Made by a program: the position numbers and the translations under genes | Shown: positions 1 to 46,760 of the stretch, piece after piece | Layout: the number at the start of each line of letters is the position of its first letter | How positions within the stretch are numbered: the first letter of the stretch is position 1 | Source: an uncultured Psychroflexus sp. | Lineage (GTDB): Bacteria; Bacteroidota; Bacteroidia; Flavobacteriales; Flavobacteriaceae | Length of the DNA stretch: 46,760 nucleotides | Reading direction: 5' to 3' | Assembly: GCA_913062845.1 (NCBI GenBank) | Contig: CAJXVZ010000018.1 | Coordinates: forward strand, 1 to 46,760 | Notes under the pieces: generated by a model | What the model saw: only the letters and a program-made list of their open reading frames with translations | Databases searched by the model: none | What the model was told of the DNA's origin: nothing

Positions 1-150
1 GGACTGATGCTCAGGTAAAGTCTAGAAACTTAAAAGTCGAATTAGGTCACCTATCTCCTCTGGTTGATCAGTAATCTCATTGATTAAACTTCAATTAAAA
101 TTACAAAAACAAAACTAATAGCCTGTCGAAGCATAGGCCAACGAAAATCT

Positions 151-190
151 AAATCCTATTCATTAATCTGAGTAGGATTTTTTGTTTTTG
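151..190 (+). terminator. Probable intrinsic terminator
   Basis: An 8-bp perfect stem (AAATCCTA at 151-158 with TAGGATTT at 173-180) has a 14-nt loop and is followed directly by a T-rich tract at 181-188. It would end a plus-strand transcript entering from left of the window. No gene can be read in positions 1-150, which hold only AT-rich sequence and a short GCCT/AGGC hairpin near 121-138. Confidence 0.45.
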
Positions 191-258
191 AATTAATGTT
201 TTTGGGCGAATCCCGGAATTTCGGGATACCACGTGCTGCGCATTGAGTGTAGCCGAAA

Positions 259-287
259 TGAAGCCGATGTGAACTTTGCCACTTTGA
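259..287 (+). repeat. Imperfect direct repeat, copy 1 (left of fic)
   Basis: A 29-bp stretch beginning TGAAGCCGATGTGAACT matches positions 2325-2353 in the same orientation at 26 of 29 bases. The two copies bracket the Fic gene and its operator region. They could be a dispersed repeat or the ends of an acquired segment. No target-site duplication or integrase was seen. Confidence 0.5.
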
Positions 288-363
288 GAATGATATTGCT
301 AAGACGATGAAATGACCTTAGAAAATGCTGTTGGAGTAGTCCTGAGCTGGTTAAAATAAACAA

Positions 364-388
364 CCGCTTCAATCTTCAAAAACAGCGG
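364..388 (-). terminator. Possible terminator downstream of fic
   Basis: CCGCT (364-368) pairs with AGCGG (384-388). Read on the minus strand the stem is followed by TTGTTTATTTT, and T-rich sequence also lies on the plus side, so it could work in both directions. The 5-bp stem is short, so the call is weak. Confidence 0.3.
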
Positions 389-475
389 GAATGATTTTTA
401 TTACTCTTTTTAATTTTTTTCAATGTTAACTTAAATAAGTCTGGCATCAATAGATTTTAATGTTGTGATCAAATA

Positions 476-1600
476 CTACTTGAATAGATTTAAATATTTT
501 TTAAATGTATACGCCTTGCCTCTCTGACCTCCTGTTATTTCGTTAAGTATTCCTATTTCTAATAAATCGTTAATTAAGTTATAAGATGTTCTGTTTGATA
601 CTCCGGTTATTTCAACAATTTTTTTAGCATCGACTATTGGCCGTTTTAGCAAATATTCTAATATTTTTTGTGCGTTATTTGCTCTGGGGCCGAGGGTTTG
701 GATACTTAATTCTGAATGTTTTTTCAATTTCAATATTTCATCAAAGGTGTTAACAGCTTTTTTGGCTGTCTCTATTACACCAACTAAAAAAAATTTGAGC
801 CATTGTTTAATATCATCGTGAGTCCTAACACGCATTAAATTGTCATAATACGTGGTCTTGTTATTTTCAAAAAAATCTGATAAGTACAACACCGGTTTTT
901 TAAGAATATTCTTGTTTACCAGATATAAGGTTATGAGCAATCTACCCACTCGACCATTACCATCTAAAAAAGGATGTATGGTTTTAAATTGATAATGAAT
1001 TATGCCTATTTTGAGTAAGTCAGGGAAATAGAAATCTTGATTATGAGTGAATTTTTCTAAATCGCTCATTAAATCACCTATGCTTGTATGTATGGGCGGA
1101 ATAAAAACAGCATCATTAATAGATGCGCCACCTATCCAGTTCTGACTTTTTCTAAACTCGCCGGGCTGTTTATGTTCTCCTCTAACACCTTGTAGCAGAA
1201 CTTTATGTGTTGCTTTAATCAAGCGGTTGGAAAATGGAATATCGTTAAGCATTTCTATTGCTCTACCCATGGCAGTTATATAATTTTGTACCTCTTCCCA
1301 GTCATCTCTTTTTTCATGGCTTACATCCTCTTTATCTAGTAGAGCTTCTTCCATATTGGTCTTTGTACCTTCTATTTTACTGCTTTGCGTGGCTTCTTTA
1401 AGTACATGCATGCTGATGAACAGATCAATATCGGGGATATACTCGCTATACATGTCTAATCTTCCTAAATGTCTGTCTGCCTGAGATAATAACGCCAAGA
1501 GTTCCATATCGTTAAGCGACCATTGTCTGTTTAATAAATTTGGTTGAAAACTCTTATAATAACCTTGATTTACGTAATGTCCTGCTTTAAAATTTTGCAT
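476..1600 (-). CDS. Fic family protein with N-terminal inhibitory motif and C-terminal winged helix
   Basis: This is a Fic-fold enzyme, a family that usually transfers AMP from ATP to hydroxyl side chains of target proteins. The core motif HPFLDGNGRVGR lies at residues 209-220 and is complete (catalytic His209, phosphate-binding DGNGR). An N-terminal SSKIEG motif (73-78) fits the [S/T]xxxE[G/N] inhibitory helix of class II Fic proteins, so the enzyme is probably auto-inhibited. Residues about 305-370 (KILEYLLKRP..VSNRTSYNLINDLLEIGIL..) resemble a winged helix-turn-helix, the usual C-terminal partner in Bacteroidota Fic proteins. At 374 residues it has full family length. It stands alone with no antitoxin gene beside it, and two strong dyads lie just upstream of the ATG. 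Its target and physiological role cannot be read from sequence. Confidence 0.93.
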   Translation of the reverse strand: MQNFKAGHYVNQGYYKSFQPNLLNRQWSLNDMELLALLSQADRHLGRLDMYSEYIPDIDLFISMHVLKEATQSSKIEGTKTNMEEALLDKEDVSHEKRDDWEEVQNYITAMGRAIEMLNDIPFSNRLIKATHKVLLQGVRGEHKQPGEFRKSQNWIGGASINDAVFIPPIHTSIGDLMSDLEKFTHNQDFYFPDLLKIGIIHYQFKTIHPFLDGNGRVGRLLITLYLVNKNILKKPVLYLSDFFENNKTTYYDNLMRVRTHDDIKQWLKFFLVGVIETAKKAVNTFDEILKLKKHSELSIQTLGPRANNAQKILEYLLKRPIVDAKKIVEITGVSNRTSYNLINDLLEIGILNEITGGQRGKAYTFKKYLNLFK

Positions 1601-1632
1601 ATTTTAAATCAATTTGTTTAAACCACTTTGCG

Positions 1633-1704
1633 TTATTGCAAAATATCACATTTTTTTGCAATAAGTAAACACTTAATGTAAAATATGTTGAAATTTTACA
1701 TTAA
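1633..1704. promoter_or_regulatory. Two tandem 32-bp dyads upstream of fic (candidate operators)
   Basis: Dyad 1 (1633-1664) has perfect 11-bp arms TTATTGCAAAA and TTTTGCAATAA around a 10-nt centre. Dyad 2 (1673-1704) has perfect arms TTAATGTAAAA and TTTTACATTAA around a 10-nt centre, and its symmetry extends to 14 bp at 1671-1684/1693-1706. The half-sites share the consensus TTAWTGYAAAA. Both dyads are 32 bp long and their centres are 40 bp apart, close to four helical turns. The near edge is 33 bp upstream of the fic ATG. This architecture suits a dimeric DNA-binding protein. The Fic winged helix is an obvious candidate, but that is inference. Confidence 0.7.
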
Positions 1705-2060
1705 GTAAATGGGAAATGCAATTTATGACTAAAAATTATAAACAAATTTTTATATTTTACTTTACGCTGTTTGCCGCCACGGCGGGAAAGTTCAAACAAA
1801 ATATCTTTAGCCAATATCTTTTTATATGTTTTAAATACATGTACCGAGCGCTGAGTGTCCTTTTCCGAAAATTGCAGGCATAACACGTTTCTAAGTCTTT
1901 ATGAGCTTGGCGCAAACCAATTTGAATTTTACAGGGGTCTTGAAGCACTACCATGGTTTACTAAGTATGGTTCTATTGATCTCCTATTATTGCAAATACA
2001 TTTTTTCTATATATAGCCTTTTTGATTTTGATGATTTGCGGGTAAGGGAAAGTCTTTTAA

Positions 2061-2253
2061 CCTGAGTTCGATTATAAAAAACTATCATAAAATACTGAAA
2101 TTCAGTAAACAAACTCCTTAGTCCTCCCTCAAGGAAGGATTCAAGTAGCGAAAATATCTCCTTGAGGGGATTATAGGGGTGTTTATAAGTGAAAATATTT
2201 TTAAGCACATACTAACTAGTTAAAAAACAGACATATATTAATCGAACCCAGGT
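2061..2253. repeat. Segment bounded by 14-bp inverted repeats
   Basis: CCTGAGTTCGATTA (2061-2074) and TAATCGAACCCAGG (2240-2253) are inverted repeats matching at 13 of 14 bases, 193 bp apart end to end. The interior has no ORF of note and includes the CCCTCAAGGA hairpin. It could be a miniature mobile element or two copies of a dispersed repeat. No flanking target duplication is visible. Confidence 0.4.
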
Positions 2254-2324
2254 CTTATAACAAATTGCTGAAGTACAATTATACTCTAATTTTTGCTTTA
2301 GCTCAAATTGTTTTATGTTTAGCT

Positions 2325-2353
2325 TGAAGCCGATGTGAACTCTGGCGCTTTGA
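2325..2353 (+). repeat. Imperfect direct repeat, copy 2 (right of fic)
   Basis: This is the second copy of the 29-bp sequence at 259-287 (26 of 29 bases identical, same orientation). It lies between the fic upstream region and the esterase gene. Confidence 0.5.
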
Positions 2354-2379
2354 TAAACTTAGATCAATGTAAAACAACT

Positions 2380-2404
2380 CTGCAAGGGTTTCAAACCCTT
2401 GCAG
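2380..2404. repeat. 25-bp near-perfect palindrome
   Basis: CTGCAAGGGTTT (2380-2391) and AAACCCTTGCAG (2393-2404) are exact reverse complements separated by one base. Similar CAAGGGTTT..AAACCCTTG palindromes are scattered between genes in many flavobacterial genomes, so this is probably a REP-like dispersed palindrome. It has no adjacent T-tract, so it is not called as a terminator. Confidence 0.6.
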
Positions 2405-2496
2405 TGTTCAAAAAGCTTAAAAAAGAATACCATTTTTAATAACATTAAATTTTCAATTATTTAAAGATAGCGTAAATTAGCCACCAAATTTAATGT

Positions 2497-3270
2497 ATGC
2501 AGGATACAATGTCAGAACCCATTATTAAAGTCATTGAGGAAAACTACGAAATTCCTCAGCTCAATGCGACAAGAAAAATTTCAGCATTGTTGCCATCTGA
2601 CTATTACGAGACTGATAAGCGTTACCCTGTATTGTACCTGCAGGACGGTCAAAACCTGTTTCATCCTGAGGCACCTTATGGCAATTGGGCAATCGATAAA
2701 TCAATGGCAAAACTTAAAAAGGAAGGTTTTGGTGACATTATTATCGTAGCTGTAGATCATGGCGAAGAAGAACGCATCACAGAATATTTACCTTATAAAC
2801 ATCCAAGATTTGGCGACGGAAAAGGTAAATTTTATATACAGTTTTTAATTGAAAAACTTATTCCTTACATCAATAAGAACTATAGAACACTCACAGATTT
2901 TGAACATACTGGCATTGGAGGTAGCTCTATGGGAGGACTTATAAGTCTTCATGCTGGTCTGAGAAATCCAGGTGTTTTTGGAAAAATGATGATCTTTTCT
3001 CCCAGCCTTTGGATCTCAAAAATTATTTTTGACCACACTAAAAATTTTAGCCCATTACAGGAATCAAAAATATATCTTTATGCCGGCGGAAAAGAAAGCA
3101 TTGAACATTTACCAAACGCAAAACGTCTGGGCACGATCATCAAAGATAAAATGGTAAAAGGCTATCATATCGACTTTCATTTTTCTATCAATAATGAAGG
3201 CAGCCACTCTGAAATTTACTGGAGAGAAGAATTTCCAAAAGCCGTAAAATGGCTTTTTTACAACCCATAA
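2497..3270 (+). CDS. Alpha/beta-hydrolase, putative esterase (esterase D-like)
   Basis: This 257-residue alpha/beta-hydrolase belongs to the putative esterase family (PF00756 type). The nucleophile elbow GGSSMGG spans residues 141-147 with Ser144 as the likely nucleophile, and GSHSEIYW (235-242) supplies the likely catalytic His237. The N-terminal segment with VLYLQDGQNLF (45-55) is typical of the family. There is no signal peptide, so it is probably cytoplasmic. Its acyl substrate cannot be assigned. A second in-frame ATG occurs at codon 5 and either could be the start. The aminopeptidase gene begins only 11 bp after the stop, so the two are likely cotranscribed, with the ATP-grasp gene following. 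Confidence 0.85.
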   Translation: MQDTMSEPIIKVIEENYEIPQLNATRKISALLPSDYYETDKRYPVLYLQDGQNLFHPEAPYGNWAIDKSMAKLKKEGFGDIIIVAVDHGEEERITEYLPYKHPRFGDGKGKFYIQFLIEKLIPYINKNYRTLTDFEHTGIGGSSMGGLISLHAGLRNPGVFGKMMIFSPSLWISKIIFDHTKNFSPLQESKIYLYAGGKESIEHLPNAKRLGTIIKDKMVKGYHIDFHFSINNEGSHSEIYWREEFPKAVKWLFYNP

Positions 3271-3281
3271 GATTTTAATTT

Positions 3282-4694
3282 ATGACATTTCAATATTCTA
3301 AAACTAAAGTACAAGGATGTGACATTATCATCCCTTGTCGAAAAAATCAACTGTTAGAAATTTCAGACACGGTTGGCATTAAACAGTCCAACTTTGAAGC
3401 TGATTTTGGTACATTCGCGACGCACTATTTATCAGATCAAAGCAAAATCTACCTTCTAGGTATCGGAGTGGAAAAGTATTCAACAAAGATCGAAGAGGCA
3501 TTCAGAACTTTAGCTTTCGACACCAAAAAATACTGGTCCGATAAAATTCAGGTTGATGTCAACCACCTGTCAGATGCTGAAATCATCAAAGCGGCGATAG
3601 GACTGAAAATGGCAGATTACATTATTGGAAAACACAAAAGTGAACCCAACAGCGAAACAAACATTACAGTAGTTTTTGTTTCAGACCAAGACATTGAACA
3701 TCTGGTTGAAGAAGGCTTTGAAACTGCAGAGACCATTAACAGGATCAAAGCTTTAGTGGATGCGCCACCAAACCTAAAAACACCTGAATACTTAGGTCAA
3801 TGGGCGAGTAATTCTGCTGAAAAGTACAATTACTCCTGCAAGGTCATAGAAGAAAAAGAGCTTGAAAGTCTCGGTTTTAAAGCGCTTCTTTCTGTTGGTC
3901 AGGCCAGTGTGAACAAACCTGTTGCAATTATTACAGAATATAAAGCAAAAGATTCTGAGGCTATAGATTTGGCCATTGTAGGTAAAGGCATCACCTTTGA
4001 CAGTGGTGGCTTGTCTATAAAACCTTCAACTAACCTGCATTACATGAAAAGTGATATGGGTGGCGCTTCGGTCGTCTTAGGGATTGTTGAATTGGTGGCC
4101 AAATTAAAATTAAATGTCAACATCGTCGGTGTAGTGGTCAGTGCAGAAAATGCTGTTGGCAGCAATGCTTATCGACCCGGTGATGTCATTGGCTCCCATT
4201 CCGGTAAAACCATTGAAATCATTGACACTGATGCCGAAGGTAGACTTGCGCTCGCAGATGGATTAAGTTATGTGATTGATACTTATCAACCAAAAAACCT
4301 GATCGATGTTGCCACATTAACGGGTAGTGTTGTACGTACTTTTGGGTATTCTGCTGCCGGATTATTCACCAACAGTTCTGAATTGGCAGAAACTCTTCGA
4401 AATGCCGGAAATGACGTTCATGAAAGGGTCTGGCAACTGCCTATGTACGATGATTATGAAGAAGACCTGCATTCAGATATTGCTGATATCAGAAACTTCA
4501 GTGGTAAACCCATTGCAGGTGCTATAAATGCCGCTATGTTTCTGAAAGCTTTTACCAAGGACCATCAAAACTGGGTGCATCTGGATATTGCCGGTGTAGC
4601 ATTTGGCAGTTCAAAATATGCTAAAATGAAGTGCGCCAGTGGTTATGGTATTCAATTATTAGCTACATTCGTAAAACGATATTTTAAGGCTTAA
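3282..4694 (+). CDS. M17 family leucyl aminopeptidase
   Basis: This is a two-metal aminopeptidase that removes N-terminal residues from peptides in the cytoplasm. The C-terminal catalytic domain is complete: KGITFDSGGLSIKPS (235-249) gives metal/catalytic Lys235, Asp240 and Lys247, MKSDMGG (255-261) gives Asp258, and DTDAEGRL (315-322) gives Asp317, Glu319 and the bicarbonate-binding Arg321. The 470-residue length and the diverged N-terminal domain are normal for M17 enzymes. It sits between an esterase and an ATP-grasp enzyme, 11 bp and 18 bp from its neighbours. This hints at a shared peptide or amino-acid-conjugate substrate, although a general peptide-turnover role is equally possible. 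Confidence 0.95.
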   Translation: MTFQYSKTKVQGCDIIIPCRKNQLLEISDTVGIKQSNFEADFGTFATHYLSDQSKIYLLGIGVEKYSTKIEEAFRTLAFDTKKYWSDKIQVDVNHLSDAEIIKAAIGLKMADYIIGKHKSEPNSETNITVVFVSDQDIEHLVEEGFETAETINRIKALVDAPPNLKTPEYLGQWASNSAEKYNYSCKVIEEKELESLGFKALLSVGQASVNKPVAIITEYKAKDSEAIDLAIVGKGITFDSGGLSIKPSTNLHYMKSDMGGASVVLGIVELVAKLKLNVNIVGVVVSAENAVGSNAYRPGDVIGSHSGKTIEIIDTDAEGRLALADGLSYVIDTYQPKNLIDVATLTGSVVRTFGYSAAGLFTNSSELAETLRNAGNDVHERVWQLPMYDDYEEDLHSDIADIRNFSGKPIAGAINAAMFLKAFTKDHQNWVHLDIAGVAFGSSKYAKMKCASGYGIQLLATFVKRYFKA

Positions 4695-4712
4695 AAATCA
4701 AATCCATTAACT

Positions 4713-5915
4713 ATGTCCGGTCCAACTAAAAACTTTTTGTGTATTTCTACCTACTTTAAAGGTCAGGATTTTTTAAAGCAATGTAAAGCGGAAGGTAATC
4801 GTGTTTTTTTGCTCACCAAAAAGAGCTTAGAACATGAACCCTGGCCATGGGACGCCATTGATGAAGTCTTTTATATTGATAAATGGAACATAGAAGATGT
4901 CAAAAAAGGCCTGGCTTTCAAATTTAGAGAGATCACTTTTCATCGTTTTGTGGCTTTAGATGATTTTGATGTTGAAAAAGTAGCCGTGTTGAGAGAGCAT
5001 TTCAGAATGCCGGGCATGGGTTCTACAACTGCACGCTATTTTAGAGATAAGTTGGCGATGCGAATGAAAGCTAAAGAAGAAGGCATAAATGTGCCGTCCT
5101 TTACAGACCTGTTTACCAATGAAGCTATCAATCAATATGCAGATAGTGTTAGTCCACCGTGGTTGATCAAACCCAGGATGGAAGCTTCGGCAACGGGTAT
5201 CAAGAAAATTCATTCTAAAGAAGAATTATGGGATGTTGTCAATGCTTTGGGAGATGAAAGAGATGCCTACCTTTTGGAAAAATTTGCACCCGGTGATGTT
5301 TATCATGTTGATGGTTTAAACAATAAAGGTAAAGTGGTGTTTTCCAGAGTGAGTAAATACCTGGACACACCTTTTGAAGTCGCTCATGGCGGTGGAATTT
5401 TCAGGTCGGCGTCCTGTGAAACCGGAACAGACGAAGAAAAAGCCTTAAAACAAATGAACGAGGATGTTATGAAAGCCTTTGGCATGCAATACGGAGCTTC
5501 TCACACGGAATTCATCAAATCTAAAGAAACCGGAGAATTATTTTTCTTAGAAACATCCTCTCGCGTAGGAGGTGCAAACCTGGCAGAAATGGTGCAGTAT
5601 GCTTCCGGTGGGATTAATCTTTGGGCAGAATGGGCCAGAATTGAATCAGCAAACCTCAATAAAACCGCCTATAAATTACCTAAAGTTAAAAATGCCTATG
5701 CGGGCATAGTGGTTTCGTTAAGTCGTTTTCAACATCCGGATACCTCGTCTTTTACCGACCAGGAAATTGTATGGCGAATGAACAAAGAATGGCATATCGG
5801 GTTGATTGTAGTATCTGATTCCAGTGAACGGGTTTTGGAGCTTTTAGATCATTACACCAACAGAATCGCTAGTGAATTTCACGCCAGTATTCCGGCACCA
5901 GATAAGTCAGAATAG
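4713..5915 (+). CDS. ATP-grasp domain enzyme (carboxylate-amine ligase-like)
   Basis: This 400-residue ATP-grasp protein belongs to a fold that activates a carboxylate as acyl-phosphate and couples it to an amine, thiol or similar group. WLIKPRMEASATGIKKI (150-166) supplies the ATP-binding lysines, EKFAPGDVYHVDGL (189-202) the next strand, and FLETSSRVGGAN (278-289) the metal-binding Glu280 and Asn289. The first ~100 residues form the pre-ATP-grasp domain. No substrate-specific domain is recognisable. It follows the aminopeptidase by 18 bp, so a ligase, a peptidase and an esterase are encoded together. Whether they act on the same compound is unknown. Confidence 0.85.
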   Translation: MSGPTKNFLCISTYFKGQDFLKQCKAEGNRVFLLTKKSLEHEPWPWDAIDEVFYIDKWNIEDVKKGLAFKFREITFHRFVALDDFDVEKVAVLREHFRMPGMGSTTARYFRDKLAMRMKAKEEGINVPSFTDLFTNEAINQYADSVSPPWLIKPRMEASATGIKKIHSKEELWDVVNALGDERDAYLLEKFAPGDVYHVDGLNNKGKVVFSRVSKYLDTPFEVAHGGGIFRSASCETGTDEEKALKQMNEDVMKAFGMQYGASHTEFIKSKETGELFFLETSSRVGGANLAEMVQYASGGINLWAEWARIESANLNKTAYKLPKVKNAYAGIVVSLSRFQHPDTSSFTDQEIVWRMNKEWHIGLIVVSDSSERVLELLDHYTNRIASEFHASIPAPDKSE

Positions 5916-6334
5916 GTTTTAGGAAATTGTATTTCACTTCAATTAAACGCAAAGCCTTAATTTTACTTAATGCCTTAATGTTTTAAAAAGGTTTATGAGT
6001 TTATAGGGTTATGGGGTTTGAAGTTTCTGGTTTGAAGTTTCTGGTTTGAAGTTTCTGGTTTTATGTTGTTGTAGCTCTTAACTTCATCAGATCTTAGCGA
6101 TCCTTGCGCCTCTCTGGCGTTCCTTGCGGATAACAATTTACTTTTGTTTATGGGTTTATAGGTTTATGAGGGCCAGTAGGTTTCACGCAAAGCCCGCAAA
6201 GTTTTTCACGCAAAGTAAGCGCAAAGCCTTAATGTTTTAAAAGTTTATGAGTTTATAGGGTTTTTGTTCCCTTCGACTTTAGTTTATACTGAGCCTGACG
6301 AAGTACTCAGGGTGTCATCATTTTTGGCTTTTTA
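5916..6334. repeat. Composite intergenic repeat region A
   Basis: No gene is present. The region is built from short repeated words: cgcaaag/ttcacgcaaag runs, cttaatgccttaatgtttt, gtttatgagtttatagggtt (twice, about 5991 and 6241), and three perfect tandem copies of the 14-mer GAAGTTTCTGGTTT at 6020-6061. It also has a 52-bp segment at 6266-6317 (starting gttcccttcgactttag) whose inverted copy lies at 22915-22966 with 47 of 52 bases matching. The same word set recurs inverted at 22480-23180 and directly at 46660-46760. It abuts the CPBP gene remnant. Confidence 0.7.
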
Positions 6335-6744
6335 ATGGTCAGTTTGCCCATTATTTTGTTGGCTTCAACACAGCAGTACTTTTTAGAAACCTACCCCAAA
6401 TTAGAATAAGTCAACTTGTCTTTCAATGTATATTTGAATCAGCTTTTGCTTTATGAGCCTTTATATTTTTTTGGATTTTATCGTGCTGGAATGGTTTTTT
6501 TGCCGGTTTATGGTGTTGTTTTTTGTCAGATATATTTACCATAAATCTATTGTTTTGGTGGCTTTGGTCTATTGTTCGTTTCATTTTGGCAAATCCATTT
6601 TGGAATGTGTAAGCTCATTTTTTGGTGGTTATTTTTGGGTATGTGGTTTATAAAACCAAAAGTATCTGGGGTGGTGTATTTGTTCACATGGGTATTGCTT
6701 TTATGATGGATTTGTTTGCGTTTATATCAAAAATTATGTTTTAA
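6335..6744 (+). pseudogene. Broken CPBP-family intramembrane protease gene
   Basis: Three plus-strand frames together read as the C-terminal part of a CPBP (Abi/Rce1-like) glutamic intramembrane protease. The first frame, 6335-6466, begins MVSLPIILLASTQQYFLETY, carries a stop at 6407-6409, and continues to LLYEPLY. The second, about 6466-6630, reads YFLDFIVLEWFFCRFMV..HFGKSILECVSSFFGG. The third, 6631-6744, reads IFGYVVYKTKSIWGG..HMGIAFMMDLFAFISKIMF and ends at TAA. Two frameshifts (one in a T-run near 6465-6472, one near 6622-6633) and a stop inactivate it. The usual EExxxR motif is reduced to EWFFCR, while the HFGK and HMGIAxxMD motifs survive. The N-terminal half is missing and repeat DNA takes its place. 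Confidence 0.75.
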
Positions 6745-6833
6745 CTCACTAGACGAGGTAGGTAAACAAAGTTCTTATCTGGAATAATTTTACCATTATA
6801 ATATGACATACCTGAATAATCTTTATATTTTAC

Positions 6834-6841
6834 TAAATTTG
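6834..6841 (+). promoter_or_regulatory. Possible -7 promoter box for the ricT run
   Basis: TAAATTTG fits the Bacteroidota -7 consensus TAnnTTTG, about 113 bp upstream of the ricT start. No clear -33 TTTG is placed 17-23 bp upstream, so support is limited. The 6745-6953 gap holds nothing else recognised. Confidence 0.25.
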
Positions 6842-6953
6842 AAAAATGACAGACTCGTTTAATGTAAGACTTAAAAATGTCATAAATGTGAATGATTGAA
6901 GTCTGTTAAAATAATCATCAACTAAATCACGTTTAGTTTCAATATATAAGGAC

Positions 6954-8123
6954 ATGGGATGTAGCAGTTGCTCTAGCGATAAAAACGGAACACCCAAAGG
7001 GTGCAAAAATAACGGTACTTGCGGTACCGACAGTTGTAATAAGTTAACAGTTTTTGATTGGTTATCCAATATGGATCTGCCTGCTGGCCAGGAGCCTTTC
7101 GACATGGTTGAAGTTCGTTTCAAAAACGGTAGAAAAGAATTCTTTCAAAATACAGAAAAGTTACCACTTCATATGGGAGATGTTGTGGCCACGGAGGCTC
7201 AGCCCGGTCATGATGTCGGCATCATAAGCCTTACCGGCGAACTTGTTCGTGTACAGATGAACAAAAAGAAAATCAAACCCGAAGGCGACAGATATCCAAA
7301 AGTTTACAGAAAGGCCAACCAAAAAGACATAGATGTCTGGCAGGAATGTCGCTCAAAGGAAGAGGAAATAAAAGTTAAAGCCAGACAGATCGCCATCAGG
7401 CTTAACCTTAAGATGAAAATCAGCGATATAGAGTTTCAAGGAGATGGCTCAAAAGTGATCTTCTACTACACCGCAGAGCAACGGGTTGACTTCAGGCAAC
7501 TTATTAAAGAATATGCCTACACTTTTAAGGTTAGAATTGAAATGAAGCAAATAGGTCTGAGACAAGAGGCAGCCCGTCTTGGAGGCATTGGCTCATGTGG
7601 CAGAGAATTATGCTGTTCCACCTGGCTTACGGATTTTCGTTCAGTAAAAACCTCCGCAGCACGTTATCAACAACTTTCCCTCAATCCGCTTAAACTTGCC
7701 GGACAATGTGGAAAACTAAAATGTTGCCTGAACTATGAGTTAGACATGTATGTTGAAGCTTTGAAAGATTTTCCAAAAACTGACCATAAGCTAGTAACCA
7801 AAAAAGGGAAAGCCAGTCTTCAAAAAATGGATATTTTCAACAGAAAATTATGGTATGCTTACTACGATGAGCCTTCACAATGGCATGAATTGAGTGTGGA
7901 CGATGTCAAGGATATCATCAAAGCAGAAAAGCAGAAAAAACCTGTAGAGGCTCTTGAAGATTTTGTAGAAGACAAAGTACCGGATATTACTGATTATTCC
8001 AACGTAGTTGGGCAGGATAGTCTTACCAGATTTGACAAACCAAAACGTAAAAAGAAACGAAAAAACAGAAGAAAACCTAATAGGAAAAACCAAAACCAAA
8101 GCAAAAGAAAGAAAAATGCTTAA
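6954..8123 (+). CDS. ricT: RicT/PSP1 domain iron-sulfur protein
   Basis: This PSP1-domain protein is related to Bacillus RicT (YaaT), a subunit of an Fe-S complex affecting RNA maturation. In Bacteroidota its partners are not established. The PSP1 cysteine signatures are GSCGRELCC (213-221) and QCGKLKCC (251-258), giving Cys215/220/221 and Cys252/257/258. A further cysteine cluster (Cys3, Cys6, Cys17, Cys23, Cys28) lies in the first 30 residues and may bind metal. The last ~30 residues are strongly basic (KPKRKKKRKNRRKPNRK), suggesting nucleic-acid contact. At 389 residues it is longer than the Bacillus protein because of these ends. The start of gldH lies within its last codons, so the two are translationally linked. 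Confidence 0.9.
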   Translation: MGCSSCSSDKNGTPKGCKNNGTCGTDSCNKLTVFDWLSNMDLPAGQEPFDMVEVRFKNGRKEFFQNTEKLPLHMGDVVATEAQPGHDVGIISLTGELVRVQMNKKKIKPEGDRYPKVYRKANQKDIDVWQECRSKEEEIKVKARQIAIRLNLKMKISDIEFQGDGSKVIFYYTAEQRVDFRQLIKEYAYTFKVRIEMKQIGLRQEAARLGGIGSCGRELCCSTWLTDFRSVKTSAARYQQLSLNPLKLAGQCGKLKCCLNYELDMYVEALKDFPKTDHKLVTKKGKASLQKMDIFNRKLWYAYYDEPSQWHELSVDDVKDIIKAEKQKKPVEALEDFVEDKVPDITDYSNVVGQDSLTRFDKPKRKKKRKNRRKPNRKNQNQSKRKKNA

Positions 8124-8604
8124 AAAAATTTGTGGTCTTTTTGTTTTGCTGAGTATTTGTAGCTGTTCAAATTCAGACTATTTTTCTGTTAGTAAAACTA
8201 CACCGGGCTATTGGCATAAAGACAGTATTACAGAATTTGATTTTGCGATTGAAGATACTGCTCAGGTTTATAATTGTTATATCAATATTCACAATACAGA
8301 GGACTATGAGTTTGACAATTTATTTTTAGTTACTGCCATGCAATTTCCTTATGGTAAAGTAGTTGTAGATACTTTAGAGTATAAAATGGCGTTTAAAGAT
8401 GGAAGGCTTATGGGTGAAGGTTTGGGCAGCTTAAAATATAATAAGCTTTGGTATAAAGAAAAGGTCAGGTTTTCTGAACCTGGCAGCTACAATTTGAAAA
8501 TACGTCACGCTATGCGCAAAGCCGGTGACGTTGAACCTTTAGAAAAACTTGAAGGTGTAGAAGAAATAGGTTTTAGTTATGAACCCGTAACACAGGAAAA
8601 GTAA
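8116..8604 (+). CDS. gldH: Gliding motility lipoprotein GldH
   Basis: A 162-residue lipoprotein matching GldH, needed for gliding in Flavobacterium johnsoniae. The signal MLKKICGLFVLLSICSC has a lipobox ending at Cys17, and the body contains the family-like YFSVSKTTPGYWHKDSITEF stretch. A longer in-frame extension to 8008 exists, but it would put 36 hydrophilic, lysine-rich residues before the signal peptide. The ATG at 8116 is therefore preferred, giving an 8-bp overlap with ricT. The stop overlaps the PBP1A start by one base (TAATG). gldH next to a PBP1A gene is a common flavobacterial arrangement. Gliding and type IX secretion share components, which fits the T9SS-type protein at 41000. 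Confidence 0.9.
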   Translation: MLKKICGLFVLLSICSCSNSDYFSVSKTTPGYWHKDSITEFDFAIEDTAQVYNCYINIHNTEDYEFDNLFLVTAMQFPYGKVVVDTLEYKMAFKDGRLMGEGLGSLKYNKLWYKEKVRFSEPGSYNLKIRHAMRKAGDVEPLEKLEGVEEIGFSYEPVTQEK

Positions 8605-10913
8605 TGGCAAAAAGAAAAGATCAAAAGGCACCAAAAAAGAAGAGTTACGCTAAAAGATTTTGGATTTTGTATACGGTTGTGTTTTTAGTCATAGTCCATA
8701 TATTCTTACTGGCAGGGCTTGGCCTGTTTGGTAAAATGCCAACATTTGAGGAGCTGGAAAATCCACAGACCAATTTAGCAGCCGAAATCTTAACCAGAGA
8801 CTCCATCACTCTGGGAAAATATTTTAAACAAAACAGAACTCCTGTTGACTTCGATCAATTACCGGATCACTTGGTAAACGCACTGGTGGCAACAGAAGAT
8901 GAGCGTTATTATTCCCATTCCGGAATAGATGCCAGAGGTACATTGAGAGCAGTAGTTTATCTTGGAGGAAAAGGAGGCGCGAGTACCATTACACAACAGC
9001 TGGCCAAACAATTGTTTACAGACCCTACAGAAACGGGAATTTTAAACAGACTTAAACAGAAAGTGAAAGAATGGGTGATAGCGATTCGTCTTGAAAAGCA
9101 ATACACCAAGAATGAGATCATTGCCATGTATTTCAATATTTTTGACTTCACGCGGGGTGCCGTTGGTATCCGTTCTGCAGCCAGAGTATATTTTGGAAAA
9201 GAGCCTCAGGACCTCAATATTGAAGAATCTGCAACTCTGGTGGCCATGTTCAAAAATCCGGTGCTATACAATCCTTATCGGGATATTTTTAAGCAAAATT
9301 CACTGGACAGACGTAATCAGGTTTTCGCTCAAATGCATAGGAATGATTTTATCACCAAAAAAGAAAAAGATTCTTTACAAACCTTGCCTCTTAAGATAAA
9401 CTATACGCCAGAATATCAGAATGACGGTCAGGCCACCTATTTTAGAGCAGAGCTGAAGAAGTTCATGAACAAATGGATTAAAGACAATCCAAAGGAAGAC
9501 GGAACTTATCACGACCTGTACAGCGATGGTCTAAAAATATATACCACACTGGATTCAGACGCACAAACTTATGCTGAAAATGCCATTGAAAAACATATGT
9601 CTAATCTTCAAAAAGAATTTTTCAGACAAAACAGAGGGCGAAAAACCTATCCTTTCAGAGGAATTGATCAGGATGAAATAGAGGTCATCATCAACAGAGC
9701 CATAAAAAACTCTTCCAGGTATAAGGAGATGAAAAGGGCGGGCATAGCTGAGGACACCATTCTGGCTTCTTTTGATAAACCAACAAAAATGCAGGTCTTC
9801 AGCTGGAAAGGTAAAATAGATACCATTATGACACCAAGGGATTCCATTTACTATCATAAGGCTTATCTCAACACGGGCATGATGTCTATGCGTCCTCAAA
9901 CCGGAGAAGTTGTGGCCTGGGTCGGCGGTATTGATTTTGAATTCTTTAAATATGAACACGTCCAGCAGGCCAAAAGGCAGGTGGGCTCTACATTTAAACC
10001 TTTTGTTTACGCAACAGCTATAGACCAGCTGCATTATTCACCATGTCTGGAATACCCTAACACACTTTACACAATTCCTAAAGGCCGTTTTGGATTGATA
10101 GAGGACTGGACACCTGTAAATTCCGGTGGTGAGTACGGCGGAGTCGAAACTCTAAAATCGGCACTTGCCAAATCGCTGAACACAGTAACTGCCAGAGTTA
10201 TTGATCAGACTGGTCCGCAACCCGTATTGGACTTTGTCGGTAAACTGGGAATAAATACTGAAAATATAGAACCTTACCCGTCCATAGCACTTGGCACACC
10301 GGACTTAAGTGTGTACGAAATGGTTTCAGCATTTAGTACGTTTGCGAATAAAGGTGTTTATGTGGAACCTTATTACGTTAGCCGGATAGAAGATAAAAAT
10401 GGTACTGTATTATACCAGCATAAACCTGAAAGTAAAGACGTTTTGAGTCCTGAGACTGCTTTTGTGACTATAAAATTACTTGAAGGTGTAACGCTTAAAG
10501 GTTCTGGTCAAAGATTGAGGGGAACCTGGGCAGGCAATTTGCCACATTACAAAAGAGCGGTTACCGGCTATCCGTATGATTTTAAAAATCCTATTGCCGG
10601 AAAAACAGGGACTACCCAAAACCAAAGTGATGGCTGGTTTATAGGAATGGTACCTGATCTTGCTACAGGCGTTTGGGTAGGCGGAGAGGATCGCTCAGTG
10701 CGCTTTGGCGGTATAGTTTACGGTCAGGGTGCTACCATGGCATTACCTATCTGGGGCATGTATATGAAAGATTTGTACGCCGATGAAGACTTTCCATTAT
10801 CTGATGAAGAATTTGAAGCACCAGACAACTTGAGTATTCAGGTGAATTGCGATGATGAAATAGGCGATGAGGATAAAGAGGAAGAAACGCCAACCTACAA
10901 CATAGATTTTTAA
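8604..10913 (+). CDS. Bifunctional penicillin-binding protein 1A
   Basis: This class A penicillin-binding protein polymerises and cross-links peptidoglycan at the inner membrane. A single membrane anchor (about 18-42) precedes a GT51 glycosyltransferase domain with [10 protein letters not shown] (96-105, catalytic Glu98) and [11 protein letters not shown] (126-136). The transpeptidase domain follows, with active-site STFK (462-465, Ser462), SLN (524-526) and KTGT (667-670). The C-terminus ends in an acidic tail (about 728-769) rich in Asp/Glu. At 769 residues it has normal family length. It overlaps gldH by one base and is followed 8 bp later by rsmA, so it lies inside the long housekeeping run. 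Confidence 0.96.
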
Positions 10914-10921
10914 AACTCTGT

Positions 10922-11749
10922 ATGGCGTACTCCAACCGGGATTTTAACCAAAACCAAAATCGGGTCAAACCCAAGAAATTTTTGGGTCAGCATTTTTTGA
11001 AAGATGAAAATATTGCTAAAAATATCGCAGACGCTCTTGATTATACTTCAATTGATGTCGTGATTGAAGTCGGTCCCGGAACTGGCGTCCTCACTCAGTT
11101 TTTGATAGATAAAGATTCAAAGCTCATTGCTTTTGAAGTGGACAGAGAGTCGATAGCTTTCCTAAACGAAAAGTACGAAGACCCTATTTCAAAATCCAAA
11201 AGTTTTCAATTGGTTGAAAAAGATTTTTTAAAAGCAGACCTGCTAAAGCATACTGAACATAAGAATTTTGGCATCATTGGTAATTTTCCTTACAATATTT
11301 CAAGCCAGATATTATTCAAGGCTTTAGAATACAGGGCACATGTCACTCAGTTTGCCGGTATGTTTCAAAAAGAGGTGGCGAAAAGGATTTGTGAATCGCC
11401 TGGCAGTAAAACCTATGGGATCTTGTCTGTACTTTCTCAGGCTTTTTATGAAGTAGAATACCTTTTCACCGTAAAGCCCTCAAACTTCAATCCACCACCT
11501 AAAGTAGACAGCGGTGTAATAAGACTAAAAAGAAGAGAAAATTATCAGTTAGACTGCGATGAGAGGTTATTCTTTAAAGTGGTAAAAACCGCCTTCCAGC
11601 AACGCAGGAAAACATTACGTAACAGTTTAAAAACCTTTAATTTATCTGATAATTTAAAATCAGACCTTATCTTTGCTAAAAGACCGGAGCAATTATCTTA
11701 TATTGAATTTATAGAATTGACTCAAAAATTAGCACAGGATGCAGTTTGA
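10922..11749 (+). CDS. rsmA: 16S rRNA dimethyladenosine transferase RsmA (KsgA)
   Basis: This enzyme dimethylates the two adjacent adenosines in the 3'-terminal helix of 16S rRNA using S-adenosylmethionine, late in 30S assembly. The N-terminal [11 protein letters not shown] (18-28) is the family hallmark. The SAM-binding motif I is EVGPGTG (49-55), the ribose-binding acid lies in FEVD (71-74), and motif IV appears as NFPYNI (121-126). The C-terminal helical domain includes [13 protein letters not shown]. At 275 residues it is full length. It begins 8 bp after PBP1A and overlaps mgtE by 11 bp. Confidence 0.96.
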
Positions 11750-13091
11750 AATTTCAAAAAGTCTCATAGAGAAAATAGAATTCCTGATTGAGGAACAAAA
11801 CGATCAGGAACTCTTATCGCATCTTGGTGATATGCACCATGCCGATATAGCTGAAATTCTCGATGAACTGAGTCTTGATGAAGCTACCTATATCATAAAG
11901 CTCTTAGACAGCGAAAAGACCGCTGAGGTCCTGATGGAGATCGATGAGGATGACAGGGACAAAGTTCTGGGTAATCTTACTGCAAAGGAAATTGCGGATG
12001 AGATCGAGGAAATGGACACGGATGATGCTACAGATATCATCAACAATCTATCTGTAGAGCTTAAGGATGAGGTGATCAACAACCTGAAAGACCGCAATCA
12101 CGCCCAGCATATTGTAGAATTAATGCGATATGATGAGGACACTGCCGGTGGTCTTATGGCTAAAGAATTGATAAAAGTTAATGAAAACTGGAGCGTAACC
12201 GGTTGTATGGAAGAAATGCGTGCCCAGGCTGAAAATGTCACCCGGGTTCATTCTATTTACGTGGTGGACAATAAAGGCAAACTGAAAGGCAGACTTTCTC
12301 TAAAAGATTTAATTACGGCACCAAGCAACGCCAATATTGAAGATGTATATATTCAAAATGTAGATTATGTAGATGTACATACTTCAGCGGAAGAAGTCGC
12401 CAGAGTCATGCAAAAATATGATCTTGAAGCCATTCCGGTTATTGATGAAATAGGTCGTTTGGTAGGTAGGATCACTGTAGATGATATTATTGATTTTATC
12501 AGGGAAGAAGCCGACAAAGATTACCAGATGGCAGCCGGTATTTCTGAAGATGTAGATGCCGATGATAACCTTTGGCAACAAACCAGGGCAAGATTACCCT
12601 GGCTGGTTCTCGCCCTTTTTGGTGGATTTATTGCAGTCACCGTCGCCGGACAATTTGAAAGTGCCATGACCAATTATGGATTTCTATTCTTTTTTACACC
12701 ACTTATAGCGGCTATGGCTGGGAATGTTGGTGTACAGTCTTCTGCGATAATTGTACAGAGTATTGCTAAAGGTACACTTACAGGTTCTGTCTGGAAAAGA
12801 TTACTGAAGGAAGTTGGGCTAAATATTTTAAATGGCATTTTTCTCGCGTTGCTACTTTTTCTCGGCGCTCATTTTATCTTAGGACGCGCTTACGATGTGG
12901 CCTTTACCATATCTTTGGCCCTTATTTCAGTGATCATTGTGGCTTCACTCATCGGAACTTTTGTTCCTATCATGCTGAACCGCTATAAGATTGACCCTGC
13001 TTTAGCTACAGGGCCTTTTATTACCACCAGCAATGATATTTTCGGACTTTTAATATTCTTTAGTATTGCCAAATATATTTTAGGATTTTAA
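11739..13091 (+). CDS. mgtE: Magnesium transporter MgtE
   Basis: This is an inner-membrane Mg2+ channel gated by cytoplasmic Mg2+. The helical N-domain (about 1-130) is rich in Asp/Glu pairs that bind Mg2+ in the closed state. Two CBS domains follow (about 135-255), then five membrane helices (about 280-450). [14 protein letters not shown] carries the family GNxGxQ signature, and the final helix segment [18 protein letters not shown] carries the conserved pore Asp. At 450 residues it is full length. The start overlaps rsmA by 11 bp, supporting cotranslation. No Mg2+ riboswitch is visible upstream, as expected for an internal operon gene. Confidence 0.95.
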
Positions 13092-13093
13092 TC

Positions 13094-13495
13094 ATGCTGA
13101 ATCCAATTGCATATCAAAAGCAATTTATTGTAAATGAAGAGGTTATTGACCATTTTAACCATGTCAATAACTTAGAATATATCAAATGGGTGCTAAAGAT
13201 ATCAAAAGAACACTGGAACAGCTTTAGCCCGGAATCGGTGAGAGAAGAGTTTGGATGGATGATCCTGAAGCATGAATTATTGTACAAAGGTCAGGCAGAG
13301 CTTAATGATAAATTGCTCATCAAAACATGGATTGAAGATTTCTCAGCAGCCAGATGCACCAGGAAGACCAGCATTTTTAAAGGAGAAAAGATCATATTTC
13401 AATCCACCGCAGAATGGTGTTTTGTAAGTTTGAAAAGCAGAAGACCAACAAGACTTTCTAACGAAATATTAAAACCTTATTTTAAAGATCTATGA
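13094..13495 (+). CDS. Acyl-CoA thioesterase (4HBT hotdog family)
   Basis: A 133-residue single hotdog-fold protein of the 4-hydroxybenzoyl-CoA thioesterase/YbgC type, which hydrolyses acyl-CoA thioesters. The signature DHFNHVNNLEYIKW (residues 19-32) matches the family's DxxGHVNNxxYxxW pattern, although the usual glycine is replaced by asparagine. Its substrate is not predictable. It starts 2 bp after mgtE and overlaps the dehydrogenase by 4 bp (ATGA), so it belongs to the same transcript. Confidence 0.88.
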   Translation: MLNPIAYQKQFIVNEEVIDHFNHVNNLEYIKWVLKISKEHWNSFSPESVREEFGWMILKHELLYKGQAELNDKLLIKTWIEDFSAARCTRKTSIFKGEKIIFQSTAEWCFVSLKSRRPTRLSNEILKPYFKDL

Positions 13496-14436
13496 CCATT
13501 TTACATCTTGATGAAAACCATCCCTTAATGATTGAAGAGCTGCAGCAATCGGGCTTTTCAAATGTTGAAGATTATACTTCATCAAAAACGGAGGTCGAAA
13601 AAGAAATTCATCAATACGATGGGGTTATCATTAGAAGTCGATTTCCTATAGATCAAACGTTTCTTTCCAAAGCCAAAAATCTTAAATTCATTGGTCGGGT
13701 TGGCGCAGGACTTGAAAATATAGATATTGAGTTTGCTAACGAGCATGGCATTAAGCTTTATAATGCCCCTGAAGGAAACAGGGATGCTGTGGCAGAACAT
13801 GCTCTGGGCATGTTACTGGCTTTGACCAACAGGTTGTTTATAGCTGATAAACAAGTACGGAATGGCGTATGGAAAAGAGAAGAAAACAGAGGTGAAGAGA
13901 TCATGGGAAAAACCATCGGCATCATTGGTTATGGCTATATGGGGAAGGCTTTTGCCAAAAGACTTCAAGGATTTGGTTGTCATGTGATATGCTACGATAT
14001 TAAAGACAATGTTGGTGATAAATACGCACAGCAGGTTAATCTGAAAACCTTTTTTAAAAAAACACAGATTTTAAGTATGCACGTACCTCTTACAGAAAAA
14101 ACCCTTCAAATGGTAAATGCTGAATTTTTATCATCATTTGACCATGATATTTGGTTCATAAATACTTCACGTGGAAAAGTGGTAAACACCAATGCTCTTG
14201 TCAAAGCTCTTCAACAAAACAAGGTAAAAGGTGCCGGATTAGATGTTTTAGAATACGAAAAAACCTCTTTTGAAAATTTATTTACAGATTCTTCATCCAT
14301 GCCCGAGGCATTTAGAACACTTATTCAATTAGAGAATGTTATCCTGTCACCACACATTGCTGGCTGGACGGTTGAAAGTAAAGAAAAATTGGCCCAAACC
14401 ATCGTGGATAAGATTAAGACCGACTTTTTAGGTTAA
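13492..14436 (+). CDS. D-2-hydroxyacid dehydrogenase (SerA-like)
   Basis: This NAD-dependent D-isomer-specific 2-hydroxyacid dehydrogenase interconverts a 2-hydroxyacid and a 2-oxoacid. The Rossmann motif is GIIGYGYMG (143-151). The catalytic set is Arg227 (NTSRG), Glu256 (LDVLEYE) and His288 (SPHIAGW). At 314 residues it lacks the C-terminal ACT domain of full-length phosphoglycerate dehydrogenases, so it may be a 3-phosphoglycerate, glyoxylate or other dehydrogenase. It is the last gene of the ricT run and starts by a 4-bp ATGA overlap. Confidence 0.9.
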   Translation: MTILHLDENHPLMIEELQQSGFSNVEDYTSSKTEVEKEIHQYDGVIIRSRFPIDQTFLSKAKNLKFIGRVGAGLENIDIEFANEHGIKLYNAPEGNRDAVAEHALGMLLALTNRLFIADKQVRNGVWKREENRGEEIMGKTIGIIGYGYMGKAFAKRLQGFGCHVICYDIKDNVGDKYAQQVNLKTFFKKTQILSMHVPLTEKTLQMVNAEFLSSFDHDIWFINTSRGKVVNTNALVKALQQNKVKGAGLDVLEYEKTSFENLFTDSSSMPEAFRTLIQLENVILSPHIAGWTVESKEKLAQTIVDKIKTDFLG

Positions 14437-14465
14437 ATATATGCTTGAAAACAGATAAAATAAAA

Positions 14466-14485
14466 TATCTGCTGTATAGCAGATA
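14466..14485. promoter_or_regulatory. Inverted repeat built on AGCAGATA
   Basis: TATCTGCT (14466-14473) and AGCAGATA (14478-14485) are perfect reverse complements around GTAT. Because the same AGCAGATA word recurs twice near the satD promoter, this is read as a distal binding site and not only as a terminator stem. Confidence 0.5.
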
Positions 14486-14716
14486 AATAAGCTCTGTTTT
14501 TTAAAAAAGTCATTTCGAAATTCACTGTCGTTTATATTTTAAAGATTTTTAAAACTATTGATGATGACTTTGCGATGAGGGCGCTGGGCTTTACGCTTAT
14601 TGTATAGCAAAATTATTAAGCCAGATAACCATAGGTTTTGGTCAGCGATTTATTACAGTGATTTCAAATCACAAATGGTATAAATTTGCTTAACACACTT
14701 CTAAATATCGTTTATT

Positions 14717-14755
14717 AAGCAGATATTAAAAGATATCATATTTAAAGCAGATATT
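14717..14755 (+). promoter_or_regulatory. Twin AAGCAGATATT sites upstream of the SatD gene
   Basis: Two identical 11-mers AAGCAGATATT at 14717-14727 and 14745-14755 are spaced exactly 28 bp apart, and a GATATC-centred sequence lies between them. The downstream copy ends 23 bp before the -7 box, so a bound protein would cover the -33 region. The adjacent gene has a C-terminal helix-turn-helix, making autoregulation likely but unproven. Confidence 0.55.
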
Positions 14756-14778
14756 TTTATTTATTTTAAATTTTCAAC

Positions 14779-14786
14779 TATATTTG
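14779..14786 (+). promoter_or_regulatory. -7 promoter box of the SatD gene
   Basis: TATATTTG fits TAnnTTTG, 15 bp before the ATG at 14801. A purine-rich AAGAAGG follows at 14791-14797. No clear TTTG is seen at -33, which could indicate regulator-dependent use. Confidence 0.5.
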
Positions 14787-14800
14787 GAAAAAGAAGGTAT

Positions 14801-15400
14801 ATGAAAGCTGTAATCACCGGTGATATTATAAATTCCAGAAGCACAGATGCAAAGGATTGGCTGGAAATACTTCAGGCTGTTTTAAACGCTTATGGCACTC
14901 AACCAATATCATGGGAAATATATCGCGGCGATAGCTTTCAACTTATGTTGACGGCTGAAGATGCTATTACAGCAGGCTTTCACATAAAAGCAGCCATTAA
15001 ACAAATAGATCAGCTGGACGTAAGATTAAGTATTGGCTTAGGAGATATCGACTTTGAGTCCGGGAAGATAACAACTTCAAACGGCACTGCTTTTGTAAGG
15101 TCTGGAGAAGGTTTTGAAGCCTTGAAAAAACAAAATATGCTTGTATGTTCCGGGGATGAAAATTTTGACCATTCAATCAATACTATGCTTGGTTTGGCTT
15201 TGTATATTGCCAACCGATGGACAGCTACAGTTTCTACCGTGATAAGAACAGTTATAGAACATCCGGACAAAAAGCAAAAAGAACTTGCAAAAATGTTGGA
15301 TAAATCACAAAGTAACATAAGTGAGTCCCTAAAACGCGGAGGTTTTGATGAGATCATGGCAATGAACAATTATTATAAATCAGAAATTTTAAGGCTATGA
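14801..15400 (+). CDS. SatD family protein with C-terminal helix-turn-helix
   Basis: A 199-residue SatD-like protein. The N-terminal MKAVITGDIINSR and IYRGDSFQL (about 41-49) are typical of the family, and the fold resembles nucleotide-cyclase-like domains. Residues about 155-190 (IEHPDKKQKELAKMLDKSQSNISESLKRGGFDE) form a likely DNA-binding helix-turn-helix, so the protein is probably a sensor-regulator. The biochemical role of SatD is not established. Repeated AAGCAGATATT motifs precede it. Its stop overlaps the DUF3307 start by ATGA, giving a two-gene cassette that also occurs in other Bacteroidota. Confidence 0.8.
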   Translation: MKAVITGDIINSRSTDAKDWLEILQAVLNAYGTQPISWEIYRGDSFQLMLTAEDAITAGFHIKAAIKQIDQLDVRLSIGLGDIDFESGKITTSNGTAFVRSGEGFEALKKQNMLVCSGDENFDHSINTMLGLALYIANRWTATVSTVIRTVIEHPDKKQKELAKMLDKSQSNISESLKRGGFDEIMAMNNYYKSEILRL

Positions 15401-16110
15401 TGCATTTTGCCCTCAAACTTCTGCTTGCTCACGTAATTGGTGATTTTGTGCTTCAGCCATACAAATGGGTCAAAGACAAGGAACAAAAAAAACACAAGTC
15501 AATTTATGTGTACTTGCACGTTTTGATTCATTTTCTGCTTTTGCTAGTAGTTCTTGGGTTTGACTTTAGTTATTGGCCCTACATATTGTTTATTGGTTTG
15601 ACGCACTTATTGATTGATATCAGTAAACTAAATCTTAAAAATAAAAATAACACCAGAATTTTATTTTTTGTTGATCAAATTTTGCATTTAGTAGTAATTG
15701 CTACGGTAGTATTTATGGAATACCCACAAAGCATAGATTTTGAGCAAATTTTTTCAAAGGAAACTATTTTAACAATTTTAGCGCTTATTATCTTAACCTC
15801 AGTTGCTTCTATTGTTATGCAAATCATCATGAGCAAGTGGCAACTCCCTGAAGAAAGTCCAGAAAACGCCCTCAAAGGCGCGGGATCATACATAGGAATA
15901 TTGGAACGTTTATTCATTTTTCTTTTTATCGTATTAGGACAATGGGCCGCAATTGGATTTTTAATCACCGCTAAATCTGTATTCAGGTTTGGAGATCTAT
16001 CCAGGGCAAAAGACAGAAAGTTAACCGAATACGTATTGATAGGAACCTTGTTAAGCTTCCTTATTGCAATTGCAACAGGCTTGATCTACAAATATTTAAT
16101 AAAGATTTGA
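15397..16110 (+). CDS. DUF3307 multi-pass membrane protein
   Basis: A 237-residue hydrophobic protein with about six to seven membrane segments. The N-terminal LLLAHVIGDFVLQPYKWVKDKE and the HVLIHFLLLL and LTHLLIDISKL segments match DUF3307, whose conserved His/Asp residues in membrane helices suggest a catalytic or metal-binding site, though no function is known. Two consecutive ATGs begin the gene, and the first overlaps the SatD stop. SatD-DUF3307 coupling suggests the regulator controls or senses the output of this membrane protein. The downstream gene starts by a TTGA overlap with its stop. Confidence 0.8.
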   Translation: MMHFALKLLLAHVIGDFVLQPYKWVKDKEQKKHKSIYVYLHVLIHFLLLLVVLGFDFSYWPYILFIGLTHLLIDISKLNLKNKNNTRILFFVDQILHLVVIATVVFMEYPQSIDFEQIFSKETILTILALIILTSVASIVMQIIMSKWQLPEESPENALKGAGSYIGILERLFIFLFIVLGQWAAIGFLITAKSVFRFGDLSRAKDRKLTEYVLIGTLLSFLIAIATGLIYKYLIKI

Positions 16111-16736
16111 TTGTAAATAAAGTTATACTCTCGTATTTATTTTTCTTCAGTGTTTTTGTATTAAAAGCACAAATCACTTCGCAGTTTAAAATTGAAGATA
16201 AAAATATTACGAATGTCCTTTTCACGGCGAAACAGGTTTCTAAGATCGATATCAACACACACCAGGATACTTTCATTAAATTCTCGTCATCCTCTGAAGG
16301 GAGCTACAGGAACGACATCTATTTTGATTATGAGGTTAAAGAAAATGTGCTCTACATCACAAGTATTTATCCTGAAAGACTTGCCTTTGGTGATAATAAA
16401 ATGACCTCTATGCAGGAATTTTCTGTGGCTGTGGAACTCTATTTACCAGAGAGTATAAATGTAGAGATCATTTCTGAAATTGCCAGTGTTGAAGCCAGAG
16501 GTCATTACAAAAACCTGATCATAAATACAAAATCAGGGCATTGCAGACTGGTATCTTTAAACGCCAATGCGATTATTAATACTTATGATGGAAATATCTA
16601 TATTACCACCAGAAATGCAAAAATTGAAGCTAAATCTCAAAATGGAAAGCTTGATATTGAACAGTCGCTCATAGAAAAACGTGAACTGGTTTTGAGGAGT
16701 GTAAATGGCAACATAAAAGTTATACAAACAGACTAA
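16107..16736 (+). CDS. Secreted beta-rich protein (DUF4097/adhesin-head-like)
   Basis: A 209-residue protein with an N-terminal signal peptide (VILSYLFFFSVFVLKAQ) and a body of short alternating beta strands (VEIISEIASVEARGHYKNL, IINTKSGHCRLV, IINTYDGNIYITTRNAKI, LVLRSVNGNIKVIQTD). These resemble the right-handed beta-helix of DUF4097-type proteins. Its function is unknown and its location is probably periplasm or surface. No ATG precedes the signal peptide. The start is TTG at 16107, overlapping the DUF3307 stop as TTGA, so the gene is likely translationally coupled to the SatD cassette. Confidence 0.7.
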   Translation: MIVNKVILSYLFFFSVFVLKAQITSQFKIEDKNITNVLFTAKQVSKIDINTHQDTFIKFSSSSEGSYRNDIYFDYEVKENVLYITSIYPERLAFGDNKMTSMQEFSVAVELYLPESINVEIISEIASVEARGHYKNLIINTKSGHCRLVSLNANAIINTYDGNIYITTRNAKIEAKSQNGKLDIEQSLIEKRELVLRSVNGNIKVIQTD

Positions 16737-16757
16737 TCCCAAATGCCTGAAAAAGTC

Positions 16758-16765
16758 TATTTTTG
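16758..16765 (+). promoter_or_regulatory. -7 promoter box of lspA
   Basis: TATTTTTG fits TAnnTTTG and ends 19 bp before the lspA ATG, giving a short leader. No -33 TTTG is found at the expected spacing. Confidence 0.35.
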
Positions 16766-16784
16766 CGTTTAAATCAAAGAGCAA

Positions 16785-17393
16785 ATGCGCTTAAAACATT
16801 CAATCTTACTTATAGCCATCATCTTGATCATTGATCAAATTTCCAAAATTTATATCAAGACCAACTTTAAGCTTTATGAAAGTGTAGAGGTTTTTTCCTG
16901 GTTTAAAATTCTGTTTATTGAAAACGAAGGTATGGCCTGGGGCGCAAAGATTCCCGGAAGTTATGGAAAAATTATTCTTACCCTTTTTAGACTGGTTGCT
17001 ATTGTAGGAATAGGTTGGTGGTTGTGGGATTCTACCCGTAAAAAGGCGCCAAAAGTACTTTTAATAGCTATAGCTTTAATTTTTGCCGGCGCTATGGGTA
17101 ATATTATAGATTCTGTATTTTATGGCATATTTTTCAACGAAAGCCTTGGTCAGGTCGCTACTTTTCTGCCGGAATCCGGAGGTTATGCACCCTTACTCAA
17201 AGGAAAAGTGGTGGACATGCTTTACTTCCCGCTTTATGATGATATTCTGCCGGAGTGGATACCAATTTGGGGTGGTGAGCGCTTTGTGTTTTTTGAACCG
17301 GTTTTCAATGTAGCTGATACAGCAATCAGCACCGGCTTCGGAATACTCTTAGTTTTTTATAAAAAAGCCTTTCCTAAAAAAGAAAATAACTAA
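16785..17393 (+). CDS. lspA: Lipoprotein signal peptidase LspA
   Basis: This is the signal peptidase II that removes the signal sequence from diacylglyceryl-modified prolipoproteins at the inner membrane. The catalytic aspartates are Asp109 (GNIID) and Asp178 (FNVAD), and the conserved Asp17/Lys21 lie in the first helix (IIDQISK). At 202 residues it is longer than E. coli LspA because of an insertion between the last two helices (about 115-165), a usual Bacteroidota feature. It serves the lipoproteins encoded in this window (GldH, DUF4251, asparaginase, A2M, DUF5689). The ABC-F gene starts 6 bp downstream. Confidence 0.94.
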   Translation: MRLKHSILLIAIILIIDQISKIYIKTNFKLYESVEVFSWFKILFIENEGMAWGAKIPGSYGKIILTLFRLVAIVGIGWWLWDSTRKKAPKVLLIAIALIFAGAMGNIIDSVFYGIFFNESLGQVATFLPESGGYAPLLKGKVVDMLYFPLYDDILPEWIPIWGGERFVFFEPVFNVADTAISTGFGILLVFYKKAFPKKENN

Positions 17394-17399
17394 GCCATT

Positions 17400-19247
17400 T
17401 TGAACTTCATCTCCGTTGAACATATCGCCAAATCTTATGGTACTTTAAAGCTATTTGAAGATTTATCTTTCGGAATAAATCAAGGTCAAAAAATTGGTTT
17501 AATCGCTCAAAACGGAAGCGGCAAAACCAGCCTGTTGAAACTCTTGGCTCAGGTTGACCATCCCGATGAGGGCGAGATCAATTTTAGAAATGACATAAAG
17601 ATAGGCTTTCTTTCACAAGAGCCAGACCTAGCAGCAAACCTGAGTATCGAAGAAAGTATTCTGGCTTCAGATAACGAGATGTTGGAGATTATAAATCAAT
17701 ATGAAAAAGCCCTTGAAAATACGGAAGATCAGGAAGGATATCAAAAGGCCTTTGACGCCATGGAAGCCAAACAAGCCTGGGATTTTGAAAGTCAATATCA
17801 ACAGATCCTTTCTAAGTTACAACTGAATGATCTTCAAAAGAAAGTCAAAGACCTTTCCGGTGGACAGAAAAAGCGGTTGGCACTGGCTATTTTGCTCCTG
17901 GACGAACCGGACTTACTCATTCTCGATGAACCTACAAACCATTTGGATCTGGATATGATCGAGTGGCTGGAAGGCTTTTTTACGACCTCTAAAATGAGCT
18001 TCTTTATGGTGACGCACGACCGGTATTTTTTAGATCGTGTTTGCAACCAGATCATGGAGCTGGATCAGGGTCAGCTTTATACTTACAAAGGCAACTATGC
18101 TTATTATCTTGAGAAAAGAGACGAGCGTCTGCAGCAACAGGAAACTGAAACCGATAAAGCCAAACAGCTCTTTAAAAAAGAGCTGGAATGGATGCGCAGA
18201 CAGCCAAAAGCCAGAACCACCAAGTCCAAATCCAGGATAGACGATTTTGCCGATATCAAAAAACGCGCACACCAAAGGCGTAAAGATCACGAGATACAAC
18301 TGGAGATCAACATGAACCGCCTGGGCACTAAGGTTGTTGAGTTTCATAACGTTTCCAAAAGCTTTGATAACCGAAGGCTTTTTGAAAACTTTGATTATAA
18401 TTTCATACGTGGTGAAAGGGTTGGCATTATTGGTAAAAATGGCAGCGGTAAATCGACTTTTCTTAATATCCTAACCGGAAACCTTACACCCGATACCGGG
18501 AAAGTGGTCATTGGTGAAACCTTGCAGTTTGGCTATTATCGTCAGGGTGGTTTAGAGCCCAAACCAGGCCAAAAGGTCATTGAGGTTATTCAGGAATTTG
18601 GAGACTATATACCATTGGCTAAAGGCAGAAAATTGTCGGCACAGCAACTTTTAGAGCGGTTTTTATTCGATCGCAAAAAACAGTATGATTACGTTGAAAA
18701 ATTAAGCGGTGGCGAATTAAAACGGCTTTATTTGTGCACTGTTCTTATACAAAACCCGAATTTTCTTATACTCGATGAACCTACCAATGATCTGGATGTG
18801 GTAACTATAAATGTACTTGAAAGTTTCCTGATGGATTTTCCGGGTTGTTTGATAGTGGTGTCTCACGACCGTTATTTTATGGATAAGATCGTTGACCATT
18901 TGTTTGTGTTTGAAAACGGACAAATTTCTGATTTCCCCGGTAATTATTCTGATTACAGAAGCTATAAAGCGCATAAACCTAAGTCTAAAGCAGAACCTAA
19001 AGAAGCTCCGGCACCAAAAAATGAAGTCTCGCAGACCCAGGAAAAAAAACTCAGTTATCTGGAGCAAAAAGAAATCAAACAGCTGGAAAAACAGATTCAG
19101 AATTTAGAAAAAGAAAAAGAAAAACTACAACAAGCATTTCTGGAAAACCTTTCTGCTGAAGACATCAAAGCCAACAGCATCAAACTACAGGATGTTGAGG
19201 ACGAAATTGAAAGCAAGACAGAAAGATGGTTTGAGTTGGTTGGGTAG
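17400..19247 (+). CDS. ABC-F family ATPase (Uup-like)
   Basis: This soluble protein with two ABC ATPase domains belongs to the ABC-F group that acts on ribosomes. Domain 1 has Walker A AQNGSGKT (36-43), LSGGQ (152-156) and Walker B LLILDEPTNHLD (172-183). The linker contains WMRRQPKARTTKSK (264-277). Domain 2 has Walker A GKNGSGKST (345-353), LSGGE and FLILDEPTNDLD. The last ~60 residues are a charged coiled coil, as in Uup. The start is TTG at 17400, since MNFISVEHIAKSYG matches the normal family start and no ATG is available. At 615 residues it is full length. Confidence 0.92.
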   Translation: MNFISVEHIAKSYGTLKLFEDLSFGINQGQKIGLIAQNGSGKTSLLKLLAQVDHPDEGEINFRNDIKIGFLSQEPDLAANLSIEESILASDNEMLEIINQYEKALENTEDQEGYQKAFDAMEAKQAWDFESQYQQILSKLQLNDLQKKVKDLSGGQKKRLALAILLLDEPDLLILDEPTNHLDLDMIEWLEGFFTTSKMSFFMVTHDRYFLDRVCNQIMELDQGQLYTYKGNYAYYLEKRDERLQQQETETDKAKQLFKKELEWMRRQPKARTTKSKSRIDDFADIKKRAHQRRKDHEIQLEINMNRLGTKVVEFHNVSKSFDNRRLFENFDYNFIRGERVGIIGKNGSGKSTFLNILTGNLTPDTGKVVIGETLQFGYYRQGGLEPKPGQKVIEVIQEFGDYIPLAKGRKLSAQQLLERFLFDRKKQYDYVEKLSGGELKRLYLCTVLIQNPNFLILDEPTNDLDVVTINVLESFLMDFPGCLIVVSHDRYFMDKIVDHLFVFENGQISDFPGNYSDYRSYKAHKPKSKAEPKEAPAPKNEVSQTQEKKLSYLEQKEIKQLEKQIQNLEKEKEKLQQAFLENLSAEDIKANSIKLQDVEDEIESKTERWFELVG

Positions 19248-19270
19248 GCATTGGCTTGTATTTTTTATGA

Positions 19271-19289
19271 GAGGGAAAGAGTTTCTCTA
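19271..19289. terminator. Hairpin between convergent genes
   Basis: AGGGAAA (19272-19278) pairs with TTTCTCT (19282-19288), including one G-T wobble, around a GAG loop. It sits between the ABC-F stop and the stop of the minus-strand ABC gene, with AT-rich tracts on both sides. It is a plausible bidirectional terminator but a weak stem. Confidence 0.3.
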
Positions 19290-19970
19290 TTATTTGCTTA
19301 AGTGACTCAGATTTGTTTCTGTCATATATCCCAGTTCAACCAGGTCCTTTATATCATTGATTTGTCTTAGGTAGCCATTTTGCAGGAATGAGACCTTCTT
19401 TGTGAGCTTTAATACATTTTCATAATCATGGTCTGTAATTATAAAACCTTTTTTCGATTCCAGTTTTTTAATGTATTTCACTATGTAATTTCTCATTATT
19501 GGACTTACGCCGTTAAAAGGCTCATCGAGTAGTATAAAATCTGCTTTAGAATGAATGATAAGAAGAATTTCAATAATTCTTTTTTCACCTACGGATAAGT
19601 GTTCATTCCTTTTCTTTAGAATGGGCAAGATATGTTTATTCTGCATGACAACTTCTCTGTCTTCTGCCTCAAGGAAAAGATTAATGATTTTTTTTATGGA
19701 GATGCCATTAGGTAGAAAGTTATCCTGCGGCAGGTAATTAATGAGATTTCTGCCGTCTGAAACAGTATTGATAATTTTATTTCCGGCCTTTACAAATTTT
19801 GTATCCGGTTTTTCGGTTCCAAATACTATTTTCAGAAGTGTAGACTTTCCAGAACCATTACGCCCGATCAAGCCTAATATCTCACCTTTTTTGCAGGTTA
19901 AAAAAATGTCACTCAAGACATTTTTGTGTCCATACGATTTTGTGACGCTATCTATATGAAGAGTGTTCAA
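19290..19970 (-). CDS. ABC transporter ATP-binding protein
   Basis: A single ABC ATPase domain of 226 residues when started at TTG 19970. Walker A is GRNGSGKST (36-44), the signature is LSVGEKR (the usual second glycine is valine), Walker B is FILLDEPF, and the switch histidine is in IITDHDY. A longer frame reaches an ATG at 20024, but that would overlap the upstream gene by 58 bp. The TTG gives a 4-bp TTGA overlap with that gene's stop and begins exactly at the normal ABC start (NTLHIDSVTKSYG). Its only neighbour in the unit is a tiny hydrophobic protein. Substrate and direction are unknown. Confidence 0.85.
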   Translation of the reverse strand: MNTLHIDSVTKSYGHKNVLSDIFLTCKKGEILGLIGRNGSGKSTLLKIVFGTEKPDTKFVKAGNKIINTVSDGRNLINYLPQDNFLPNGISIKKIINLFLEAEDREVVMQNKHILPILKKRNEHLSVGEKRIIEILLIIHSKADFILLDEPFNGVSPIMRNYIVKYIKKLESKKGFIITDHDYENVLKLTKKVSFLQNGYLRQINDIKDLVELGYMTETNLSHLSK

Positions 19971-20242
19971 ATGAGTACTAAAATTAGCAAATTGATTAAT
20001 CCCAGCAGCGTTGTAGAAAACCACAGTTTTAAATTACTGATCCCCAAATTATAATAATAGTAATATTGATTTCTGTCCTTTAAATCATAAACAAAAAAAT
20101 GCATAGCATGACAAAAGAAGAGGTAACTTAAGCCTATGACTTTCAATTCACCACCAAAAATTATACCCACAAGAATAGCGAAGCTGTAAGCCGTAAAAAA
20201 TATCTTTTTTTGAAATAACAATAAGTTTTTGATTATTTTCAA
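19967..20242 (-). CDS. Small membrane protein coupled to the ABC ATPase
   Basis: A 91-residue hydrophobic protein with about three membrane segments (FFTAYSFAILVGIIFG, VIGLSYLFFCHAMHFFVY, WFSTTLLGLINLLILVLI). It has a charged, tyrosine-rich stretch, DLKDRNQYYYYYNLG, before the last helix. No ATG or GTG precedes the first helix, and the only candidate start in the frame is TTG at 20242. Its stop overlaps the ABC ATPase start as TTGA. It may be the membrane half of a minimal transporter, or an accessory with the permease encoded elsewhere. No family was recognised. Confidence 0.6.
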   Translation of the reverse strand: MKIIKNLLLFQKKIFFTAYSFAILVGIIFGGELKVIGLSYLFFCHAMHFFVYDLKDRNQYYYYYNLGISNLKLWFSTTLLGLINLLILVLI

Positions 20243-20298
20243 AAGGGTAATTTTATTGTATAATTTTATTAGTAGATCAGAGACCGGTTTTTTTAAAG

Positions 20299-20886
20299 TT
20301 ATTCCGTAATTTCCACAAGTCTTCCTTCATATTTCATAAAAGTTCTGTAAACCGGTGATATGTCTACTAAAACGCTTTTATTAGGATAAATATAAATTTT
20401 GGTATCATACTTATCATTATCACCCTCTTTCTGCTTTGCAGTAAAATTCAATTCGACTCTGTTTTTCTTTTTGTTTATGGATTTGTTCAGGTTGTTTATA
20501 AATTCATCAAACTGTATGGCCGAATTTCGTCCACTTATATCGCCTCCATTAAGTCTTCTTTCTCCAAAAAAAGGTAAGTAACCTGTCAGGGAATCATTCC
20601 TGATTTGAATATAATTACCGTCGGCTCTGACATCTATTCTGCTTGCATTATTACCGGTATTCCAAAGCAAGTCATTGGCGACCTGCGTTGTTGCTAGTGT
20701 ATTGAAAGGATAAACCACATCAATTTCTATTCTGTAATTATCCAGCTGGTAAATAGAGTCCAATACTTTAAGGTCTTCTGCAGAAGTTTCTTTGCCACCA
20801 AGCGCGCCTGTTTTGCAAGATTGAGAAATACCCAAAACAAACGTAAGTAAGGCAAAAGCAAATATTTTTATAACATACTTATTCAT
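20299..20886 (-). CDS. DUF4251 lipoprotein
   Basis: A 195-residue lipoprotein of the DUF4251 family, which is largely restricted to Bacteroidota. The signal MNKYVIKIFAFALLTFVLGI ends in a lipobox with Cys24 (SQSCKTG). The body contains the family-like YRIEIDVVYPFNT, DGNYIQIRNDSLTGYLPFFGE and IYIYPNKSVLVDISPVYRTFMKYEGRL stretches. No acidic run follows the cysteine, so surface export is not indicated and a periplasmic location is likely. It lies 56 bp upstream of the ABC pair on the same strand. Its function is unknown. Confidence 0.85.
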   Translation of the reverse strand: MNKYVIKIFAFALLTFVLGISQSCKTGALGGKETSAEDLKVLDSIYQLDNYRIEIDVVYPFNTLATTQVANDLLWNTGNNASRIDVRADGNYIQIRNDSLTGYLPFFGERRLNGGDISGRNSAIQFDEFINNLNKSINKKKNRVELNFTAKQKEGDNDKYDTKIYIYPNKSVLVDISPVYRTFMKYEGRLVEITE

Positions 20887-21008
20887 ATGTATAAAAATAA
20901 AGAAAATAGCATTAAGAACATATCATCTTAACAGCTCATACAGAAAACAATCCTTAGAATTGAGCGTATGGAACCATTTTATATGGACTGAGGACGTGTG
21001 TACAACAC

Positions 21009-21029
21009 AAAAAGGGGTTACCAACCCCT
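21009..21029 (-). terminator. Intrinsic terminator of the 51-residue protein gene
   Basis: AGGGGTT (21013-21019) and AACCCCT (21023-21029) form a perfect 7-bp GC-rich stem with a 3-nt loop. Read on the minus strand it is followed by TTTTTGTGTT. It lies 23 bp after the stop of the small membrane protein gene. Confidence 0.6.
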
Positions 21030-21051
21030 GAAATATAAGTATTTAACTTAT

Positions 21052-21207
21052 TTAAGCTTTCTTGCTCTTCTTTTCTCGTTCTTTCTTTGCTGAAGAATTG
21101 ATAAAATACATTACAAAGAAAACGAGACCAAAAATCACGAGACCAAAGATCAAAGTCATGATCACAGCGCCGTTTGTCCAATCTACAAAAGGAATTAAAT
21201 ATTGCAT
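21052..21207 (-). CDS. 51-residue single-pass membrane protein
   Basis: A short gene, ATG at 21207 to TAA at 21052, encodes 51 residues. The N-terminal segment MQYLIPFVDWTNGAV is followed by one membrane helix (about 16-35, including LIFGLVIFGLVFFVMYF) and a lysine-rich tail (AKKEREKKSKKA). It is supported by a promoter pair upstream (TTG at 21288-21290, 19 bp, CATATTTG at 21261-21268, minus strand) and a strong terminator 23 bp after the stop. Small membrane proteins of this shape are common in flavobacteria. No function is assigned. The positive-inside rule suggests the basic tail is cytoplasmic. Confidence 0.65.
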   Translation of the reverse strand: MQYLIPFVDWTNGAVIMTLIFGLVIFGLVFFVMYFINSSAKKEREKKSKKA

Positions 21208-21260
21208 GGCTATTGGTATTAAAAATATCAAATGTCAAAAATATTAAGGAATGTCGAGCG

Positions 21261-21290
21261 CAAATATGATATGTATCAGTTTTCTGACAA
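21261..21290 (-). promoter_or_regulatory. Promoter of the 51-residue protein gene
   Basis: On the minus strand, TTG (21290-21288) and CATATTTG (21268-21261, one mismatch to TAnnTTTG) are 19 bp apart, which fits the Bacteroidota -33/-7 spacing. Predicted initiation near 21254 would leave a leader of about 46 nt. Confidence 0.45.
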
Positions 21291-21386
21291 TAGCAGATGA
21301 AAACAACTCTCGCATATACTTACACAATCAATTTTTACAGTGTATATTTATGGCAATCTTAACTTTATATTTTTAAAACGCTTATC

Positions 21387-22415
21387 ATGAAAAGATCCTT
21401 ATTATTTTCCCTCGTTTTATTGGCTTTTATTGGACTGGCCTGCCAGCAAGAAAAGTCCGTAAGTGATTCGGTCTCTGAAAAATCAGAAAATTCAGCTGAA
21501 GAAATTGTTGCTATTGTCATACACGGCGGTGCGGGTGTCATGTCCAGAGACAGAATGAGTGAAGAAAAACAAAAAGAATATATAGCCAAACTTGATGAAG
21601 CGATCTCCAAAGGGCATAGCATTCTAAGAGACGGAGGAACGGCTATGGAAGCCGTTCAGCGAACCATCAATATTTTGGAGGATTCGCCACTGTTTAATGC
21701 CGGGAAAGGCGCCGTTTTTAATCACGAAGGCTATAATGAACTCGATGCTTCTATCATGGATGGACAAACACTTAATGCAGGCGCCGTGGCCGGAATTACC
21801 AATGTGAAAAACCCAATAAACCTGGCTTATGAAGTCATGGCCAATTCTGACCATGTACTCTTATCCGGTTCAGGTGCTCAGGAGTTTGCCAAAACCAGAA
21901 ATATTGAAATGGTAGATACGTCTTATTTTGCTACACCATCACGTCTTGAAGCTTTGAAAAGAGCTCAGAATAAAACTGCACTGCTGAACTGGGAAGACAA
22001 AAAATTCGGAACAGTTGGTTGTGTGGCTTTAGACAAAGATGGTAACATTGTGGCCGGAACGTCAACCGGCGGGATGACCAATAAGCGCTGGAATCGCATA
22101 GGAGATTCGCCAATAATTGGCGCCGGCACTTATGCCAATAATGCTACTTGCGGTGTGTCCTCAACAGGATGGGGCGAGTACTTTATCCGTCTGGCTGTGG
22201 CCCATGATATTTCTGCTCAAATGCTCTATAAAAACACAAGCCTTCAGGAAGCCGCCGAAGACGTTATTTTGAAAAAATTACCTGAAATTGGTGGTGATGG
22301 TGGTATTGTGGCTTTGGATAAAGACGGTAATATTTCGATGGTCTTTAATACACCAGGCATGTTCAGGGCTTCAATAGATAAAAACGGAGAGAAAACAATT
22401 AAGATTTTTAAATAA
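21387..22415 (+). CDS. Isoaspartyl peptidase/L-asparaginase lipoprotein (Ntn-hydrolase)
   Basis: This N-terminal-nucleophile hydrolase of the plant-type asparaginase (T2) family hydrolyses isoaspartyl dipeptides and/or L-asparagine. The precursor is expected to cleave before Thr209 (FGTVGCVAL) to expose the nucleophile. HGGAG (46-50), NAGKGAVF (104-111), TSTGGMTNKRWNRIGD (225-240) and GTGWGE-like SSTGWGEYFIRLA are family landmarks. The N-terminus MKRSLLFSLVLLAFIGLAC is a lipoprotein signal with Cys19, so the enzyme is anchored outside the cytoplasm, which is usual in Bacteroidota. At 342 residues it is full length. It appears monocistronic and is followed by repeat DNA. Confidence 0.92.
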   Translation: MKRSLLFSLVLLAFIGLACQQEKSVSDSVSEKSENSAEEIVAIVIHGGAGVMSRDRMSEEKQKEYIAKLDEAISKGHSILRDGGTAMEAVQRTINILEDSPLFNAGKGAVFNHEGYNELDASIMDGQTLNAGAVAGITNVKNPINLAYEVMANSDHVLLSGSGAQEFAKTRNIEMVDTSYFATPSRLEALKRAQNKTALLNWEDKKFGTVGCVALDKDGNIVAGTSTGGMTNKRWNRIGDSPIIGAGTYANNATCGVSSTGWGEYFIRLAVAHDISAQMLYKNTSLQEAAEDVILKKLPEIGGDGGIVALDKDGNISMVFNTPGMFRASIDKNGEKTIKIFK

Positions 22416-23310
22416 ATTTTCAAGCAAAACTGATCATAAAAACAACCTAAGCCTTTTTTAAACATTCAGAATTTGAGGAAAGTATTACTCTTCATTTACT
22501 TTGTGTTAAAAACCTCGCGCCCTTTGCGTGATAATGATACGCCTAAATAAACTCATAAACTTTGTTAAACATTAAGGCATTAAGCAGCATTTAGACTCTG
22601 CCTTTACTTTGCGATGAAAACCTCTGCGCACTTTGCGTGAAAATAGTAAAGCAACAAACTTATAAGCTCATCAACAAAAAAACCTGTTTAAACGCAATGG
22701 TCGCAATGAAGCTCGCAAAGTTTTAATTAAGCTAAGATCAACAATAAAACAGTAAAACAAAAAAACCAGAAACAAGAAACCAGAAACGAGAAATCAGAAA
22801 TAGTAAAGCTTTTTTAACCACAAAGAACGCCAAGAAGACGCGAAGCTCACCAAGTTTTAATTGAGTTAAGATCAAAAATAAAAAGAAACCAGAAACAAAA
22901 AAACAGAAACCAAATGTCACTCTGAGTACTTCATCTGGTTCAGTATAAACTAAAGTCGAAGGGAACAAGAAACCCTAAACCAGAAACCCTAAACCAGAAA
23001 CGAGAAATCAGAAACGAGAAATCAGAAACAGTAAAGCTTTTTTTAACCACAAAGAGCACCAAGAAGACGCGAAGCTCACAAAGTTTTAATTGAGCTAAGA
23101 CCAACAATAAAACAGTAAAATAAAAAAACCAGAAACCAGAAACCTTAAACTTGAAACAAGAAATTTTATAAACTCATCATTTCACCCATTAAAAACAAAA
23201 ACATCTTAGAATTTTCATTAATTTTTTATACTTTTAAAAGGATTGAGCGTTAATATATTATAAGCCTTAAAAAAGTAAATTTTATCTAAAATAATACCTC
23301 AAATTTCATC
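22416..23310. repeat. Composite intergenic repeat region B (inverted relative to region A)
   Basis: This 895-bp gap carries no gene. It contains tgcgcactttgcgtgaaaa words (about 22626), AAACATTAAGGCATTAAG (about 22567, reverse complement of a region A word), and runs of ccagaaac/gagaaatcagaaac. A longer unit with accacaaag..gccaagaagacgcgaagctcac is present twice (about 22783-22890 and 23011-23118, offset 228 bp). The 52-bp inverted match to 6266-6317 lies at 22915-22966. A reading frame on the minus strand (22738-22968) is a by-product of the repeats. Confidence 0.7.
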
Positions 23311-26300
23311 ATGCCTTCATCCAAAATTTTCCTTTTACTCTTCTTATTACCACTATTTATACATTGTGATTCCAAAAAAGAAGAAAGCGATTTAGCCAAA
23401 TTTAAAGATCATATTTACAGCCATACTCAGGGTGAAATTTCTATTGCTGATCCTGTTGTTTTCAGATTGGTAAATCCTGTAAAAAATCAAAACATTAATC
23501 AGGAATTAGACCCGGAGTTACTTGAAACCAAACCCAAAATAGATGGTAAAATTTACCTCTCCTCAGACAGGAACTTAATTTTTTCACCTGATAAAAATTT
23601 AAAACCAGGACAGACTTATGAAGTTGTATTACATCTTGATAGGCTTTATCCTTCAATCGATAGTGCGTTTGACAGGTATAAATTTGAATTTTCAACCATA
23701 AAACCTGACTTTAAAGTCAGTCTTGAGGCGCTGGAATCTTACGATAACGAATGGTCATACAGAAATGCTGCCGTAGAAACCTCAGATTTAGTGAGTTTTG
23801 ATCAGGTCAAAGCAATTATTTCAGCAAAACAATCCGATAAAAACCTTTCAATTAAATGGTATGAGGCCAATGACATGGCAACCTACTTTAGGTTTAAAAT
23901 CGATAGCATCAAACGAGCGGATGAAGAGTCCACTGTTAATCTCAAATGGGATGGAGGTCCTATAGATGCTGAAAACAGCGGTGAAAACAACTTCATTGTT
24001 CCGGCAAAGAATGTATTCAAAGTTTTAGATATCACTACCGAAGGTTTGGGCAGTCCTAAAATTACCGTCAATTTTTCCCAAACGCTTCAGGCTGATCAGT
24101 CTTTGGCTGGATTAGTACAGGTAAATGAAGACAGAGACCTGAATTTTGATATAGAAGGCAATAACCTGATCATTTATCCCAAAAAAGCCTATAATGGCGC
24201 AGTGACGCTTCAGATTTTAAAAAACGTCAAAAGTATTCAGGGCAGGTCTCTCAGAGAAGACTTTAGTGAAAAGGTATTGTTCAACCAGTCTAAACCTAAT
24301 TTGAGATTAATTACCGAAGGTGTAATTTTACCGAATTCCAAGGACAATCCCTTTTATTTTGAAGCAACCGGATTAAAGGCGGTTGACGTCAGGATCATCA
24401 AGATCTATGAAAACAATGTGCTCCAGTTTTTGCAGGATGCCAATCTTGATGACAGCAACAACTACAGATTGCGAAATGTAGGTCGTGTCGTGGCCAGAAA
24501 AACCATTCCACTGGTGCAGAATAAATTAGACCATGATGGGTTTTGGAAAGCCTATGCCATAGACCTGAACGACTTGTTTGAGGCTGATCCCGGTGCGCTC
24601 TATCAGATGGATCTGAGTTTCAGACCGGAATTGAGCTTATACAGTTGCGACGATTCAAAAATTGATTATACGTTTACAAGCATAGAAGAAGACCAACAAA
24701 CTATTGAACGAGAAGAAGATTACTGGGACGATCAGCGCTACGACTGGCGAAATTACAGCTACAACTGGCGCGAGCGTGACAATCCGTGCAACGACGCTTA
24801 CTTTAATGAAGACAGATTTCTAAGCTCAAATATTCTGGCTTCTGATCTCGGTTTACTGGTCAAAAAAACCAAAACAGATGTTTACCACATTTATACTTCA
24901 AATCTATTATCGGCACAGCCGGAAAGTAATGTAAATATTACAGGCTACAATTATCAAATGCAGGAAGTGGCTCAGGGATCTACCGACAATCAGGGCATGG
25001 CACAGCTCAAATCCAAAAACAATATGGCTTTTGTTGTAGCCCGAAAGAACAACCAATATGCCTATTTGAAATTAGATAATAATCAGGCTTTAAGCTTAAG
25101 CAATTTCGATGTGGGTGGCAGCGAAATTAAAAAAGGCCTCAAAGGATACATTTATACCGAAAGAGGAGTTTACAGACCGGGAGACACCATTTATACCGGC
25201 TTTGTTTTGAATGACCTCGCTAACCCGATTCCTGAAAACTATCCGATAAAATTAAAACTCACGGACGCCAGAGGCAAGTTGGTTTACGACGAAACCCAGC
25301 TCCAGGGTTTAAACCACGTGTATACCTTTAGCATGCCTACCAGGGATACGGACCCGACCGGTAACTGGAATGCCGAGATCAACATTGGCGCAGTGACTTT
25401 CAACAAGCGTATAAAAGTGGCTGCGGTAAAGCCAAACCGACTTAAAATTGATCTGGATTTTGAAGATGAAATCTTATCTGCCAATACACCCATTAATGCT
25501 GTCTTGAGGTCCAATTGGCTGAGCGGCGCTACAGCCAGAGAACTGAAGGCAGAGGTCGAAATGAATATGAGTGTAGCAGGTAATCCATTTCCAAAGTTGA
25601 AAAACTATAGTTTTTATGACATTACCCGTTCTTTTAACGACCAGGAGATAGATTTCTTTAAAGGCCAGCTAAATGATGAAGGCTTTGTAAGCATTCAAAA
25701 GAATATAGAGGTTTCCCAAAATATCCCCGGAATGTTATCCTTAGGCTTTTTGACAAAAGTCTATGAAAATGGCGGTGACTTTTCCATCAATGTGATCCAG
25801 AAGAATCTGGCACCATTCGAACATTTTGTCGGCTTGAATTCTCCGGAGATCAAAGGCAGGACTTATGACACTGATACAGAAACTCTATATCGTGTCGTCA
25901 GTGTGGATAAAACCGGCAAACCCGTTGCTTCCAAAGCCCTGAAGGCCTATATCTACAGGTTAGACTGGCGCTGGTGGTGGAACCGGGGAAGTGATAATCT
26001 TTCCAAGTACCAAAACAGTTCAAGTTACCGTGCTTACAAAAGTTTTGACCTTACCACGGATGCCAGAGGCATGGCCAGCTTTAAACTTAACATTCCCGAG
26101 CGGGACAGAGGACGATATCTGATCCGTGTGATCGATGAAAACGGCAAACATGCGGCAAGTCAAATCGCTTATTACTACAAAAACTGGTGGACCAATTCAG
26201 AAGGAAACCTGGCCAATATGCTGGTTTTCAATTTGGACAAAGACCAGTATCAGGTCGGGGAAACTGCAAAGGTGACTTTTCCTTCAAGTCAAGGTGCAAA

Positions 26301-28794
26301 AGCATTGCTCACAGTTGAAAACGGTTCAGGTATTCTGAATCAGGAATGGGTAGAGACCCAAAGCGGTACGACCACTTTAGACCTAAAAATCACTGAAGAA
26401 TTCACACCAAACGCCTATGTGAGTTTAAGCTTTATACAGCCACATCAGCGCACAGAAAACGACAGACCCATAAGACTTTTTGGTGTGGTTCCGCTCAAAG
26501 TTGAAAACCCCGACAAGCGCCTAAACCCTGAATTGAAGGTGCCTGAAAAGATCAGACCAGAAACCCGTTACAGTGTAGAAGTCACCGAACAAAATTCAAA
26601 ACCCATGACCTATACCCTTGCGGTTGTAGATGAAGGCTTGCTGGACTTGACCAACTTTAGTGTTCCGGATATCTATCAATATTTCAATCGTAAAGAAGCG
26701 CTCGGCGTTCAGACTTTCGATATTTATGATGATGTCATAGGAGCCTATGCCGGCAGTGTTGAGAATATTTTCAGTATTGGTGGCGGCGGAAATTTGGCAG
26801 GGGCAAAAAACAGAAAAGCCAATCGTTTCAAGCCTGTAGTGAGCTTTATTGGACCATTTGAATTGAAAGCTGGTGAAAAGAAAACACACGAGCTCTACAT
26901 GCCAAATTATATCGGTTCAGTGAAAGTGATGCTCGTCGCTTCTGATGTGATTAAGGAAAGATATGGCAGTGTTGAAGAGGTGGTTCCGGTCAAAAAACCG
27001 CTCATGCTTTTGGCTTCTGTCCCGAGGAAATTATCTCCTGGTGAAAAGCTCAGTATCCCACTGACGGTTTTTGCTATGGAAGACCAGATCAGATCAGTAA
27101 AACTGAATGCTGAAGTCAGTTCAGGCCTGAAACCCATCGGATCAACAGAAAAGCTTGTGAACTTTACAGAAACCGGCGATAAGATCGTGAATTTTGACTA
27201 TGAAGTGGTCTCTTCTTCAAGCATTGAAGATCTTAAGTTTACGGCCACTTCAGGAAAGGAAACGGCAAAGTACACCCTCGAAATTGACACTTATAACCCA
27301 AATCCCATAGCTCAAAAGACCAAAAACTTTGAGCTTGGGCCAAATGAAAGCTTAAGCATCGATGAAAAAGCATTTGGCACACCAGGCACCAATTCTGCAT
27401 TTGTTGAAATTTCCGCCCTGCCACCTATGGATTTGAGTAAGCGCTTATCCCGACTGATCGGCTACCCGCACGGTTGTGTGGAACAGACAACTTCAAAAGC
27501 TTTTCCACAACTCTATCTGGAAGATATAGCAGATTTAAGCTTTACCCAAAAAGAAGAGACCAAGCGAAATGTGCAGAAGGCCATAGAAAAGCTGAACGAT
27601 TTTCAGTTGGTAAGCGGAGGTTTAAGCTATTGGCCGGGAGGAAGAGCCAGTGAATGGGGAACCAGCTATGCCGGACATTTTATGATAGAAGCTCAACGCA
27701 AGGGTTATAATATTCCTGTGATGTTTTTAAATAACTGGAAAAATTTCCAGAAAGAGCAAGCCCGTCGATGGAATGAAAACATCTACAGCAGACCTTCAGA
27801 CTATATGCAGGCGTACAGATTGTACACGCTGGCCTTACTGGGCGATGCAGATTTAGCCTCCATGAACAGACTGCGAAACACAAAAATTTCAAATGCTTCT
27901 AAATGGCGATTGGCACAGGCTTATGCCCTAATTGGTCAAAAAGATGTGGCAAAATCTATTGTGGAAACCGCTTCAATATATGAAGTATACGACCGCGGCC
28001 AGTATTATACCTATGGATCAGACTTTAGAAATCAAGCCATGCTTTTAGAAAGTCTGGTCTATCTTGAAGACAACAGGATGCAGGAAAAGGCAGAAAACCT
28101 GGCATTAAAACTATCATCAGACGATTATCTGAATACGCAGGAAACCGCTTTTGCCTTGGTGAGCTTGTCTAAGCTATTACAGAAAAATGGTGGTAAAGCT
28201 ATGGATATCAACTTTGATGGTGCATCTGTAAAAACCAGCAAACCTATTTTAAAGAGAGACCTGGCGTTGGGTGAAAGTTCAGAGGTGAAATTAGAGTTGA
28301 AAAACAACAAAGAGACTAAACTCTTTGTACGATTGATTCAAAATGGCAAGCCTGCACTCGGCGAATCTTTTGCAGAGCAAAAAAATCTTAGTCTGAATAT
28401 GGCTTATACCGATGCCAACGGTAAGCCCATGAATATTAATGAAGTCAGACAAGGTTCTGAAATTAATGTGACCATCAATATCGGTAATTTAAGCCAAACA
28501 GACCTGACGCACGTGGCTCTGCAATATCATTTGCCAAGCGGCTGGGAAGTGGTAGATACCTCGTTTACTGAATACAAAACAGATGCCTTTCCGGAGGCTA
28601 ATTATGTGGATATTCGCGACAGTGAAATCCGTTTTTATCTGGATTTGGACGCCCAAAAGACCAAAACTTTTTCTGTAAAAATGAATGCTTCTTATCTGGG
28701 AGAGTACTTTCTGCCAGGAAGCCAGGCTGAGACGATGTATAGCAATGCTTATTTTGCGCGGACTAAAGGGATAAAGGTTAGGGTAGTGGAGTAA
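23311..28794 (+). CDS. Alpha-2-macroglobulin family lipoprotein
   Basis: A 1827-residue bacterial alpha-2-macroglobulin, thought to trap proteases that enter the periplasm or reach the surface. The signal MPSSKIFLLLFLLPLFIHC has its lipid-attachment Cys19 followed by DSKKEESD. Macroglobulin-like beta domains fill most of the first 1350 residues, including GYIYTERGVYRPGDTIYTG. The thioester motif is intact, with GCVEQTT placing Cys1389-Gln1392 for the internal thioester, followed by the helical toroid. An unusual Trp/Tyr/Asp/Arg-rich stretch lies near residues 460-495. In many bacteria this gene is directly coupled to pbpC. Here the PBP1C gene follows after a toxin-antitoxin module. Confidence 0.93.
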   Translation: MPSSKIFLLLFLLPLFIHCDSKKEESDLAKFKDHIYSHTQGEISIADPVVFRLVNPVKNQNINQELDPELLETKPKIDGKIYLSSDRNLIFSPDKNLKPGQTYEVVLHLDRLYPSIDSAFDRYKFEFSTIKPDFKVSLEALESYDNEWSYRNAAVETSDLVSFDQVKAIISAKQSDKNLSIKWYEANDMATYFRFKIDSIKRADEESTVNLKWDGGPIDAENSGENNFIVPAKNVFKVLDITTEGLGSPKITVNFSQTLQADQSLAGLVQVNEDRDLNFDIEGNNLIIYPKKAYNGAVTLQILKNVKSIQGRSLREDFSEKVLFNQSKPNLRLITEGVILPNSKDNPFYFEATGLKAVDVRIIKIYENNVLQFLQDANLDDSNNYRLRNVGRVVARKTIPLVQNKLDHDGFWKAYAIDLNDLFEADPGALYQMDLSFRPELSLYSCDDSKIDYTFTSIEEDQQTIEREEDYWDDQRYDWRNYSYNWRERDNPCNDAYFNEDRFLSSNILASDLGLLVKKTKTDVYHIYTSNLLSAQPESNVNITGYNYQMQEVAQGSTDNQGMAQLKSKNNMAFVVARKNNQYAYLKLDNNQALSLSNFDVGGSEIKKGLKGYIYTERGVYRPGDTIYTGFVLNDLANPIPENYPIKLKLTDARGKLVYDETQLQGLNHVYTFSMPTRDTDPTGNWNAEINIGAVTFNKRIKVAAVKPNRLKIDLDFEDEILSANTPINAVLRSNWLSGATARELKAEVEMNMSVAGNPFPKLKNYSFYDITRSFNDQEIDFFKGQLNDEGFVSIQKNIEVSQNIPGMLSLGFLTKVYENGGDFSINVIQKNLAPFEHFVGLNSPEIKGRTYDTDTETLYRVVSVDKTGKPVASKALKAYIYRLDWRWWWNRGSDNLSKYQNSSSYRAYKSFDLTTDARGMASFKLNIPERDRGRYLIRVIDENGKHAASQIAYYYKNWWTNSEGNLANMLVFNLDKDQYQVGETAKVTFPSSQGAKALLTVENGSGILNQEWVETQSGTTTLDLKITEEFTPNAYVSLSFIQPHQRTENDRPIRLFGVVPLKVENPDKRLNPELKVPEKIRPETRYSVEVTEQNSKPMTYTLAVVDEGLLDLTNFSVPDIYQYFNRKEALGVQTFDIYDDVIGAYAGSVENIFSIGGGGNLAGAKNRKANRFKPVVSFIGPFELKAGEKKTHELYMPNYIGSVKVMLVASDVIKERYGSVEEVVPVKKPLMLLASVPRKLSPGEKLSIPLTVFAMEDQIRSVKLNAEVSSGLKPIGSTEKLVNFTETGDKIVNFDYEVVSSSSIEDLKFTATSGKETAKYTLEIDTYNPNPIAQKTKNFELGPNESLSIDEKAFGTPGTNSAFVEISALPPMDLSKRLSRLIGYPHGCVEQTTSKAFPQLYLEDIADLSFTQKEETKRNVQKAIEKLNDFQLVSGGLSYWPGGRASEWGTSYAGHFMIEAQRKGYNIPVMFLNNWKNFQKEQARRWNENIYSRPSDYMQAYRLYTLALLGDADLASMNRLRNTKISNASKWRLAQAYALIGQKDVAKSIVETASIYEVYDRGQYYTYGSDFRNQAMLLESLVYLEDNRMQEKAENLALKLSSDDYLNTQETAFALVSLSKLLQKNGGKAMDINFDGASVKTSKPILKRDLALGESSEVKLELKNNKETKLFVRLIQNGKPALGESFAEQKNLSLNMAYTDANGKPMNINEVRQGSEINVTINIGNLSQTDLTHVALQYHLPSGWEVVDTSFTEYKTDAFPEANYVDIRDSEIRFYLDLDAQKTKTFSVKMNASYLGEYFLPGSQAETMYSNAYFARTKGIKVRVVE

Positions 28795-28815
28795 ATGATA
28801 GAGCGAAAAAAGTTT

Positions 28816-28823
28816 TATATTTG
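28816..28823 (+). promoter_or_regulatory. -7 promoter box of the toxin-antitoxin module
   Basis: TATATTTG matches TAnnTTTG exactly, 22 bp after the A2M stop and 21 bp before the antitoxin ATG. It implies that the module has its own promoter. Confidence 0.5.
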
Positions 28824-28844
28824 TGTATATAAAAATCTTAAGAT

Positions 28845-29078
28845 ATGGATATGCAGGCAGATTTAAAATGGATACACCAGGAGTTGGATAATGTTAAAGA
28901 TCCTGCAATACTGGAGGCTATAAAAAATATGCTTAAGTACAGAGAAAAAAATTCTTCTAAGCGTGTGAGTTTAAATGAATATAATAGAGAAATTGAAGAC
29001 GCTGAAAAGGATATAGAAAATGGAAATTTTTATACTCAGGAGCAAGTTGAAAAATTAGTTAATGAATGGCTAAAATAA
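28845..29078 (+). CDS. Antitoxin of a ParE/RelE-type module
   Basis: A 77-residue acidic/basic small protein. The C-terminal half RVSLNEYNREIEDAEKDIENGNFYTQEQVEKLVNEWL resembles antitoxins found beside ParE/RelE toxins in Bacteroidota. Such antitoxins neutralise the toxin by wrapping around it and usually repress their own promoter. A second ATG lies two codons downstream. The reading frame overlaps the toxin start by 13 bp, the usual antitoxin-first arrangement. Its own promoter box lies just upstream. The exact antitoxin subfamily is not certain. Confidence 0.75.
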   Translation: MDMQADLKWIHQELDNVKDPAILEAIKNMLKYREKNSSKRVSLNEYNREIEDAEKDIENGNFYTQEQVEKLVNEWLK

Positions 29079-29368
29079 TTGTATGGTCACCAATTGCTTT
29101 AAGCCAAATAAAGTCAATTTATGAATATATTCTGGATGAATCAGGTTCAGTGAAAATTGCAAATAAAGTTATCGACAAAATAATTCTCTCAACCAAAATT
29201 ATATTCCAACAACCTAAAATTTATCCAGCTGATAAGTTTAAATACAAAAATAAGGGCGATTATAGGGCATATGAAGTTTATAATTACAGAATAGCATATC
29301 GCATACTCAAAGATGAGATCAGAATCTTAAGGGTTCGTCATACAAGCCAGGAACCATTGATATACTAA
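29066..29368 (+). CDS. ParE/RelE superfamily toxin
   Basis: A 100-residue basic protein of the ParE/RelE superfamily. The order VWSPIALSQIKSIYEYILDESG, then KIIFQQPKIYPADKFK, then YRAYEVYNYRIAYRILKDEIRILRVRHTSQEP matches the fold: two N-terminal helices followed by a beta sheet with a conserved Arg/Tyr strand and a final R-H-T segment. ParE-type members poison gyrase, whereas RelE-type members cut mRNA on ribosomes. Sequence alone does not choose firmly, but RVRHTSQEP resembles ParE-like proteins. It overlaps the antitoxin by 13 bp. Confidence 0.85.
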   Translation: MAKIIVWSPIALSQIKSIYEYILDESGSVKIANKVIDKIILSTKIIFQQPKIYPADKFKYKNKGDYRAYEVYNYRIAYRILKDEIRILRVRHTSQEPLIY

Positions 29369-29439
29369 AATTATTGTTATAAATTTTACATTATTTATTT
29401 TGATATTCATCTGATTTGTTGTGGAATAATATTCTCAAA

Positions 29440-31770
29440 ATGCCCAAGCTATCAAAGAGACACATAGGTTTAGTTTTAATCCTGATATTAGGTTTACTTT
29501 GGTGGTTTGCCTTGCCCAAACCACTATTTAAAGCACCATTATCTACTGTAGTATGGAGCAAGGAGAACAAACTCCTTGGTGCCAGAGTAGCAGCAGACGG
29601 TCAGTGGCGATTTCCGGCTCAGGAGAAAATCCCCGTAAAATTCAAAACTAGCATCATCTATTTTGAAGATGAATATTTTGACCACCATTTTGGATTTAAT
29701 CCGGTTGCTATGGCTAAAGCCTTATGGCATAACCTTACCGAAGATACCAAAAGAGGTGGAAGTACCCTAAGTCAACAGGTGATCAGGTTGTCAAGAAAAA
29801 ATAAGCCCAGAACTTATCTTGAAAAACTCAAAGAGCTCTTTTTGGCTACCAGTCTGGAAGCCCATTACTCAAAAGATGAAATCCTCAACTTTTATACGAC
29901 TTACGCGCCTTTCGGTGGTAATGTCGTAGGTCTGGAAACGGCTGCATGGCGGTATTTTAATTTACCGGCTAAAGACCTAAGCTGGTCGCAATCTGCGGCG
30001 CTGGCCGTTTTGCCTAATGCACCATCTTTAGTTTTCCCCGGAAAAAATGAAGGTATTTTCAAATCAAAGCGGGACAGATTACTAAAAAAATTATACAACA
30101 ATGGCGTCATAGATTCAATAACCTATAAATTGGCTTTGCTGGAAGATTTGCCTGGTAAAGCCATGGACTTGCCCAACCATACGCCTCATTTGACGGAATG
30201 GATCAGACAATCCCCGCATAACAATCAAACACAGACAACAATTAACTATAATATTCAAAAAGAAGTCAATGCTCAGGTAATGAATCATTTAAAAACCTGG
30301 CAGAGCAATCAGGTTTACAATGCAGCAGTGATCGTTATCGAGGTTAATAACGGTGAAGTTTTAGCATATACGGCCAATTCGACCGTAAGTGATACGCCAT
30401 TCTACTATGTCGACATGCTCAGAAGCGAACGAAGTACAGGGAGTTTACTCAAACCCATTCTATATGCGGGAATGCTGGAAGATGGTGAGCTACTGCCACA
30501 ACAATTGGTAAAGGATACTCCAATACATTTTGATAATTATGCCCCACAGAACTTCACAAAGGAATTTCAAGGCGCTGTAGAAGCAGACGTTTTTATCCAA
30601 AAATCACTCAACGTTCCGGCGGTCAGACTTTTAAAGGATTATGGTGTAGAACGCTTTCTGAATAAACTACAAAAGCTGGGCTTGAAGAGCATAGACCAAA
30701 GTGCAGACCACTACGGCTTACCTTTGATTCTTGGTGGTGCTGAATCCAGTCTTTGGGAATTATCAGGAATGTACACCAATCTGGCCATGCAACTCAAAGC
30801 ATTACCTGATGAAGAATCAGCTGTAAAGCCATTATCAGATTTAAAATTATTTAAAGATCAGTCTTTTAATGAGATTAAACAGTCGTCACAAGTACTTAGC
30901 CCGGCTTCAATATATCTGATGCTGGAAGCCATGACCGGTCTGGAACGCCCGGGATTGGATGCGGGCTGGAGAGCTTTTGCCAACAGTAAAAAAATCGCCT
31001 GGAAAACCGGAACGAGTTATGGTTTTAAAGACGCCTGGTCCATCGGTATTACACCGGACCATGTGGTTGGTGTTTGGGTTGGTAATGCCGATGGCAATGG
31101 TCGCCCGGAATTGGTTGGTGTAAATGCCGCTGCGCCACTAATGTTTTCCGTTTTTGAAAATTTAGCTTCAAATTCTGCATGGTTTGACAAACCTGTTTAT
31201 GACCTGAAACTTGTAGAGGTTTGTGAGAAAAGCGGACATATCGCATCGCTGAATTGTCCTTCAACAAAACACATCGATATGCCCAATACAACCTTAAAAC
31301 TAAAACCCTGTTCATATCATAAGATTGTAAATTTGAGTTCTGATAAAAATTACCAGGTCAACATGAATTGTGAGAAGGAAAAGGGCAGCATAACAACTTC
31401 ATGGTTTGTTTTACCGCCTATCATGAGTTATTACTATGAAAAAGAGCACCCTGAGTATAAACCACTACCGGATTTTCATCCGAATTGTAAATCGGACTTA
31501 TCGGAACAAATGGCATTGATATATCCTGAACCCGGTCAGGATATTATTATCCCAAGAACGCTGAATGGCGAAACTTCCGAAGTGGTCTTTAAAGCTGCTT
31601 ATGCCCAGGATAAAGTATTGTTCTGGCATTTAAATGATAAATATATCGGTTCAACCCGGTATTTTCATGATATGAACTTTCAACCGGAGGCAGGCGAACA
31701 TGTTTTGACCATAGTAAATGAAGACGGAGAAAGGCTTCAACGTAATTTTAAGCTCAGCTATACTCAATAG
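29440..31770 (+). CDS. pbpC: Penicillin-binding protein 1C
   Basis: A class A penicillin-binding protein of the 1C type. The membrane anchor (HIGLVLILILGLLWWFAL) is followed by a GT51 domain (FEDEYFDHHFG, catalytic Glu76; GGSTLSQQVIRL), a transpeptidase domain (SLLK with Ser335/Lys338, then SLN, then KTGT at 522-525) and the C-terminal domain typical of PBP1C. The frame is open to TTG codons at 29416 and 29419, but ATG 29440 gives a normal start (MPKLSKRHIGL) and is preferred, at 776 residues. PBP1C is the usual partner of bacterial alpha-2-macroglobulin, proposed to repair the wall where the macroglobulin guards it. Confidence 0.93.
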   Translation: MPKLSKRHIGLVLILILGLLWWFALPKPLFKAPLSTVVWSKENKLLGARVAADGQWRFPAQEKIPVKFKTSIIYFEDEYFDHHFGFNPVAMAKALWHNLTEDTKRGGSTLSQQVIRLSRKNKPRTYLEKLKELFLATSLEAHYSKDEILNFYTTYAPFGGNVVGLETAAWRYFNLPAKDLSWSQSAALAVLPNAPSLVFPGKNEGIFKSKRDRLLKKLYNNGVIDSITYKLALLEDLPGKAMDLPNHTPHLTEWIRQSPHNNQTQTTINYNIQKEVNAQVMNHLKTWQSNQVYNAAVIVIEVNNGEVLAYTANSTVSDTPFYYVDMLRSERSTGSLLKPILYAGMLEDGELLPQQLVKDTPIHFDNYAPQNFTKEFQGAVEADVFIQKSLNVPAVRLLKDYGVERFLNKLQKLGLKSIDQSADHYGLPLILGGAESSLWELSGMYTNLAMQLKALPDEESAVKPLSDLKLFKDQSFNEIKQSSQVLSPASIYLMLEAMTGLERPGLDAGWRAFANSKKIAWKTGTSYGFKDAWSIGITPDHVVGVWVGNADGNGRPELVGVNAAAPLMFSVFENLASNSAWFDKPVYDLKLVEVCEKSGHIASLNCPSTKHIDMPNTTLKLKPCSYHKIVNLSSDKNYQVNMNCEKEKGSITTSWFVLPPIMSYYYEKEHPEYKPLPDFHPNCKSDLSEQMALIYPEPGQDIIIPRTLNGETSEVVFKAAYAQDKVLFWHLNDKYIGSTRYFHDMNFQPEAGEHVLTIVNEDGERLQRNFKLSYTQ

Positions 31771-31803
31771 CAAATTCTTAACACCTTAATATCTGATTAT
31801 TAT

Positions 31804-31859
31804 ATTCAAAAAACATAACATTAAGCCTCTATTCGGCTATCTTATCTAGTTTTTGAATT
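31804..31859. terminator. Long imperfect hairpin between convergent genes
   Basis: ATTCAAAAA (31804-31812) pairs with TTTTTGAAT (31850-31858), and an inner AGCC/GGCT pair closes the loop around TCTATTC. The structure covers the stop codon of the minus-strand gene at 31846 and lies after the pbpC stop. It may terminate transcripts from both sides. Confidence 0.35.
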
Positions 31860-32295
31860 TTTTTATTAGCTTAATGATCAAATACAATAAAGTACTTATC
31901 AGCGGCAATACAACCGGCAAATAACTGTTTACCCAAAAGATTTTCATAGCTAACTGACCGCCCTGAAAAGCAGTCTTTTCTCCAAATGAATTGGAAAGAT
32001 TTCCGGACAAGCCTATGCTGATGGGCAGCCATAATATGGCCATTATAAATGCAATCTTAAAAAGCATATAGCAAAATTTTATAGCCTTTGAATTTGCGGA
32101 TTTCAAGCCGGAAAAACCTAGTAGAAATGCAGTTGTAAAACTTAATAATCCGAGCCAGGTTAAGGGTGTTCCAGCAGGTAGATAAGGGCTTTCTATAATC
32201 TGAAATAGCAGAACTGATGAGCCGGTAAATAATAAATACAAAACCAGAATAGTTGCCGCCAGACTCAGGTAAAAAAGAATTGGATATTTTCTCAT
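31846..32295 (-). CDS. Four-helix membrane protein, unknown function
   Basis: A 149-residue protein with four predicted membrane helices: YLSLAATILVLYLLFTG, TWLGLLSFTTAFLLGFSG, CYMLFKIAFIMAILWLPI and YLPVVLPLISTLLYLIIKLI. It ends with a basic tail (KKFKN). It has no recognised domain. It lies 12 bp downstream of another small membrane protein on the same strand, with which it probably forms an operon. Confidence 0.7.
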   Translation of the reverse strand: MRKYPILFYLSLAATILVLYLLFTGSSVLLFQIIESPYLPAGTPLTWLGLLSFTTAFLLGFSGLKSANSKAIKFCYMLFKIAFIMAILWLPISIGLSGNLSNSFGEKTAFQGGQLAMKIFWVNSYLPVVLPLISTLLYLIIKLIKKFKN

Positions 32296-32307
32296 TAATA
32301 CATCTAT

Positions 32308-32766
32308 TTACAGAGTGATATCCAGCTGCTTTCCTTCTTTTTTTGCCTTATCATCAAGATTGGCTCCAATAGCAATACCTATGCCCATACCTATAGGTAA
32401 GCCTATGCCTAAAAAAGCCATGTTATCAAAAACCAAACCGAAAGCTACACCAATGGGTACCCCAAAGCTCGACATACCTATGGCCAGCCACATGTTTCGG
32501 TAGTAGTGTTTCGGTACTATTTTTTCATTTTTACGCAAGTATTTTAAAACCCCATTATAAGCATCTCGAAGGTCGGTATGATATTTTTTTTGTTTGGCCA
32601 GACTATTGTTCAAGTCCTCTATGTAGGAATTGATATGGTCAACTGTAGAATCATTCAGTTTTTTTCGAGAAAGCTCTTCTGTGAGATACGTAAATTTTTG
32701 AAATAACTTAAGCGTCTTTGGATAGCGCTCTGTTTTTGATCTCTTAAGAAGTTTTTTTATTTCCAT
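32308..32766 (-). CDS. Coiled-coil protein with glycine-zipper membrane segment
   Basis: A 152-residue protein. The first ~95 residues are hydrophilic and helical (LKLFQKFTYLTEELSRKKLND..SYIEDLNNSLAKQKKYHTDLRDAYNGVLKYL). They are followed by two glycine-rich membrane segments (WLAIGMSSFGVPIGVAFGLVF, then FLGIGLPIGMGIGIAIGANL) with a GxxxG glycine-zipper pattern. The tail is KKEGKQLDITL. Similar proteins occur in flavobacteria without assigned function. The gene precedes the four-helix protein by 12 bp, suggesting joint expression. Confidence 0.7.
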   Translation of the reverse strand: MEIKKLLKRSKTERYPKTLKLFQKFTYLTEELSRKKLNDSTVDHINSYIEDLNNSLAKQKKYHTDLRDAYNGVLKYLRKNEKIVPKHYYRNMWLAIGMSSFGVPIGVAFGLVFDNMAFLGIGLPIGMGIGIAIGANLDDKAKKEGKQLDITL

Positions 32767-32805
32767 GAGATGAGTTAGTTAGCTCATCAAATATAAAACA
32801 AAAAA

Positions 32806-33669
32806 CTAATCTACTTCCTTCTTTCTTGAACTTTCATAAAGATCAAACCAATCCTGTAGCTCGAGATTTATCTTCTCACTTTCTTTTGCTTCTTTGATTC
32901 GAAGCGGGCTGGATGTGCCAAGTACAGGATATATTTTTGCCGGGTGGCTTAACAACCATGCTGTAGCTATTTGAGAAACCGAGCATTCATATTTTCCGGC
33001 ATAAAAAGATAGTTTTTCACTTAACTTGGTATTTTCTTTCAGCTTAAAAATGTCTCCTAAGGGCGACCATGCCATAGTGGTGATATTGTTCTTCTGGTGA
33101 TAAAAAAGGCTATCGTCTTCAAAGGGCTCATAATGTGTTAGCGAACATTGGATCTGATTGGCTTCAATTTTTAAATTATCAGATAAAAAATCAATTTGTT
33201 GAGGTGTAAAGTTTGAAACACCAAAGCCTTTTATTTTACCAGATTTTTTAAGTTGATGTATGGCTTCGGTAATATCTTCAATCTGCATAAGCGGACTCGG
33301 GCGATGTAAAAGGAATAAGTCGAGATGATCTGTCTTTAAGTAAGACAAAGATTGTTCTGCCTGCTGAATTATGTAGTCTTTGCTGTAATTGTAATGCTTT
33401 ACAAAAGATTTTCTCTTTTCGTTAATGAGCTGAATGCCACATTTGCTAATGAGCTGTATTTTATCTCTTGAAAGTATTGATTGTTTAAAAGCATTACCAA
33501 AAGCCTCTTCGGTGCTGTAGTCGCCATAAATATCTGCATGATCAAAGGTTGTGACTCCGTTATCAACATTTTCTTCAATACGCTTTTGTATTTCATGAGC
33601 ACTAAAGTTTTTCCCCCAGATGCCCCAGGTCATGCAACCTTGTATAATTCTTGAAAATTTGTTTTCCAT
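32806..33669 (-). CDS. Aldo/keto reductase
   Basis: A 287-residue NADPH-dependent aldo/keto reductase in the same branch as E. coli YdhF-like oxidoreductases. The catalytic tetrad is visible: Asp43 and Tyr48 (FDHADIYG, 42-49), Lys76 (LISKCG) and His122 (LLHRPSP). GFGVSNFTPQQI and WSPLGD are family stretches, and the C-terminal WLLSHPAKIYPVLGTSSPLRIKEA supports the NADPH-binding end. The substrate is unknown. It stands alone between the small membrane proteins and the DUF5689 gene. Confidence 0.92.
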   Translation of the reverse strand: MENKFSRIIQGCMTWGIWGKNFSAHEIQKRIEENVDNGVTTFDHADIYGDYSTEEAFGNAFKQSILSRDKIQLISKCGIQLINEKRKSFVKHYNYSKDYIIQQAEQSLSYLKTDHLDLFLLHRPSPLMQIEDITEAIHQLKKSGKIKGFGVSNFTPQQIDFLSDNLKIEANQIQCSLTHYEPFEDDSLFYHQKNNITTMAWSPLGDIFKLKENTKLSEKLSFYAGKYECSVSQIATAWLLSHPAKIYPVLGTSSPLRIKEAKESEKINLELQDWFDLYESSRKKEVD

Positions 33670-33758
33670 ATATCAAAAATACAAAACCACTCTAAAATAT
33701 AGAACGGTTTTGTGTAAAGCCTTTTGGTAAGAACTTTTATGACGTTGAACCTTAGGTT

Positions 33759-35144
33759 TTAATTACCGGTAATTTCTAAGTCGTCAATATGATAACGTGT
33801 TGTGGCATCGGGATCTGTACTGATATAACGGAAGCCTATCCATACATTTTCTCCGGCACAACTGATGTTGGTTGGACCAACCGGCGTGAAAGAACCAAAG
33901 CCACTGCTGGGGCCGCTTGGTACAGTTAGATCAAGTTGAGTCCATTCGGTGGTAGTTGGGTCTCCGGTGTAATTGTCTGTAATAAAGATGGTCAATATAT
34001 TGCCGTTGTCAAAGTTGGTCTGAATATTTAAACTTAAATCTTCCTCTATTGAAGCGGACAGGTCTATCTGAGGTGTGATCAACCAGGCTTCTGAGTCAGT
34101 TTCGCCGGAGTTGAAACCTGAAATTTGGGCATAAGCGTCACCACTGAATGAGCCAATGATATAGTCTAAGTTTCCACCGGTAACATTCACATTTGTCCAG
34201 CCAGCAGATTCTAAATCGCTGATACTACCCACCTCAAAATCTTCCTGGTAAACGACAGTGCTGCCTCCGCTTGGACCATCACAGAATAAAAGGTCCGGAT
34301 CACATCTTTCCTGATCAAAATTGATGTCTTCAGGTGAATTTAAAGCAAAAATGTAAAAATCATCAAAGAAGTCACGTGATAGTACACCAGACATACTTCC
34401 GGCTTGGGTTGGTAAAGTAAGTGTTCTGAAATCAGAAAAAGTACTTGTGCTGACGATAGTTGTACTTCCTGAAGTACAGCTTTCAAGGACACGCTCACCA
34501 TCAAACTCATCATTAGGCTCAGCAGCAAAAGTCAAAGGCTGGTCAACTAAAACGCTACTTCTCGGAAATTGCACATCATTTAATTGAATGAATAAGTTTT
34601 CCAGACTATTTGAAAACTCTGAGATACTAACAGGAAGAGGAACAATCTCTGCAGTCTCTGAAGTTCTCAAAATAACATCATCAGCCTGACTGTCCTGAAT
34701 TTGCCCAATTCTATTCCCATCTACAGTTCCAATAGCGTAAACACCATTTGTGATTCCTACAGTAAGTCCCTGCATTTTTATATAGACTTTTCTTCCAAAA
34801 TTATATTTTGTAAATAAAGGATTACTATTTACAGATATTCTGATACCGGCAGTCGGATTTTCCGGCTTGTCCTGAATGATAAGCTCTTCAAAGAAATTAC
34901 CGCCTTCATCAGAAGAAATGACGTAGCCTTCAACATAAATATTATCATCTATGGTAAAGTTTTCGCCGTCATTTTGTTCTATTATACCTTGAATGGCTGA
35001 AATTTGAACAATGTCTCCATCTATTTCAGGCTCATTAATAACTGTATTTGGAATATCAAAATCATCATCCTCTACACATGATGTGATGCTTAATCCTAAA
35101 GCAAGAATGATTAAAAAAGTAAGTTTAATTTGAATTGTTTTCAT
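33759..35144 (-). CDS. DUF5689 surface lipoprotein
   Basis: A 461-residue lipoprotein. The signal MKTIQIKLTFLIILALGLSI leads to a lipobox with Cys23, immediately followed by VEDDDFD. This acidic run resembles the lipoprotein export signal that sends Bacteroidota lipoproteins to the outer surface. Residues about 40-280 match DUF5689 (YVEGYVISSDEGGNFFEELI, GRKVYIKMQGLTVGITNG), an OB-like domain. Residues about 295-460 form a jelly-roll domain of the choice-of-anchor J type (YQEDFEVGS, AWLITPQIDL, YHIDDLEITG). It follows the TonB receptor by 36 bp, so the pair resembles an uptake complex with a lipoprotein lid or ligand-binding subunit. Confidence 0.85.
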   Translation of the reverse strand: MKTIQIKLTFLIILALGLSITSCVEDDDFDIPNTVINEPEIDGDIVQISAIQGIIEQNDGENFTIDDNIYVEGYVISSDEGGNFFEELIIQDKPENPTAGIRISVNSNPLFTKYNFGRKVYIKMQGLTVGITNGVYAIGTVDGNRIGQIQDSQADDVILRTSETAEIVPLPVSISEFSNSLENLFIQLNDVQFPRSSVLVDQPLTFAAEPNDEFDGERVLESCTSGSTTIVSTSTFSDFRTLTLPTQAGSMSGVLSRDFFDDFYIFALNSPEDINFDQERCDPDLLFCDGPSGGSTVVYQEDFEVGSISDLESAGWTNVNVTGGNLDYIIGSFSGDAYAQISGFNSGETDSEAWLITPQIDLSASIEEDLSLNIQTNFDNGNILTIFITDNYTGDPTTTEWTQLDLTVPSGPSSGFGSFTPVGPTNISCAGENVWIGFRYISTDPDATTRYHIDDLEITGN

Positions 35145-35180
35145 CGTTGAATTATTAATTTTATTTTTCTGGATATTTTT

Positions 35181-38051
35181 TTAAAATCTTACGTAAACAT
35201 TTAAATAGTAAGTGGTGCCACGGCCAAAGAAATAGCGATTGCCAAACAAAGGTCCGCCCGGTCTGTTACTTTCTTCAAGCAAGCCCTGATAACTACCAAT
35301 TCTGCCCTGCTCAAAACCACCTGTGATATAATCTTCGCCTAAAATATTATTGATCACCGCAAAGAAGCCGACATAGTAGTCGCCAACACGCCAGGATTTC
35401 CCTCCAATAGCATTAAATAACATATAGCTGCCAAAATCCTCTTGTTGTAAAAGTTCTCTTGCAACATCCGGGTCAAAATTATTCAAAGGTAGTCCGTCAT
35501 TGTCCGACGCAAAGCCTTGTGTGCGTTGTATAGCACTTGGACTGACGTAAGCATGTGAAAAATGGTTGGCGGTAATACCAATATTCCAATAGTTAGGGTC
35601 ACGGTATTCAAAGCCGAGTTGATAAGCCTGTTGTGGTCCTCCGGGTACTTTGTAATTCTTTAAAGCAGTTGTTCCATCACCGAAGGTAAGCGGTTGTGTG
35701 TTGTCATTTACCATGGGGTCAAATTGGGCAAACAACTGTTGGCTATAAAGATTAATATTAGGATTATTGGCATAAGTATGCTGGCCAAAGGCTCCCGCAG
35801 CTTTTAATTTTATAGTTGGTGTGACCTGTGCTTCAATACCCAATTCTGCACCGATATGAACTCTGTCAATACCACTCATGACTTCCTGCAGGAAATTTCC
35901 TGTAGCATCATCCTGACTAAAATAAAAACCTACGTTGGTCTCATCCTGAAATTTTGTATAAAAACCGGTAAGTCTTGCTTGTATCGCAGCCGAACGATAG
36001 ATGTAGCTTATATCACCATGAGTAGATAGAACCTCTTTGAGGTCATCGACAATCAAATGATTAATTCTTGGATTAATGTAAGAATTTCTTAAGGTCGGTG
36101 CGTCCTGAATATAGGCAGCGTTGGCATCTATATAATGACCACCTTTTATTTTAAATACGGCTCCTGCTTTGGCTGCTATATTATCAAAAGTTAACTTTTC
36201 ACCTTTACCAAACGACAGGTCACCTTGATAATAACCACTTTCGTAGAGACCGTTTCTTTGATAAGTTGTTTGACCATAATTAGCCCCTACGTAAAAATCA
36301 ACCCATGAGTATTGAAATTGAGTTTGTGCAAAAGCATTGTATTCCTGAACATCAAATTCAAAATTGTATTCATATTTATCGCCTTCAACTACAAGTCTGT
36401 CCGGATTTCTGACATCAGATTGTGCTAGAGCAAAAGCATCTACACCAGCAGACTGCGCATTCTCATCAGCAAAGAAATCAACATCCAAAAATTGCTGTCC
36501 GCCTAACAAATCATTTACCTGAGCATAATTTTCAATGGTACTTGTTCTGTAATCAACGCTGGCATTTAAAGTGATGTTATCACTCAATTTTGCGTTCAGG
36601 ATAGAGTTAAAAGACAACATTTGTTCTTCTTCTACATCTTCTTTTAGGATATAGATTGAATTGCCGCCGTTGGCTAAAGCATTTTGGTTTGCGGTGTAAA
36701 CAGCATTCCAGTCAAACTGGCCATCATTGATAAATTCTTGCTGCGCTAAATAGGCATTGGCATAATCTGTGGTCGAAGGGTTCGGAAATCGTAAAAAATA
36801 ACTTGGCAGATTTTGGTAGTAAATAGGTGTTGGATTTCTTGCACCACCAATATAAGAAGCCTGCCCGTCCGGACCTTCAGCTTTTCTTGTTCCTCCGTTG
36901 TCCACTCTTGTTGTACCAATAGTACCAAACTGGTAGCCGACATTGGTATTTAAGGACACTTTATCGTTGATATCCCAATAGTGGTTAAGCATAAAAACCG
37001 GTTGCTCAATAGTTCTTATTCTTACATTACGCATTTCACCATTCTGGTAACCCCATTCCGGATTGTACTCGCGACCCTTCAGGTCTTTGACCTCCTGTGT
37101 AATGGCATTGGAAAGTCCTCTGCGGTTAGGCGTATAAAAACCTGTGAAATTTATGCTGTGGTTATCGTTGATCCTTTTTTCGACCGAGGCAGAAAAAGAG
37201 TTAGCATCATAAAGCGTGGCGTCTATAAAACCTTCTTCCCCAAAACGTCTGGACATCAAGACTGAATATGACCAACCACCGGCTAAAATACCTGAGTTAT
37301 AGCTACCCATTATTCTTCCCTGATAAGAACGGTTAGATGAAGCATAGGACACACGACCACCTTTACGCTGCCCAGAAGCTGTCATGTCTATATTTGTTGT
37401 ACCCGCAAGGTCACCAAACTGAAATTCATTAGCATGAGAGTACATACTTAAGGACCGGTTTCTTTGTATATCATTAAGTCCGCCCCATTGCGTCCATTGC
37501 GGTCTGCCGGTAGAAAACTTGTTCATTTCCATTCCGTTGATCAAAATCTTACCTCTGGCATTGTCGTATCCTCTGGGGTTGAAGAACGTCGCACTAAAAT
37601 CAAAAGCCGCTGCTCTTAGAAAGGTATCTTCTGTAGACTGCAAAAGCCCTGCAACATTGAAGAGAACATTGTCATCTGTAGCCAGTTCATTATCTGACAA
37701 GCTGATAATACCAATCTGCTCTGCTTCATCAGAAATGTCTCTTTTAATGTATAGTAAGCCCAGGTCTAAAGTTTCGTTTTCATTTACAACAATGGGATAT
37801 CTTTTTGTGATGTAACTTTTCTTACTCACGATCAGAATTTGTTCACCGAGTGGAATTTCATCCCCGGATATTGTAAACATACCCTTGTTGTTTGTAATTA
37901 CAGAGAGTAGTGTGCCTTCAATAGTGATTTCAACATTTGCAACGGGATCTTCATTTACATCCCGAACTACGGTACCTTTGATACTTGTAGTTTGAGCGAA
38001 AATTGAACCCGATATGACAAAAAATAAGGCGCAAAGAATGGATTTATTCAT
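35181..38051 (-). CDS. TonB-dependent outer-membrane receptor
   Basis: A 956-residue outer-membrane receptor that imports ligands using TonB energy. The signal peptide (MNKSILCALFFVISGSIFAQ) is followed by a carboxypeptidase-regulatory-like beta-sandwich (about 24-105; GTVVRDVNEDPVANVEITIEG), a plug domain with GYDNARGKILINGMEMN, and a 22-strand-type beta barrel ending in YYLNVYVRF with a terminal aromatic residue. The ligand is not predictable from sequence. It forms an operon with the DUF5689 lipoprotein and is transcribed away from a secreted nuclease-like gene. The shared 129-bp region carries two opposed -7 boxes. Confidence 0.92.
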   Translation of the reverse strand: MNKSILCALFFVISGSIFAQTTSIKGTVVRDVNEDPVANVEITIEGTLLSVITNNKGMFTISGDEIPLGEQILIVSKKSYITKRYPIVVNENETLDLGLLYIKRDISDEAEQIGIISLSDNELATDDNVLFNVAGLLQSTEDTFLRAAAFDFSATFFNPRGYDNARGKILINGMEMNKFSTGRPQWTQWGGLNDIQRNRSLSMYSHANEFQFGDLAGTTNIDMTASGQRKGGRVSYASSNRSYQGRIMGSYNSGILAGGWSYSVLMSRRFGEEGFIDATLYDANSFSASVEKRINDNHSINFTGFYTPNRRGLSNAITQEVKDLKGREYNPEWGYQNGEMRNVRIRTIEQPVFMLNHYWDINDKVSLNTNVGYQFGTIGTTRVDNGGTRKAEGPDGQASYIGGARNPTPIYYQNLPSYFLRFPNPSTTDYANAYLAQQEFINDGQFDWNAVYTANQNALANGGNSIYILKEDVEEEQMLSFNSILNAKLSDNITLNASVDYRTSTIENYAQVNDLLGGQQFLDVDFFADENAQSAGVDAFALAQSDVRNPDRLVVEGDKYEYNFEFDVQEYNAFAQTQFQYSWVDFYVGANYGQTTYQRNGLYESGYYQGDLSFGKGEKLTFDNIAAKAGAVFKIKGGHYIDANAAYIQDAPTLRNSYINPRINHLIVDDLKEVLSTHGDISYIYRSAAIQARLTGFYTKFQDETNVGFYFSQDDATGNFLQEVMSGIDRVHIGAELGIEAQVTPTIKLKAAGAFGQHTYANNPNINLYSQQLFAQFDPMVNDNTQPLTFGDGTTALKNYKVPGGPQQAYQLGFEYRDPNYWNIGITANHFSHAYVSPSAIQRTQGFASDNDGLPLNNFDPDVARELLQQEDFGSYMLFNAIGGKSWRVGDYYVGFFAVINNILGEDYITGGFEQGRIGSYQGLLEESNRPGGPLFGNRYFFGRGTTYYLNVYVRF

Positions 38052-38104
38052 TGGTTTGGAATTATTATAAAAAATCTTCTTTAAGAAATTATTATGATTT
38101 TGTG

Positions 38105-38112
38105 CAAATGTA
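38105..38112 (-). promoter_or_regulatory. -7 promoter box of the TonB receptor operon
   Basis: The minus strand reads TACATTTG, an exact fit to TAnnTTTG, 53 bp upstream of the receptor ATG. It faces the opposite way to the box at 38133-38140, 20 bp apart. Confidence 0.5.
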
Positions 38113-38132
38113 TTTAATTCTTATGAAATGCC

Positions 38133-38140
38133 TATTTTTG
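38133..38140 (+). promoter_or_regulatory. -7 promoter box of the secreted nuclease gene
   Basis: TATTTTTG fits TAnnTTTG, 40 bp before the ATG at 38181. Because it lies 20 bp from the opposed receptor box, the two promoters cannot easily be occupied at the same time. Confidence 0.5.
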
Positions 38141-38180
38141 GCAACTGAAATTTTAAAATTTTACAATTAAATAATATAGC

Positions 38181-39251
38181 ATGCAAAACAAATTTAAGCT
38201 TAAACTACTCACATTTTTATTGTTGAATTCACTGTTGATCAATGCTCAGGAAAAGAAATTTGAGGTAGTTACAGTTGCATTTTATAACCTAGAAAACCTT
38301 TTTGACATTTATAACGATACTTCAATAAATGACGAAGCATCTCCGATTATGGAAATGGACTCTGCGGTAAGACCGGAATTCTATCAAAAGAAATTGAAGA
38401 ATATGGCAAAAGTGGTTTCCGATATCGGGACAGACCTTACCGGTATGCCGCCTGCAATACTGGGTGTTTGTGAAATTGAAAATGATGATGTCCTTCTGGA
38501 CCTTGTTAATCACCCAAGATTAAGACCCTATAATTATGATATTGTACATCATGAATCTCCGGATGAAAGAGGAATAGATACGGGATTGATCTATCAAAAG
38601 AGTTTATTTACGCCTACCAACTCTGTAGCGCATGAGGTCATAATCATCAAAAACAACGACCCTGATGACCGCAACGAGACCAGGGATGTACTTGTAGTTT
38701 CCGGTTTACTGAGAGGAGAAAAATTTCATTTTATTGTCAATCACTGGCCTTCAAGAAGTGGTGGCCAGAAAAAATCTGAAGCAGGCAGAGTTAAGGCAGC
38801 CGAAGTTGTAAAAAAAGCCATAGACTCACTTCAGGTTATAGATCCATATTCAAAAGTGATGGTTATGGGTGACTTTAATGATGGTCCATATAATAAAAGT
38901 ATTGCAGAGGTTGTAGGCGCTAAATTTGAAAAAGAGCAAGTGGGCCTTAAAGAACTTTACAACCCTTATGAAGAGATCAGAAAGAAGGGTGGCGGCACTA
39001 TAGCCTATCGCGGCAGCTGGGATATATTCGACCAGATTTTCTTTACTGAACCACTTTTGGCAGATGAGGATGAAAAGGACTATTCTTCATTTAAATATTA
39101 TAAATCCGGCGTGTTTTCACCAACATATCTTCAAAATCCCAAGGGGCGTTGGAAAGGCTATCCTTTTAGAAGCTGGTCCGGTGGTTTTACCGGAGGCTAT
39201 AGCGATCACTTTCCGGTGTTTGTTTATCTGATCAGAGAACTTGAAGATTAA
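38181..39251 (+). CDS. Secreted endonuclease/exonuclease/phosphatase family enzyme
   Basis: A 356-residue metal-dependent phosphodiesterase of the DNase I-like fold, acting on nucleic acids or phospho-lipids. The signal peptide KLLTFLLLNSLLINAQ indicates export. Active-site motifs are complete: NLENLF (36-41), CEIEN with Glu98, VNHWPSR with His188, MGDFND with Asp231 and Asn233, and SDHFPV with Asp342-His343. Such enzymes in Bacteroidota are often annotated as endonucleases. The gene is divergent from a TonB receptor/DUF5689 operon, which suggests degradation outside the cell followed by uptake of a product such as nucleosides, phosphate or oligonucleotides. That is inference. Confidence 0.9.
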   Translation: MQNKFKLKLLTFLLLNSLLINAQEKKFEVVTVAFYNLENLFDIYNDTSINDEASPIMEMDSAVRPEFYQKKLKNMAKVVSDIGTDLTGMPPAILGVCEIENDDVLLDLVNHPRLRPYNYDIVHHESPDERGIDTGLIYQKSLFTPTNSVAHEVIIIKNNDPDDRNETRDVLVVSGLLRGEKFHFIVNHWPSRSGGQKKSEAGRVKAAEVVKKAIDSLQVIDPYSKVMVMGDFNDGPYNKSIAEVVGAKFEKEQVGLKELYNPYEEIRKKGGGTIAYRGSWDIFDQIFFTEPLLADEDEKDYSSFKYYKSGVFSPTYLQNPKGRWKGYPFRSWSGGFTGGYSDHFPVFVYLIRELED

Positions 39252-39285
39252 AACAAATTGTAATAAGTACAAATTAGTACTTTTA

Positions 39286-39293
39286 TAATTTTG
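39286..39293 (+). promoter_or_regulatory. -7 promoter box of the 133-residue protein gene
   Basis: TAATTTTG fits TAnnTTTG, 22 bp before the ATG. A TTG at 39258-39260 lies 25 bp upstream, slightly beyond the usual spacing. A small hairpin (AAGTAC..GTACTT, 39265-39282) separates it from the preceding stop and may be a weak terminator. Confidence 0.4.
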
Positions 39294-39315
39294 AACATCT
39301 TAAAATAAAATTCTC

Positions 39316-39717
39316 ATGACCAAAGAAAAACCATCTTTTAAATCCCGGGTAAAATCATTTTTTCTAAAGGTGCTTGTTGTGCTTATTCTACTAGGTGCTT
39401 TTGTGCTGTGGACCTGTTCCTGGACCTACTCTGAAGGCACGCGCGCAGGTCAGTTAATTAAGTTTAGCGAAAAAGGAGTACTTTTCAAGACGTATGAAGG
39501 CGAGTTAAATATGGGTGGTCTCCGAACCGGAAATGCGGAGGATGGTTTGGAAGGGAACCTGTGGAAGTTCTCCGTGCTTGATGAAAATGTTGTAGAAGAA
39601 TTAATGAAAGCTGAAGGAAAACGGGTTAAGCTTGGCTATAAAGAGCGCTACAAGGCAATGGTCTGGCAGGGCGATACAAATTACTTTATTGTAAAGGTCG
39701 AAGTAATTGAAGAATAG
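39316..39717 (+). CDS. Small membrane-anchored protein, unknown function
   Basis: A 133-residue protein with one N-terminal membrane helix (VLVVLILLGAFVLWTCSWTY) and a soluble beta-rich part facing out (SEGTRAGQLIKFSEKGVLFKTYEGELNMGG, then FIVKVEVIEE). Proteins of this shape in flavobacteria are sometimes labelled 6-phosphogluconate dehydrogenase. Nothing here supports that, because there is no nucleotide-binding motif and the protein is too short. Its role is unknown. It follows the nuclease gene by 64 bp but has its own promoter box. Confidence 0.8.
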   Translation: MTKEKPSFKSRVKSFFLKVLVVLILLGAFVLWTCSWTYSEGTRAGQLIKFSEKGVLFKTYEGELNMGGLRTGNAEDGLEGNLWKFSVLDENVVEELMKAEGKRVKLGYKERYKAMVWQGDTNYFIVKVEVIEE

Positions 39718-39780
39718 CAGATTTAATTCCTTTGAATCTTATTTTAACTTACATTTCCTTACGGTCTGATTGACCTGTCT

Positions 39781-39788
39781 TATTTTTG
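39781..39788 (+). promoter_or_regulatory. -7 promoter box of the ketosynthase-like gene
   Basis: TATTTTTG fits TAnnTTTG and ends 15 bp before the ATG at 39804. An in-frame TTG at 39786 lies within this box, arguing that the coding region starts at the ATG. Confidence 0.45.
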
Positions 39789-39803
39789 TTTCAAGCAAAG
39801 ACT

Positions 39804-40955
39804 ATGACGAAAGAAAACATATACCTATATCCAACTGCATCATTATCTGCTTTGGGAAGCTACGATCAGGAAATCTGGGAAAATACAAAAAAGGGACGAC
39901 CAGAATTTCAGTATTTCGAGAATGGTAAAACACCTGTTTCAGTACTTTCAGAAGATCAGCAGAACGAATTGAAGAAAATATCTCAGGAAAACAGGCACTA
40001 CAACCACCTTGATAAGACAGCTCTGATGGCCATAGCAGCTGGAAGAGCCTTAGCAGAAAAAAGTTCGTTTAAGACCAATAAGATAGGTATAAATATCGGT
40101 TCATCAAGAGGGGCGACTGAGCGCTTTGAAAAAGCCCATGAGTGTTTCCTTGCAAAAGGGGAACTTCCCTTTTCAACATCACCAACCACAACACTCGGGA
40201 ATATTGCCACAAATCTGGCTCAGGATCTGGGATTGCAAGGTCCGGCCATCAGCCATTCGATTACTTGTTCATCAGCTTTACACGCCTTGTTGAATGCTTA
40301 TGCCTTCCTAAAATCCGGCATGCTTTCAGATTTTATTATTGGTGGTGCAGAAGCACCTTTGACAGGATTTACCATTGAACAGATGAGGGTTTTGAAACTG
40401 TATTCAAAGCGAAAAGACAATTTTCCTTGCAGAAGCTTAGATTTTTTAAAAACTGACAACACATTGGTATTAGGAGAAGCTGCGTCTTTAGCCCATTTGA
40501 GTACTGTTCCTTCAGAAGATGCCATAAAAGTTGTGGGAATGGGTTATGCTACTGAGCAGATTTCACATAGTATTTCTCTATCTGCAGATGCAAAATGTCT
40601 TCAAAGATCAATGAAAATGGCCTTGACAGATGCAGGCATTGATAGTGTAGATGCTGTTGTGATGCACGCACCCGGAACGGTCAAGGGAGACAAAAGTGAA
40701 TTGAACGCTATTAAAAAAGTCTTTTCTAAAATGCCTCTTTTAACAACAAATAAGTGGTTGATCGGGCACACCTTTGGCGCATCCGGTGCCATGAGCCTGG
40801 AAATGGCCGTCATGATGTTACATCATAATCAGTTTATACCAAATCCGTTTTATAACAATGAAAATTCTCCTGAACGCTTAAAATCCGTAATGGTTAATGC
40901 GGTGGGTTTTGGAGGAAATGCTATTAGTGTTATCTTAAAAAGTCAATCCTTTTAA
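39804..40955 (+). CDS. Orphan beta-ketoacyl synthase-like enzyme
   Basis: A 383-residue thiolase-fold condensing enzyme. The catalytic Cys155 lies in SITCSSALHALL, the first histidine in VMHAPGTVKGD (His288) and the second in IGHTFGASGAM (His322), so the Cys-His-His triad is complete. The NAVGFGGNAISVIL terminus is typical of ketosynthases. It lacks neighbouring acyl-carrier-protein, ketoreductase or acyltransferase genes, so it could work with the general fatty-acid pool or a carrier encoded elsewhere. The ATG start is preferred over an upstream TTG lying inside the promoter box. Confidence 0.85.
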   Translation: MTKENIYLYPTASLSALGSYDQEIWENTKKGRPEFQYFENGKTPVSVLSEDQQNELKKISQENRHYNHLDKTALMAIAAGRALAEKSSFKTNKIGINIGSSRGATERFEKAHECFLAKGELPFSTSPTTTLGNIATNLAQDLGLQGPAISHSITCSSALHALLNAYAFLKSGMLSDFIIGGAEAPLTGFTIEQMRVLKLYSKRKDNFPCRSLDFLKTDNTLVLGEAASLAHLSTVPSEDAIKVVGMGYATEQISHSISLSADAKCLQRSMKMALTDAGIDSVDAVVMHAPGTVKGDKSELNAIKKVFSKMPLLTTNKWLIGHTFGASGAMSLEMAVMMLHHNQFIPNPFYNNENSPERLKSVMVNAVGFGGNAISVILKSQSF

Positions 40956-40999
40956 GATGTCTTTTCAAATGAAATTACTAATTTTAGTAAATTTATTGA

Positions 41000-43102
41000 A
41001 TGATGAAAACTTTACACTACACACTTACCGGTTTGCTGCTGTTATCATTGTTTTCCGGAAAACTCACAGCTCAAGATTTTACATTAGCTCCCGATGGATT
41101 AACATGTTTATGTCCAAATGCAAATTTCGGTGATAGCGGCACACTTACTATAAACGGTGAACAAAAAACCTTTACCAAAAGAACAGTCAACCAATTGGTA
41201 TCTCTCATCAATAATGATGAAACCGATCCTGAAATAGCCTTAACCTGCACAAGTGGGATTACCAATATGAGCGGTCTTTTTTCTAATAGAGATAATTTTA
41301 ACCAAAATCTGCAAAGCTGGGATGTGAGTAATGTCACATTGATGCAGGGGCTTTTTGAATTTACAGATATTTTCAACCAGCCTTTGGACGATTGGGATGT
41401 GAGTAATGTGACAAATATGATTGATATGTTTAAAGGTACAAAAGCATTCAATCAGCCTTTAAACAGTTGGGATGTGAGTAATGTAAATACAATGCGAGCT
41501 ATGTTTCAAAGCGCGGAAGCTTTTAACCAACCTTTGGATAACTGGGATGTAAGTAATGTAACAGAAATGTCTCAGATGTTCATTTCTACAGATGCGTTTA
41601 ATCAACCACTGGGTAATTGGGATGTGAGCAATGTTCAGAATATGGAGTTAATGTTTTTTTCTGCATCTGTATTCGACCAACCTTTAAACAGCTGGGATGT
41701 GAGCAGTGTAACTAGCATGCGAGGTATGTTTTTGCAATCTCCACAATTTAATCAACCTCTTGATAATTGGGATGTCAGCAATGTCACCGATATGTCCAGA
41801 ATGTTTGAAGAAACACTAGTGTTCAATCAGCCACTAAACAACTGGAATACAAGTAGTGTGACCGATATGAGCGAGATGTTTTACAAAGCAGAGGCTTTTA
41901 ACAGTCCTATTGGTAACTGGGATGTCAGCAATGTCACCAATATGGAAAGTATGTTTGAACTAACCCTGTCTTTCAACCAGCCAATAGACAATTGGAATGT
42001 GAGCAGTTTGTCTAATGCTACGAGCATGTTTCGAGGCGCTCAGGTATTCAATCAACCTTTGAACAGCTGGAATGTGGGTAATCTTACAAATATGCAATCG
42101 ATGTTTAGCTTTGCTGTGGTATTCAATCAACCTCTGGATAATTGGGATGTCAGTAATGTGACTACTATGCTGGCTACGTTTTTTGGCGCAGAAGCTTTTA
42201 ATCAGCCCCTGAACAACTGGAATGTGAGCAACGTCACGACCACGAGATTAATGTTCAGTGATGCATTCGCGTTTAACCAGCCTCTGGACAATTGGGATGT
42301 GAGCAATGTAACCGACATGAGGCAAATGTTTGATACAGCCATAGCCTTTGACCAACCTCTGGCCAGTTGGGATGTTAGTAATGTAACAGATATGTTGGGA
42401 ATGTTTCAACTTGCCTCTTCATTTAATCAGCCTTTAAATTCCTGGGATGTCGGTAGTGTTGAGAATATGACAGGACTTTTTTATGGAGCAACAAACTTTA
42501 ATCAGCCGCTTGATAATTGGAATGTCAGTAATGCTGTTGATATCAGTTTAATATTTGGTCTAACAGATGCCTTCAACCAAAATATAAATAACTGGGATGT
42601 CAGTAATGTAGCAGATATGGAAAGGGTGTTTTTTCAGGCTATATCCTTTGATCAGCCACTGGATAACTGGGATACAAGTAATGTTTTGAACATGGACAGA
42701 ATGTTTGAAGGTGCCAGTGTTTTCAATCAGGATATATCGTCCTGGTGTGTAGAAAATATTCCGGCAGAACCCTTTAATTTTGCATTGAATTCAGCTTTAC
42801 AAAATAGTTTTAAGCCAAACTGGGGTGCGAACTGTACATTAGGAACTGTTGAGACAGCAATCGCTGAATTTGAAGTATACCCGAATCCTGCGACGAATTT
42901 CATAATTATTGATGTTTCAACAATTGCCGACTTAAAAAACATAAAAATTTATGACCTGACAGGCAAAGTGATTCTGGATGAAATTACGATTAAACATGAA
43001 CAATTAAAGATCGATATCGCCCATCTGGTTCCCGGGGTTTATATCCTGGAGTTGAATACGGAAAGCTTTCAAAGTCTGACGAAACGGATTATTAAAAAAT
43101 AG
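41000..43102 (+). CDS. BspA-type (DUF285) repeat surface protein with C-terminal sorting domain
   Basis: A 700-residue secreted protein. Signal peptide (LTGLLLLSLFSGKLTAQ), a short Cys-containing N-domain (TCLCPNANFGDSG), then 19 uninterrupted 25-residue repeats of the form NQPLDNWDVSNVTDMxxMFxxAxAF from about residue 98, plus a shortened last unit (NQDISSWCVENI). The final ~80 residues (FEVYPNPATNF..IKIYDLTGKVI..PGVYILELNT..KRIIKK) match a T9SS type A sorting domain, implying export by the type IX system and anchoring at the surface. DUF285 repeats are common in adhesins, so a binding role is likely, but the ligand is unknown. Confidence 0.9.
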   Translation: MMKTLHYTLTGLLLLSLFSGKLTAQDFTLAPDGLTCLCPNANFGDSGTLTINGEQKTFTKRTVNQLVSLINNDETDPEIALTCTSGITNMSGLFSNRDNFNQNLQSWDVSNVTLMQGLFEFTDIFNQPLDDWDVSNVTNMIDMFKGTKAFNQPLNSWDVSNVNTMRAMFQSAEAFNQPLDNWDVSNVTEMSQMFISTDAFNQPLGNWDVSNVQNMELMFFSASVFDQPLNSWDVSSVTSMRGMFLQSPQFNQPLDNWDVSNVTDMSRMFEETLVFNQPLNNWNTSSVTDMSEMFYKAEAFNSPIGNWDVSNVTNMESMFELTLSFNQPIDNWNVSSLSNATSMFRGAQVFNQPLNSWNVGNLTNMQSMFSFAVVFNQPLDNWDVSNVTTMLATFFGAEAFNQPLNNWNVSNVTTTRLMFSDAFAFNQPLDNWDVSNVTDMRQMFDTAIAFDQPLASWDVSNVTDMLGMFQLASSFNQPLNSWDVGSVENMTGLFYGATNFNQPLDNWNVSNAVDISLIFGLTDAFNQNINNWDVSNVADMERVFFQAISFDQPLDNWDTSNVLNMDRMFEGASVFNQDISSWCVENIPAEPFNFALNSALQNSFKPNWGANCTLGTVETAIAEFEVYPNPATNFIIIDVSTIADLKNIKIYDLTGKVILDEITIKHEQLKIDIAHLVPGVYILELNTESFQSLTKRIIKK

Positions 43103-43113
43103 AAATTTAAAAC

Positions 43114-43584
43114 TTACTTCGCATATTTCAACATTGAAACTTCTATGATCTTTGAAGCGGTTTCCTGATCGACTCTAAGCTTTGTGGCCAGTTTTTCAAT
43201 TTTTGCTTTTTCAACTTTATCGACGTGTCCATCAGCAAAAACGCCTTCAACTAAAAATATAAAAAGCTTGGTGTAGTGGTCTGTATTTATTCCTTCAATA
43301 CAATAGTCTAACAGTTCATCGATCTGGTTTTCATAAAGGGTTTGTTTCGACAATAATTTATTGATGTAGTAGGCATAATCAAAATCTCCATCAAAAAAAT
43401 TTGAATAAACATCAAAAAAAACACCTATTTCTCTACCATTATAACCATCATCAATGAAACAGTAATAGGGTAAATACAAATATTTTTCAACCGTGGTTAA
43501 TTCGAATTTATCTTTTTGGGTTTTTTCAACCTCGTCAAACAAACCTTTAGGGCCATTGTTACTATCATTGTGAATTACTTTCAT
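43114..43584 (-). CDS. TerB-like protein, unknown function
   Basis: A 156-residue mostly helical soluble protein. The last ~45 residues (GVFADGHVDKVEKAKIEKLATKLRVDQETASKIIEVSML) resemble TerB-type domains, in which a conserved Asp-Gly-x-x-Asp/Glu turn may bind metal. The N-terminal half (VEKYLYLPYYCFIDDGYNGREIGVFFDVYSNFF) is rich in aromatic residues. It converges on the repeat-protein gene with an 11-bp gap. Assignment to TerB is tentative. Confidence 0.55.
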   Translation of the reverse strand: MKVIHNDSNNGPKGLFDEVEKTQKDKFELTTVEKYLYLPYYCFIDDGYNGREIGVFFDVYSNFFDGDFDYAYYINKLLSKQTLYENQIDELLDYCIEGINTDHYTKLFIFLVEGVFADGHVDKVEKAKIEKLATKLRVDQETASKIIEVSMLKYAK

Positions 43585-43694
43585 GAAATTTCGCTTTGGT
43601 TATATTTTTAGTTTACCATTTACTCCAAATGTTACATATCAAGTACTTGAACTCCCAAATTTAATATAAATAATTGTTCATCTTCACTAATCGT

Positions 43695-44411
43695 CTACTC
43701 TTGCTCCTGCATGGTATGGTATACATTCTGTACATCATCGTCTTCTTCAATTTTTTCAAGCAGTTTCTCTACATCCTGTGCTTGTTCTTCGGTCAAGGCT
43801 TTTGTGACTTGCGGAATACGTTCAAAGCCTGAAGAAATGATCTCGATGCCACGCGATTCTAATTCAGACTGAATAGCACCATAGCTTTCAAAAGGCGCAT
43901 AAATATGTATGCCTTCATCGTCTTCAAACACTTCTTCCACCCCAAAATCTATCAATTCTAATTCCAGCTCTTCGATATCCTGACCTTCGGCGTTTATTCT
44001 GAAGTTGCAGGTATGGTCAAACATAAAGGCTACCGAGCCTGAAGTGCCCAGGTTACCATCGCATTTGTTAAAATAGCTTCGGATGTTGGCCACAGTTCGG
44101 GTGTTATTGTCGGTGGCCGTTTCAATTAAAATAGCAATACCATGTGGCGCATAACCTTCAAAAAGTACTTCTTTGTAATCGCCCTGATTTTTGTCTGTCG
44201 CCCGTTTTATGGCACGCTCAATATTGTCCTTTGGCATGTTGACGGACTTGGCGTTCTGAATCACCGCCCTGAGTTTTGAATTGGCATCAGGGTCAGGACC
44301 ACCTTCTTTGACGGCCATGACGATGTCTTTCCCGATACGCGTAAAAGCTTTGCTCATGGCAGCCCAGCGCTTCATTTTTCTGGCTTTTCTAAATTCAAAT
44401 GCTCTTCCCAT
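43695..44411 (-). CDS. YebC/TACO1-family protein
   Basis: A 238-residue protein of the YebC/PmpR/TACO1 family, described as transcriptional regulators in some bacteria and, more recently, as factors helping ribosomes through difficult stretches. The start MGRAFEFRKARKMKRWAAMS is the Bacteroidota form of the family N-terminus. KAFTRIGKDIVMAVKEGGPDPDANSKLR and NMPKDNIERAIKRA are diagnostic. The DDE-rich C-terminus (EKIEEDDDVQNVYHTMQE) is also standard. It is full length and monocistronic. Confidence 0.94.
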   Translation of the reverse strand: MGRAFEFRKARKMKRWAAMSKAFTRIGKDIVMAVKEGGPDPDANSKLRAVIQNAKSVNMPKDNIERAIKRATDKNQGDYKEVLFEGYAPHGIAILIETATDNNTRTVANIRSYFNKCDGNLGTSGSVAFMFDHTCNFRINAEGQDIEELELELIDFGVEEVFEDDEGIHIYAPFESYGAIQSELESRGIEIISSGFERIPQVTKALTEEQAQDVEKLLEKIEEDDDVQNVYHTMQEQE

Positions 44412-44578
44412 GGGATATGTTTAATCTAAAATATTATGCTGCGAAGATAATATCTATTGCCTTAATCTAAAAGCCTCTTTCTGTCTTTACAACAATTCAG
44501 ATATTGTTTTGAACAGTTCAGTTATTTATTTTTTCTATGTATACTTGAGTATTGTTTCTTTGTTTAAAATTAACAACT

Positions 44579-45232
44579 ATGGATTTAGCCACTATTCTCA
44601 TTATCATTCACGCCAGTCTGGGCGGACTTGGCTTAACTGCCGGCATTATAAGTATGGCCAGTAAAAAGGGTAAAAAGCTACATAGAACTTCAGGAAAAGT
44701 ATTTGTGTATGCCATGCTGGCCAGCGCTGTCATTTCGATTCCGGTGTGCTTTATGCCCGGTCATGAAAATATGTTCCTGTTTGCTATTGCGATTTTTACC
44801 ATTTATTTGGTGTTAAGCGGACAGCGTGCTTTACTATATAAATTAAGGAATCTCAAAAACATCAAGACCTGGAAGGACTGGCTTATCAGCGGTGTGATGT
44901 GTGCTTTTGGTGTTGCTCTTATTGTTGAAGGCGCTTTTAAACTTCTTTACCCAAACGGTCCAACGGTATTGTTTTTCTTTTTTGGGATCATGAGTGTATT
45001 TTTATCCGTTCAGGATTTTCGGTTTTTTGCCAGAAAGGATAAACCAGCCACAGAATTTATCAGCAGACATATCGGGCAAATGTCAGGCGCATTTACAGCC
45101 TCATTCACCGCTTTTCTTACAGCTGGCTTACAACTCAAACATTGGCTGGTATGGATCCTGCCGACTGTTTTTATCACCATTTGGATCATCTACTGGATCA
45201 GAAAATATAAAAAACCAAAGCTTGTAAAGTAG
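44579..45232 (+). CDS. DUF2306-like multi-pass membrane protein
   Basis: A 217-residue protein with about six to seven membrane helices and a short basic C-terminus (RKYKKPKLVK). The order HASLGGLGLTAGIISM, then KGKKLHRTSGKVFVYAML (with a conserved Gly-x-x-x-His/Arg-x-x-Gly loop), resembles DUF2306-type predicted membrane proteins, whose role is unknown. The frame extends to a TTG at 44552, but ATG 44579 is preferred because it gives a typical MDLATILIII first helix. It has no obvious partner gene. Confidence 0.75.
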   Translation: MDLATILIIIHASLGGLGLTAGIISMASKKGKKLHRTSGKVFVYAMLASAVISIPVCFMPGHENMFLFAIAIFTIYLVLSGQRALLYKLRNLKNIKTWKDWLISGVMCAFGVALIVEGAFKLLYPNGPTVLFFFFGIMSVFLSVQDFRFFARKDKPATEFISRHIGQMSGAFTASFTAFLTAGLQLKHWLVWILPTVFITIWIIYWIRKYKKPKLVK

Positions 45233-45398
45233 GTTTTTGAAAATGAAAGACATTGAAAGTAGCTTAGATAGGGATTCAGTTCACAATGTTGAATAAACAC
45301 TTTAAGCCTTAATATTTTTAAATAAAGATTAAATATATACTAAAAATATACGCATTTAATAATTATATTTTGAAATTATTTCTAATTTGAAAATAAAA

Positions 45399-45542
45399 AT
45401 GGTAGATCCTAAACAAAATCCAATGTCTTATAGGCCACTTGCAGATATGCATGCTGATGGCGTCTATTTTGATCCTAAAATCAAAGAAGCTTTAAAGAAT
45501 GAAAGAAAGCTCAAATCAGCAAAAGTGGAACAAAAGAAGTAA
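45399..45542 (+). CDS. Possible 47-residue small protein
   Basis: ATG at 45399 to TAA at 45542 encodes 47 residues: a polar start (MVDPKQNPMSYRPLADMHAD), a short GVYFDP turn and a lysine-rich helical tail (KIKEALKNERKLKSAKVEQK). It has no Cys and no membrane segment. A TATATTTTG box lies about 35 bp upstream, one base longer than the -7 consensus. The 45233-45799 gap otherwise holds nothing recognised. Codon use resembles its neighbours, but the ORF is short and unconfirmed. Confidence 0.4.
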   Translation: MVDPKQNPMSYRPLADMHADGVYFDPKIKEALKNERKLKSAKVEQKK

Positions 45543-45799
45543 CTTTTGAATATAAAGTACACAGTAACCATGCTGATTTCATAAAGTCCATGTTTTAAAA
45601 GTGTCAATATTTCAAGAAAGCTACAGAGATTCATTTATTATCAGATTGTTTTATAATCACAAAGCTGTGTAACTTTTCTCATTCATCGAGATAAGTTTGC
45701 ACTTACGACCAACTTGTTTTTGTAGTTTAAGGTATTTTAATAGTCTGAATTTTATATCTTTAGTTCAGGAACTTATATCCTCTAAAATCAGTTTGTGCT

Positions 45800-46627
45800 A
45801 TGAAAACTATTCGCTACCAATCCAAAGGCAATGATGTTGAAGTCCTTGAAGAATTACTCAAAGAACTTGGTTACAATATCAAACAGGCAAACACCTATTT
45901 TGACCTGGAAACGCATGAAGCAGTCAAGACATTTCAAAAGCAGTACCAACTGGTTGTAGATGGTATTGTAGGACCTAAAACCTGGAGCAAGCTGTTTGCT
46001 GTCAGGGATTCTTCCCTGAATGATTATCATGATAAATTGTTGAAAGAGGTTGACTTAGTTGCTTTTGCTGAAAAATATTTTCTGGAACTTGCTGTCGTAA
46101 AAGCTGTCAACGAAGTAGAAAGCAGAGGTGAAGGTTTTTTGAGGGATGGCAGACCAAAAATTCTTTTTGAAGGTCATATTTTCTGGCGTCAGCTGGAAAA
46201 GGCCGGTCTCAATCCTGCAAATTTTGTCAATGACTACACCAAAAATGTTTTGTATGACCGCTGGGTCAGGACACATTACGATGGCAATGAAAGAGAATAT
46301 TTCAGGCTGGAAAAAGCAGCAGGTATAAGTGACTTACCTGAAGTTCATGATGCGGCTTTTATGTCGGCTTCATGGGGTTCCTTTCAAATCATGGGTTTTC
46401 ATTATAAAAGTTTGGGCTACTCCAGTGTAGATCATTTTGTGTCTAATATGTACCAAAATGAAGCCAGACATCTGGATGCCTTTGGGCGTTTTTTGGAGGT
46501 CAATAACCTGATCAGACCTTTAAAAGAAAAAGATTGGCATAAGTTTGCCAGAGGCTATAATGGTCCAGGATATATGCAGAATAATTACCATGTGAAATTA
46601 GAAAAGGCTTTTGAAAAGTACAGCTGA
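45800..46627 (+). CDS. N-acetylmuramidase with peptidoglycan-binding domain
   Basis: A 275-residue cell-wall hydrolase. Residues 1-68 form a PG_binding_1 domain (GNDVEVLEELLKELGY..VKTFQKQYQLVVDGIVGPKTW). Residues about 75-275 match the phage-type N-acetylmuramidase family (DUF3380 type), with KAVNEVESRGEGFLRDGRPK placing the likely catalytic Glu107 and ILFEGHIFWRQL following. WGSFQIMGFHYKSLGY and FARGYNGPGY are later landmarks. There is no signal peptide. The protein resembles a phage endolysin or an effector, yet no phage or secretion genes flank it. Confidence 0.88.
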   Translation: MKTIRYQSKGNDVEVLEELLKELGYNIKQANTYFDLETHEAVKTFQKQYQLVVDGIVGPKTWSKLFAVRDSSLNDYHDKLLKEVDLVAFAEKYFLELAVVKAVNEVESRGEGFLRDGRPKILFEGHIFWRQLEKAGLNPANFVNDYTKNVLYDRWVRTHYDGNEREYFRLEKAAGISDLPEVHDAAFMSASWGSFQIMGFHYKSLGYSSVDHFVSNMYQNEARHLDAFGRFLEVNNLIRPLKEKDWHKFARGYNGPGYMQNNYHVKLEKAFEKYS

Positions 46628-46760
46628 AAGGAAGTTCTTGAATCGCTTTGCTCTCGTGAAGTTATGAGTTTATAGGGTTATGGGTTTATGAGGTTATGAG
46701 TTTATAAGAAAAGTTAAGTCTTTGCGTTTACTTTGCGTGAAAATCTCTGCGACCTCTGCG
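46628..46760. repeat. Composite intergenic repeat region C (runs off the window)
   Basis: After the muramidase stop the sequence is again made of the words seen in regions A and B: gttatgagtttatagggtt, gggtttatgaggttatgag, ctttgcgtgaaaatctctg and cgacctctgcg. It has the same orientation as region A. The element continues beyond the window. Confidence 0.6.

Follow-up and report, generated by a model that had tools for sequence, protein, structure and literature searches.

Upstream of a fic gene in an uncultured Psychroflexus sp., two perfect palindromes lie side by side, and the question that this locus raises is whether they form the operator through which the encoded Fic protein controls its own gene. 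The window, i.e., the whole stretch of DNA analyzed here, comprises 46,760 bp. The initial annotation of this DNA described two 32-bp dyads with perfect 11-bp arms and with centres 40 bp apart in front of fic, and both the positions and the arms proved exact when re-checked. On comparison with related loci, we consider it very probable that the pair of dyads serves as operator for an anti-phage toxin gene that regulates itself; the Fic dimer would bind there cooperatively and thereby repress fic. The elements of sequence comparison that bear on this proposal are the dyads themselves, their uniqueness in the genome, an alternating lattice of half-sites, coupled variation between the half-site letters and residue 337 of the protein, and adjacency to a promoter box in many relatives.

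Toxic modules controlled by their own products are familiar from phd-doc-like toxin-antitoxin operons, where repression takes place on paired palindromes and the antitoxin is the DNA-binding part. The Fic protein of the window differs from these systems in that the toxin and a predicted DNA-binding domain are joined in one chain. Closer to the present case is CccR of Yersinia pseudotuberculosis, a winged-helix Fic protein reported to bind palindromes in its own promoter and to repress it, with toxic and regulatory activities described as independent (PMC9755527). A Fic autorepressor is therefore already known from CccR, and what appears new by comparison is the tie to the SoFic anti-phage family and a different operator geometry. 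As described in the same paper, the CccR footprint covers a single palindrome whose 10-bp boxes stand 26 bp apart, in contrast to the 11-bp half-sites of the window, which are separated by 10 bp and repeated at 40 bp. CccR is moreover presented there as a T6SS effector with FtsZ as its target.

The dyad proximal to fic (dyad 1, positions 1633..1664, not assigned to a strand) reads TTATTGCAAAA-N10-TTTTGCAATAA, i.e., two inverted half-sites TTATTGCAAAA around a 10-bp spacer, and the distal one (dyad 2, 1673..1704, likewise without strand) reads TTAATGTAAAA-N10-TTTTACATTAA, with two inverted half-sites TTAATGTAAAA and a spacer of the same length. The perfect arms of dyad 2 extend to 14 bp (1671-1706), and 32 nt (1601-1632) lie between dyad 1 and the fic ATG. 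Scored with the class A matrix introduced below, both arms of dyad 1 reach 16.0 and both arms of dyad 2 reach 12.6. A possible degenerate extra half-site, GAAATGCAATT (1713..1723, minus strand), falls at the next lattice position; its score of -0.5 against a threshold of 6 makes it doubtful and it is not counted. Apart from dyads 1 and 2, the window contains no perfect dyad with 11-bp arms and a 10-bp spacer, while windows simulated with a Markov-2 model contain 0.04 such dyads on average and none of 100 had two within 100 bp. The exact pattern (zero mismatches) likewise occurs nowhere else in the 3.37-Mb genome, and a regulon was set aside on this count as the meaning of the dyads. A slightly shorter version of the pattern with at most 3 mismatches is found at 24 genome places vs 17 for the reversed control, which amounts to background. 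In genome G015 (C6), a one-mismatch dyad falls within the reading frame of a gene resembling nnr (by visual judgment of its function), and we regarded it as a chance match.

The fic gene itself (476..1600, minus strand) encodes a 374-aa protein of the SoFic type with a Fic_N region, a Fic domain and a C-terminal winged helix. The initial annotation credited the protein with this winged helix and with an N-terminal inhibitory helix; the winged helix and an N-terminal inhibitory motif are indeed present. The inhibitory motif SSKIEG (residues 73-78; 1367..1384, minus strand) is in the class II position, and the pattern [ST]xxxE[GN] is found at its columns in all 87 of the 87 aligned relatives. 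The catalytic Fic motif HPFLDGNGRVGR (residues 209-220; 941..976, minus strand) is canonical in 85 of these 87 relatives, the departures being L071 and L112. The winged helix is predicted at residues 304-374 (479..691, minus strand); within it, the AlphaFold2 model places the limits of the recognition helix at residues 336-348 (557..595, minus strand), which include Arg337 (codon 590-592, minus strand), the residue that tracks the half-site letters. The mean pLDDT of the model is 86.6, with weakness only at 140-163, and the predicted structure has the SoFic fold including the C-terminal winged helix; its best solved structural relatives are Shewanella SoFic, Mycobacterium marinum Fic, CccR and CbFic2. 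The PADLOC SoFic model matches the protein at 1.5e-120 (400.9 bits, profile positions 5-358 of 361). The score against the NCBIfam equivalog NF046030 (Shewanella-type Fic) is 174.5 bits, far below the cut-off of 550, and by these profile scores the protein is a relative in the wider SoFic family and not a member of that Shewanella-type equivalog. On the 3' side of fic, where an AS1-like small antitoxin gene would lie, only 475 bp of contig are present, with three minus-strand ORFs of 26-59 aa that have no ATG starts.

The close relatives were collected from 8 + 80 loci, giving 88 upstream regions, of which 86 have at least 140 bp (L093 and L101 fell short and were dropped). Near copies (L034, L092 and L103) were excluded from pair counts; L011 (partial) is absent from the protein alignment, L119 gave no ORF and L013 no clear start. 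The 15 class A loci were chosen by eye before the matrix was learned, and half-sites were called at a score threshold of 6. L084, in which no half-site was seen by eye, was kept out of matrix learning and left unscored.

Repetition at a fixed distance is widespread in this set. Among 83 non-redundant close relatives, 61 have direct repeats at 41 bp (shuffle mean 4.2) and 25 have them at 40 bp (shuffle mean 3.0). Counted together, 40/41-bp repeats occur in 79 of the 86 relatives vs 22 of 337 regions that lie upstream of other genes in the same sequence material; the corresponding numbers for a mock distance of 46/47 bp are 3 and 14. A lattice of three half-sites was found in 64/86 close relatives vs 4/337 of the other upstream regions, with 3 among 131 AT-rich controls. 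The half-sites, 2 to 8 per close relative, alternate in orientation about every 20 bp, and in L047 the alternation is unbroken over eight of them. Neighbouring half-sites start 21 bp apart in the plus-minus order (22/24 in class A and 75/93 in class B); in the minus-plus order the distance is 19 bp in class A (19/21) and 20 bp in class B (93/112). Held-out loci gave the same distances, with 16/19 and 64/77 for plus-minus and 11/13 and 73/82 for minus-plus in class A and class B, respectively. The direct-repeat test was failed by seven of the 86 loci (L002, L004, L060, L062, L063, L064 and L086) and the stricter lattice test by 22, and most failing loci still have one dyad.

What the initial annotation treated as two separate dyads is consequently better seen as an array in which half-sites alternate at intervals of about two helical turns; four of these half-sites lie in the window. 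The lattice accompanies fic across Bacteroidota, Pseudomonadota, Thermodesulfobacteriota, Cyanobacteriota and others, in varied gene neighbourhoods, which suggests that this arrangement in front of SoFic-type fic genes is a family trait. Orthologues with the same winged helix and no dyad had been named at the outset as an observation that would speak against an operator. Departures are confined to a few places and tell against a strictly one-to-one link: the upstream region of L084 contains no recognizable half-sites though the protein is closely related, and two Psychroflexus genomes discussed below have the same dyads in front of another gene. Repeated half-sites are also found upstream of L071 and L112, in which the first His or the Asp of the catalytic motif is changed, and this would agree with regulation persisting after catalysis is lost.

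That the dyads arose by chance, or are the relic of a mobile repeat, might be suggested by the AT-richness of the region and by the 28-bp direct repeat on either side of the fic cassette. The probability of such an origin appears almost vanishing, considering that no comparable pair arose in the 100 simulated windows, that the genome holds no other exact copy and that the lattice is conserved in relatives; the comparison with relatives refutes it for practical purposes.

The half-site letters and the protein vary together. Class A (the window and 14 relatives) has the half-site TTATTGYAAA, and residue 337 is R or K in 15/15 loci. In class B1 the half-site is TTATTTAAG and the residue is P or V in 42/42, and in class B2 the half-site is TTATTTTAG and the residue is A or T in 24/25. 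Altogether residue 337 agrees with the half-site class in 81/82 loci, a table that leaves out two ties as well as L084, L093 and L101; the sole exception is L008, in which Lys337 occurs together with a half-site resembling that of class B2. No other position from 304 to 373 carries as much mutual information with half-site class (1.43 bits) as residue 337, located at the beginning of the recognition helix. When the tree is built from residues 1-300, i.e., without the winged helix, six changes are required for half-site class and six for residue 337, and class A is a single clade and represents one event. The switch between B1 and B2 provides three independent pairs on well-supported branches, in which the two changes go in the same direction in 2.7 on average and never in the opposite one; the sign test gives p = 0.25, and three pairs cannot reach significance.

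The arrangement extends beyond the close relatives. In a separate draw of 148 Bacteroidota genomes, 61 match the PADLOC SoFic model at E <= 1e-80. One of the 30 loci returned from this draw is the window; among the 29 others tested, 40/41-bp direct repeats were found in 20 (3 at the mock distance) and the lattice in 17, with varied half-site letters. Where a genome contains two SoFics (nine such genomes were compared), the letters differ between the two in G335 and G340, where both SoFics clearly pass the repeat test, and, as judged by eye, in G278, G329 and G343. Among distant SoFics, 36 of 56 non-redundant upstream regions contain an exact 8-mer repeated at 20-74 bp. The 40-41-bp lattice is not universal, as only 1 of 11 distant plasmid-borne members has a spacing of 40 bp and five others have 30, 31 or 51 bp. 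What these loci have in common is the phase: 50 of 55 locus-distance pairs fall within 1.5 bp of whole helical turns (31% expected), at distances of 30/31, 40-42, 51 and 70-72 bp, and the Rayleigh test gives p about 8e-17 vs 0.36 in 113 control regions, which have no such phase; since related loci are not independent, the p-values for whole turns are upper-end figures.

The pattern is not shared by other Fic families in the genomes searched: none of their 13 genes has the 40/41-bp repeat or the lattice in its upstream region, with the starts of L018, L026 and L027 being doubtful. The proposal of a real cooperative Fic operator finds good support in the comparison on three counts, i.e., the conserved lattice, the letters that track a recognition-helix residue and the lack of such arrays before other Fic families. 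Phage records yielded only distant relatives (22 records, all below 60% identity).

The position of the array relative to the promoter is most readily seen in class B. Of 44 class B loci from Bacteroidota, 35 have a TAnnTTTG box, which we take to be the Bacteroidota -7 element, no more than 70 nt from the start (8% expected from shuffling), and in 26 loci the box begins 4 nt after the last minus half-site. To judge from this arrangement, the last half-site, 4 nt before the -7-like box, is in the position of a repressor site in class B. In class A, including the window, the box is present in only 1/15, and the window's own fic promoter was not located by means of it; the palindromes are present there. 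Among class B2 loci that are unassigned or lie outside Bacteroidota, 9 of 22 have a -35/-10-like pair, TTG-N19-21-TAAAAT, over the dyad, which is a raw, uncontrolled count.

These positions also bear on whether the dyads could act as RNA hairpins, i.e., as an attenuator or a leader structure in the fic mRNA. They do fold as RNA (-7.9 and -8.6 kcal/mol; z-scores -2.9 and -7.0), as any perfect dyad would, but the dyads of class B Bacteroidota precede the promoter box (by 4 nt in 26 loci) and would therefore not be transcribed. Moreover, half-sites that alternate at the same spacing inside a dyad and from one dyad to the next, together with whole-turn distances, are a property of the DNA helix. 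We consider an action as RNA exceedingly improbable and set it aside, the folding notwithstanding, on account of the class B dyads upstream of the promoter box.

Another question is whether the dyads belong to Fic or to some other, unlinked regulator of the host. In two Psychroflexus genomes (G010 and G021), paired class A dyads lie 6 nt upstream of an AlbA_2-HATPase gene, and fic is absent from that place; the four class A half-sites in front of this AlbA_2-HATPase_c_4 gene span 3014-3091 in L188 and 2960-3037 in L187, and a class A Fic was not found in either genome. The class A operator can apparently exist without its Fic, which is what an unlinked regulator would predict. Against this, the zero-mismatch dyad in the window's genome is found only at fic, the lattice travels with fic across phyla and varied neighbourhoods, and a residue in the recognition helix of Fic itself tracks the half-site letters. 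In addition, the operator before the AlbA_2 gene looks captured because the AlbA_2 homologues L190 (48% identity) and L191 (28% identity), the two found in 120 genomes, are without dyads; at G010 and G021 the operator was probably kept while the gene behind it was exchanged. An operator for an unlinked host regulator is in our judgment highly unlikely, and we retain Fic itself as the protein that would bind the array.

The AlbA_2-HATPase gene of G010 and G021 follows an MmeI-type restriction gene, and in L039, L002 and the window the class A fic likewise comes after an MmeI-like gene or its remnant. In the window the remnant is a decayed MmeI-type C-terminus (1820-2053, minus strand) directly upstream of the operator, 41% identical to the L188 MmeI-like protein over residues 799-881 of the latter. 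A link of MmeI or AlbA_2 to the dyads was set aside, given the two AlbA_2 homologues without dyads. Among neighbours searched for 72 of 74 loci upstream and 73 of 76 downstream (near copies left out), HsdS is encoded just upstream of fic in 8/72 and HsdR-type domains just downstream in 8/73. The type I restriction operon, a minority setting only, was therefore dismissed as the general home of fic. Loci in which fic lies within a type I restriction locus include L041, L046, L059, L064, L098 and others (by ORF size; L041 by Pfam). A literature search on mloA/rloA gave nothing useful.

Taken as an operator for the Fic protein, the array rests on a strong case from sequence, and by analogy with CccR the protein is likely an autorepressor. 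We envisage that Fic, presumably a dimer as in its relatives, would occupy one dyad with its two winged helices, one per half-site at a distance of 21 bp (two helical turns), and that adjacent dimers would come into contact over the 8 bp between dyads, which would make binding cooperative and confine it to one face of the helix. Bound Fic would block the fic promoter and keep the toxic enzyme scarce, i.e., by negative autoregulation. For the protein of the window, we infer DNA binding, the dimeric state, repression and the relief of repression from the sequence and its relatives. The DNA-binding helices of CccR are reported to be 70.2 A apart (PMC9755527), which at 3.4 A per bp corresponds to 20.6 bp, close to the half-site spacing of 21 bp, even though the boxes of CccR are wider apart; we regard this as consistency, not proof. 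E. coli Sofic is reported to be toxic on leaky expression (PMC12249575), which gives tight control of fic a reason.

Fic might, on the other hand, bind the array mainly for the control of its enzymatic activity, with DNA as a switch or store of activity, or as an activator, and not to repress its own gene. CbFic2 of Coxiella burnetii, like the Fic of the window a class II Fic with a C-terminal winged helix, is reported to bind DNA and to dimerize; DNA is said to stimulate its AMPylation and to favour the dimer (PMC10628234). Deletion of the C-terminal domain of E. coli Sofic is reported to abolish toxicity (PMC12249575), and arrays of 2 to 8 half-sites often go beyond the need of one repressor dimer. 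However, CbFic2 is reported to have been assayed with random DNA, and the available text describes neither a specific operator nor control of its own gene (PMC10628234); binding may not be sequence-specific in that case, whereas the SoFic half-sites are specific and confined to one promoter. The repressor position of the last half-site in class B and the repression reported for the proven relative CccR (PMC9755527) also weigh against this interpretation, which we regard as unlikely, and autorepression is preferred. The initial annotation further raised a self-contained switch in which AMPylation would alter DNA binding. Such a coupling to ATP or AMPylation state would be a conjecture here; the independence of activities reported for CccR (PMC9755527) stands beside the DNA stimulation of CbFic2 (PMC10628234) and the shifted C-terminal domain described for E. 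coli Sofic (PMC12249575).

The E. coli Sofic paper traces control to AS1, dimerization and the C-terminal domain, and reports that this domain is positioned differently between the apo form and an ATP-bound relative; a word search of its main text returned no "HTH", "transcription" or native operator, "operator" referring to lac operators, and the restraint of SoFic in healthy cells and its triggering by phage are stated there as open (PMC12249575). A 2026 review of AMPylation, in the text available, mentions CccR and not SoFic (PMC12894286). Within the open-access literature, a scope that leaves most subscription papers and all bioRxiv preprints outside, we found no description of arrays before SoFic genes. 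If the C-terminal domain does read an array at its own gene, the control of a widespread SoFic defence gene becomes directly testable, and the arrays constitute natural specificity data in which half-site letters are paired with one recognition-helix residue.

A wider picture can be drawn, which as a whole we consider a tentative and rather doubtful speculation. SoFic proteins might form a one-faced cooperative chain on private arrays with whole-turn half-site spacing, the chain being both the repressor of the gene and a store of parked, restrained toxin. A phage event that lowers occupancy (a change in ATP level, host DNA or transcription) would then free toxin and at the same time raise its synthesis, and lineages would re-letter their arrays via residue 337 and its neighbours, which would prevent cross-talk between SoFics in one cell.

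Several minor observations accompany these results. A 28-bp direct repeat (window 260-287 and 2326-2353, 25/28 identical, 2066 bp apart) flanks fic and its operator. The genome contains no further copy, and allowing up to 3 mismatches did not reveal one in 26 congeners; the repeat is possibly the scar of a cassette insertion. A perfect inverted repeat, CTGCAAGGGTTTCAAACCCTTGCAG, with a 3-bp centre lies at 2380-2404 of the window. Five Fic genes of another family (L022, L023, L024, L029 and L030) have a tight, different dyad around GATAGTATCAAATGATACTATC before the start, which in some members is only partly inside the 120 nt inspected, and upstream of L019, a Fic of a third type, half-sites GAGCCGAAT / ATCGGCTC are repeated; self-operators may perhaps be a habit of several HTH-tailed Fic families.
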